From a bacterium (Candidatus Blackallbacteria) CG13_big_fil_rev_8_21_14_2_50_49_14 (GTDB lineage: Bacteria > Cyanobacteriota > Sericytochromatia > UBA7694), in assembly GCA_002783405.1 (NCBI GenBank), contig PFGG01000044.1, forward strand, positions 1 through 40,480: 40,480 nt of DNA. Direction: 5' to 3'. Position 1 is the stretch's first letter; each line of letters starts with the position of its first letter. The translations under genes and the position numbers were made by a program. Under the pieces are notes generated by a model. The model did not search any database and had not been told where the DNA came from. It saw only the letters and a list, made by a program, of their open reading frames with translations. This document shows positions 1-40,480 of the stretch, one piece after another.

Positions 1-172
1 TCAGCCTCAGCAACAAGCTCAGCCTCAGGGGCAAGCTCAGCCTCAGGGGCAAGCTCAGCCTCAGCAACAAGCTCAGTCTCAGCAACAAGCTCAGCCTCAG
101 CAACAAGCTCAGTCTCAGCAACAAGCTCAGCCTCAGCAACAAGCTCAGTCTCAGCAACAAGCTCAGCCTCAG
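1..172. repeat. 18-bp in-frame tandem repeat
   Basis: Nine full 18-bp units plus a partial tenth run from the window edge to about 172. On the plus strand each reads TCAGCCTCAGCAACAAGC or a close variant. Units 2 and 3 carry GGGG in place of CAAC. Units 4-9 alternate CC and TC at one position, giving a 36-bp higher-order period. On the minus strand the array encodes Glu-Ala/Thr-Glu-Leu hexapeptides at the C-terminus of the partial protein. There are no unique spacers, so it is not a CRISPR array. Confidence 0.95.
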
Positions 173-851
173 GAACTGGCTGTGTGGCGATCCAGGCGTT
201 TACATCCTGCAAAAGCTGCCGGATTATTTCGAGATCGGTCAGGGGATCGGTAACGGGCAGTGAAGCCTCAAGCTTAGACAGGCGTTCCTGCAAGTTCAAA
301 ACAGGAGAGCCCTGAGTCGGCGAGCTTACAAAAGGCTGCAAAAGTCTACCAATTTCTGTTAATTGACTTTGCAAGGCAGCTTCAACTTCTGAAAGACGTT
401 TTAAGAAAGCATCTATTTTTTCTGAGCTTCCCAAAAGTACTGTGGCCTGCGCTTCCAAACTTTGCCACTGCTGCTCGGCTTCAGCAGCCGCCAACTCAGG
501 CAGAGCCGCTTCCCATTCTTTGATCTGAACCCGTGAACGGTGAATTTTGGCCAATTCTTCACTGATCTGTGAAGCAACCGGCTGAACCTGTTGCAAGGTC
601 TTACCTGTATAGGCTTCCACCCGCTCTTGGTATTTACGCAAACCAGCATCTGTTGCCAGAAGACGATTCATCAGCAGGCCCGAAGCATCCAAAAGGTCTT
701 GTAATTGACTGTTTAAACCCTGACGCTGTTGTAAACGCAAGAAGAAAATAAACAAACTTGGTCCCAAGACAAGTAAAAACAGGCCCAGGGCAAACCACAG
801 GCCATATTTTTCTAGCAACGGTTCCAGAAATAGTCTCAATTGCTCCAGCAT
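1..851 (-). CDS. Membrane-anchored coiled-coil protein with C-terminal hexapeptide repeats (partial)
   Basis: An open frame starts at the ATG at 851 and runs off the left edge without a stop (283 codons seen). Residues about 18-38 form one hydrophobic membrane segment near the N-terminus. A long Glu/Gln/Leu-rich, probably coiled-coil region follows. From about residue 227 the protein becomes a tandem hexapeptide repeat of the form E-A/T-E-L-V/A-A/P, encoded by 18-bp repeats. The layout suggests a cytoplasmic or periplasmic structural or anchoring protein attached to the inner membrane. I do not recognise a family. The Shine-Dalgarno site is weak, but an extended -10 promoter lies about 45 bases upstream. 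The C-terminus and the total number of repeats are unknown. Confidence 0.75.
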   Translation of the reverse strand, partial: MLEQLRLFLEPLLEKYGLWFALGLFLLVLGPSLFIFFLRLQQRQGLNSQLQDLLDASGLLMNRLLATDAGLRKYQERVEAYTGKTLQQVQPVASQISEELAKIHRSRVQIKEWEAALPELAAAEAEQQWQSLEAQATVLLGSSEKIDAFLKRLSEVEAALQSQLTEIGRLLQPFVSSPTQGSPVLNLQERLSKLEASLPVTDPLTDLEIIRQLLQDVNAWIATQPVPEAELVAETELVAEAELVAETELVAEAELVAETELVAEAELAPEAELAPEAELVAEA

Positions 852-895
852 CAGTGGAAATACGCGTCCTTGCTTAAGCTTTGATTTAACAGATT

Positions 896-904
896 ATTAT
901 AGCA
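896..904 (-). promoter_or_regulatory. Extended -10 promoter of the repeat-bearing coiled-coil gene
   Basis: The minus strand reads TGC-TATAAT, a perfect -10 hexamer with the extended TGn element. It lies 45 bases upstream of the ATG at 851. No good -35 is visible at 17 bp, as often happens with extended -10 promoters. Placement in the 97-bp gap upstream of the gene supports it. Confidence 0.5.
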
Positions 905-948
905 TGGATAAGAGATGCGACCAGCCTCTGCGGCTTTTTGCTGCCTGC

Positions 949-1476
949 TCACAGAGAATCAAAACGCATAATTTTTCGACTAAGCGCAGAACTGGCATTT
1001 TGTCTGATTTCTTCTCTTTGCTCCGGCTCAAGAGCGTTTGCGTATTCAATCTGGTCATTAAAAATCTGGCTTAAAAACTCGACAGTCTCTGGTGCAGAAA
1101 CTTGTGCCAGGGTTTCAATGATTTCCAACTGTTCACGGTAAGAAGCATGCGGGTAATAGTCGACCAAAGCAGGAACGGCTTCGGGCTGGTTAAAACTCCG
1201 CAACGCCGAAATCAGAGACAGGGTATCAGGAAATTTTCGCAGGATAAAATAACTGAGCAATTGCTGAAAAAGCTGTATAGGCCCCATTTTACCCAAACGC
1301 TGAGCCAACATATAGCGCACCCGAGGGTGAATTTCAGGCGCAAAAAAAAGCTGTTTGAGAAGATACAGAGCTTTTGTTTTGTCCTGTGCAATCAGGTTAT
1401 CTACAAAAACCGTAATTTCATTAATAAACGTATCTTTTTGCGCCACTTCCCTGATTTGGTCAAGATTATCAATCAT
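949..1476 (-). CDS. HEAT-repeat-like helical protein
   Basis: About 175 residues, starting at M-I-D-N-L-D-Q and ending in R-F-D-S-L. The sequence is almost wholly amphipathic helices in pairs, with phrases such as PEAVPALVDY and APETVEFLSQ that are typical of HEAT or armadillo-like repeats, so a protein-binding scaffold is likely. I chose the ATG at 1476, 8 bases after the stop of the upstream glycosyltransferase. A longer in-frame start near 1524 would overlap that gene by 41 bases and has no better ribosome site. Close spacing suggests it is co-transcribed with the glycosyltransferase. The specific partner is unknown. Confidence 0.75.
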   Translation of the reverse strand: MIDNLDQIREVAQKDTFINEITVFVDNLIAQDKTKALYLLKQLFFAPEIHPRVRYMLAQRLGKMGPIQLFQQLLSYFILRKFPDTLSLISALRSFNQPEAVPALVDYYPHASYREQLEIIETLAQVSAPETVEFLSQIFNDQIEYANALEPEQREEIRQNASSALSRKIMRFDSL

Positions 1477-1483
1477 AAAACAT

Positions 1484-2836
1484 TCAGACTTCCAATTGCG
1501 CCAATTCAACAACTTTACGCGCAATTTCCATGGATGAATCTTTGCGTCCGTTCTTACGGGCCTGTTGTGTCATATAGGCCAAACGCTCCTGATCTTTCAA
1601 GAGGTTTTCAACATAATAGGCCCCATCTGAAATATTATGCAAAATACAGGCCGCACCATTTTCCAGCAAATAATCGCTATTGCGCTGCTCTTGCCCTGGA
1701 ATAGGATTGATAATCATCAGCGGACACTGCGCAGCCAGGGCTTCCGAACTTGAAAGCCCACCGGGTTTGGTAATCACGAGATCAGAAGCCCGCATCAATT
1801 CATGCACATTGGTGACAAAGCCATAGACCCGGCATGAAATCGGCAGTGTGGTGGCAATCTGGCTGAGTTCATCCCGCAATTGCTCATTGCGTCCCGCCAC
1901 CACCAAAAGCTGCATTTCTGTACTGACCGAACGAAAAGAGCGTACCAAGCTGTTCAAATCTCCCACACCATAGCCTCCCCCCATCAAGAGAACGGTGGGC
2001 AAATCCTTATTCAGGTTCAGTTTTTCACGCATTTCAGACTGCAAAGGCAAGGTCGCAAAAATGGGGTCAACCGGAATCCCCGTTTGATAAATACTGCTCA
2101 CACCTGCGCCACGGGTTTCCAATTCGCGCCCCACTTCCTGACTGGCGACAAAATAGGCATTGACCTCTTCAACAATCCACATGGCATGCAAGGCAAAGTC
2201 AGTTACAACAGCGTAGAGCGGCAAAGAAGACTTGCGTTTTTTCTTCCAGCGAGAGATTAGCTCCATCGGCAAGAAATGAGTACAAATCACAACATCTGGA
2301 GAGAAATCATCTAAAAGCTCACGAAAATCACTGGCTTGAAGACTCTCCATGCTCTGGCGAAGTTTATCATCAATTTTCTCTTTTTCATCCTTATCATAGC
2401 GTTCATAAATATAGCCCCAAAGCCGTGGGGAATGCTTGACAAGCGCCAAATAGGAAGTGCTGTAGAGTTTTTTGTAGACGCTATTGATATAGTCGAGGGT
2501 ATCCACCAATTTCACATTGGCGCCGGGATATAGATTTTGAAAGGCTTTGGCAATCGCTTCGGCAGCGCGCTGATGCCCCGCACCAGCGGTAACATGTGCA
2601 ATCAAAATGCGAGGAGACTTTTTACCATTGTTAAAATTAACGCTTTTAACCACATCGCCAGCCAAAACCTCGGTACGACCTTCACGTTGGGCATATTCTT
2701 CCGCTTTGCGGATGATAGGATCCAGTTTGAGTTCAATTTCTTTGCCTAAAACATCATAGGCTTCTGAATGAAAACTATAGCCCCGGCTGACCTGATCTTT
2801 GGCCAGGCGTTTGACTCCGTCATATTTTCCCAACAT
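1484..2836 (-). CDS. MGDG-synthase-type glycosyltransferase (GT28)
   Basis: 450 residues. Residues about 75-450 match the monogalactosyldiacylglycerol synthase/processive diacylglycerol glucosyltransferase family (GT28, MurG-like fold). Visible motifs are the N-terminal acceptor loop T-A-G-A-G-H near residue 83, the G-G-G-Y-G-V-G loop, and the sugar-nucleotide site K-P-G-G-L-S-S-S-E-A-L followed by N-P-I-P-G-Q-E. These enzymes move a sugar from a nucleotide donor to diacylglycerol at the inner face of the membrane. Donor and acceptor cannot be told from sequence. The first 70 residues are extra for the family and contain a short helical piece (residues about 40-66) resembling a histone-fold or PCP_red-type module. 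The ATG at 2836 has a GGGAGAA ribosome site. The HEAT-like gene follows in the same operon. Confidence 0.85.
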   Translation of the reverse strand: MLGKYDGVKRLAKDQVSRGYSFHSEAYDVLGKEIELKLDPIIRKAEEYAQREGRTEVLAGDVVKSVNFNNGKKSPRILIAHVTAGAGHQRAAEAIAKAFQNLYPGANVKLVDTLDYINSVYKKLYSTSYLALVKHSPRLWGYIYERYDKDEKEKIDDKLRQSMESLQASDFRELLDDFSPDVVICTHFLPMELISRWKKKRKSSLPLYAVVTDFALHAMWIVEEVNAYFVASQEVGRELETRGAGVSSIYQTGIPVDPIFATLPLQSEMREKLNLNKDLPTVLLMGGGYGVGDLNSLVRSFRSVSTEMQLLVVAGRNEQLRDELSQIATTLPISCRVYGFVTNVHELMRASDLVITKPGGLSSSEALAAQCPLMIINPIPGQEQRNSDYLLENGAACILHNISDGAYYVENLLKDQERLAYMTQQARKNGRKDSSMEIARKVVELAQLEV

Positions 2837-2867
2837 GCGATTATTCTCCCGGCAGAATTTGTACCCT

Positions 2868-2876
2868 ATTCTAACA
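2868..2876 (-). promoter_or_regulatory. Extended -10 promoter of the glycosyltransferase gene
   Basis: The minus strand reads TGT-TAGAAT about 32 bases upstream of the ATG at 2836. The TGn extension compensates for a poor -35. The predicted start would give a leader of about 25 bases containing the GGGAGAA site. Confidence 0.4.
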
Positions 2877-3009
2877 TAAGGCTCAAGGTACTTAGAGCGC
2901 TTGGCCTTTCCTCTTCAAATCATGTAAAACCATTTGAAATCTGAAAAGGTAAAAACCGCTCCTCTCATTCAGCTCAAAACACAGTCTAGAAAACCCTGAT
3001 TTGCGCAAG

Positions 3010-3031
3010 AAAAAACCCCGCCGAAGCGGGG
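3010..3031 (-). terminator. Intrinsic terminator of the DUF4332-like gene
   Basis: On the minus strand a perfect 6-bp GC stem, CCCCGC-TTCG-GCGGGG, is followed by six T. It lies about 35 bases after the stop at 3065 and separates this gene from the glycosyltransferase operon. Confidence 0.9.
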
Positions 3032-3064
3032 ATGCGTTATACGGAAGAGGGAAAAAACTAATTT

Positions 3065-3691
3065 TTAGTACCAGCGAACCTGGGGAGGAACGGTTTTTGA
3101 ACGATCAATCGCAGCAGAAACGCTGGTGAAGTTGGGCATCCAATAACCATACTGAACGGCATTGGCTGCCATGGCGGCATAGAAGGCACCCTTGTCCAAA
3201 CCAAAACCACCGGTATAGCGAGAAAGGGTAGGTACATCACCGGCACCACTGGTCTGCATCAGACGGGCAGTAGTTAAATCCACACCGGGAACACGCATCA
3301 GATCGGCTTGGCCAGCCCAAGCAGCTACTTGATAATCAACATACTGACGATCTTGTTTGTTCAGGAACAAACCACCGGCGAGGTAAGAAATCATTTTACG
3401 TTTGAAAGGCGTGTCTGCAGCATTCAGGAATTTTTCGGAATCGGTAATGCCGACCCAGCTCAAACGATTGGCGATCTTATAATCCAGGGGATTGGGAGGA
3501 CGCATATTGTCGTCAAAGAACTGATAAAGGGGAACTTTTTGGGTGGGGGCGGCAGGGGCGGTTGTAGCGGCATAGCTATCTGTGCCCATGGTGGGTGAGC
3601 CATACATGGCAGTATTCACCTGATTGGCGGCCTTTTCAACGGGAGCTAAGAACTGTTGAATCTTGAGAGCGGTCGGGTTCGTGATTTGCAT
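3065..3691 (-). CDS. DUF4332-like helix-hairpin-helix protein
   Basis: 208 residues, no signal peptide or membrane segment. Residues about 120-165 contain G-Q-A-D-L-M-R-V-P-G-V-D followed by A-R-L-M-Q-T-S-G-A. This resembles the helix-hairpin-helix of DUF4332-type proteins, which is related to non-specific DNA-binding HhH motifs. An Ala/Thr/Pro-rich stretch at residues about 38-52 links the N-terminal helix to the rest. The ATG at 3691 has a strong GGAGGA ribosome site. The gene stands alone with its own terminator. Function is unknown; nucleic-acid or protein binding is only a possibility from the HhH resemblance. Confidence 0.75.
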   Translation of the reverse strand: MQITNPTALKIQQFLAPVEKAANQVNTAMYGSPTMGTDSYAATTAPAAPTQKVPLYQFFDDNMRPPNPLDYKIANRLSWVGITDSEKFLNAADTPFKRKMISYLAGGLFLNKQDRQYVDYQVAAWAGQADLMRVPGVDLTTARLMQTSGAGDVPTLSRYTGGFGLDKGAFYAAMAANAVQYGYWMPNFTSVSAAIDRSKTVPPQVRWY

Positions 3692-3841
3692 GGGACCTTT
3701 CCTCCATAAATAACGCTTCGATGTTTTACTTATCGCAGCGCAAAGCAGGAAACTTTCTTAGCCTTAGGTTAAGCTCACATGAAAAAAGAGTAAAGCCACA
3801 GAATTGCCTTTCTGATCTAAAAAACGGGATCCTGAGAGCGT

Positions 3842-5347
3842 TTAAGCCTGGGGAGCCAACGCCATGGCTTGAAGATACTGACGGGTAATTTCAGGCACAT
3901 TTTTCTGGTTATAAATCGCAGAGCCGATCACCATGACATCGGCACCAGCCTCCAGAACCAAAGGCAAGGTTTTAAAGTGAATGCCCCCATCCACCTGCAA
4001 ACGCAAATCGTTTAAACCACGCGCCTCAGCCATCTGGCGCAGACTGCGCAATTTAACCAAAGCCTGGGGAATAAAGCTTTGTCCCCCAAATCCAGGATTG
4101 ACCGACATGACCAAAACCAATTTCAGGCGCTCCAAAACATGCTCCAAGACAGAAACAGGCGTGGCTGGGTTCAAGGCCACCCCTGGTAGAGCCCCTGCTT
4201 CTTCAATTTGAGAAATCACCCGATCCAGATGAACACACGCTTCAGCATGAACCGTAATCCGATCACAGCCAGCTTTGGCATAGGATTCAATATATTTCTC
4301 AGGTTCAGAAATCATCAAATGCGCGTCAAAACACATTTTTGTCAGCGGTCGCAAGCTCTGAATCACAGGAGGGCCCAAGGTTAAATTGGGCACAAAATGT
4401 CCGTCCATCACATCCAGATGCACCCAATCGGCGCCTCCGGCCTCAATATCACGCAAAGCCTTGGCCAAATCTGAAAAATCAGCAGAAAGAATAGAGGGAG
4501 CCAGCAAAGCACGGCGTTGCGAAGCAGGCAAAGGAAGCGGCTGTTGAGTGGGCTCGGCAGCCAGCGGTTGCAAAAAAGCTTCAATTTCTGGCGTAAATCC
4601 GGGCAAAGCGGCGCTGTGGCTTTCCAGGCGGCCCAATGCCTGAAGTGCAGCACGCGCACATTCCTGTTCAGCTTTTTTCTTGGAGCGCCCCTGGCCTTGG
4701 CCCATGATCTGCTCATTCAGTGTTACTTGCATGGTAAAAACGCGGTCATGGTCGGGGCCTTCTTCAGCCAAAACCCTATACTCTGGTAAGAGCTTGTATT
4801 CTGCCTGGGCATATTCCTGAAACATTGCCTTATAGTTTAAAACCTCGTCGGCTTCTCCCTGAACCGCCATGGCCAATTCAGGCCTGACCAGATTGAGAAT
4901 CATGCCAGCGGTTGTTTTTAAATCCGTACACAGAAAGACTGCGCCACAGAGGGCTTCAAAAACATTCGCCAAAATCGATTCACGGATTCCCCCAGCCATT
5001 CTTTCGGTTGCCCCCAGAACAATATGCGTATCCAAACCTATGCGGGTTGCGGCTTTACAGAGCGCACTGTCTGAAACCACATAGCTGCGCACCTGACTCA
5101 TTTGCCCTTCAGAAGCAAGCGGAAAACTGCGAAAAAGCCACTCTGTAATACTGGCCTTGATCATGGCATCGCCCAGATATTCAAGGCGCTCATTGTGAAC
5201 AGCCTCTTCTTGGCCGCGATCGGTCTGAACCGATTTATGGGTCAAAGCCTGTCGTACCAACTGGGGATCCAATTGAAGAGCTGGGATGCCTAATTTTGTT
5301 TGTAAAAGAGGAAGTTGAATCGATTCGTGTTCAGGTAAGTTCTTCAT
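3842..5347 (-). CDS. RNase III-ribulose-phosphate 3-epimerase fusion protein
   Basis: 501 residues in one unbroken frame. Residues about 10-160 are the RNase III nuclease domain with signature N-E-R-L-E-Y-L-G-D (52-60) and the acidic residue at Glu80. Residues about 171-237 are a double-stranded RNA-binding domain ending in a K-K-K-A-E-Q helix. After a Pro/Gln-rich linker of roughly 45 residues, residues 280-501 are a complete ribulose-phosphate 3-epimerase barrel. Its metal and catalytic residues are all present: His310, Asp312, His343 and Asp453 in Q-V-D-G-G. The expected activities are cleavage of double-stranded RNA in rRNA/mRNA processing, and interconversion of ribulose-5-phosphate and xylulose-5-phosphate. 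Asn128 stands where RNase III usually has a metal-binding Asp, but Glu131 is kept. The start overlaps tlyA by 17 bases. Confidence 0.93.
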   Translation of the reverse strand: MKNLPEHESIQLPLLQTKLGIPALQLDPQLVRQALTHKSVQTDRGQEEAVHNERLEYLGDAMIKASITEWLFRSFPLASEGQMSQVRSYVVSDSALCKAATRIGLDTHIVLGATERMAGGIRESILANVFEALCGAVFLCTDLKTTAGMILNLVRPELAMAVQGEADEVLNYKAMFQEYAQAEYKLLPEYRVLAEEGPDHDRVFTMQVTLNEQIMGQGQGRSKKKAEQECARAALQALGRLESHSAALPGFTPEIEAFLQPLAAEPTQQPLPLPASQRRALLAPSILSADFSDLAKALRDIEAGGADWVHLDVMDGHFVPNLTLGPPVIQSLRPLTKMCFDAHLMISEPEKYIESYAKAGCDRITVHAEACVHLDRVISQIEEAGALPGVALNPATPVSVLEHVLERLKLVLVMSVNPGFGGQSFIPQALVKLRSLRQMAEARGLNDLRLQVDGGIHFKTLPLVLEAGADVMVIGSAIYNQKNVPEITRQYLQAMALAPQA

Positions 5348-6143
5348 GTATGGCTTTCCAAAAGAGTTCAGGTTTGAGTGCGTTTACAGGTTCGTACCTA
5401 TAAAATACACCCAAAAACTCACGGTTGCCACCCTTCCCCAAAACAGGAGAAACGCTCAGATCGTGCAGATAAAAACCTTCTGCGGCACTGCCCTTCTGAA
5501 TATTTTCAAGCACTTCAAAATGCACATCGGGTGAATGCACAATGCCCTTGCGGTTTTGCGAAGGAGCCGCTTCAAACTGGGGCTTGATCAAACTGAGTAA
5601 AAGCCCCTCTGGGGCGAGCAGCTCCCGCAAAGCAGGCAAAATCTTGAGCAGTGAAATAAACGAAACATCCATCACGGCCAAAGAGGCCTTTTCGGCATCT
5701 TCGGCGTATAAATCTTCGGGTTTGAGATAGCGGGCATTGACCTTTTCACGACAAATGACACGGGGATCGTTGCGAATTTTCCAATCCAATTGTCCATAGC
5801 CCACATCCACCGCATAGACACGCTGAGCACCTTTTTGCAGCAAACAGTCGGTAAAGCCTCCGGTTGAGGCCCCAATATCCAAACAGATCCGCCCTTGCAC
5901 TGAGAGTTGAAAGGTCTCAAGGGCGCCCGCAAGTTTCAGTCCGCCACGGCTGACATAGGGGCAATCATTTTGAATCACCGTGATTTGATCCAGCCCAGAT
6001 AAGGCCAGACCTGCCTTATCAAGAATTTGTGTTCCTTTGCGCACCAAACCCGCCATGATGGCAGCGCGGGCCTTTTCCCGTGTGGGGAAAAGGCCCGCTT
6101 CTACCAACAGCAGATCCAACCGCTGCCGACGGGGATCAGGCAT
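5331..6143 (-). CDS. tlyA: TlyA-family rRNA 2'-O-methyltransferase
   Basis: 270 residues, the usual family length. An N-terminal S4 RNA-binding domain (residues about 7-65) starts [11 protein letters not shown] Rossmann methyltransferase domain follows, with the SAM loop [11 protein letters not shown] near residue 90 and the A-V-D-V-G-Y-G-Q strand after it. The family was first called haemolysin A and methylates ribose in 16S and/or 23S rRNA; the exact target here is unknown. The gene sits between the sigma factor (8-base overlap) and the RNase III-epimerase gene (17-base overlap), so translation of all three is probably coupled. Confidence 0.93.
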
Positions 6144-7158
6144 CGTCGTGAAGATACTCGTCTAAGCGCTTGCGCTGCCCATAATAGTGCAATTTGCGCA
6201 AAGCTTTGGCTTCGATCTGGCGGATACGCTCACGGGTTACGCCCATTTTGGCGCCGATTTCAGCCAGAGAACAGGGCCGATCATCGTTAATTCCGTAACG
6301 CATGGTCAGAATTTCACGCTCGCGGGGAGAGAGGGTATCCAATAATTCTTGAATATCCTCTGAAAGCATTTTGTCAATCACGGTCTTGGTAGGATGAACA
6401 CTGTATTCATCTTCAATCAGATCCACCAGACTGCGATCATCATCGGGCCCAATCGGGGTCGCCAGTGAAACAGTCCGTTTCACCACCCTTTTCAATTGGC
6501 GGATTTTGCTCAAAGGCAAACCTGCTGCCGTCGCAAGCTCTTCATCAGAGGGATAATGTCCCAGATCAAAAGTCAGCTGGCGCCGGATTTTTTTCAAACG
6601 TTGAATCGCTTCGGTGGCGTGAACAGGCAGACGAATATTACGTCCTTTATCCGCAATCGCGCGGGTAATCGCCTGGCGAATCCACCAGGTAGCATAGGTA
6701 CTGAAACGATAACCTTTTTTATAGTCGTATTTTTCTACGGCGCGGATCAAACCGGTATTGCCTTCCTGGATCAGATCCAATAAAGGCAGTCCCAAATCGC
6801 AGTAGCGTTTGGCAATACTGACCACCAGGCGCAAATTGGCAATGATCAGGTGATTTTTGGCCTGAATATCATTTTTTTCAATCCGCTTGGCAAGATCAAT
6901 TTCTTCTTTGGCTGTCAGCAGAGGGGTTTTCCCTATCGAGTTCAGGTATACCTGGATGGAGCTGATGTCATCTTCACGATTCAGGTCTTTAGTGGACAGA
7001 TCGATATCCAGGGACTCAACCTTATCGCCTTCTTCCGCCTTCAAATCATCATTAAAAACATCATCATCATCTTCGGAACCGGCTACAGTCGTTTCTTCGG
7101 TCAGGTCGTCTTCCATGAGTTCGTCATCCACCGTTAAGCTATTTGATTTGCTTCTCAT
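6136..7158 (-). CDS. rpoD: RNA polymerase sigma-70 factor (RpoD/SigA-like)
   Basis: 340 residues. After a very acidic N-terminal 60 residues come region 1.2 (about 64-96), region 2 (about 103-172, with the -10 recognition helix [15 protein letters not shown]), region 3 (about 180-255) and region 4 (about 272-325, with the -35-binding helix [10 protein letters not shown]). It lacks the large non-conserved insertion of proteobacterial RpoD. The match is to primary or group 2 sigma factors of the cyanobacterial/Gram-positive type; which of these cannot be decided from this window. It is the first gene of the sigma-tlyA-rnc/rpe operon. The start ATG has AGGA immediately upstream and GAGGAG 17 bases away, both poorly spaced. 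Confidence 0.92.
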
Positions 7159-7183
7159 TCCTGAATGTTAACGTACTCCTCAA

Positions 7184-7189
7184 ATTATA
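7184..7189 (-). promoter_or_regulatory. -10 element for the sigma factor operon
   Basis: A perfect TATAAT on the minus strand lies 26 bases upstream of the sigma factor ATG, within an AT-rich divergent gap. The -35 region is weak (TTTTG-like). The predicted leader is about 18 bases. Confidence 0.4.
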
Positions 7190-7370
7190 AATATAAAATT
7201 TGGATACCAAAAGTTTACGAAAACGTTAAAAAGAACAGCAGAATTACGCTTTCAATGGTTCCAGAACAAAAAGAATGCTGCAACCATTGATCTTATCACA
7301 TAGACAAAAACGAAGTCAAAGCTACCCAGAAAATTTTTTGAGATCAAATTTTCAAGGAATGGAAATCAGC

Positions 7371-7376
7371 TATAAT
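7371..7376 (+). promoter_or_regulatory. -10 element 7 bases from the TPM-gene start codon
   Basis: A perfect TATAAT ends 6 bases before the ATG at 7383, with a weak -35 (TTTTCA) 16 bp upstream. Transcription would begin at or next to the A of the start codon, and no ribosome-binding site exists between. This implies a leaderless mRNA. Confidence 0.55.
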
Positions 7377-7382
7377 TAGAGC

Positions 7383-8945
7383 ATGCGCAACACCAGCAAA
7401 ACAATCGCCTCTTTTGCCTTCAAGAGAGGCTGTTTGAGTGTTTTCATACTGGTGCTGCTCAGTCTTTTTTTTCCAGCCCAGGCCCAATCAGGCCTGCCCT
7501 CCCCCAACCCCCATTCTCCGCTCACCGATCTATCAGGGACATTAAGTCCTGAATACCTATCTGCCATGAGCGCCCGTCTGGAGCGCTATCCCTTTGAGGT
7601 CAGGGCCCTTTATTTGGCCAAAACCCAAAACCTGCAATTGGCCTTTTACGCTGAAAAACTTTTCAAAGCCTGGAAAATGCCCCCCAAAAGCATGCTCATG
7701 GTGGTGGCTTTGGACCGCCGCAAAATTGGCCTGCATCTGGGCTCTGAACTGAGAAACGAATTGCGTCAGGTTCCTCCCTCTGAAATGCCAATGGGGTTAA
7801 AAAAAAACGAACAAAGTTCTGCTTCCCAACCCCAAACAACCGCAAGCGCAGAGCCGTCTGAAAATGAACATTTGGATCGGTTGCCTGAAGTGATTGAAGA
7901 AATTTCACAGTCTCTACAAAAACAAAACAAGCAAGCGCAGCAAGAGCCCCCCCAAAGCGCGGCCTCACGTTCTGAAAACCTGCTGGAGAGCAATATCAAC
8001 GAAAGCAAGCCGCTCAAACGCCAGGAAAACTTCTCTCCCCGACAATTGCTCCCCGTTTATATTTTTTTAGGAATTCTGTTATTCACCGGCCTCTTTTTTC
8101 TCGGCTTTCGTCTCTGGCAAAAACGCCAGGCCCAGGAGGCCTTAATCGACAAATTCTCATTGGAGGGTCAGGCTGCCTTTAATGAGATTGAAATGCTGTA
8201 TGCCAAATTTGATGGCCTTTTGCCAAACTTTCACAAATACCAGGGGGATACCCGCGAAAAACTCAAACTCTTTCTTCAGGAAGTGTCTGCCCTGCAAAAT
8301 CAATACGATGATATTTTTGATAATTATGAAGAAGAGGTCAAAGCTTTGGCCCATCAGCAGGAGCAGGCCGATGCCATCGATTTTTTTCTCTCGCTTGAAA
8401 AGGGCTTAGAAAAAGGTCAAAAGCTCTTTCAACAAGCGCAAACCATTCTGAAAAATCTGACAGATCTTAACCGCAACAATCAGAATCAACTGGAAAGCCT
8501 GCAAACGCAAAAACATAAATTCAGCCAAGAACTTCACGAATTGCGCAAACTTCACCCTCAGTTGAAACTCACCAAGCTTTCTCCCGTTTTTCAGCGCCAC
8601 CACGAACAATTACAGGAATATGAAAGCCTGAACAGCAAAGATCCGATGCGGGTTGAAAAACAGATTCAGGAATGGCTGAAAGAATTGCGTAAACTGGAAC
8701 GCGAGATTCAGTCCCTACCCCATCTCTGGCTGCAGTTTCATCAAGACCTGCGCCAAAGGATAGAGGGCTTAAAACAGAGAGCGGCTCAGAAGAAATTAAC
8801 ACCCGCCCAAACCCGTCAATTGGAAGAAGTCCAGCAATTGCATAAAAATATCCTGCAGGCGATTGAAAACGGTGATATGGAACGAATGAACCATCTCAAT
8901 GAAAGCTTTACCCACCGCTTGCAGGGTTTAGAGAGCGAAATCTAA
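7383..8945 (+). CDS. Secreted/membrane TPM-domain protein with long coiled coil
   Basis: 520 residues. A signal peptide covers residues 1-35 (basic start, hydrophobic F-I-L-V-L-L-S-L-F-F, cut near A-Q-A-Q). Residues about 47-125 resemble a TPM (YgcG-like) domain, beginning L-T-D-L-S-G-T-L-S-P. A Gln/Ser/Glu-rich linker is followed by one membrane helix at about 222-245 and a cytoplasmic coiled coil (about 250-520) rich in Gln, Glu, Lys and Leu. TPM domains occur in envelope proteins linked to membrane-protein quality control and photosystem repair. The role of this one is unknown. The start is fixed by the signal peptide, although there is no Shine-Dalgarno site. It is divergent from the sigma factor gene. 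Confidence 0.8.
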   Translation: MRNTSKTIASFAFKRGCLSVFILVLLSLFFPAQAQSGLPSPNPHSPLTDLSGTLSPEYLSAMSARLERYPFEVRALYLAKTQNLQLAFYAEKLFKAWKMPPKSMLMVVALDRRKIGLHLGSELRNELRQVPPSEMPMGLKKNEQSSASQPQTTASAEPSENEHLDRLPEVIEEISQSLQKQNKQAQQEPPQSAASRSENLLESNINESKPLKRQENFSPRQLLPVYIFLGILLFTGLFFLGFRLWQKRQAQEALIDKFSLEGQAAFNEIEMLYAKFDGLLPNFHKYQGDTREKLKLFLQEVSALQNQYDDIFDNYEEEVKALAHQQEQADAIDFFLSLEKGLEKGQKLFQQAQTILKNLTDLNRNNQNQLESLQTQKHKFSQELHELRKLHPQLKLTKLSPVFQRHHEQLQEYESLNSKDPMRVEKQIQEWLKELRKLEREIQSLPHLWLQFHQDLRQRIEGLKQRAAQKKLTPAQTRQLEEVQQLHKNILQAIENGDMERMNHLNESFTHRLQGLESEI

Positions 8946-8950
8946 GGCGT

Positions 8951-9208
8951 TCAATGCCAGCCCATTTGCCAATTCTGGGAATTTTTGAGTGCTTTCCAAT
9001 GAATCGTAAAAAAGCGATGTGAATGAATTGCCTCCATTTCAAGTTCATCTGAACCAGGAGCCACCCAATCATGTACCACAAAATGTTTTTCCTGGTTCAA
9101 AGGCTCACAGGCCGTCCATTTTGAACCCGGCAGTTTATTTCGGCTGATACGGTTATCCGGCAAGACAGGACGTTGCCGAAGAATCCTTGAAAAAGAAGGT
9201 TTTGGCAT
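8951..9208 (-). CDS. Small Trp-rich protein (TIGR02450-like)
   Basis: 85 residues, basic N-terminus. The core S-K-W-T-A, then N-Q-E-K-H-F-V-V, then an acidic strand, and the ending N-S-Q-N-W-Q-M-G-W-H match the small tryptophan-rich family TIGR02450, found in proteobacteria and other phyla. Function of the family is unknown. Its stop lies 5 bases from the convergent TPM-gene stop. The ATG at 9208 has only a weak ribosome site. Confidence 0.75.
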   Translation of the reverse strand: MPKPSFSRILRQRPVLPDNRISRNKLPGSKWTACEPLNQEKHFVVHDWVAPGSDELEMEAIHSHRFFTIHWKALKNSQNWQMGWH

Positions 9209-9260
9209 ATTCCAGTCTTAGCATATAAAAGAACTGAAATTCAAGTCTGAGGTTCAGGGT

Positions 9261-9716
9261 TTAATGACAGGCCTGGGTAGAATAATTTTGATGCCCCCGG
9301 TTGGGCTGACAGCGCCAAGCTTCCTCAGCCCGTGTCACGTACCAAAACCCTGGAGACATATATTCAAGATAAATACGGTACCGGCTGGACTGAATTGAGT
9401 CATCTAAAAAACCCTGATCGGTAATCACCACACGAACCAAAGCTGGTTTTTCCGGCATACTGAAATATTCCACGCTGCGCTGGGGGGCTTCTGGTATTTC
9501 ACCGACAAAACGCAAAGCAATCAGAAAAGGGTGACGTGTCCAGGCTTCTTTGTGAATCTGCGCCATTTTTAGTGTCTGATTGAAAGCTTCTCTTCTCAAA
9601 ATTGGCTTGTAGTCTTCACGGCTAGGCAATTGCACCGGAAAATCTGTAGAGAAAGCAGAAGCGCTCCAAAAAACCAGGCCCAACACAGCACTCAAGCTGA
9701 AAATCTGGGCCCGCAT
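9261..9716 (-). CDS. Secreted hypothetical protein
   Basis: About 151 residues with a clear signal peptide (hydrophobic L-S-A-V-L-G-L-V-F-W, cut near A-S-A-F). The mature part is Arg/Tyr/Trp-rich with a C-terminal pair of cysteines (W-R-C-Q and T-Q-A-C-H) that could form a disulfide in the periplasm. No family recognised. I chose the ATG at 9716; a TTG one codon earlier is possible. It follows the YbjN-like gene by 20 bases and is probably in the same operon. Confidence 0.7.
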   Translation of the reverse strand: MRAQIFSLSAVLGLVFWSASAFSTDFPVQLPSREDYKPILRREAFNQTLKMAQIHKEAWTRHPFLIALRFVGEIPEAPQRSVEYFSMPEKPALVRVVITDQGFLDDSIQSSRYRIYLEYMSPGFWYVTRAEEAWRCQPNRGHQNYSTQACH

Positions 9717-9736
9717 CAAAAATCGAGGGATAGAGC

Positions 9737-10180
9737 TCAGACTTCGGCGACCGCTTTGGCATCAATATGACGCTGACCATTTGAAAGCGTCGCCACCATT
9801 TCATCGAGAGAATCCGCATACTCAAGCACCGAGTCAACGACGAAGCAAAAAGTATCAAAGGAAATTTCATCGGCGGGCATGCGGTATTTCAAAATGACCT
9901 GATTGTCTACCAGAGCAAATTTGCCGAATACATCGGCAACATTCCAATTCAAGAGGGTTTTATACAAGGCAACTTCGCTCTCAGGACTGAGCTGAATATT
10001 GTGGGCAATTGCACCATGAAAATCCAGGAAAACGTGGTCGTCAAATTCTGAAAGATAAAGAACCACAGCGGCACTGCCACGGGTTAAGAGATATTCGCCT
10101 TCATTTTCACTATAATCAGCGCCTAAGCGTTTAAAATAGGACTCAATCCGGTGTCTCAGTGCATCCAGTAAAATACTCAT
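9737..10180 (-). CDS. YbjN-like / type III chaperone-fold protein
   Basis: 147 residues. Alternating strands with aromatic and acidic residues and a C-terminal helix resemble the YbjN family (putative sensory transduction regulators), which has the fold of type III secretion chaperones. Telling stretches are V-V-L-Y-L-S-E-F-D-D-H near residue 40 and the helix F-C-F-V-V-D-S-V-L-E-Y-A near residue 112. These proteins usually act by binding other proteins; the partner is unknown. The ATG at 10180 has an AGGAAAGGTGG ribosome site. It is divergent from the RapZ-YvcK gene. Confidence 0.65.
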   Translation of the reverse strand: MSILLDALRHRIESYFKRLGADYSENEGEYLLTRGSAAVVLYLSEFDDHVFLDFHGAIAHNIQLSPESEVALYKTLLNWNVADVFGKFALVDNQVILKYRMPADEISFDTFCFVVDSVLEYADSLDEMVATLSNGQRHIDAKAVAEV

Positions 10181-10314
10181 CTTTCGTCCACCTTTCCTGT
10201 TGATTTCCTCAGGTTCAGCTGCTATCCTGCGATAAGCTGTGAATGTGCGTTTTTGCTTTAAATAGCAAGTGCATCATACCATAAAAAACTTTCCTCTGTT
10301 GGTTCAATTTCACC

Positions 10315-12192
10315 ATGCCTTTTGCACCCCATACCTTTCAATTCACGGTCATTACTGGCGCTTCTGGCGCGGGAAAAAGCATGGTTTTGCGACATCTTGA
10401 GGATTTAGGTTATTTCTGTGCAGATAATCTGGTGCCTGCACTTTTGGGCTCTTTTGCCGATCTGATTTCTACCCAGTTCAACCGCATTGCCGTGGTCATG
10501 GATTTACGCGGAGGGGCATTTTTCGATGAGCTTTCAGGCTGCCTACATACCCTGAAAGAACGGGGCTTTCAATACCAAATCCTGTTCCTGGAAGCCAGTG
10601 ACGAGGTTTTGGTGCGTCGTTTCAGTGAAACCCGCCGGCGCCATCCCTTACAACATGAAGACATGAGTCTGCTTGAGAGTATTCAAAGAGAAAGAGAACG
10701 CCTGCGCGATATTCGCGAGCAAGCTGAAATCATTATCAATACCAGCCTGATGAAAGCAGCTGAACTCAAACAGGTCATTTCTGAACGCCTGATGGGACAA
10801 GCCGAATCTCAGCAAGGCCTGGTCGTGAATGTAACTTCTTTTGGCTACCGCTACGGTATTCCCATGGATGCCGATCTGACCTTTGATGTGAGATTCTTAC
10901 CCAATCCCTACTATAATACCGATTTACGCTCATTTACGGGCCTGGAACGACCCGTGCGCGATTATGTACTCGGAAAACAGGTCACCCAGGAGTTTATCCA
11001 GCGTTTCTTTGACTTTATGGCCTATTTGATTCCCCATTACCGCCAGGAAGGCAAAAGCAATTTAACGGTGGCCATTGGCTGCACAGGCGGGCGCCATCGC
11101 TCTGTGGCCATTACCCATGAACTGGCACGTGTTCTGCGCACAAAAAATTATTACGTGCTCGAAAAACACCGCGATATCAGCAAGGACGAAGCACGCTACC
11201 AGGCAGGACGCAAACAACGTGCAGAAGAGTTGAGCCTGGTCGCTTTGGGCGGAGGGACCGGCCTCTCCACGATCTTAAGAGGCTTTAAACACATTTTTCA
11301 CGATATCACCGCCATTGTCACCGTTTCAGATGACGGCGGCAGCAGTGGCCGCCTGCGGCGGGAATTGGGAATTATTGCGCCAGGAGATATCCGCAACTGC
11401 CTGACGGCTTTGGCCGATGAAGAAGGCCTGCTAACGGCATTGTTTAATTACCGTTTTGAACAGGGCAACAGCGAGCTGGAAGGTCACAGTTTCGGCAACC
11501 TCTTTTTAACCGCCATGGCCGAAGTCGTAGGCGACTTTCAAAGCGCCATTCAAGAGTCGAGCAAGGTTTTGGCCATCGGGGGCCGGGTATTGCCGATCTC
11601 ATTGGACAATATCACGCTCCAGGCCCAGATGCAGGATGGGCAGATCATTGTTGGAGAATCTTCGATTACCTGCTATGGCGGACAGGTTGAAAAACTGGAG
11701 CTCAAAGGCGATGAGACACGCCCGCTTCCAGAAGCCTTGGAGGCGATCCGCAAAGCGGATGCTCTGATTCTGGGGCCCGGCAGTCTCTATACGAGCACCC
11801 TTCCCCACCTGCTTTTTCCTGAAGTGGTAGAGACCCTCTGCAAACACAGCGGCCCCCGGATTTTTATCTGCAATGTGATGAGCCAACCCGGAGAAACCAC
11901 TGACTACAGTGTCTGTGATTATATCGAAACGCTCTACCGCCATGCCGGTCAACGCGATTGGCTCGACTGCGTGCTGGTCAATACCCGCCAACCTGACGAG
12001 GCCTTGATCCAACGCTACGCAGAAGAGAATTCGCATGTGGTCAGTTTCGATGCTGAACGTCTTGAAAACTATCCCCTCAAAATCGTAAGCGGTGATTTTC
12101 TCAGTACGGGGGATTATATCCGCCATGATTCAGAGAAACTGGCAGGGGCCATTCGTCAAATTCTTCAGGAATGGTATTTTCCTCAGCTTTAG
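10315..12192 (+). CDS. RapZ-YvcK fusion protein
   Basis: 625 residues in one frame. Residues 1-300 are a complete RapZ/YvcJ-type protein: Walker A G-A-S-G-A-G-K-S (15-22), F-G-Y-R-Y-G-I-P (176-183), R-F-L-P-N-P-Y-Y (193-200) and G-C-T-G-G-R-H-R-S (255-263). Residues 305-625 are a complete YvcK/CofD-like protein beginning L-V-A-L-G-G-G-T-G-L-S, with D-D-G-G-S-S-G-R and G-D-I-R-N-C. In Firmicutes the two are neighbours (yvcJ, yvcK). YvcK binds UDP-sugars and supports envelope synthesis and growth on gluconeogenic carbon; RapZ controls amino-sugar synthesis in enterobacteria. A fused regulator of cell-wall precursor supply is therefore plausible. No Shine-Dalgarno site is seen before the ATG. 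Its stop overlaps the convergent TetR-like gene. Confidence 0.93.
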   Translation: MPFAPHTFQFTVITGASGAGKSMVLRHLEDLGYFCADNLVPALLGSFADLISTQFNRIAVVMDLRGGAFFDELSGCLHTLKERGFQYQILFLEASDEVLVRRFSETRRRHPLQHEDMSLLESIQRERERLRDIREQAEIIINTSLMKAAELKQVISERLMGQAESQQGLVVNVTSFGYRYGIPMDADLTFDVRFLPNPYYNTDLRSFTGLERPVRDYVLGKQVTQEFIQRFFDFMAYLIPHYRQEGKSNLTVAIGCTGGRHRSVAITHELARVLRTKNYYVLEKHRDISKDEARYQAGRKQRAEELSLVALGGGTGLSTILRGFKHIFHDITAIVTVSDDGGSSGRLRRELGIIAPGDIRNCLTALADEEGLLTALFNYRFEQGNSELEGHSFGNLFLTAMAEVVGDFQSAIQESSKVLAIGGRVLPISLDNITLQAQMQDGQIIVGESSITCYGGQVEKLELKGDETRPLPEALEAIRKADALILGPGSLYTSTLPHLLFPEVVETLCKHSGPRIFICNVMSQPGETTDYSVCDYIETLYRHAGQRDWLDCVLVNTRQPDEALIQRYAEENSHVVSFDAERLENYPLKIVSGDFLSTGDYIRHDSEKLAGAIRQILQEWYFPQL

Positions 12193-13385
12193 AGTCTCAA
12201 GCCCTGAGCCTGTAAGGCATCCAAAACCTGCACCATTTCCATGGGCAAGCCCTCATCAGAAATAAAATAGACCTTGCCTTCGCGCACCAGTTTCAAGCGG
12301 GTTTCATGCTCATAGGTAAAAAATTCTTTGAGATCCAACATACTGTACCCGCCTGCTTTTCTAACCATTACAGAGGCGATCTGAAAGGTTTCCTCTTCAG
12401 GCTTGTGGACAAAATAGGCATTCGCAGGTAAGGCGTCTAGATCTTGCGCAGAAGAGGGGGATTCGCTTTCAGCCTGAGATGTTTCAGAGGTTTGAGACAC
12501 CTCTGTCAGCGTATCCGATGTAGAGATTTCAGCAGGAGGGATCTGTTCAAGTGAAGGTTCCTCTTCAGCGCTCTCTGGTTCAGCATCCTCCTCACTCTCC
12601 CATTCTTCTGGCGTATCGAAAGCCACAGCCGCCTCTGGTTCTTCTAAAAATTCAGAAGGACTGTCAAGCCCCAGCACCACGTCTGGGCCACGCATAAAGG
12701 AGAAACGGGCTTCCTGCCCCTGCGCCATAATTTCACGGATCAGAATATCCTCCCAAAAGAGCAAATACTCTGAAGAAGACAGCCCCATAAACTGATAGAA
12801 ATCTTGAGCCCCGCTCATAATCTGAAACATCAACAGGCATTTCAATATACCCACCCGACGAGGGGGCACGCCAGAATTCAAAAGAAAACAAACGCCCAAA
12901 TCACAGAGGGGCTGAAGCGGTTCAATGGCAGCGTCAATTTCTTGGCGAGCTTGAACTTCAGTCTCACTTTTCTGCCAGCTAAAAAATAACCCCAGAATTT
13001 TTAAGGCATACTGGTGTTCATACAAATCCAGCTCAGGATTCAATAAACGTAAAAGAATTTGATACTGCTGTGTTTCTGCAACTTCGGCTTTCTGCTGTTG
13101 AAGATAGTAAAGCAGGTGTTTTAAGGCATAAAAAACAAGATAGCAAAACATTTGATGTTTATTGGTAAAATAGCGATAAATCGAGGCTTCGGTAGAACCC
13201 ATCTGTTCCGCCAATTTCTTAAAGGTCAAGCGTTCTAAACCCTGAGCAATTAAAAAATCGATCGCTTCACGGATTAGTTTCTTGCCCAAACGACTGGTTT
13301 CAGGCTCCTTGCGAAAGAGAACAATTGGCGTATTGTAAGTATCACCCATTTCAAGCTGCACTTTATGTTTCCTTTTTTTAAGCAT
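12189..13385 (-). CDS. TetR-like regulator with acidic C-terminal extension
   Basis: About 398 residues. Residues about 35-80 form a TetR-type helix-turn-helix: L-T-F-K-K-L-A-E-Q-M-G then T-E-A-S-I-Y-R-Y-F-T-N-K. A helical ligand/dimer domain follows to about residue 215, then a long Glu/Ser/Pro-rich acidic linker (about 240-310), and a C-terminal piece of about 70 residues. The total is about twice the usual TetR length. The start is uncertain: ATG at 13385, GTG at 13397 or ATG at 13349. None has a good ribosome site. The target is unknown; its neighbours are RapZ-YvcK and the ammonium transporter. Confidence 0.75.
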   Translation of the reverse strand: MLKKRKHKVQLEMGDTYNTPIVLFRKEPETSRLGKKLIREAIDFLIAQGLERLTFKKLAEQMGSTEASIYRYFTNKHQMFCYLVFYALKHLLYYLQQQKAEVAETQQYQILLRLLNPELDLYEHQYALKILGLFFSWQKSETEVQARQEIDAAIEPLQPLCDLGVCFLLNSGVPPRRVGILKCLLMFQIMSGAQDFYQFMGLSSSEYLLFWEDILIREIMAQGQEARFSFMRGPDVVLGLDSPSEFLEEPEAAVAFDTPEEWESEEDAEPESAEEEPSLEQIPPAEISTSDTLTEVSQTSETSQAESESPSSAQDLDALPANAYFVHKPEEETFQIASVMVRKAGGYSMLDLKEFFTYEHETRLKLVREGKVYFISDEGLPMEMVQVLDALQAQGLRL

Positions 13386-13540
13386 ACCAAAATTCACAAA
13401 CTTCTAAACCCGATTCTCAGCCAAATAATCTACAGAGAGAGATGAATACCTGCCTATTTAAGCAACAATTCATCCTATCTGACACCTAAAAATACGTTCA
13501 AAGTTCAAAGGCCCATGCATAAGACACCTTGCTCTTAAGC

Positions 13541-13546
13541 TATAAT
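13541..13546 (+). promoter_or_regulatory. -10 element of the ammonium transporter gene
   Basis: A perfect TATAAT lies 24 bases before the TTG start, with AAAGGGTG as ribosome site in between. The -35 is not clear. Confidence 0.5.
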
Positions 13547-13569
13547 TATCTATTAAAGGGTGTATCGCA

Positions 13570-14979
13570 TTGTCAAAAAAATCGGGTCTTTCACATACAT
13601 TTATGCCATTATATCTTCGCTGGATTTTACCAATTCTGGTTGTTTTGTCAATTTTATTCGGCATTTTCGTGCCGGGCATGAATGCTGAAGCCCATCCTGA
13701 AAACCTCCAGTTAAACGATGCGGATCGCCTTTGGGTCATGATTTCAGCCGCATTGGTCTTTACCATGCAAGCCGGTTTTCTTTGTTTGGAAACGGGGTTA
13801 ACCCGCAATAAACATGTCATTTCAGTTGCCCTCAAAAACGTAGCCGATTGGTGTATTGCCAGCCTTTGCTTTTATCTGCTGGGCTTTGGCCTGATGTACG
13901 GAGAAAGCATTCACGGCCTGCTGGGCAGCAACCTGTTTGCCTTCACGGATCTCAATCTGCCCAATACCCTGCCCTTGGGGATCGTCTTTTTTCTTTTTCA
14001 ATTGGCCTATGCAGGCACGGCTACCACCATCGTTTCGGGGGCCATGGCCGAACGCACAGCCTTTATTCCCTACCTGATTGCGACCGCCGTCGTAAGTGCC
14101 TTGATTTTTCCCATTTATGGTCATTGGGTCTGGGGAGACGTCTTTTTGAACCACAATCACGCCTGGCTGAAGCAAATCGGCTATGTGGATTTCGCAGGAG
14201 CGAGCGTTGTTCACATCATTGGGGGAACGGTTTCTCTGATGGGGATTTGGTTGGTAGGGCCCCGTCTGGGACGGTTCGACAGAAAAGGACACCTGCGCAA
14301 ATTCGAGCCTTCGAATATTGCTTTGGCCGGGGCTGGCGTACTGGTGCTCTGGCTGGGATGGTGGGGTTTCAATGGCGGCAGTCTGTTTCAATTTAAATCG
14401 AGCGAGGTTGCCAGCATTATCTTGAACACCAATATGGCTGGTGCAGCTGGCGCTCTCAGCGCCTATCTGCACGGCGCATTTTTTCAAAAGCAACGTGATC
14501 TGATGGAGAAATTGATTGGGGGCACCCTGGGAGGTCTGGTGGCGGTCACAGCCTTGGCCAATATCGTTTCGCCCCTGGGCGCGATTGCCACAGGCATTCT
14601 CGCGGGTATTCTTCACAATCTGGCCTTTGTCTTTTTGAGCCACAAACTTAAATTGGATGATCCGGTTGGGGCTGTTCCCGTCCATGCTGTTTGTGGCAGT
14701 CTGGGCATCCTCTGTGTTCCTCTCTTTGGCAAAGCAGAACTGCTCCCTGCTGGCTCTCGACTGGCTCAATTGGGCGTGCAGGTTCTGGGGCTGGGGGTCT
14801 GTTTGCTCTGGACCTGCCTGACAGCCGGTCTGATGTTTTTTGTTCTGAAAAAATATATTGGTTTGCGGGTTTCTCCGCTGGAGGAAATGCAGGGAGTGTC
14901 CTTGGCCCGGCTTTTGCCGGAAGAAACCCCCTTGACCGAGGCAGAACTGGATTCGCTGCTCGAAGCAGAGCATAGCTAA
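13570..14979 (+). CDS. amt: Ammonium transporter (Amt family)
   Basis: 469 residues with a leading hydrophobic segment and about eleven membrane helices. Family marks are F-L-C-L-E-T-G-L-T-R-N-K-H, the first pore His in Y-G-H-W-V-W-G, the helix G-A-S-V-V-H-I-I-G-G, W-W-G-F-N-G-G-S, and the second pore His in V-P-V-H-A-V-C-G. It would move ammonium across the inner membrane. The start is TTG at 13570, supported by AAAGGGTG seven bases upstream; an ATG at 13603 would cut the hydrophobic N-terminus. No PII (glnB/K) gene is nearby. The stop overlaps the convergent kinase gene by four bases. Confidence 0.93.
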   Translation: MSKKSGLSHTFMPLYLRWILPILVVLSILFGIFVPGMNAEAHPENLQLNDADRLWVMISAALVFTMQAGFLCLETGLTRNKHVISVALKNVADWCIASLCFYLLGFGLMYGESIHGLLGSNLFAFTDLNLPNTLPLGIVFFLFQLAYAGTATTIVSGAMAERTAFIPYLIATAVVSALIFPIYGHWVWGDVFLNHNHAWLKQIGYVDFAGASVVHIIGGTVSLMGIWLVGPRLGRFDRKGHLRKFEPSNIALAGAGVLVLWLGWWGFNGGSLFQFKSSEVASIILNTNMAGAAGALSAYLHGAFFQKQRDLMEKLIGGTLGGLVAVTALANIVSPLGAIATGILAGILHNLAFVFLSHKLKLDDPVGAVPVHAVCGSLGILCVPLFGKAELLPAGSRLAQLGVQVLGLGVCLLWTCLTAGLMFFVLKKYIGLRVSPLEEMQGVSLARLLPEETPLTEAELDSLLEAEHS

Positions 14980-17273
14980 GCGCATGTTTCTGCTCGTTTA
15001 AACTCAAGAACCTGCAATCGATGATTGCCCCGATCCAAAATAAAGACCTGCCCTTCAGGTGAAATCGCAACCGATTCCGGATTGTTAAATTCTCCGTTGT
15101 TCACACCTTTTTTACCATAGGCGCAGAGCCATTTTCCCTCACGATCAAAAATCTGCACCCGATGTCCCAGCACATCAGTCACAAAGATATGGCCTTCACG
15201 ATCAACCGCAATGCCCTTGGGAATGACAAAATCCCCCTTGCCTGTTCCCCGTTTGCCAAAAATCAACACCTGCTGATGCGCAGCGTTCAAAACATGTACC
15301 TGGGACAAACCGTGATCGAGAATATACAAATGGGTATCACTGGCAAAAATTCCAGAGGGATTTTTAAATTCACCTGATTCAGAAGGATTCAAAATGACCT
15401 CCTGAATCATGCCTTGCTGATCGAAAACATGCACCTTATGCGCTTCTGGATCGGTAACATAAATTTTGCTGTTGAAATAAGCCAAACCAAAAGCCGAGAC
15501 CAGTTTTCCCGGTGTATCCCCTTTTCCCCCAAAGGATTCAAGCAGTTTGCCTTCCCCATCGAAAACCCGAACCAAGGCGTCGGCGGCATCTAAAACATAG
15601 ATTTTCCCTTCAGGGCTGGTAGCGACGGCACAAGGGGCTTTCATTTCTTCAATCAGAATCTGAAGTTTGCTATGCCCTTGAGCGTCTAAAACCTGCACGC
15701 GACCATTCTGAGTATCTGCCACCAAGAGATGATGGGTGCGCAGACAGGCATAAACCCAACGCGGCGAGGCAAATTCTCCCGGAGCGGAACCACTGCGACC
15801 TAAAATCTGTTTAAACTCCAAACACTTCGGAATCTGATCCTGTTTTTTTGTTTCAAGCGTTGTCCTTTGCACCAAGGCCTCAGATTTTTCTTCAAAACCC
15901 TCAAGATCAACCTGCGCCAAATGTTGATCGCCGGTTTTTTCCTGAATAATTTGAATGATTTTTTTGACCTCATCCACTGCATTGGATTTGAGAATATAGT
16001 CCACAATGCCTTTTTTCATCAGGTTGATAATCGTCTGGGGATGAGAAGTCGAGGTAACGACAATAATCGGCATATGCCTGGCCTTATCCAAGACCTGATC
16101 AGAATAGCCATCTTTCAGCAGATAATCGCAGATCAAGAAATCAAAATCATGTTTTCCCAAAAGTTGCAGGGCTTCAGCAACCGTATCTACCTGCATCCAA
16201 TCAAAGGGTAAACCTTCCTGTTTGATCAGGTCTGAGAAAATACGTTTGCGGATCGGATCATCCTCAAGATGCAATAATTTATATTTGCCCAGCTTGATCC
16301 GCCCCGTGGTAATCGCAGTCATACGAAACGGCGCCATCGCCGTATCCGATTTCTGCAGACGACTGGCAGAGGCAATTTCACCGTCCATAATCGGTTCTTG
16401 CAATTCACGGTGACTCAAACTGATCTTGTAAGCCAAAAGCTCCTGCATAACTTCACGGGCCTTGGCAAAACGTTTCATGGGGTCTTTTTCAAGACAGCGC
16501 AAAATCACCTGCTCAATTTTATCGGGCAACTTGGGATTGTATTTACTGGGAGAAACCGGCAAATCATTCATCACCTTGATAATCGTCGCGCCGACCGTAT
16601 CCCCATCAAAGGGCAATTTGCGTGTAAACAGCTCATACATCATCACGCCCAAAGAGAATAGATCTGCACGGGTCGAAACATTTTTGGAATTATAAAGCTG
16701 TTCTGGAGAGATATAGGCTATCGTTCCCAAAATGGTGCCATCCTGGGTTAAATTACTGCTTTTGCTCTCCAGCCCCGCAATCCCAAAATCCATAATTTTG
16801 ACAATATCGTCTTGCAGAATTTTGACATTGTCGGGTTTGATATCGCGGTGAATCACCCCTTTGCTGTGGGCATGATCCAGTGCGCTCGCGACCTGAATCA
16901 AGATATCGAGAAGCTCTTCAAGTAAAAAATTATGGCCTTGGTCCAAATAGTCTTTTAGGGTATTGCCTGGAAGATATTCCATCGCAATAAAATGACGTTT
17001 ATTATCTTCTCCCACATCAAAAATCGTCACAATATTGGGATGGTTCAAGGTTGAGGTGGTACGGGCCTCTCGCTGAAAGCGGCTGATGACATCTTCACGA
17101 TCCCGCCCCTGAATAGTTCGGCTGAGTACCAATTCTTTCAGCGCCACTTCGCGCCCCAAACGAATATCCTCAGCCAGATAGACCAGCCCCATGCCTCCCC
17201 GACCAATTTCACGTATCACCCGATACTTGCCCAAAACCAGGGCCCCTATCAGGGAGGTGTTTTCATCACTCAT
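14976..17273 (-). CDS. Ser/Thr protein kinase-receiver-NHL repeat protein
   Basis: 765 residues. Residues about 17-285 are a Hanks-type kinase: G-loop G-R-G-G-M-G (24-29), Lys46, H-R-D-I-K-P-D-N (142-149), D-F-G (162-164). Residues about 331-447 are a CheY-like receiver with Asp383 as phospho-acceptor in L-I-C-D-Y. Residues about 485-765 hold about six NHL repeats (P-G-E-F, N-G-E-F-N-N-P and similar), likely a beta-propeller for binding. No membrane segment is visible. It is the last gene of the chemosensory operon, so it may take two-component phosphate through its receiver and give a Ser/Thr phosphorylation output. Confidence 0.92.
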   Translation of the reverse strand: MSDENTSLIGALVLGKYRVIREIGRGGMGLVYLAEDIRLGREVALKELVLSRTIQGRDREDVISRFQREARTTSTLNHPNIVTIFDVGEDNKRHFIAMEYLPGNTLKDYLDQGHNFLLEELLDILIQVASALDHAHSKGVIHRDIKPDNVKILQDDIVKIMDFGIAGLESKSSNLTQDGTILGTIAYISPEQLYNSKNVSTRADLFSLGVMMYELFTRKLPFDGDTVGATIIKVMNDLPVSPSKYNPKLPDKIEQVILRCLEKDPMKRFAKAREVMQELLAYKISLSHRELQEPIMDGEIASASRLQKSDTAMAPFRMTAITTGRIKLGKYKLLHLEDDPIRKRIFSDLIKQEGLPFDWMQVDTVAEALQLLGKHDFDFLICDYLLKDGYSDQVLDKARHMPIIVVTSTSHPQTIINLMKKGIVDYILKSNAVDEVKKIIQIIQEKTGDQHLAQVDLEGFEEKSEALVQRTTLETKKQDQIPKCLEFKQILGRSGSAPGEFASPRWVYACLRTHHLLVADTQNGRVQVLDAQGHSKLQILIEEMKAPCAVATSPEGKIYVLDAADALVRVFDGEGKLLESFGGKGDTPGKLVSAFGLAYFNSKIYVTDPEAHKVHVFDQQGMIQEVILNPSESGEFKNPSGIFASDTHLYILDHGLSQVHVLNAAHQQVLIFGKRGTGKGDFVIPKGIAVDREGHIFVTDVLGHRVQIFDREGKWLCAYGKKGVNNGEFNNPESVAISPEGQVFILDRGNHRLQVLEFKRAETCA

Positions 17274-17332
17274 ACCAAAACTCTTCTCTTTAAAACTCTT
17301 CTCTTGATATCCACACGGTTCATCTCACAAAT

Positions 17333-18355
17333 TTAGAGATAGCGACTGACAATCTCTAAAAAGGTTTGCTGATTAAAATTATTTTTTTGAATAAAATCAT
17401 CGGCCCCAGCCTGTTTTCCTTTTTTCTGGAACTCAGGATCACCGTAAGAGGTGACCATTAAAACCGGCACCCGTTGATGTTGAGAATCCTTGCGAATCCA
17501 ACTGGTCAGCTCAAAACCATCCATTTTTGGCATTTCAACGTCTGTGATCACCAAATCAGGAAGGTGTTCCTGAAACATGCTTTGTCCTTCCAGGCCATCT
17601 TTGCCCAAAACCACCTCAAAGCCTGCAGACTCCAACATTTTCTTTTGCAAAACCCGGGTGGTCAGTGCATCGTCTACGATTAAAACCAACTTTTTCTGTC
17701 GGCCAGAACTTGCGGCAGGCGTTGCCGGAGCGACAGGCGTTGCCGAATCGGCAGCAGAAAGACTGGCTGAGCCCATATTTTTTTCACGCTGCAAGAGCTC
17801 CAACTGCTGTTTCAACTGTTCAATTTCAGCATTTTTATTGCGCTCCAGCTCGGCCAGTTGCGCCTTAAAACCAGGTTCAAGCTCTTGCTTTTCAAGCTCA
17901 AACTGACGCAATTGCCCCTGTAAGAAACCTTTTTGCTGTTGCAAGGCCGTAGTTTCTTCCTTTGCCTGCTCCAACTGCGTCTTGAGTTCAGCAAGCTCCT
18001 GTTCCAGTCCTGCATTCTGGGCGCCTTGAATTTCTGAGCCTGCTGAACGCAATTGCGCTAATTCAGACTTGACCTGGTCCAATTCCAAAACAACACTGAG
18101 CTTTGCTTGCTCTAACGCTTGCAGTTGAGCCTCCAAATCAGCCTGAATCTTCTGGGGCTTTTCGTGGGCCGTATCCAGCTCAGCCTGCTTGGAATCAAGG
18201 GTCGCTTGCAGCGATTGTTGCTGTGTTTGCATGTGCTCTAAACTTGTTTGAGTCTGCTCAAGCTGGGCACGCAAATCATTTATTTGCGTCTCATGCTCTT
18301 TGGCTAAACTCGCCAACTCCTGTTTATAGACACCTGCCATTAGTCTTTTCAGCAT
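17333..18355 (-). CDS. Coiled-coil response regulator
   Basis: 340 residues. Residues about 12-195 are a Gln/Glu/Leu coiled coil. A short Ala/Pro linker follows, then a CheY-like receiver from about 222 to the end: L-I-V-D-D-A, phospho-Asp in V-I-T-D-V-E-M-P-K-M-D-G, and a conserved Lys in D-F-I-Q-K. The receiver resembles the terminal receiver of the CheA protein of the same operon, so one may derive from the other. No classical output domain is present; the coiled coil may dimerise or bind a partner. Confidence 0.9.
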   Translation of the reverse strand: MLKRLMAGVYKQELASLAKEHETQINDLRAQLEQTQTSLEHMQTQQQSLQATLDSKQAELDTAHEKPQKIQADLEAQLQALEQAKLSVVLELDQVKSELAQLRSAGSEIQGAQNAGLEQELAELKTQLEQAKEETTALQQQKGFLQGQLRQFELEKQELEPGFKAQLAELERNKNAEIEQLKQQLELLQREKNMGSASLSAADSATPVAPATPAASSGRQKKLVLIVDDALTTRVLQKKMLESAGFEVVLGKDGLEGQSMFQEHLPDLVITDVEMPKMDGFELTSWIRKDSQHQRVPVLMVTSYGDPEFQKKGKQAGADDFIQKNNFNQQTFLEIVSRYL

Positions 18356-18382
18356 GGGGCTTTCCTTTCTTTTTCCATGATT

Positions 18383-20278
18383 TCAGATCGCTCCCAGGCT
18401 GATGGATGTGATTTTGCCTGAGTCGCAAAAAAACGAGATCTTATTCCAGACCGAAAAACTCTGGTCTGAAAAACGGGGTTTGCCATAAATCAATACGGCT
18501 TTGTGAATATCATCGCCAATCTTGATGCCGCGACTGGTCTTGCCCCGAAAATGGGTATCGAAGACCATTTCTTCAACACAGCCATTGGCATCCAGTTGCA
18601 GCGTAAAACCAAAATCATCGTAGACCAGAGAATATTCATCAGAATCAGTTAAACTGGGTTCTTTTTTATAATATTGAAGCAATTGCAAAGCTTCTTCGCG
18701 TGAAGTTTCGCCCACAATAATACCTGCGAACTCCCCCAGTCGTTCGCCAATCGTGAGCTCATTAAATTTTTGTTGACTGGCAATATACTCCTCAATTTTG
18801 GCGGAGCTTACACGCAAATGAAAGGTCTCACGGCCAAACTGTCTGCTGTCATCCAATTGCGACATCGAGCCGTCTAAACGCCCCATGGTACGCATGATCA
18901 AACGGGTCAAAGGCATGTCAATGCTCTGTTGGGCGGGGGGTGCAAAAAAGAGTTCGCTGAGAAAACCGCGCTGAATTTTTACAATTTCAAAAAACGCCTC
19001 TTCCCCCTCCATCTCTCCATATTCAGCGTGAATCACACTGCCTTCTTTCATATACAAAAAACCTTTGATATTTAAGGCCAGGTCATGCACCTTATATGCC
19101 TTACAGGCCTTGCCAAACGAAATCACCTGCAAAAAATCCAGCAGGTTGATATTGCGAATTTTGCCTGCAAAATAGCGCTGGGAAAACAAATAACGGATAA
19201 AAGCCTCAAGCTCTCCCAAAATCACAGGTTTGCGAAATACTTTTACAGCACCATACTGGGCTGCGAATTTTACAATATGATCCGATACCAGACTGGTCAT
19301 CAGAATAACTTTGGCATTCAGTCCCCGATCATGAATCCATTCCAAAAATTCAAGACCGGTCATATCTGCCATATACACATCCGCCAGCACCAAATCACAG
19401 GGATTCTCACTGAGCCATTGCACCCCCTCGCGGGCAGAGGCCAAGCCCTTGACCGAAAAGCCCTGCATGCTGAAATAGTCCACCATCATGCGCCGGATCA
19501 AATTATCGTCATCCACAATCAGCATCAAAGGAAGCGATTCAGCATTCTCTTTTTTCCCCAAAGCCAGAGAATCATGGGTGCCCTTATCGCGATCCTGTTC
19601 GTCAATCACCGTCGCAATGCCCATAATCAACATATCAAAGGGCATATAAATGGTTTCTTCCTCAGGCTCAGACCAAGGTAAAATCTCGCTAAAGGTTCCT
19701 TTGGGCATGCGCATAATCCGCAGAAGAGCGTCTTCTCCCTCCTGTTCACCGATCTCAGCGTGAACCACCTTGCCCGAATTAAAATAGATCATGCCATCCT
19801 GATCGCTGAGCGGATCAGCCAGGCTGATCGAACGGGGGCGGCCAGAAAGGATACACAGCTGCGCCAGGTCAAAGAGGATAATATCTTTAATTTGAATATC
19901 AAACCCCCGTTTGTTGATTTTCAAAGTGATGATTTGCATGAGGGTATCGTAGTTATTCGATTTAATAAAATAGAGCGCCTCATGCTCGAGCACAAAAGCT
20001 TTAACCTCTTCTTGCATGGAGGGCGCCATCATGATCACATGCAAAAGTGGTTTGTTTTTTTTAAGCCAAAGCAAAAAATCAAGACCACTGACACCGGAAA
20101 GATTCACTTCGGCCAGCACCAGATTAAAATTCTGATGGCGAATCAAATCTACCGCCTCAAGCACGGTTTCAACTGAAATGACCAAATAGCCATGTGCATG
20201 AAGATGTTGCGTCAGTATCATGCGCATCAGTCGAGAATCATCGACAATCAGAATCCTGGGTTTATTTTCTAAGGACAT
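18383..20278 (-). CDS. Double receiver-PATAN (DUF4388) response regulator
   Basis: 631 residues laid out as receiver 1 (about 7-120), DUF4388/PATAN (about 128-235), receiver 2 (about 250-370), second DUF4388/PATAN (about 378-485) and a C-terminal domain (about 495-631) of unknown family. Both PATAN domains carry the mark G-x-V-x-H-A-E-x-G-E-x-E-G. Receiver 2 keeps its phospho-Asp (L-V-L-A-D-V-Y-M), but receiver 1 has Glu57 instead (L-V-L-A-E-V-N-L). PATAN regulators such as PatA and PixG act in cyanobacterial patterning and type IV pilus phototaxis, usually next to CheY, CheW, MCP and CheA genes as here. Confidence 0.9.
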   Translation of the reverse strand: MSLENKPRILIVDDSRLMRMILTQHLHAHGYLVISVETVLEAVDLIRHQNFNLVLAEVNLSGVSGLDFLLWLKKNKPLLHVIMMAPSMQEEVKAFVLEHEALYFIKSNNYDTLMQIITLKINKRGFDIQIKDIILFDLAQLCILSGRPRSISLADPLSDQDGMIYFNSGKVVHAEIGEQEGEDALLRIMRMPKGTFSEILPWSEPEEETIYMPFDMLIMGIATVIDEQDRDKGTHDSLALGKKENAESLPLMLIVDDDNLIRRMMVDYFSMQGFSVKGLASAREGVQWLSENPCDLVLADVYMADMTGLEFLEWIHDRGLNAKVILMTSLVSDHIVKFAAQYGAVKVFRKPVILGELEAFIRYLFSQRYFAGKIRNINLLDFLQVISFGKACKAYKVHDLALNIKGFLYMKEGSVIHAEYGEMEGEEAFFEIVKIQRGFLSELFFAPPAQQSIDMPLTRLIMRTMGRLDGSMSQLDDSRQFGRETFHLRVSSAKIEEYIASQQKFNELTIGERLGEFAGIIVGETSREEALQLLQYYKKEPSLTDSDEYSLVYDDFGFTLQLDANGCVEEMVFDTHFRGKTSRGIKIGDDIHKAVLIYGKPRFSDQSFSVWNKISFFCDSGKITSISLGAI

Positions 20279-20307
20279 TGCTCAATAATCCAGGATAAGT
20301 TTGTTGC

Positions 20308-20844
20308 TTACTTCACAATCAAGGTTTCGTCACTGAGCAGGCCATCGCCATCCAGAACATGCACCATATCGTGAGTCATACCAATCAGAAAGCGGTTAAT
20401 ACGGGCATTGTCAGAAACTTCAAAAGGATGAACATCTTCCCGGCTGAGCGGGTAAATATCTTCAATCGACTCCACCAAAACGCCAAAATCCAGTTTTCCC
20501 TGCGTGACACGAAACATCGGATATTGCTCTTGTTCTTTCAGTTCAGGATTGCCCACAAATGCAGCCAAATCCATCACCGAGAGAATATCTCCGCGCACAT
20601 TGACGATTCCCTTGATAAAATCAGGCACACAGGGCACAAAAATGGGGCGAACTTCAAGATGTAATTCCTGAACATAATGTTTTTCCAAGGCATAACGCAC
20701 GCCATTGATGGTAAACATTAAAAAATCAACTTTTTCACCCTGTGATTGCGCTTCATCCTGATGAGAACGCCGGGCCAACTCCTCGGTTCTGCGATTCAGA
20801 ATACTGAGTTCCTGGGGTCTGATATTTAAACTGATTTCGGACAT
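20308..20844 (-). CDS. CheW-like adaptor protein 1
   Basis: 178 residues. The CheW-like fold covers about 40-170: F-L-M-F-T-I-N-G-V-R-Y-A-L, then F-V-P-C-V-P-D-F-I-K-G-I-V-N-V-R-G-D-I-L-S-V-M-D. An N-terminal extension of about 38 residues precedes it. CheW proteins bridge methyl-accepting receptors and CheA. Together with the second CheW this gives two adaptors for one CheA, as in Pil-Chp type systems. Confidence 0.9.
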   Translation of the reverse strand: MSEISLNIRPQELSILNRRTEELARRSHQDEAQSQGEKVDFLMFTINGVRYALEKHYVQELHLEVRPIFVPCVPDFIKGIVNVRGDILSVMDLAAFVGNPELKEQEQYPMFRVTQGKLDFGVLVESIEDIYPLSREDVHPFEVSDNARINRFLIGMTHDMVHVLDGDGLLSDETLIVK

Positions 20845-20878
20845 GAAAGGCTCCTGATTTTTAAGACGCTTCTAATTT

Positions 20879-21304
20879 TTAAACACTCTGCAAAGAAGTA
20901 CGAATATCCTGTACAATCCGCTTCAAATTGAGAACTGGGTGAATCCGAGTTTCATGCTGTAAAGCAGAGTTGAAATATTCCTGCTCGATGGCTTCATAGG
21001 CAATCAGAGCCTCCACAGGAAGATCCAATACACTGACAATTTCATTCAAAACCAGTGCAAAGGTTTGATTGGCATAGCGCACAACAACCATGGCGCTATC
21101 AGCACCATAAGGCGCTGCTTCCTGTTGCAGATAACGGTTACTGTCCATCACAGGAATCATATCTCCACGGTAGTTGATCAAACCGTCCAAACGCCCTGCT
21201 TCTGAAGGCAAACGCGTAATTTGAACCATGCGGATAATCTCCACAATATGATCCGCATCTACGGCAAACGTACTCTCTTGGGTCTGACACAATACAAAAA
21301 GCAC
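20879..21304 (-). CDS. CheW-like adaptor protein 2
   Basis: 141 residues, almost only a CheW domain: V-D-A-D-H-I-V-E-I-I-R-M near 17, G-L-I-N-Y-R-G-D-M-I-P-V-M-D near 41. The start is GTG at 21304, set by a perfect AGGAGG eight bases upstream. It lies 13 bases downstream of the receiver gene and is clearly co-transcribed. Confidence 0.9.
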   Translation of the reverse strand: MLFVLCQTQESTFAVDADHIVEIIRMVQITRLPSEAGRLDGLINYRGDMIPVMDSNRYLQQEAAPYGADSAMVVVRYANQTFALVLNEIVSVLDLPVEALIAYEAIEQEYFNSALQHETRIHPVLNLKRIVQDIRTSLQSV

Positions 21305-21317
21305 GGCGCAATCCTCC

Positions 21318-21722
21318 TTAGTAGGTCCGCTTCGCGGGCTTCAAACGACTCAAGGTTTTTACATTGGTTAAAATCTTAACAGCAAGGGTGTTATAGTCCA
21401 TATTTTTTGGTTTTTCCATAAAACCAACCGCCCCTAATTTCATAACTTCGTTTTTCTTTTCTTCAGGAGGCTCTGCAGAAGTAATCACAAGAATTGGAGT
21501 AGGTTGAGAACTCATGATCTGCTTAATCGCTTCTGGTGCATTCTGTTTGGGCATGCGGTAATCCATAAGCACAATATCGGGTTTGAGCTCCAGCGTTTTC
21601 TTTACTGCATCCTGACCATCAGAGGCCATGCCCACGACCTTGATGGAAGTGTCTTTTTCAAGCACCCCAGCCAAGAGTTTTTGAATAATCGAAGAATCTT
21701 CTGCAATCAATACATTGGTCAT
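21318..21722 (-). CDS. Stand-alone CheB-type receiver (CheY-like)
   Basis: 134 residues, a single receiver domain. Phospho-Asp lies in I-V-L-M-D-Y-R-M-P-K, with acidic pair E-D-S near the start and Lys in F-M-E-K-P. The opening N-V-L-I-A-E-D-S-S-I-I-Q-K-L and the helix E-A-I-K-Q-I-M resemble the receiver half of CheB more than CheY, but no methylesterase domain follows. It probably takes phosphate from the CheA next door. Confidence 0.9.
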   Translation of the reverse strand: MTNVLIAEDSSIIQKLLAGVLEKDTSIKVVGMASDGQDAVKKTLELKPDIVLMDYRMPKQNAPEAIKQIMSSQPTPILVITSAEPPEEKKNEVMKLGAVGFMEKPKNMDYNTLAVKILTNVKTLSRLKPAKRTY

Positions 21723-21742
21723 TTTGGGTTTTCCTTTCTTTT

Positions 21743-24700
21743 TTAAGCCGCATCCTGCAGGAGACGAGAAATCGTATCCAACAGAACTTTCTGATTGAAT
21801 TCACCTTTGACAATATAGGCATCAATCCCTGATTCAAATCCTTTGGCCTTGAATTCATCTGAGGCCAAAGAGGTCACCATAATCAAGGGGGTGTTCCGGT
21901 ACTCTGATTCCTTTTTCAGCCAGGAAGCAAATTGATAACCATTCATTTTTGGCATTTCCACATCGGTAATCACCAAATCCAGCTCAGGCATCAAATTGAG
22001 AACCTGCTGCTTGCCTTCAAGCCCATTTTTACCAATAAACACCTCAAAACCAGCGGCTTCAAGAATATTTTTCTCAAGTGTACGGGTTGTGACCGAATCA
22101 TCTACCACCAAAACGCGGGTTTTGCGGCCTTTTTTACTGCTGCGACCCTCTTCTTCTGCGGCATCAACCATCAGGCTCATGCGTTCTACACGCACCGAAG
22201 ACAATTGGTTGATAATCTCCGCAATATTCAGAATCACGACAGGCTCCCCGCTGCCCATCAGAGTTGCCCCTGAAATATAGGGAACTTTGAGCAGTTGAGA
22301 ACCCAAATTTTTCATGACCATTTGCTGAGATTCCAGAACCTGATCCACCACCAAGGCAAAACGCAGACGGTTCGATTCCACAATCAAGGCAGAAAACTCC
22401 TCGTCGTCCCGCTCACGACCCGGCAAACGCAGCATATTTTTCAGACTCACCAGTTTGATCGGCGAACCGTCAAAATAAATCGCTTTGCTGACGCCATTAT
22501 CGGCAAGATCACCCGGCTTCACGGTCAAGGTCGATAAAACGGCTGAGCGCGGCAGCGCAAAGGTTTGTTCTGCAATCTCAACCAGGAAGGCATCAAAGGT
22601 CGTCAACGTAACTGGCAGTGAGAGGGTAAAAATCGTTCCGCGTTGCGGCTCAGACACGACAACAACAGACCCGTTCAAACCCTCAATCGTATTCTTGACA
22701 ACATCCAAACCGACCCCACGGCCAGAAATATCCGTAACCTGATCGGCCGTAGAGAAACCGGGCGTAAACATCAACTGGCTCAAATCATGATCACTGAGCG
22801 TAGCAGATTGTTCAAGCGTCACCAGACCCAAGCGGATCGCCTTGTCGCGCACCTTATAAAAATCAATGCCACGGCCATCATCATGAATTTGAAAGACAAT
22901 ATTATTGCCTGAAAGCGAGATCGCAACCGAAATAACCGCTTCGGCATCTTTGCCTGCCTGGGTACGTTCAGTCGCCGATTCAATTCCATGATCCAAAGCG
23001 TTGCGCAAAATATGGGCGAGCGGATCCTTGAGCTTTTCAATCAGAAGACGATCCAACTCAATCTCTTCTCCAATTACCTGCAGGCGAACCTTTTTGCCCA
23101 GTTTAGAACTGGTATTGCGAACCACCAAACGCAGGGGATTGACCAGATTGCTGGCCGGTAACATACGCGTGGTACGGGAGTTGTACTGAATTTCTTCAAC
23201 CAAAAGTGCAAAGCTGCCATTGTTGTTTTTGAAAGTTTTGACCACCCCGTTGATCTGGTCCTCAAGATCGCTGAAGACATCCTGTAAACGTGAAAATACC
23301 TCATGTGCATCTTCCGGGCGGAAATGCTCTTCCCGACGCTTCATTTCTTGGCGTGAACTTTCAACCACACTCAACATCATGCGAATATCAGCCAAGCGCT
23401 GTTCGTAGGCAATCTTATTGATCAAAAGCTCATCAGACAAATTGATAATCTTATCAACCTTATTGACCGCGACGCGAATCGTGTCGTCCTGACTGGCCGG
23501 TGTTGCTGACTGGGCCACTTTCTCTTTTTTGGTTTCCTGGGTGGTTTTTAAATCCACCTTGCGCGAACCCGAACCCGAAGAAATTTTCTGTTCAAATTCA
23601 TCAAACAGCGATTTCTCGCGCTGCACAGCTGCCACCACCTGTTGAGGCGTTTTGTTCAAGGTAATCCGGGTGGGTGAGGTATCCAGGGTACGACGAATAG
23701 CGGCAGGAGTGTCCAGAGTCGTGCGTTTAAGCTCTTCTTCAGCACTTGCCTTGGCCTGTTTCGTGACCTGATCCACCAAAACACGCACGGTTTCAAGATA
23801 ACGGAAAAGACGCTCCATTTTGGTGGCATCAAAGATATCGGGATTCTCGCGCAATTCGCTCATAAATGTTTCCATATCATGAGCAGCTTGGCCAATCCAG
23901 GTCACCCCCAAGGCATTGGAATTGCCTTTTAAAGTGTGAACCGCGCGGTAAATTTCTTCGATGGCCTCAATCAGATCCAATTTTTCCTGCTCAAGATCCA
24001 ACATCGTCTGGCTGACGGTTTCAATCAGCTCTTGCGATTCCATCAAATAGATATCGCGAACCTCTTCAGGAATTTCAGCCCCCTCTTCAGGTTGATAAGC
24101 TTCCCAGCCCAAAACAGAAAGATCTTCATCTGTTTTGACAGGATGCGTGAGTTTGCGAACACGCATGCGAACTTTTTCAAGATGCCAGAAAATATGCTCC
24201 ATTTTAGACGGATTAAAGATATCGGGATGGTCACGCAACTCGCGTAAAAGAGGCTCCATTTCTGCAGCAGCATCCCCTACCCAGCTCACCCCCAAAGCAT
24301 TGGAATTGCCTTTTAAAGTGTGAACTGCACGGTAAATATCCTGAAGTGCTTCACCCACCTCTGCTTTTTCCTGCTCAAGCTCAAGCAAGGTCTGGCTGAT
24401 CGTATCCATAATCTCTTGAGATTCTTCAAGATAGATATCCCGTACTTCTTCAGGAATTTCAAGATCAGCAGGTGGTTCCTGTTCTTCATGCGGGGGAAAA
24501 GCCAAGGGGGCAGTTTCAGGAAGGGAAGTCTCTGTCTCTGAACTTGATTCTTCTTGCGCTGACACTTCAGACGCCGCACTCTTATCCATGTCGGGCTCCT
24601 GCATATTCACTTCAACAGATGGGGTTTCAATTGAAACCAGACTTTCTGTGGCAAAGGTTTCAAGCAAATGTGTAAGTTGATCGTACTGGCTACGCAAACG

Positions 24701-25852
24701 CTGTAAAAAACGGCTTGACGTCTTTTCGGGGTTTTTTAGCGCCTTATTGAGACTCTTTTCTGCAGCGCTCAGAGCAAGCACAATCGGGGAAACACCCAGG
24801 GCAACAGATTTAGCGGCCAAGGTTTGAACCGTAATCAAAGATTGTTGTAGCAGGCTTGCTTTTTCTGAATTGGCCCCGGTTTCAAGACTGCTCAATAAAT
24901 CAGCAAGACGTGAAAAGGAAGCCTTGGCCTCTGTCAGATATAAATTGCGTACTTCAGCGGAAAAAGCGTAGGCTTCAACATTATTCAGAGAAATCAAGCC
25001 CTCTTGCGCATCTCCAGTGTCCTCATCAGCCTCGTCCTGATCAGTCTCTGCAAATTCAGACGTAGCTTGGGGCAAATCAGAAGGATTGGCCATTGCATCC
25101 CCCTCTTCGGGCTTCTGATTTTTTTTACGTCGACCCTTTCCTGCCTCTACCCGATCCACCAAACGGGATAATTCCTCAATTTTGGCAAAGAGCAGTTCAA
25201 TTTGCGTACTTTCAAGTTTTCCTGCATTCTGACGGTTGCTGAGAAAACCTTCCAAAGCATGGGATTTATCAGCAACCTCTTCAAACCCCAGGGCATTGGA
25301 ATCGCCTTTAATCGAATGCACCAAGCGGAAAACTTCTTCAAGCCCTTTGGTCGCATCTACTTTTCGGGTATCAATATTGAGCAGAATGGTGCTGATATCA
25401 TTCAAATGTTCACGGGTTTCAACCAAATAGAGTTCTTGAATCTGAGGAGTCAATTGAAATCCCTCTTCAGCCTTCATCAATTGGTCAATCGTTGCGGCAT
25501 TGGCCGTATTGCGAAAATAATAGTTGAGAAAGGTTTCAATGCTGTCCACATAAGACAGGAGCATGTCCTGAACCTCTGAAGACAAAAACTCACTGCTTTC
25601 CTGAACACGCTTAATTTCTCCTTCCAACTGAAACGCCAGATTGGAGATATCCAAAAGACCTGCCGCATTGGCTTTGTCTTTTAATTGATGCGTGTCTTCA
25701 AAGAGGGCTGCCACTTTCGTGGCAACCTCTTTGGAGGCGTCAGAGGGCAAGCCTCTGACCTCCTCCAGCAACTGACGGGCAAAACCAATATAGCTGTACC
25801 CATCAGCCTGCAATTCCTGACGCAGTGCGTCCTGTTCTTCAGAGGTCTGCAT
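21743..25852 (-). CDS. Hybrid CheA histidine kinase with multiple HPt domains and a receiver
   Basis: 1369 residues. Five HPt-like modules come first, with phospho-His at 55, 179, 511 and 639; the third has Gln343 instead. Modules 4 and 5 are near copies. The CheA core follows: dimer domain (about 792-890), ATPase with N-box H-I-L-R-N-A-L-D-H-G (947-956), G1 D-D-G-R-G-I (991-996) and G2 G-R-G-V-G-L (1044-1049), then a CheW-like domain (about 1085-1220) and a receiver (about 1246-1366, Asp1297). The architecture matches ChpA/PixL-type kinases of type IV pilus control. It starts 5 bases after the MCP stop, so the pair is translationally linked. Confidence 0.95.
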   Translation of the reverse strand: MQTSEEQDALRQELQADGYSYIGFARQLLEEVRGLPSDASKEVATKVAALFEDTHQLKDKANAAGLLDISNLAFQLEGEIKRVQESSEFLSSEVQDMLLSYVDSIETFLNYYFRNTANAATIDQLMKAEEGFQLTPQIQELYLVETREHLNDISTILLNIDTRKVDATKGLEEVFRLVHSIKGDSNALGFEEVADKSHALEGFLSNRQNAGKLESTQIELLFAKIEELSRLVDRVEAGKGRRKKNQKPEEGDAMANPSDLPQATSEFAETDQDEADEDTGDAQEGLISLNNVEAYAFSAEVRNLYLTEAKASFSRLADLLSSLETGANSEKASLLQQSLITVQTLAAKSVALGVSPIVLALSAAEKSLNKALKNPEKTSSRFLQRLRSQYDQLTHLLETFATESLVSIETPSVEVNMQEPDMDKSAASEVSAQEESSSETETSLPETAPLAFPPHEEQEPPADLEIPEEVRDIYLEESQEIMDTISQTLLELEQEKAEVGEALQDIYRAVHTLKGNSNALGVSWVGDAAAEMEPLLRELRDHPDIFNPSKMEHIFWHLEKVRMRVRKLTHPVKTDEDLSVLGWEAYQPEEGAEIPEEVRDIYLMESQELIETVSQTMLDLEQEKLDLIEAIEEIYRAVHTLKGNSNALGVTWIGQAAHDMETFMSELRENPDIFDATKMERLFRYLETVRVLVDQVTKQAKASAEEELKRTTLDTPAAIRRTLDTSPTRITLNKTPQQVVAAVQREKSLFDEFEQKISSGSGSRKVDLKTTQETKKEKVAQSATPASQDDTIRVAVNKVDKIINLSDELLINKIAYEQRLADIRMMLSVVESSRQEMKRREEHFRPEDAHEVFSRLQDVFSDLEDQINGVVKTFKNNNGSFALLVEEIQYNSRTTRMLPASNLVNPLRLVVRNTSSKLGKKVRLQVIGEEIELDRLLIEKLKDPLAHILRNALDHGIESATERTQAGKDAEAVISVAISLSGNNIVFQIHDDGRGIDFYKVRDKAIRLGLVTLEQSATLSDHDLSQLMFTPGFSTADQVTDISGRGVGLDVVKNTIEGLNGSVVVVSEPQRGTIFTLSLPVTLTTFDAFLVEIAEQTFALPRSAVLSTLTVKPGDLADNGVSKAIYFDGSPIKLVSLKNMLRLPGRERDDEEFSALIVESNRLRFALVVDQVLESQQMVMKNLGSQLLKVPYISGATLMGSGEPVVILNIAEIINQLSSVRVERMSLMVDAAEEEGRSSKKGRKTRVLVVDDSVTTRTLEKNILEAAGFEVFIGKNGLEGKQQVLNLMPELDLVITDVEMPKMNGYQFASWLKKESEYRNTPLIMVTSLASDEFKAKGFESGIDAYIVKGEFNQKVLLDTISRLLQDAA

Positions 25853-25857
25853 GGTGC

Positions 25858-27702
25858 TTACCTGGTCTCTACAGCGGTTTGCAGCGTGTTCACCAGCATT
25901 TCAAGACGGGTCTGCTGTTCCAGAGCCGAAGAGGTAATCTGGAAAGCGGCCTCAGATGAATTCTGAATCGAGAGGGTCAGTTTATTAATGGTTTGACCTG
26001 CTGTACTCGACAACTGATAACCTGCGTCAGCCAGCTTGGTAGCATCTTCTGCCAGCATTACGGAGGTATTCGTCAGGCCCTGAATTTCATTCAGAATTTC
26101 AGAGATTTTCTTGGTGGCTTCTTTGGATTCTTCAGAAAGGTTCTTAATTTCATTCGCAACGATTGCAAAACCTTTACCATACTCCCCGACCTTAGAGGCT
26201 TCAATCGAAGCGTTAAAAGCCAGGAATTTGGACTGTTTGGCAATATCATCCACAGTTGAAATAATATTTCCGATCGCCTGGGTCTGAGAGCTGAGTTCGA
26301 GAATCTTCTCGGCCACATCCTCAATCTGACGTTTAATACGTTCAACGCCCTCAATCGAGTCAGAAACCGCACGCTCCCCTTCGCCTGAAAACTCAGCGGA
26401 GGTAGTCGCCATTTCAGATACGATCTTGGCGTTATCCGTTACAATTTCACCGTCAGATTTAATATTGCTGACTTCTTCTGAAATCTCTTCTACCAGTTTT
26501 TGCAGAGAGAGTTTGTCTTCTTCAGCTTTAATCGTGAACTGACGAATATTGCTGACCATTTCATTGAAGGATTGGCTCAGATTTCCCAATTCGTCCTGTG
26601 AAGTAATATTCACTTCAGCGCCCAAATTGCCATTGGTAACTTCTTCGGCTGCAACTTTCAACTTGGTAATGCCCTGAACGATCTGGTAAATAATCCAGCC
26701 CCCAATCGCCAGAATCAAAAGGGTCAAAAGACTTACCCAAGTAATCGTGAAAGTACGGTTGTCTTTAAAACGGCCTACACGGGTCAAAAGCAAACGATCT
26801 TCACCTTTGATTGAGGTGTCATACATGGCCATCGTTTTTTGTACTGCGGCTTTACTGACTGCAGCAAACTGGCCTACTGACCCTCCCACATTGGCGGTCT
26901 TAAGAATATTGCGATCCACATAGTTCAACATGGCGTTGACTGCATTCTGGCTTGCTACCACATTGGGTTCAAGCTCATTTTTAAGATCTTTATCCGTTGT
27001 ATTTTTATAAGAAACGTCGTGGTCTGAGCGAAGAGCAGCCAAATCTGTAGCAACCAAGCCAGAAAGAACAGTTAAGTCTGTTTTTTCTTGAGCAGATGCC
27101 GCTTTTTTCTGAATAATATCTTCTGCCAAAACCTGAAGTTTATACATATTGTCAACCATGCTGGGTACTTTCAGCAGGGTCACGTCCATCAAATAATAAC
27201 TGTCCAAGTCAGGGTCAAGAATCAGGTTTGAATAGTCCCCGATATAGGTAATTACACTGCGCAGATTGGCAATCAGATCATCATGGACTTTCATACTCTG
27301 CGCATGGGACATGCTGCCCACACCCTGTTGAATGCCTGCCCAAGCAGACTTCAAATCTGCAATGCGCTTGGTGGACTCAAGAAAACCTTTGTCTTTCCCA
27401 TATTTAGCATCGACAGCTTCTAATTCTTCAAAGGCAGAATTCACAGCTGCTTGCAAAGGCGCAAGATCCCCCCCTAATTTAAGCGACTTGCGGCGATTAT
27501 CTACCACCTTGTGTTCAGGCATGGAATCCAACATTTTTTTAAGGGGCACCAAATAGGCATCCCCATAGTATTCTTTGGTACCAAAATTAATCGCGATATT
27601 TTTTTCCGAAACCAGCAAAAACAAAAGCGTAATAATCGGAAACAGGATAGCTGCTCCGACCAATGCCATCTTGGCTGAAATATTTATACGTAGCAGTGAC
27701 AC
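25858..27702 (-). CDS. Methyl-accepting chemotaxis protein
   Basis: 614 residues. There is a membrane helix at about 12-32, a periplasmic sensor region to about 325, a second helix at about 330-350 (L-L-T-L-L-I-L-A-I-G-G-W), a HAMP domain (to about 405), and a signalling coiled coil with hairpin tip S-K-F-L-A-F-N-A-S-I-E-A-S-K-V-G-E-Y-G. The ligand is unknown; the sensor part is all-helical by eye. It would pass signals to the CheA encoded directly after it. Start GTG at 27702 with GGAGGA eleven bases upstream. No CheR or CheB methylation enzyme gene is in the operon. Confidence 0.93.
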   Translation of the reverse strand: MSLLRINISAKMALVGAAILFPIITLLFLLVSEKNIAINFGTKEYYGDAYLVPLKKMLDSMPEHKVVDNRRKSLKLGGDLAPLQAAVNSAFEELEAVDAKYGKDKGFLESTKRIADLKSAWAGIQQGVGSMSHAQSMKVHDDLIANLRSVITYIGDYSNLILDPDLDSYYLMDVTLLKVPSMVDNMYKLQVLAEDIIQKKAASAQEKTDLTVLSGLVATDLAALRSDHDVSYKNTTDKDLKNELEPNVVASQNAVNAMLNYVDRNILKTANVGGSVGQFAAVSKAAVQKTMAMYDTSIKGEDRLLLTRVGRFKDNRTFTITWVSLLTLLILAIGGWIIYQIVQGITKLKVAAEEVTNGNLGAEVNITSQDELGNLSQSFNEMVSNIRQFTIKAEEDKLSLQKLVEEISEEVSNIKSDGEIVTDNAKIVSEMATTSAEFSGEGERAVSDSIEGVERIKRQIEDVAEKILELSSQTQAIGNIISTVDDIAKQSKFLAFNASIEASKVGEYGKGFAIVANEIKNLSEESKEATKKISEILNEIQGLTNTSVMLAEDATKLADAGYQLSSTAGQTINKLTLSIQNSSEAAFQITSSALEQQTRLEMLVNTLQTAVETR

Positions 27703-27768
27703 GAGATATTCTTCCTCCTCAGGCCCTTTGGCCGGTTTGAATCAATAAATCCACAGTTCGTGGAGATT

Positions 27769-27797
27769 AATCTACACATGATAGTATTTGCAAACAA
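27769..27797 (-). promoter_or_regulatory. Promoter of the chemosensory operon
   Basis: The minus strand has TTGTTT (27792-27797), 17 bases, then TAGATT (27769-27774). It lies about 67 bases upstream of the MCP GTG. A small hairpin, CCAC-GAACT-GTGG, follows in the leader. Confidence 0.4.
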
Positions 27798-28023
27798 CAA
27801 TTGCAAGAACTGTTAAGTAATTACTTTTAATATAAGCGAAAGCGAAACAGTCACAAACAAAGGGCTTAAGCGTCATAAATGTAATATTGTAAATTTTTGT
27901 ATGATAATTGTTAATTTTAAATAACCATTTAAGTCACAATCATTCCCATATCCCCCCTGAATCTCTTTCAATTAAATGTTCAGAGCTTTTAGTCTCTGTA
28001 TTAAGACACGATAAATGGAGGGA

Positions 28024-28054
28024 TTGACAGAACCCATTTGACCTAGACTATACT
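28024..28054 (+). promoter_or_regulatory. Possible porin promoter
   Basis: TTGACA (28024-28029) and TATACT (28049-28054) are separated by 19 bases, longer than ideal. The hexamers are good but the spacing is weak, so this is tentative. Confidence 0.3.
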
Positions 28055-28225
28055 ATTGAGAGAATAAAAGTTATTACTATACCAATTAACTTTAAACAAG
28101 CAGTCCGTGAGGGTTTTAAGTGTAAAAATAGCAAAAGCTATCTTTACAATAAATTCAATCACAAACCAAATAAATAATTAATATGCAATATTTTGCACAC
28201 TGAAGGAAATGAAAGGGACATCTGA

Positions 28226-29383
28226 ATGAAGAAAAATATCTCGTTGAATCTGAAAAAGAAACTGCATCAAACACTTGCATTAAGTTTATTGTGCAGCTTT
28301 ATTGCAGCTCCTGCTTTGGCACAAGAGGAAAGCACCGCTACAATGAGCGTTACAGAAACGGCTGCAGCCTCTCCCCTCAAACTGGAAGTTTATTTAGATG
28401 CTTATTATAGTTATGACACGGATACCCACATGAAAGATGCCAAGGGTGTCCTAAGTCCCAAAATTGAATCTTCACTCAATACCATTGGCTGGCGCAGAAA
28501 TGAATTCAACCTGAACACTGCACAAATCACAGCCAGTTTGGAACAAGATTGGTATCGTGGACGCACCACACTTCAAGTAGGAACCATCAGCCAACAGTCT
28601 TGGACACCTGCAGCCTATAGTGCGATCCAAGAAGCAAATCTGGGTTTTAAAGCCCTGGGCAACCTGGGTGGAGAAGGCAATGATCTCTGGGTCGATGGCG
28701 GAATATTTTTAACCCATATTGGAAATGAAGCGCTCTTGCCCCGCTATAATTGGTTGAGTAATCTGGCCTTGGTCACGATGTTCGAACCCTTTTATCAGTC
28801 TGGCGTTCGTGTCAGCTACAATCTGGGCAGCATGCTCACCGCACAATTACATGTTCTGAATGGCTACGGAAATATCGTAGACAACAATGCAAACAAAAGT
28901 GTGGGCTGGCTGATTGGCTATAACCCCATGGACAATCTCGGTGTTTCCTGGAGTGGTCTTGTCGGCGATGAGAGCAATACTGGCGATGCAAGTTTCGTTC
29001 GCTTTTACAATAACTTCAACCTGAACTATATGATCCTCGAAAACCTGGGTATTCGTGGCCAGGTCGATGTGGCCAATCAATCAAATGCAGGTCTCTACTA
29101 CGGTGGACAACTGACTGCCCGTTACGATTTTCTTGAGCATTTTGGCGTCACCGTTCGTGGTGAAATGATTCAGGATCCCAATGGGGTTGTAACTGCAGAT
29201 AAGCTTCAAGGCTGGGGGGCAACTCTCGGTTTGGAATACCGCCCAACCAAACAATCCTATGTTCGCCTTGAAGCCCGTGAATTGATGATGGATCCCAATA
29301 AAAACCAATTGTTTATGGATGCCAATGGCAATACATCCAGCAATCGGTTCGAAATACTCGCCAATACCGGCATCTGGTTCTAA
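28226..29383 (+). CDS. Outer-membrane beta-barrel porin (OmpL/BBP2-like)
   Basis: 385 residues. A signal peptide ends near A-L-A-Q (residue 33). The mature protein opens L-E-V-Y-L-D-A-Y-Y-S-Y-D and then alternates polar and aromatic residues in amphipathic strands, as in the putative beta-barrel porin-2 (OmpL-like) family. It ends in Phe, the usual last residue for outer-membrane insertion by BamA. Expected role: diffusion channel for small solutes; substrate unknown. The start has AAGGAAATGAAAGGGA upstream. It is a single-gene unit with a strong terminator and is evidence for an outer membrane. Confidence 0.85.
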   Translation: MKKNISLNLKKKLHQTLALSLLCSFIAAPALAQEESTATMSVTETAAASPLKLEVYLDAYYSYDTDTHMKDAKGVLSPKIESSLNTIGWRRNEFNLNTAQITASLEQDWYRGRTTLQVGTISQQSWTPAAYSAIQEANLGFKALGNLGGEGNDLWVDGGIFLTHIGNEALLPRYNWLSNLALVTMFEPFYQSGVRVSYNLGSMLTAQLHVLNGYGNIVDNNANKSVGWLIGYNPMDNLGVSWSGLVGDESNTGDASFVRFYNNFNLNYMILENLGIRGQVDVANQSNAGLYYGGQLTARYDFLEHFGVTVRGEMIQDPNGVVTADKLQGWGATLGLEYRPTKQSYVRLEARELMMDPNKNQLFMDANGNTSSNRFEILANTGIWF

Positions 29384-29420
29384 ACAACCACAGCCACCAT
29401 CTGGCTTTCAGCATGACGCT

Positions 29421-29452
29421 GCCGGAGGAAAATTCCTCCGGCATTTTTTTTT
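29421..29452 (+). terminator. Terminator of the porin gene
   Basis: A perfect 9-bp stem GCCGGAGGA with loop AAAT is followed by A and nine T. It lies 38 bases after the porin stop and reaches the stop of the convergent gene at 29451. Confidence 0.95.
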
Positions 29453-29972
29453 AAAAAACCAAATCATGAAACTGTTCTTCATATGAACGCGCATAATCGA
29501 CTAAAATATCCAAATCATTTAAGTCATGCCCATCTAAAGTCGCCTGCATAATCAGAAGTTTTTCCTTACTCCAACGGGCAGGATCCTCGGAAAGACGGGT
29601 AATTTCATCTTTCAAACCCGATACCCGTTCAGATAAATCCTTGGCTTGTAAATATTGACGCTCTCTTCCCAAAAATTCAAAAAAAGCCACCAGTACAGGT
29701 GAGACTGATTCAAAAAAATTGGGTTCTGCAATCATATGTGCAGGAAAATCTTCTAAGCAACATTCCTGCGCGGCGTCGGGCGCCCATTCAGCCGGTGAAA
29801 GCGATCGATAACTGAACATATACTCCCCAAAGCCTAAGATCACAGGCCCCGATTCATCCTGCGCGTCTTCAGAAAGGTTAAAATATTCAGGACTTTTTAA
29901 AAAGGCATTTTTCCAAACTGCTACCAACTCAAGAACCTGATCCAAATTATGAGGCTCTAATCCCTTGAACAC
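29451..29972 (-). CDS. Hypothetical acidic protein
   Basis: 173 residues, acidic and probably soluble, largely helical. No signal peptide or membrane segment. It is rich in Glu, Leu, Phe and Trp, with two adjacent Cys (E-C-C-L-E-D) in the middle and a C-terminal L-D-G-H-D-L-N-D-L-D-I-L stretch. No family recognised. The start is GTG at 29972, supported by TAGGAG ten bases upstream. It stands alone between the porin terminator and the GmhB-like gene. Confidence 0.65.
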   Translation of the reverse strand: MFKGLEPHNLDQVLELVAVWKNAFLKSPEYFNLSEDAQDESGPVILGFGEYMFSYRSLSPAEWAPDAAQECCLEDFPAHMIAEPNFFESVSPVLVAFFEFLGRERQYLQAKDLSERVSGLKDEITRLSEDPARWSKEKLLIMQATLDGHDLNDLDILVDYARSYEEQFHDLVF

Positions 29973-30076
29973 ACTGTTTTATCTCCTAGATAAAAAATAA
30001 CCCATTTTATTTTATACAGAAGAGTTTTTCATTCTTACAAAGCTAGAAGCATTCAATAATAAAACTAGATTAAGTT

Positions 30077-30673
30077 TTAATTTAAAAGTTTTTCAAAAAA
30101 AGCTTTCATCACGGTCTGATAGGCTTCATTCAGGCTGCTGAAGACGTAATCAGGATCTGGCCGATGCTGGTACTCACCCCGTAAAACCTGTTCTCCATAG
30201 CCTGAACGCAAAAGAACCGTTTGGGCCCCCACCCGAACCCCCACATCAATATCCGTGGCCTTGTCACCCACCATGAATGAGTGAGCGAGATCGAGGTTCA
30301 AGTCCCGAGCCGCCTGCTCAAGCATGCCGGGCTCGGGTTTACGACAATCACAGGCATAACTGTATTCAGCCACATTGCCCTCTGGCAAATGGGGACAATA
30401 ATAAACGCCATCCAAATGAGCCCCTTCGACCGCTAAAAGCTCAGCCAGACGTTGGTGAAGTTTTCCCAACCAATCTTCAGGGTAATACCCCCGCGCCACA
30501 CCCGACTGGTTGGTGACCAAGACAACAGGAATTCCCATCTGATTTAAACCTCGAATAGCTTCAGCAGCGCCTGGAATTAAAACCAATTTTTCAAGTTCAC
30601 GAATATAGCCCACCTCCTGATTAATCGTTCCATCACGATCCAAAAAAACAGCAGGTCTGGGTGAAGAAGTCAT
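30077..30673 (-). CDS. gmhB: D-glycero-D-manno-heptose-1,7-bisphosphate 7-phosphatase (GmhB-like)
   Basis: 198 residues, HAD superfamily. Motif I is F-L-D-R-D-G-T-I (catalytic Asp12 and Asp14), motif II V-T-N-Q-S-G-V-A-R-G, and motif IV V-G-D-K-A-T-D-I. The zinc loop has C-P-H followed later by C-D-C-R-K-P, the mark of GmhB and the related histidinol-phosphatase. GmhB removes the 7-phosphate in ADP-heptose synthesis for lipopolysaccharide or S-layer glycans. No other heptose genes are in the window, so the substrate is inferred from family only. AGGA lies eight bases before the ATG. Confidence 0.85.
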   Translation of the reverse strand: MTSSPRPAVFLDRDGTINQEVGYIRELEKLVLIPGAAEAIRGLNQMGIPVVLVTNQSGVARGYYPEDWLGKLHQRLAELLAVEGAHLDGVYYCPHLPEGNVAEYSYACDCRKPEPGMLEQAARDLNLDLAHSFMVGDKATDIDVGVRVGAQTVLLRSGYGEQVLRGEYQHRPDPDYVFSSLNEAYQTVMKAFFEKLLN

Positions 30674-30754
30674 AGTTCAATTCCTGATTTAATTTCGTTA
30701 CTCTGTATTTTACAAGGCCAGACAAGTGCTGTCAGCCCAAATGGCTTGAAAGAC

Positions 30755-31432
30755 TCAAGCTTCTAAAGGCAAAAGACATTCGGGTTGATTATAACGTACA
30801 GCATTGACCTGGGGTGAAACCGGATAATAAAGCAATTCCTGCTCAGGTAAAGAACGTAGCAGAGCCAGAACCTGCTCCGAATCATTCAAGTTGGGTTCAA
30901 GCCACAATTTTTGCTGTTCAGGCGCTAAAATGACAGGCATGCGATGATGCACCTCCTGTAAAGTTGGATGGGCTTCGGTGGTCAAAATGGCGCAGGTCGA
31001 AAGCCATCCTCCCTCCGGTTTTTTCCAATGCTCAAATATACCGGCAAAAGCAATCGGATGAGGCTGACCGGAATGAATATAAACGGGCTGCTTTTGCTTT
31101 TCCTGACCGGATTTCCACTCATAAAAGCCATCTGCGGGAATCAGGCAACGTCGATGTTTAAATGCTTCACGAAAACTTGGTTTTTCTGCAACTGACTCCA
31201 CACGGGCATTGATCATGCGCGCAGCCCCCGAAGCATCTTTGCTCCAGGCGGGCACCAAGCCCCAACGCACAGCCACCAATGCGCGTTTATGCAAACGGGC
31301 ATGCCACAATACCACGGCGATTTCCTCTGTGGGCGCAATATTATAACTCGGCGCCAGATCGGTCTCCAATTGTGCATCAAAAATTTCAGCCAAGGCTTCT
31401 AATTCAGTTTTTCTCACAAAACGCCCACACAT
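30755..31432 (-). CDS. yedK: SOS response-associated peptidase / abasic-site DNA crosslinker (SRAP, YedK)
   Basis: 225 residues, the usual SRAP length. It starts M-C-G-R-F, where Cys2 becomes the N-terminal nucleophile after Met removal. Asn31 in S-Y-N-I-A-P-T, Glu105 in G-F-Y-E-W and the His in H-H-R-M-P complete the active site. The family (YedK/HMCES) forms a covalent bond with abasic sites in single-stranded DNA and shields them. It is divergent from the ATP-grasp-like gene. No LexA box was recognised. Confidence 0.93.
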
Positions 31433-31487
31433 CTGCTTATGCCTCTCTTTTCTGGAATAATTCAGTCTATCACCCAGACTTTGATGA

Positions 31488-31504
31488 GATCAGGTATCCT
31501 GATC
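31488..31504. promoter_or_regulatory. Inverted repeat between yedK and the ATP-grasp-like gene
   Basis: GATCAGG-TAT-CCTGATC is a perfect 7-bp inverted repeat with a 3-bp centre, in a divergent gap. It could be an operator or a short hairpin in the leader of the ATP-grasp-like gene. No assigned regulator. Confidence 0.35.
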
Positions 31505-31576
31505 ATCAGGTTCCAACTGAAAGGGAATCCGAAGTTAAAAATCCTCAATCTATTATTCAAGGAGATTCAGAGTATC

Positions 31577-33004
31577 ATGGCCGAAATCAAAAAAATCAGC
31601 CTGATGGCCTCCCAGGACTGGAGCATGCGCTATGCCATGCGCACCTTTGTAGATTTTCTCGATCGCACCCTGCACTATAAAGGCAAGGAATACAAAATTG
31701 AACTGCACCGTGTCATTGCGGAACCTGTCGCCTGCGGCGCCAATTTGCAGGGCAGTACCGATTTTATTGTCGATCGCACCATTCATTGGAACGATTACTA
31801 TAAATGCTGGGCAGGTACAGCGGTCAACTCTGGACTTTCTTTCGCCAATCACAGCTATACCTTTAATATTTATGACAAACACAGCACCACCGATCTGCTG
31901 ACCCGCGTGGTTCACCCTCGCGATCGCGTCCCCACCACCGTTTTGCTACCTCAATTCAGCCCCTATACCTATGACCAGAAAATGGAGGAATGGTGGAAAT
32001 ACGAACAGGAAGTCATTATCGAAAATACCCAGTTTGGCTGGGATGAAAGCCGCCGCACAACGGATTGGGCCAAAGTCAAAAGCACTCTGGATCGCGCAAA
32101 AAAACACATGGCCAAGCAACAGCTTTTGCGTGAACAATTCTATGTTCAAGGCAATTATGTCGCAGACGCCGTTGATAAATTTTTCGACAATAAGTTCCCG
32201 CTCTTTCTGAAAAAACCTTTCGGGGGAGGCGGCAGCGATGTCTACAAAATTGATTCCATGCAAGAACTCTATGAAAAATATGATACGGTCACCAAAGGCC
32301 GTGCCTTTCACTTGCAGGAAGCCGTCGAAAACTACGATGCCTTTATCCGCTGTATGGGCATTGGCCCTCAGATTATGCCCATGCGCTTCCAACCCGATGC
32401 CCCCCTACACGAACACTACAGCCCTGAAAAACTGCGGGTTGAAAAAGACATGTTCGGTCGCCTTGAAAACTATGTAAGCTTTATCAATGCCTTTCACCGC
32501 TGGACCTACAATTCCTTTGAGGCCCTGATCAAAGATGGCGCCATTCACCCGATTGATTTCGCCAATGCCTGTCCTGACAGCAATTTCACTTCCTTACACG
32601 TGCATTTCCCCTGGCTGATCTGCGCACTGCTGAAATGGTTCTCCTTCTGCGCTGTCACACAGAAGGATATGCGCTTGGATCTTGAGCAGGAAGATTATCT
32701 CGCGATTATCAATGACCCTGACAAGAGCCAAGAAGAGAAATACGAGCTTTGCATGGCCAAAGCCCGCGATTATTTCAGCATTGATGATTTCAATCAGTTC
32801 TGCGAAGACAATTTCAGCGATCTAAACGAGCGCATGATTGAATTCTATGATCAGTATTTTGATCAACTGATGGGTGTCTTCATGGAGTATAGCGATTTCC
32901 CTGAGCATGAACATGGCCATTTCTTCAACTACTATAAAGACATGATGGAAAATATCTTCCGGGCCAATGCGGATGAATACCTTACCACTGTGATTTATAG
33001 CTAA
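31577..33004 (+). CDS. ATP-grasp-like enzyme of unknown substrate
   Basis: 475 residues from the ATG at 31577. A longer frame opens at 31439, but its first 46 residues do not look native and AAGGAG precedes the chosen ATG by about 12 bases. Residues about 190-290 resemble an ATP-grasp nucleotide site: [14 protein letters not shown] (Lys plus Gly-rich loop), then [14 protein letters not shown]. Downstream, [10 protein letters not shown] could supply metal ligands. ATP-grasp enzymes join a carboxylate to an amine or thiol. The acceptor is unknown and no partner genes are adjacent. A terminator follows. Confidence 0.75.
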
Positions 33005-33017
33005 GCCCGCCAAACAA

Positions 33018-33044
33018 AAGCCCGGATTTTGGCCGGGCTTTTTT
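33018..33044. terminator. Bidirectional terminator
   Basis: An 8-bp stem AAGCCCGG/CCGGGCTT with a 7-base loop is followed by six T on the plus strand, and by TTTT on the minus strand. It lies between two convergent genes ending at 33004 and 33089. Confidence 0.9.
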
Positions 33045-33088
33045 CTTTGGAATTTAATGCGGACTACCGTATTTTTCAGCCATCAAAT

Positions 33089-34558
33089 TCAGGCATCAGC
33101 ATGCTCGGCCTGTAAAAACTCACTCTCGAGCGTACTGATTTTGGCTTGGTACCATTGGGGCAAAAGTGAACCAATCAACATGGCCAGAATCGCGGTCAAG
33201 AGCCCCCCGAGCTGGGGGGGCCAAACCTCAAGCAATGGCTTGGGTAAGAAGATTTCCATCGCCAACCAGACTCCCAAGCCCCCCAACATAGCAGCCAAAG
33301 CGCCTTGGGTCGTGGCTTTTTTCCAGAACAGTCCTGCTGTCAGCGGCACAAAAGCTGCAACCAGGGTAATTTTATAGGCATTTTCCACCATTTTATGAAT
33401 GGAAGAATCAGATTGCAAAGCGTAATAAAGCACGCAAAGCGCAAAAACCAGCAAAACCATTCGAATCATGCGCAGAAAAGCAACATCGCTGATTTGCGGG
33501 AAAAAGCCCTTGAGAATATTCTCAGAAAAGGTAATTGAGGGTGCCAGCAGCGTGGCCGAAGAAGTACTCATAATGGCAGAAAGCAAAGCACCAAAGAACA
33601 AGACCTGGGCAAAGAGCGGCGTGTGTTCCAAAATCAGCGTGGGTAAAATTTTCTGGGCATCTACTGCCAAAATAGCTTGAAATTTTTCAGGTGCCACGAG
33701 CAAAGCGGTAAAAGCCAGCAGCATGGGCACAAAAGCGAAGACAAAATACAAGCCTCCCCCCAAAACCGTACTGTAGACGGCAGTATCTTCGTCTTTGGCT
33801 GAGGTCATGCGTTGAAAAACATCCTGCTGAGGAATCGATCCCAACATCATGGTCAACCAGGCCGCAATAAAGGGCATCCAGGCCGAAGCCTGGCGGGGAA
33901 AAAATACAAATTTCCCCTGACTGGCGGCTTGATGCACCACATTGCCCAGCCCCCCCACTCCCGGCAGGGTGGTGACATACCAACCAATGCCCAAAAGACC
34001 AGCCATGATCACGATCATTTGCACAAAATCAAGCACAGCAACCGAGAGCATGCCGCCAAAAACCGTATAGGTCAAAACAATCAGGGCCCCTAAAATCATG
34101 CCATTGTGTTCCGAGATTTCCCCGCCGCTGATCACGGCAAAGACCAGCCCCAAAGCGCGAATCTGAGCAGAGACCCAGCCCAGATAAGAAACAACAATAC
34201 AAACCGTGGCTAAAATTTCAATCACGCGATTATAGCGAATTCTGAAAAAATCCCCAATCGTCAGCAAATTGAGGCGGTAGAGTTTGCGGGCAAAAAAGAG
34301 ACCCGCAAAAATCAGGCACATACTGGCGCCAAAGGGATCTGATGCCGTAGCGCTTAAGCCCTCTTGCAAGAAGGTAGCTGAAAGTCCCAAAACGGTTTCT
34401 GCGCCAAACCAAGTCGCAAAAACTGTCGCGGTCACCACAGGAAAAGAAAGATGCCGACCCGCCACAGCAAAATCGCGGGTATTTTTGACTTTGAGCGCGG
34501 CCCAAAGCCCAATCCCGACCGATAAAAACAGATAGAGAAGTACAAAGCCAAAAAGCAT
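33089..34558 (-). CDS. Sodium:solute symporter (SSS family)
   Basis: 489 residues with about thirteen hydrophobic segments. SSS-family features are the early R-D-F-A-V-A-G-R-H-L, the helix W-F-G-A-E-T-V-L-G, and G-A-L-L-S-A-I-M-S-T-S-S-A-T-L-L-A-P in the sodium-site helix. The substrate cannot be told; proline, pantothenate, choline or a carboxylate are all possible for this family. There is no Shine-Dalgarno site; a TATACT -10 ends five bases before the ATG, which suggests a leaderless message. It lies 38 bases downstream of recQ on the same strand. Confidence 0.88.
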   Translation of the reverse strand: MLFGFVLLYLFLSVGIGLWAALKVKNTRDFAVAGRHLSFPVVTATVFATWFGAETVLGLSATFLQEGLSATASDPFGASMCLIFAGLFFARKLYRLNLLTIGDFFRIRYNRVIEILATVCIVVSYLGWVSAQIRALGLVFAVISGGEISEHNGMILGALIVLTYTVFGGMLSVAVLDFVQMIVIMAGLLGIGWYVTTLPGVGGLGNVVHQAASQGKFVFFPRQASAWMPFIAAWLTMMLGSIPQQDVFQRMTSAKDEDTAVYSTVLGGGLYFVFAFVPMLLAFTALLVAPEKFQAILAVDAQKILPTLILEHTPLFAQVLFFGALLSAIMSTSSATLLAPSITFSENILKGFFPQISDVAFLRMIRMVLLVFALCVLYYALQSDSSIHKMVENAYKITLVAAFVPLTAGLFWKKATTQGALAAMLGGLGVWLAMEIFLPKPLLEVWPPQLGGLLTAILAMLIGSLLPQWYQAKISTLESEFLQAEHADA

Positions 34559-34563
34559 GGTTC

Positions 34564-34569
34564 AGTATA
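34564..34569 (-). promoter_or_regulatory. -10 element directly before the symporter start
   Basis: TATACT on the minus strand ends five bases before the ATG at 34558. Transcription would begin at the start codon. The -35 region is weak. Confidence 0.4.
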
Positions 34570-34596
34570 TCAGCTCTGCATTTAGAAAACAGCCTC

Positions 34597-35997
34597 TTAA
34601 ATACAGCAATCGCAAAGTCCACAGCCAGGCTGTAAAGGAACTTCAAAATAACGCTCTAATTGCTCTCTGCGACAACGCCGGGTTTTTAAATAGCGTCTAA
34701 AAGCCGCTTGCTGATTTCGCAAAAACTGCTGTTCCTGTTTTTCTGCCCGAAACACAGCCCATTCCATTTCGCGACTCAAAACCTCTGCATTCAAACGGTA
34801 ACGCTTACCTGCCAAGGGTTGAATCCAGCCTTGCGCCAGCCATGGCAAAAGCATGGTATTCAGAGATTGGTCACTGAGATCCAGACGATCCTGAACCTCT
34901 ATCAGCGAAAGTCCTTTGCCCAAGAGCTGCCAAACCCGCTTGGGCAATTCAGCTTCAAGTTTGTTAAATCCGCCGCCTTTTTCTCCCCAAAGCCAAAGCG
35001 CCAGGGCTTGGGCCTGAAACTTGCGATTTCGTCCCCCCCGCCCAATTTCCTGAACATAGGCGTCTAGGCTCTCGGGCAAATGCCAATGAATCACCGTTGC
35101 GATATCAGGGATATCCACCCCCATGCCAAAGGCGGTGGTCGCCACCAAAACCGCCAGGGGTTCTGAGCGAAAGTGCTGATAGGCTGCCTGGCGCTGAGTC
35201 AACGAAGCCCCTGCATGGTAAAAACTTGCTGGGAAGCCCTTTTCACGCAGTGCCTGAGCCAATTCTTCTGTCGCTTGGCGAGACCGTGCGTAAATCAGGG
35301 TCTTGCCCTGAATACCTGCCAATAATGCCTTGCGTTTGCTGCGGGGTGTCCAGCATCGCTGAATCCGAATCGCGATATTGTCACGCAAAACGGATCCCTG
35401 GAAGAGCTTCGGAGCCTTTAAGCCCAAAACCTGTGAAATATCCGCCTGAACCTGGGGAGGGGCTGTCGCGGTAAAGACTCCAAGCACAGGGCGCTGCTTC
35501 CAGCTTGATAATAATGAACCAATCTCGCGGTAGGCCGGGCGAAAACTACGGCCCCATTGAGAAATGCAATGCGCTTCATCGATGACCAATAAACGGGGAG
35601 GCAGTTCTGCAAGAAAGGTCTGCAAAGCGGCTCCTTGGAGCTGTTCTGGGGACAAATAAAGAAAGGCCTGAGCAGTGTTCGTTAAGGCGGTTAGCAGTTT
35701 GCGTCGCTGTTCTGGACTGAGTTGACTGCTGAGTTGCCAAGCAGGCAATCCTTTGGCCTGTAAGTCTTCTACCTGCTCCTGGATCAAAGCCAAAAGTGGT
35801 GAAACCACCAAGGTCAGCCCTCCCAAAACCAAACCTGCCAATTGAAAACAGAGGGTTTTTCCTTCACCTGTCGGCAAAAGAGCCAAAACATCACGCTTTT
35901 CAGTCAGGTTTTCTACAATGGGTTGCTGATGCGAACGCAATTGAAATTCTTTACCCCAATATCGCGCTAAAACAGTGGGCCACGCTTTTGCTTGCAA
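34597..35997 (-). CDS. recQ: RecQ-family ATP-dependent DNA helicase
   Basis: 466 residues. Helicase motifs: Walker A P-T-G-E-G-K-T, D-E-A-H-C-I-S-Q-W-G, F-T-A-T-A, and motif VI Q-E-I-G-R-G-G-R. The C-terminal zinc site is C-R-R-E-Q-L followed by C-G-L-C-D-C-C. It lacks the HRDC domain, and motif VI reads GRGGR rather than GRAGR, so this is a short RecQ. Expected role: 3'-5' unwinding in DNA repair and recombination. The start is TTG at 35997, fixed by AAGGAG eight bases upstream. It is divergent from the Yip1 gene. Confidence 0.92.
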   Translation of the reverse strand: MQAKAWPTVLARYWGKEFQLRSHQQPIVENLTEKRDVLALLPTGEGKTLCFQLAGLVLGGLTLVVSPLLALIQEQVEDLQAKGLPAWQLSSQLSPEQRRKLLTALTNTAQAFLYLSPEQLQGAALQTFLAELPPRLLVIDEAHCISQWGRSFRPAYREIGSLLSSWKQRPVLGVFTATAPPQVQADISQVLGLKAPKLFQGSVLRDNIAIRIQRCWTPRSKRKALLAGIQGKTLIYARSRQATEELAQALREKGFPASFYHAGASLTQRQAAYQHFRSEPLAVLVATTAFGMGVDIPDIATVIHWHLPESLDAYVQEIGRGGRNRKFQAQALALWLWGEKGGGFNKLEAELPKRVWQLLGKGLSLIEVQDRLDLSDQSLNTMLLPWLAQGWIQPLAGKRYRLNAEVLSREMEWAVFRAEKQEQQFLRNQQAAFRRYLKTRRCRREQLERYFEVPLQPGCGLCDCCI

Positions 35998-36081
35998 AAA
36001 CAGATCTCCTTTTCAGACCCTGGGCATCAGGGCAAAAATACGTTATCCTGCCTTTGATCCTACCCCCAAAGAGGAAGCCCT

Positions 36082-36660
36082 GTGAATACCTGGAGCCTGA
36101 ATTGCTATGAATTGCTCCTGCGCCCAGCGCAGGCTTTGCCCAAATTGGCCCAGCGCGGTCATTGGGGTTTGGCGGCCTGCATTCTGGCCCTGACTACTCT
36201 TTTGCACACCCTTACCCAAGCGGGTTCATCGCATCAACCTTTGTTCACCCTTTTGCCTCAATTGATGGTAAATGGAGGGGGCTGTTTTGTGCTCTGGATG
36301 ATCTTTTCATTGATGATCAGCCTGAGTGCTGATCTTTTTGGTGGAACGGGTCGCATCACAGATACCATGACAGGTCTGGGTCTGGCTGCCTTGCCCTTGG
36401 TCTTGTTGGCCCCCATCAGCGCTTTGCCCAATTTTTTAGGCCAAGCGGGTGTCACCCTTCAATTGCTCCTGAGCATCGGCATTGGGTTTTGGGTTTTGGT
36501 ACTCTCTGTCATGGGGATACAATCTGCTCAAAAATTCAGCCTGGATAAGGCCATCGGCAGCCTGGTCATCAGCGGCATGCTGGTTTTGGGGTTCAGTTTT
36601 CTGGGCCTGCTGACAGGCATTTCTCAATTGATGCTCAGTATCCAAGAACTTATCGCCTGA
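36082..36660 (+). CDS. Yip1-domain membrane protein
   Basis: 192 residues, about five membrane helices. The order N-terminal amphipathic E-L-L-L-R-P-A-Q-A-L, a membrane segment, then a cluster of helices with G-L-G-L-A-A-L-P-L-V-L-L matches the Yip1 family. Function in bacteria is unclear. The start is GTG at 36082 with AGAGGAAG upstream. Its stop is 15 bases from the convergent phospholipase gene. Confidence 0.75.
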   Translation: MNTWSLNCYELLLRPAQALPKLAQRGHWGLAACILALTTLLHTLTQAGSSHQPLFTLLPQLMVNGGGCFVLWMIFSLMISLSADLFGGTGRITDTMTGLGLAALPLVLLAPISALPNFLGQAGVTLQLLLSIGIGFWVLVLSVMGIQSAQKFSLDKAIGSLVISGMLVLGFSFLGLLTGISQLMLSIQELIA

Positions 36661-36675
36661 ATCTCAGACTGGGCA

Positions 36676-37944
36676 TCATTCTCCAGGCTGTGTAGCCGGA
36701 GGCAGTTGGGTATCATTCCCACTTTCAGTGCTGCTACAGGAACGGTTGTCATAAGGGGGCACTCGGTTGTTTAAAGAAGCCTGTTTTAAGCGTTCAAATT
36801 CGGCAAGGTAAAACTGAGCGACCTTGGGAGAACGAATAATCAGCGTATTTTCATTGTTGCGTTCTTCGGCATTTTTAGAAAAGTTATACGACCCTGTAAT
36901 TACAACCTGATCATCCACAATAAAGACTTTGCTGTGTAAAAGTGCCTGATTGCCATCAATCATCACCGGTATATTTTTGGTCAACAAATCCTGATAAACC
37001 GAATATTGGGTGATCATACAGCCATCAAAAATACCTTCAATTTTCACGCCATCCCGATGTTTCTTCACCAATAATTTTTGCAGGTCTTCATCAGTGACGG
37101 AGAAAGCCATAAAACGAATCCGTTTTCGGGCTTTGCCCAGGGCATCCATAATCGCCTGCTTGGTTCCTCCCTTGGGAGAGAAAAAGGTTTGCACTACCGC
37201 CCCATCGACCTGTACAACAGGATAGGGAATCTGATGGTCATTGGGTCCCAACAGGCCCTTGACGAAAAGTCGGTTAAACTCGGCCTGATAATTCGCAGCC
37301 AATTGTGGAGACGTAATTTTGATAGAATTATTGTTGTCGCGGTACATGGAATAGGGAGTTAGGTTGAGAGAGCCTGTGATCACGTGCTGCCCATCAATGA
37401 TCATAAATTTATGATGCATAAAGGCCCGGCGGTTATCGCCTTTGATTTGAATACCCACCTTGCGCATGGCGGTATGAATCGGGCGGGGTGCGCCGTCTTT
37501 ACCTGAGACACTCATATTGTCACTGTCGGTCATGACTCTGACCCGCACCCCGCGCTTGCGTGCAGCGATCAAGGCTTCAGCAGCAGAGGGTTCTTCCAGA
37601 TCAAAAATTGCAATATCAATGGTTTTTTGGGCTTCAGAAATCAGCTTGGCAAATATTTTATCGGGGTTCTGTGGATCTTGGTGCCCTGCAATTTCATTAT
37701 CGGCATAGAGCGCATGATAGGCATTGTTGAATTTAACTGCCAAATCACCAAAATAAAGCGGAGCATAGGCGCGCAGAGCAGAATTCGTCGCAACAGGAGG
37801 TAAAAACGGAAGCGGTGAAGAGGAACAGGCAGAAAAAGCACTTACACTCAAAGCAGCAGCGAAAAGACCCAGGCTTGTTTTTTTCAAAGCGCTTGCCATC
37901 TGCAATTTTAAACTCACAAATTTTGAGCTGAATGCTCGCTTCAT
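36676..37944 (-). CDS. Phospholipase D-like lipoprotein
   Basis: 422 residues. A long N-terminal region ends in a lipobox-like F-S-A-C (Cys40), so the protein is probably lipid-anchored. The ATG at residue 16 would give a more usual signal length, but the ATG at 37944 has the better ribosome site. Two HKD motifs are intact: His177-Lys179-Asp184 and His337-Lys339-Asp344, each followed by G-S-x-N. The two-motif form is that of phospholipase D, cardiolipin synthase and some nucleases. The substrate is unresolved. A Ser/Thr/Pro-rich tail ends the protein. Confidence 0.88.
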   Translation of the reverse strand: MKRAFSSKFVSLKLQMASALKKTSLGLFAAALSVSAFSACSSSPLPFLPPVATNSALRAYAPLYFGDLAVKFNNAYHALYADNEIAGHQDPQNPDKIFAKLISEAQKTIDIAIFDLEEPSAAEALIAARKRGVRVRVMTDSDNMSVSGKDGAPRPIHTAMRKVGIQIKGDNRRAFMHHKFMIIDGQHVITGSLNLTPYSMYRDNNNSIKITSPQLAANYQAEFNRLFVKGLLGPNDHQIPYPVVQVDGAVVQTFFSPKGGTKQAIMDALGKARKRIRFMAFSVTDEDLQKLLVKKHRDGVKIEGIFDGCMITQYSVYQDLLTKNIPVMIDGNQALLHSKVFIVDDQVVITGSYNFSKNAEERNNENTLIIRSPKVAQFYLAEFERLKQASLNNRVPPYDNRSCSSTESGNDTQLPPATQPGE

Positions 37945-38057
37945 AAATAACCTCTCTGCGCGATCCCGATAACTCTATCATCTGGTATTTCGACAGGGTT
38001 CTTGCGGAGATTAAATATTTTTTAATCTTTATTTTGTTTGATTTTATTCTTAAAACG

Positions 38058-38084
38058 AAAAAACCCGGAGAGAAACTCTCCGGG
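38058..38084 (-). terminator. Terminator of the DUF302-glutaredoxin gene
   Basis: On the minus strand a perfect 9-bp stem CCCGGAGAG-TTT-CTCTCCGGG is followed by six T. It lies 31 bases after the stop. Confidence 0.95.
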
Positions 38085-38115
38085 ATGGCCTGTAAAAGAG
38101 GAGGTCAGGAGGACA

Positions 38116-38748
38116 TTAGACCGCTACAGGTGTTTCAAGTTTAAGCAAATCTTGCAGGCGTGCGCGGTCAAACCCTACAACATATTCGGCTTCACCCTCG
38201 TTATATACAAATTCAGTTACAGGGACGCCCAATTGACCGGTATTGCGAACCAAACGCTCAGCTTCAGCTTGATCAAGATCCACATAAACCTCTTCAAACT
38301 CTATTTTTTGACCTTCGAGCCAGGATTTTTCCATTCGGCAATAGGGACAGGATTTTGTGGAGTAAAGCTTGACCTTTTCCAGTTTTGGCTCCCCCACGCC
38401 GGCAGCGGCATGTACCAGTTCTCTGAGCTGTGCGCTGGCTTGAGCAGCAATCTTGGCGAAATCAGGGCTTTGAGCCAACAACTGCATGAGTTGGCTGACC
38501 CCCACCTGAACCTCATTGTCTTTTTTCAAAAGGGTCACTGAACAAGGCGCAAATCCCAAAACCTGGTGATCGTGCTTGATCAGCTCGCCCAACCAATCTG
38601 GGCGACAGAGCAAAACCATTGTTCCCTGATCCTCCGGTAAAGCAGTGGTGCCTAACTCTTTCCAGCCTTGCTCAGCTGCGGTGGCCTGCAAAGCTGCCAG
38701 GGTTTCGTCAAAGGAACGGGTACTTTTTCTAAAATATGCGAGTTTCAT
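38116..38748 (-). CDS. DUF302-glutaredoxin fusion protein
   Basis: 210 residues, no signal peptide. Residues 1-115 resemble DUF302 (F-D-E-T-L-A-A-L-Q near 13, G-F-A-P-C-S-V-T-L-L near 65). Residues about 125-203 are a glutaredoxin domain with the redox pair C-P-Y-C (134-137) and the cis-Pro loop G-V-P-V-T. The glutaredoxin half would reduce disulfides or mixed thiols; DUF302 is of unknown role. The ATG has AGGAG ten bases upstream. The promoter carries a CsoR-like operator, which suggests induction by metal, persulfide or aldehyde stress. A strong terminator makes it a single-gene unit. Confidence 0.85.
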   Translation of the reverse strand: MKLAYFRKSTRSFDETLAALQATAAEQGWKELGTTALPEDQGTMVLLCRPDWLGELIKHDHQVLGFAPCSVTLLKKDNEVQVGVSQLMQLLAQSPDFAKIAAQASAQLRELVHAAAGVGEPKLEKVKLYSTKSCPYCRMEKSWLEGQKIEFEEVYVDLDQAEAERLVRNTGQLGVPVTEFVYNEGEAEYVVGFDRARLQDLLKLETPVAV

Positions 38749-38784
38749 GTATTTGTTTCTCCTGCCAAATTCTCTTTTGAAATT

Positions 38785-38813
38785 ATCTTACCATACCCCC
38801 TATGGTATATCAA
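38785..38813 (-). promoter_or_regulatory. Promoter with CsoR-family-like operator in its spacer
   Basis: On the minus strand TTGATA (38808-38813), exactly 17 bases, then TAAGAT (38785-38790). The spacer is almost wholly the inverted repeat ACCATA-CCCCC-TATGGT (plus strand, 38790-38806). A G/C tract flanked by an AT-rich inverted repeat is the pattern bound by CsoR/RcnR/CstR/FrmR repressors. Confidence 0.65.
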
Positions 38814-38891
38814 GTATTTTATATCAAAGATCTTTTATCAACGCTCTCAAGCCTTGAATACAAAGAAAATCTTTAAAGGATAAATCTGGAA

Positions 38892-39680
38892 CTAAGACTC
38901 TGAGGCCATATCCTGTTTGCGTTTGCTTTGAAGATTCTGGCTGACATCCTTGGCAAGGGTCACAAAATCAGAGGGGATCATGATCAAGGTGGTGGTATTG
39001 TTTTCAGCTCCCACCTCTGAAATCATCTGCATGCGCCGCAATTCAAGTGCAGCAGGGTTTTCTGCTATTTGGCGCGATGCTTCGGCCAGTTTTTCAGAGG
39101 CTTCAAGTTCGGCTTCTGCTTTAATAATCCGCGCCCGTTTTTCACGATAGGCTTCAGCTTCTCGGGCCATGGCCCGCTGCATGGAAGAAGGAATTTCAAC
39201 ATCTTTCATTTCGACCATTTCAACCTTTACCCCCCAGGGATCCGTGGCGTCGTCCACAATCTGGCGCAAGGTAGCATTGATCGAGCTGCGCTCTTTCAAA
39301 ACTTCGTCCAATTGATGCTGGCCAATAATGTTTCGCAAACAGGTCAAGGCAACTTGGTAAACAGCTTCACTGTAATTGGCAACACTGATCAGGGCTTTTT
39401 CAGGATCTGTGACACGGTACCAGAGCACTGCGTTGACTTTGACGGTTACGCTGTCTTTGGTAATGGTTTCCTGCTGCTCTACATCCACTGTATTGGTGCG
39501 GATATCCACCTTGCGATCCCATTCAAAAACAGGAATCAGAAAATAGAGACCTGGCCCCCTGACACCCACAAAACGTCCCAAACGAAAAACAACTGCACGC
39601 TGATATTCTTGGGCGATACGAATGCTGGAAATAATCAGGAAAAGTAGAATGACAAAGATAATAGGTAAAATTCCTGGCAT
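38892..39680 (-). CDS. Slipin / stomatin-like SPFH (band 7) protein
   Basis: 262 residues. An N-terminal membrane segment (about 4-20) is followed by an SPFH domain: E-Y-Q-R-A-V-V-F-R-L-G-R, G-P-G-L-Y-F-L-I-P and R-T-N-T-V-D-V. A helical Ala/Glu region (about 170-215) follows, as in slipins. These proteins form membrane-bound rings that organise membrane domains and are often paired with an NfeD protease partner. No NfeD gene is visible here. The ATG has GGAGG five bases upstream. Confidence 0.92.
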   Translation of the reverse strand: MPGILPIIFVILLFLIISSIRIAQEYQRAVVFRLGRFVGVRGPGLYFLIPVFEWDRKVDIRTNTVDVEQQETITKDSVTVKVNAVLWYRVTDPEKALISVANYSEAVYQVALTCLRNIIGQHQLDEVLKERSSINATLRQIVDDATDPWGVKVEMVEMKDVEIPSSMQRAMAREAEAYREKRARIIKAEAELEASEKLAEASRQIAENPAALELRRMQMISEVGAENNTTTLIMIPSDFVTLAKDVSQNLQSKRKQDMASES

Positions 39681-39713
39681 ATATGCCTCCTGGGTGAATT
39701 CTCACCTGAGCTT

Positions 39714-39742
39714 ATTATACGCCCTTGAAAAAAGGAAAACAA
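39714..39742 (-). promoter_or_regulatory. Promoter of the slipin gene
   Basis: TTGTTT (39737-39742), 17 bases and a perfect TATAAT (39714-39719) on the minus strand, 34 bases before the ATG. The -35 touches the last bases of the upstream RNA's T-run. Confidence 0.55.
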
Positions 39743-40480
39743 AAAAGAGAAGAACTCCGGCGAACCTTAAACTTCCCGCGTCCTTAGCAGTCTCATGGAG
39801 TCTTCATCGTTGACCGGCGGGGCCATTCCATCTCAGGCGCCCCGGTTGCACTCCTGACGTTTGAAACGCCTTCAGCGCACCTGACACCGGGCCTTTCAGC
39901 CCGAGCTGCCGGACACGACTATCGGAACCCGAAGATCCCGATCCTCCTCCAGACTTTCATCTGGGTACTTCAGGGGCTTTCCCCTGGCTCGTCTGTGCAA
40001 AACCGATTGCTACCGCTTCTGCCTGGGCCTTCCTGCTGTTTTAACAGCTTCAAGGCTTTTCACCCGAACCAGATCCGTAGTTCCTGTCGCCAGAAACCCG
40101 CTCCCCTCCTGTACTTCATTCCTTCAGGGTGTTTCACCATCCGCAGATTGACCACCGTTACCGGCGCCTGCCCCTCTTACCGTTTTTACGGTTTCAGGGG
40201 GTTATAACCCTGCGTGCAGTGTTTCCGGTGTTGCCACCAGAACTTGACCCTCCTGGATTTGGCCCTTCAAGGATTTCTCCCCGTCTGAAACTTCTCCGGC
40301 ACTTCTGCCCGACTGCCTTCTTGCCCTTATTCCCTTGCGAGAACCTGGCTTCAAGGCTTTGCCTCTTCAGATCGGATCGGCTGGCTGAACGCTGCCTTCC
40401 TTCTTGGACTTCCGACCGGGACTTACACCCGGCCCTGCGTGACGCTTTGTTTAAGCTCACTCGGAGTTCGTAATATTCAT
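39741..40480 (-). ncRNA. Large structured RNA (about 720-740 nt), class unidentified
   Basis: No credible gene covers these bases, but the minus strand folds well by hand. Three nested helices join the two ends: 40462-40469 with 39752-39759 (GAACTCCG, 8 bp), 40449-40455 with 39766-39772 (CTTAAAC, 7 bp) and 40441-40445 with 39778-39782 (GCGTC, 5 bp). Inside are hairpins with GCAA loops (40225-40240, 40330-40343), GAAA loops (39949-39964, 39888-39903) and a 9-bp stem with a C-UUCG-G loop (39921-39942). A further 7-bp helix pairs 39877-39883 with 39834-39840. Several stems contain G-U pairs that would be A-C mismatches on the plus strand, which fixes the strand. It ends in a T-run at 39741-39746. 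I found no group II intron domain V, RNase P or tmRNA marks. The 5' end may lie just outside the window. Confidence 0.8.

Follow-up and report, generated by a model that had tools for sequence, protein, structure and literature searches.

Among the large structured RNAs of bacteria, ROOL forms a homo-octameric cage and OLE has a membrane protein partner. ROOL is a large, ornate noncoding RNA of about 660 nt that has its own gene and no known function; it is carried by phages and prophages, frequently close to tRNA islands (PMC12286853). GOLLD, a giant ornate RNA that often exceeds 800 nt and is likewise of unknown function, is phage-borne and also often located near tRNA islands (PMC12286853). 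ROOL and GOLLD both assemble into RNA-only cages, and OLE, found mostly in Bacillota (PMC12054373), forms a dimer (PMC12286853).

The window analysed is a complete contig of 40,480 nt (G000:C44:1-40480), and the RNA described here occupies its last 740 bases, on the minus strand. The RNA abuts the contig end, so the promoter of this copy falls outside the window. The first-pass annotation had read these 740 bases as a large structured RNA whose ends are joined and which fits no recognised class. This reading agrees with the lack of a database match, the massive covariation and the lack of a conserved reading frame reported below; the RNA is indeed large, and only its length needs a small correction, since the predicted transcript (40471 to about 39741) is slightly shorter than 740 bases.

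At the gathering score, the Rfam 15 covariance models gave no family that matches the RNA in the window or at 23 other loci, the sole match being a tRNA in locus L023, and chance matches only were obtained for the window RNA at E-values up to 10. In a literature search of incomplete coverage, on Sericytochromatia together with noncoding RNA or Rfam, no report of such an RNA was found. The new RNA resembles ROOL in being a large, ornate, structured bacterial RNA with its own gene, and differs from it in leaving the ROOL model of Rfam unmatched, in its multiple copies at scattered genomic loci, in its plan of repeated arms, and in its setting, with no phage or viral match and a single tRNA in the eleven loci scanned. 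It is a giant ornate RNA as GOLLD is; unlike GOLLD, it does not match the respective model, has no phage context, and is built of four repeated arms, whereas GOLLD has a conserved 3' region. OLE, of about 600 nt, is also a structured RNA of bacterial genomes; the differences are again an unmatched model, another phylum and the many copies. HEARO, tmRNA, RNase P RNA and the group I and group II introns have only the size range in common with the new RNA; their models gave no match at the gathering score and, on the window, none at E-values up to 10 either, including the models of the group II catalytic core. No IscB/TnpB-type reading frame, as would accompany HEARO/omega RNA, was recognised among the neighbours, six of which were scanned with Pfam. 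By these comparisons no known family admits the RNA as a member; it shares with ROOL, GOLLD and OLE the loose label of a large ornate RNA.

The ends of contigs C57, C43 and C66 carry sequences identical to the first 78-82 or the last 55 bases of the RNA. Matching contig ends are the pattern that an assembler leaves at repeated sequence, and they were the first sign of a family. A full-length relative with 76% identity is present in a congeneric genome (G001:C25), with partial relatives elsewhere. A covariance model (R1) was built from ten aligned copies of the central part of the RNA, an alignment that folds into 40 pairs, 24 of them with compensatory changes. This model matches 25 places with scores of 113-194 bits: six in G000, the genome of the window, ten in G001, one each in G002 and G003, and seven in G004. 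Contig-end fragments add a second G000 copy (C43 or C57, plus C66) and one G001 copy (C45), so that the search for homologues in related genomes proposed with the first-pass annotation yields about 27 copies of an RNA of about 730 nt.

All five examined genomes of one Sericytochromatia family (Cyanobacteriota) contain the RNA. Thirteen other genomes of the class gave no convincing R1 match, and neither did any genome outside the family in a sample of 292 from the phylum, where the best score was 24 bits, compared with 113 bits for the weakest copy. Four weak outside matches were examined and discarded as chance, as three fall within coding frames and the fourth within a simple repeat; one of them, in genome G009, spans 53 nt inside a reverse-transcriptase-like coding frame and does not contain the loop motif. 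A GTDB-wide scan of contigs for an exact pattern gave matches only in Candidatus Sericytochromatia, with low sensitivity, as the pattern caught three copies. Relatives were found neither by BLASTN in plasmid and phage collections, nor in viral contigs with two sequence patterns or with a neighbouring protein as the query. Among the genomes searched, the RNA is confined to a single family of non-photosynthetic relatives of cyanobacteria.

Several copies depart from the usual arrangement. A variant at L057:3720-4365 (G000:C10, about 40.7-41.4 kb) folds well (-255 kcal/mol) and lacks the usual promoter, 5' element and end helix; its end helix is another one (CUGCCUGCCA / UGGCAGGUAGACAG), and the genes on either side encode a luciferase-like flavin enzyme and a Nudix-like protein (names assigned by eye). 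At L062:1814-5162 (G001:C53), a pair of copies with 98% identity flanks one AAA-ATPase-like / PD-(D/E)XK gene, as if the unit had been duplicated around it. At L024:2150-4106 (G004:C226), two diverged copies form a direct tandem about 200 bases apart, each with its own promoter.

The window RNA has a minimum free energy of -303.8 kcal/mol (40480-39741, minus strand), compared with -257.6 +/- 7.5 kcal/mol for 20 dinucleotide shuffles (z -6.14), and when folded alone it gives approximately the same picture as the consensus of 22 complete copies. These copies (667-918 nt, median pairwise identity 78%) constitute alignment A4, which draws on draft assemblies of five genomes and is therefore dominated by paralogues. 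RNAalifold predicted 143 pairs in A4, with a compensatory change in 94, and we added four pairs to obtain a model of 147. In this model 95.5% of 3215 cells are paired, compared with 80.9 +/- 0.4% in shuffled alignments and 36-49% when the partners were slid. Covariation in an alignment of homologues had been named as a check of the first-pass annotation: the 147 pairs show 498 double compensatory cells over the 22 copies, compared with 138 +/- 10 in shuffles, and on none of five measures did any shuffle reach the value of the alignment. When all column pairs were scanned without recourse to folding energies, the top 18 stacked covarying helices all fell within the model.

The three nested end helices, initially described as 8, 7 and 5 bp long, are present in the minimum free energy structure as P1-P3 (Table 1), and each of them covaries. 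In P1, three of the eight pairs are changed on both sides; some copies have ACGAAC/GUUUGU at this helix and others have AUGAGC/GCUCAU or AUGCGC/GCGCAU. P2 is 98.5% paired across the 22 copies and is longer in the single-sequence fold, and a G-C pair of P3 is replaced by A-U in seven copies. At least eight further hairpins had been described in the first-pass annotation, and the minimum free energy structure contains well over eight.

Table 1. Predicted parts of the large RNA in the window (minus strand)
Feature	Position	Strand	Description and evidence
Predicted transcript	39741..40471	-	begins at the first end-helix base and ends in the T-run; 22-copy alignment
P1 end-joining helix, 5' strand	40462..40469	-	8 pairs with 39752-39759; 95.5% of cells paired
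P1 end-joining helix, 3' strand	39752..39759	-	followed by T-run; 22-copy covariation
P2, 5' strand, conserved core	40449..40451	-	pairs with 39770-39772; 3 of 3 pairs change on both sides
P2, 3' strand	39770..39772	-	pairs with 40449-40451; covariation
P3, 5' strand	40442..40445	-	pairs with 39778-39781; 98.9% paired
P3, 3' strand	39778..39781	-	pairs with 40442-40445; covariation
P4 hairpin	40416..40432	-	100% paired; covariation at two pairs
Arm A	40263..40408	-	outer helices round 3x3 purine loop, hairpin, stem, inner hairpin, third hairpin
Arm A inner hairpin	40316-40356	-	same 3x3 loop; alignment consensus, covariation and single-sequence fold
Arm B	40121..40256	-	plan as arm A; inner hairpin 40171-40200; core of covariance model R1
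Arm C	39965..40114	-	plan as arm A; inner hairpin 40027-40056; consensus, covariation and fold
Arm D	39790..39954	-	similar plan, loop strands exchanged; inner hairpin 39849-39886; outer and inner helices covary
T-run, putative terminator tail	39741..39746	-	T-run at the same position in 21 of 22 copies

The body of the RNA is a series of arms. Arms A, B and C share one plan, in which an outer helix pair flanking a 3x3 purine loop is followed by a hairpin and then by a stem that holds an inner hairpin, in which this loop recurs, and one more hairpin. The consensus of the loop motif is 5'-C ARG A / 5'-U GRA G. Arm D has matching parts with the loop strands exchanged, and its stem is supported in some copies only. 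A covariance model of arm B, rerun with overlapping matches excluded, matches a part of arm A (40284-40375; 20.8 bits, E 1e-6), the region of arm C (39947-40065; 17.3 bits, E 1e-5) and the inner hairpin of arm D (10.1 bits); over 41 kb of other loci, all its matches with E < 0.01 fall inside copies of the RNA. The loop with its flanking helices occurs 4-14 times per copy, compared with about 1.4 times in shuffled sequence. Model matches of 36-54 bits from a second set were rejected: they share about 42 nt with the main match and make the arms look more alike than they are. Similarity between arms was judged instead on the non-overlapping scores of 10-27 bits. A swap test with the stem of arm D was only weakly positive, since the pieces cut out for it were too wide. 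There is good support for arms A-C as homologous modules, and arm D is probably another module of the same kind.

Transcription signals bracket the RNA in nearly every copy. TTGAC is located 35-37 nt before the first P1 base in all 21 copies that have upstream sequence (chance about 0.03 per copy), and this distance sets the transcript start assigned to the window copy. A TA-rich -10 box and an AT-rich upstream segment hold the same register across copies, and a T-run follows the 3' strand of P1 in 21 of 22. Because of this bracketing, the RNA is probably the product of a free-standing gene with its own promoter and terminator, and P1 probably joins its genuine 5' and 3' ends. Most copies of one subfamily (e.g., L058:4040-4126) also have a conserved sequence (CATAACC..ATCTTAGTAT) in the spacer that separates the -35 box from the -10 box, which suggests a binding site for a shared regulator.

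The genes next to the RNA vary from copy to copy and include those for slipin, phosphofructokinase, a BNR-repeat lipoprotein, a HIT protein and an AAA-ATPase, among others; there is no fixed partner gene, tRNA array or viral signal around the copies. In the window, a slipin-type SPFH/Band 7 gene (38892-39680, minus strand) begins 60 bases after the RNA. By their gene neighbours, five loci are common to two genomes, four of them to G000 and G001 (C66/C25, C65/C8, C70/C56 and C57/C45) and one to G002 and G004, which indicates that these copies were inherited in place. The unit also duplicates, as four G001 copies at four different sites are 95-99% identical. Their identity stops abruptly, in the AT-rich upstream segment on one side and just past the T-run on the other.

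Such abrupt limits of identity, together with the number of copies, would also be produced by a selfish, non-autonomous mobile element, i.e., a promoter-RNA-terminator unit copied by the machinery of the host or of a parasite, with a fold that serves its own spread. The slipin gene points in the same direction, since in G001 its counterpart keeps the promoter-like box but immediately follows another gene, with no RNA in front. Nevertheless, we consider a selfish element unlikely: neither terminal inverted repeats and target duplications nor a linked transposase or reverse transcriptase gene were seen in the flanks by eye, the G000/G001 and G002/G004 loci are syntenic, G002 and G003 yielded one copy each, and the purifying selection on the fold at a median identity of 78% is unlike that of a decaying element. 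A long cis-regulatory leader of the downstream gene is less probable still. The nearest called downstream reading frame is close and co-directional in 13 of 22 cases, and the HIT gene comes after the RNA in both G002 and G004; however, the nearest frame was called in the opposite direction in the other nine (the calls were mechanical, and at least one, in G002, took a spurious frame over the HIT gene), the downstream genes (slipin, HIT, kinase, BNR-repeat lipoprotein) are unrelated, a T-run stands at the end of the RNA in 21 of 22 copies, and the slipin gene behind the window copy has a promoter-like box of its own.

The size, the complexity and the closed ends would fit a catalytic RNA, such as a ribozyme or an RNA derived from a group II intron or from another catalytic RNA. 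This seems improbable, since models of the group I and group II introns, RNase P and other ribozymes remained unmatched even at E-values up to 10, the promoter and T-run are those of a free-standing gene, and the G009 match inside a reverse-transcriptase-like frame is weak, short, coding and devoid of the motif. That the region is a cryptic protein gene or a chance structure can practically be dismissed. Antisense open frames of 100-250 codons do exist in single copies, but a search of six frames in 22 copies found no frame common to them on either strand, in line with the initial remark that the region holds no believable protein gene, and chance is excluded by the covariation.

In our preferred interpretation, to which we assign a probability of roughly 0.6, the RNA represents a previously undescribed class of large, independently transcribed, trans-acting structural noncoding RNA. 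Transcription would start at P1 from a strong sigma-70-type promoter, P1-P3 would clamp the ends of the transcript, and the body would fold into four arms that repeat one plan. Each arm would have outer helices round a 3x3 purine loop (5'-ARG/5'-GRA), one hairpin, and a stem whose inner hairpin repeats the loop motif, usually with an A-rich apical loop. We speculate that the repeated loops and the A-rich apical loops pack against each other into a compact pseudo-symmetric particle, which could be a structural scaffold or the core of a ribonucleoprotein needed in high dose. Action in trans is suggested by the diverse neighbours and by the RNA's own promoter and T-run; the elaborate conserved fold, its occurrence in many copies with no protein gene linked to them, and the inner module repeat point to a possible structural or scaffold role. 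Counted against this interpretation are the narrow distribution in one taxonomic family, the at least four recent G001 duplicates, which a selfish element would give as well, and the G000 C10 variant that lies between genes with neither the promoter nor the usual end helix.

A more tentative proposal concerns the origin of this structural RNA: a module of about 150 nt may have been duplicated internally to give a pseudo-four-fold symmetric particle made of a single chain, which then became a high-dose multi-gene family in one lineage. ROOL and GOLLD assemble from several chains, whereas duplicated modules would achieve the equivalent within one RNA molecule.

Only a small number of classes are known for very large structured RNAs of bacteria, and those that were studied proved surprising, forming RNA-only cages or dimers (PMC12286853). 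The RNA reported here would extend this list by one class, from a lineage of Cyanobacteriota that is uncultured and distinct from the photosynthetic cyanobacteria. Its approximately 27 copies provide an unusually good alignment from just five genomes, and a secondary structure backed by covariation, with a built-in repeat, makes both origin and symmetry testable. The RNA is a direct target for cryo-EM, which could address whether symmetric particles are the rule among large natural RNAs and whether such symmetry can originate within a single chain.
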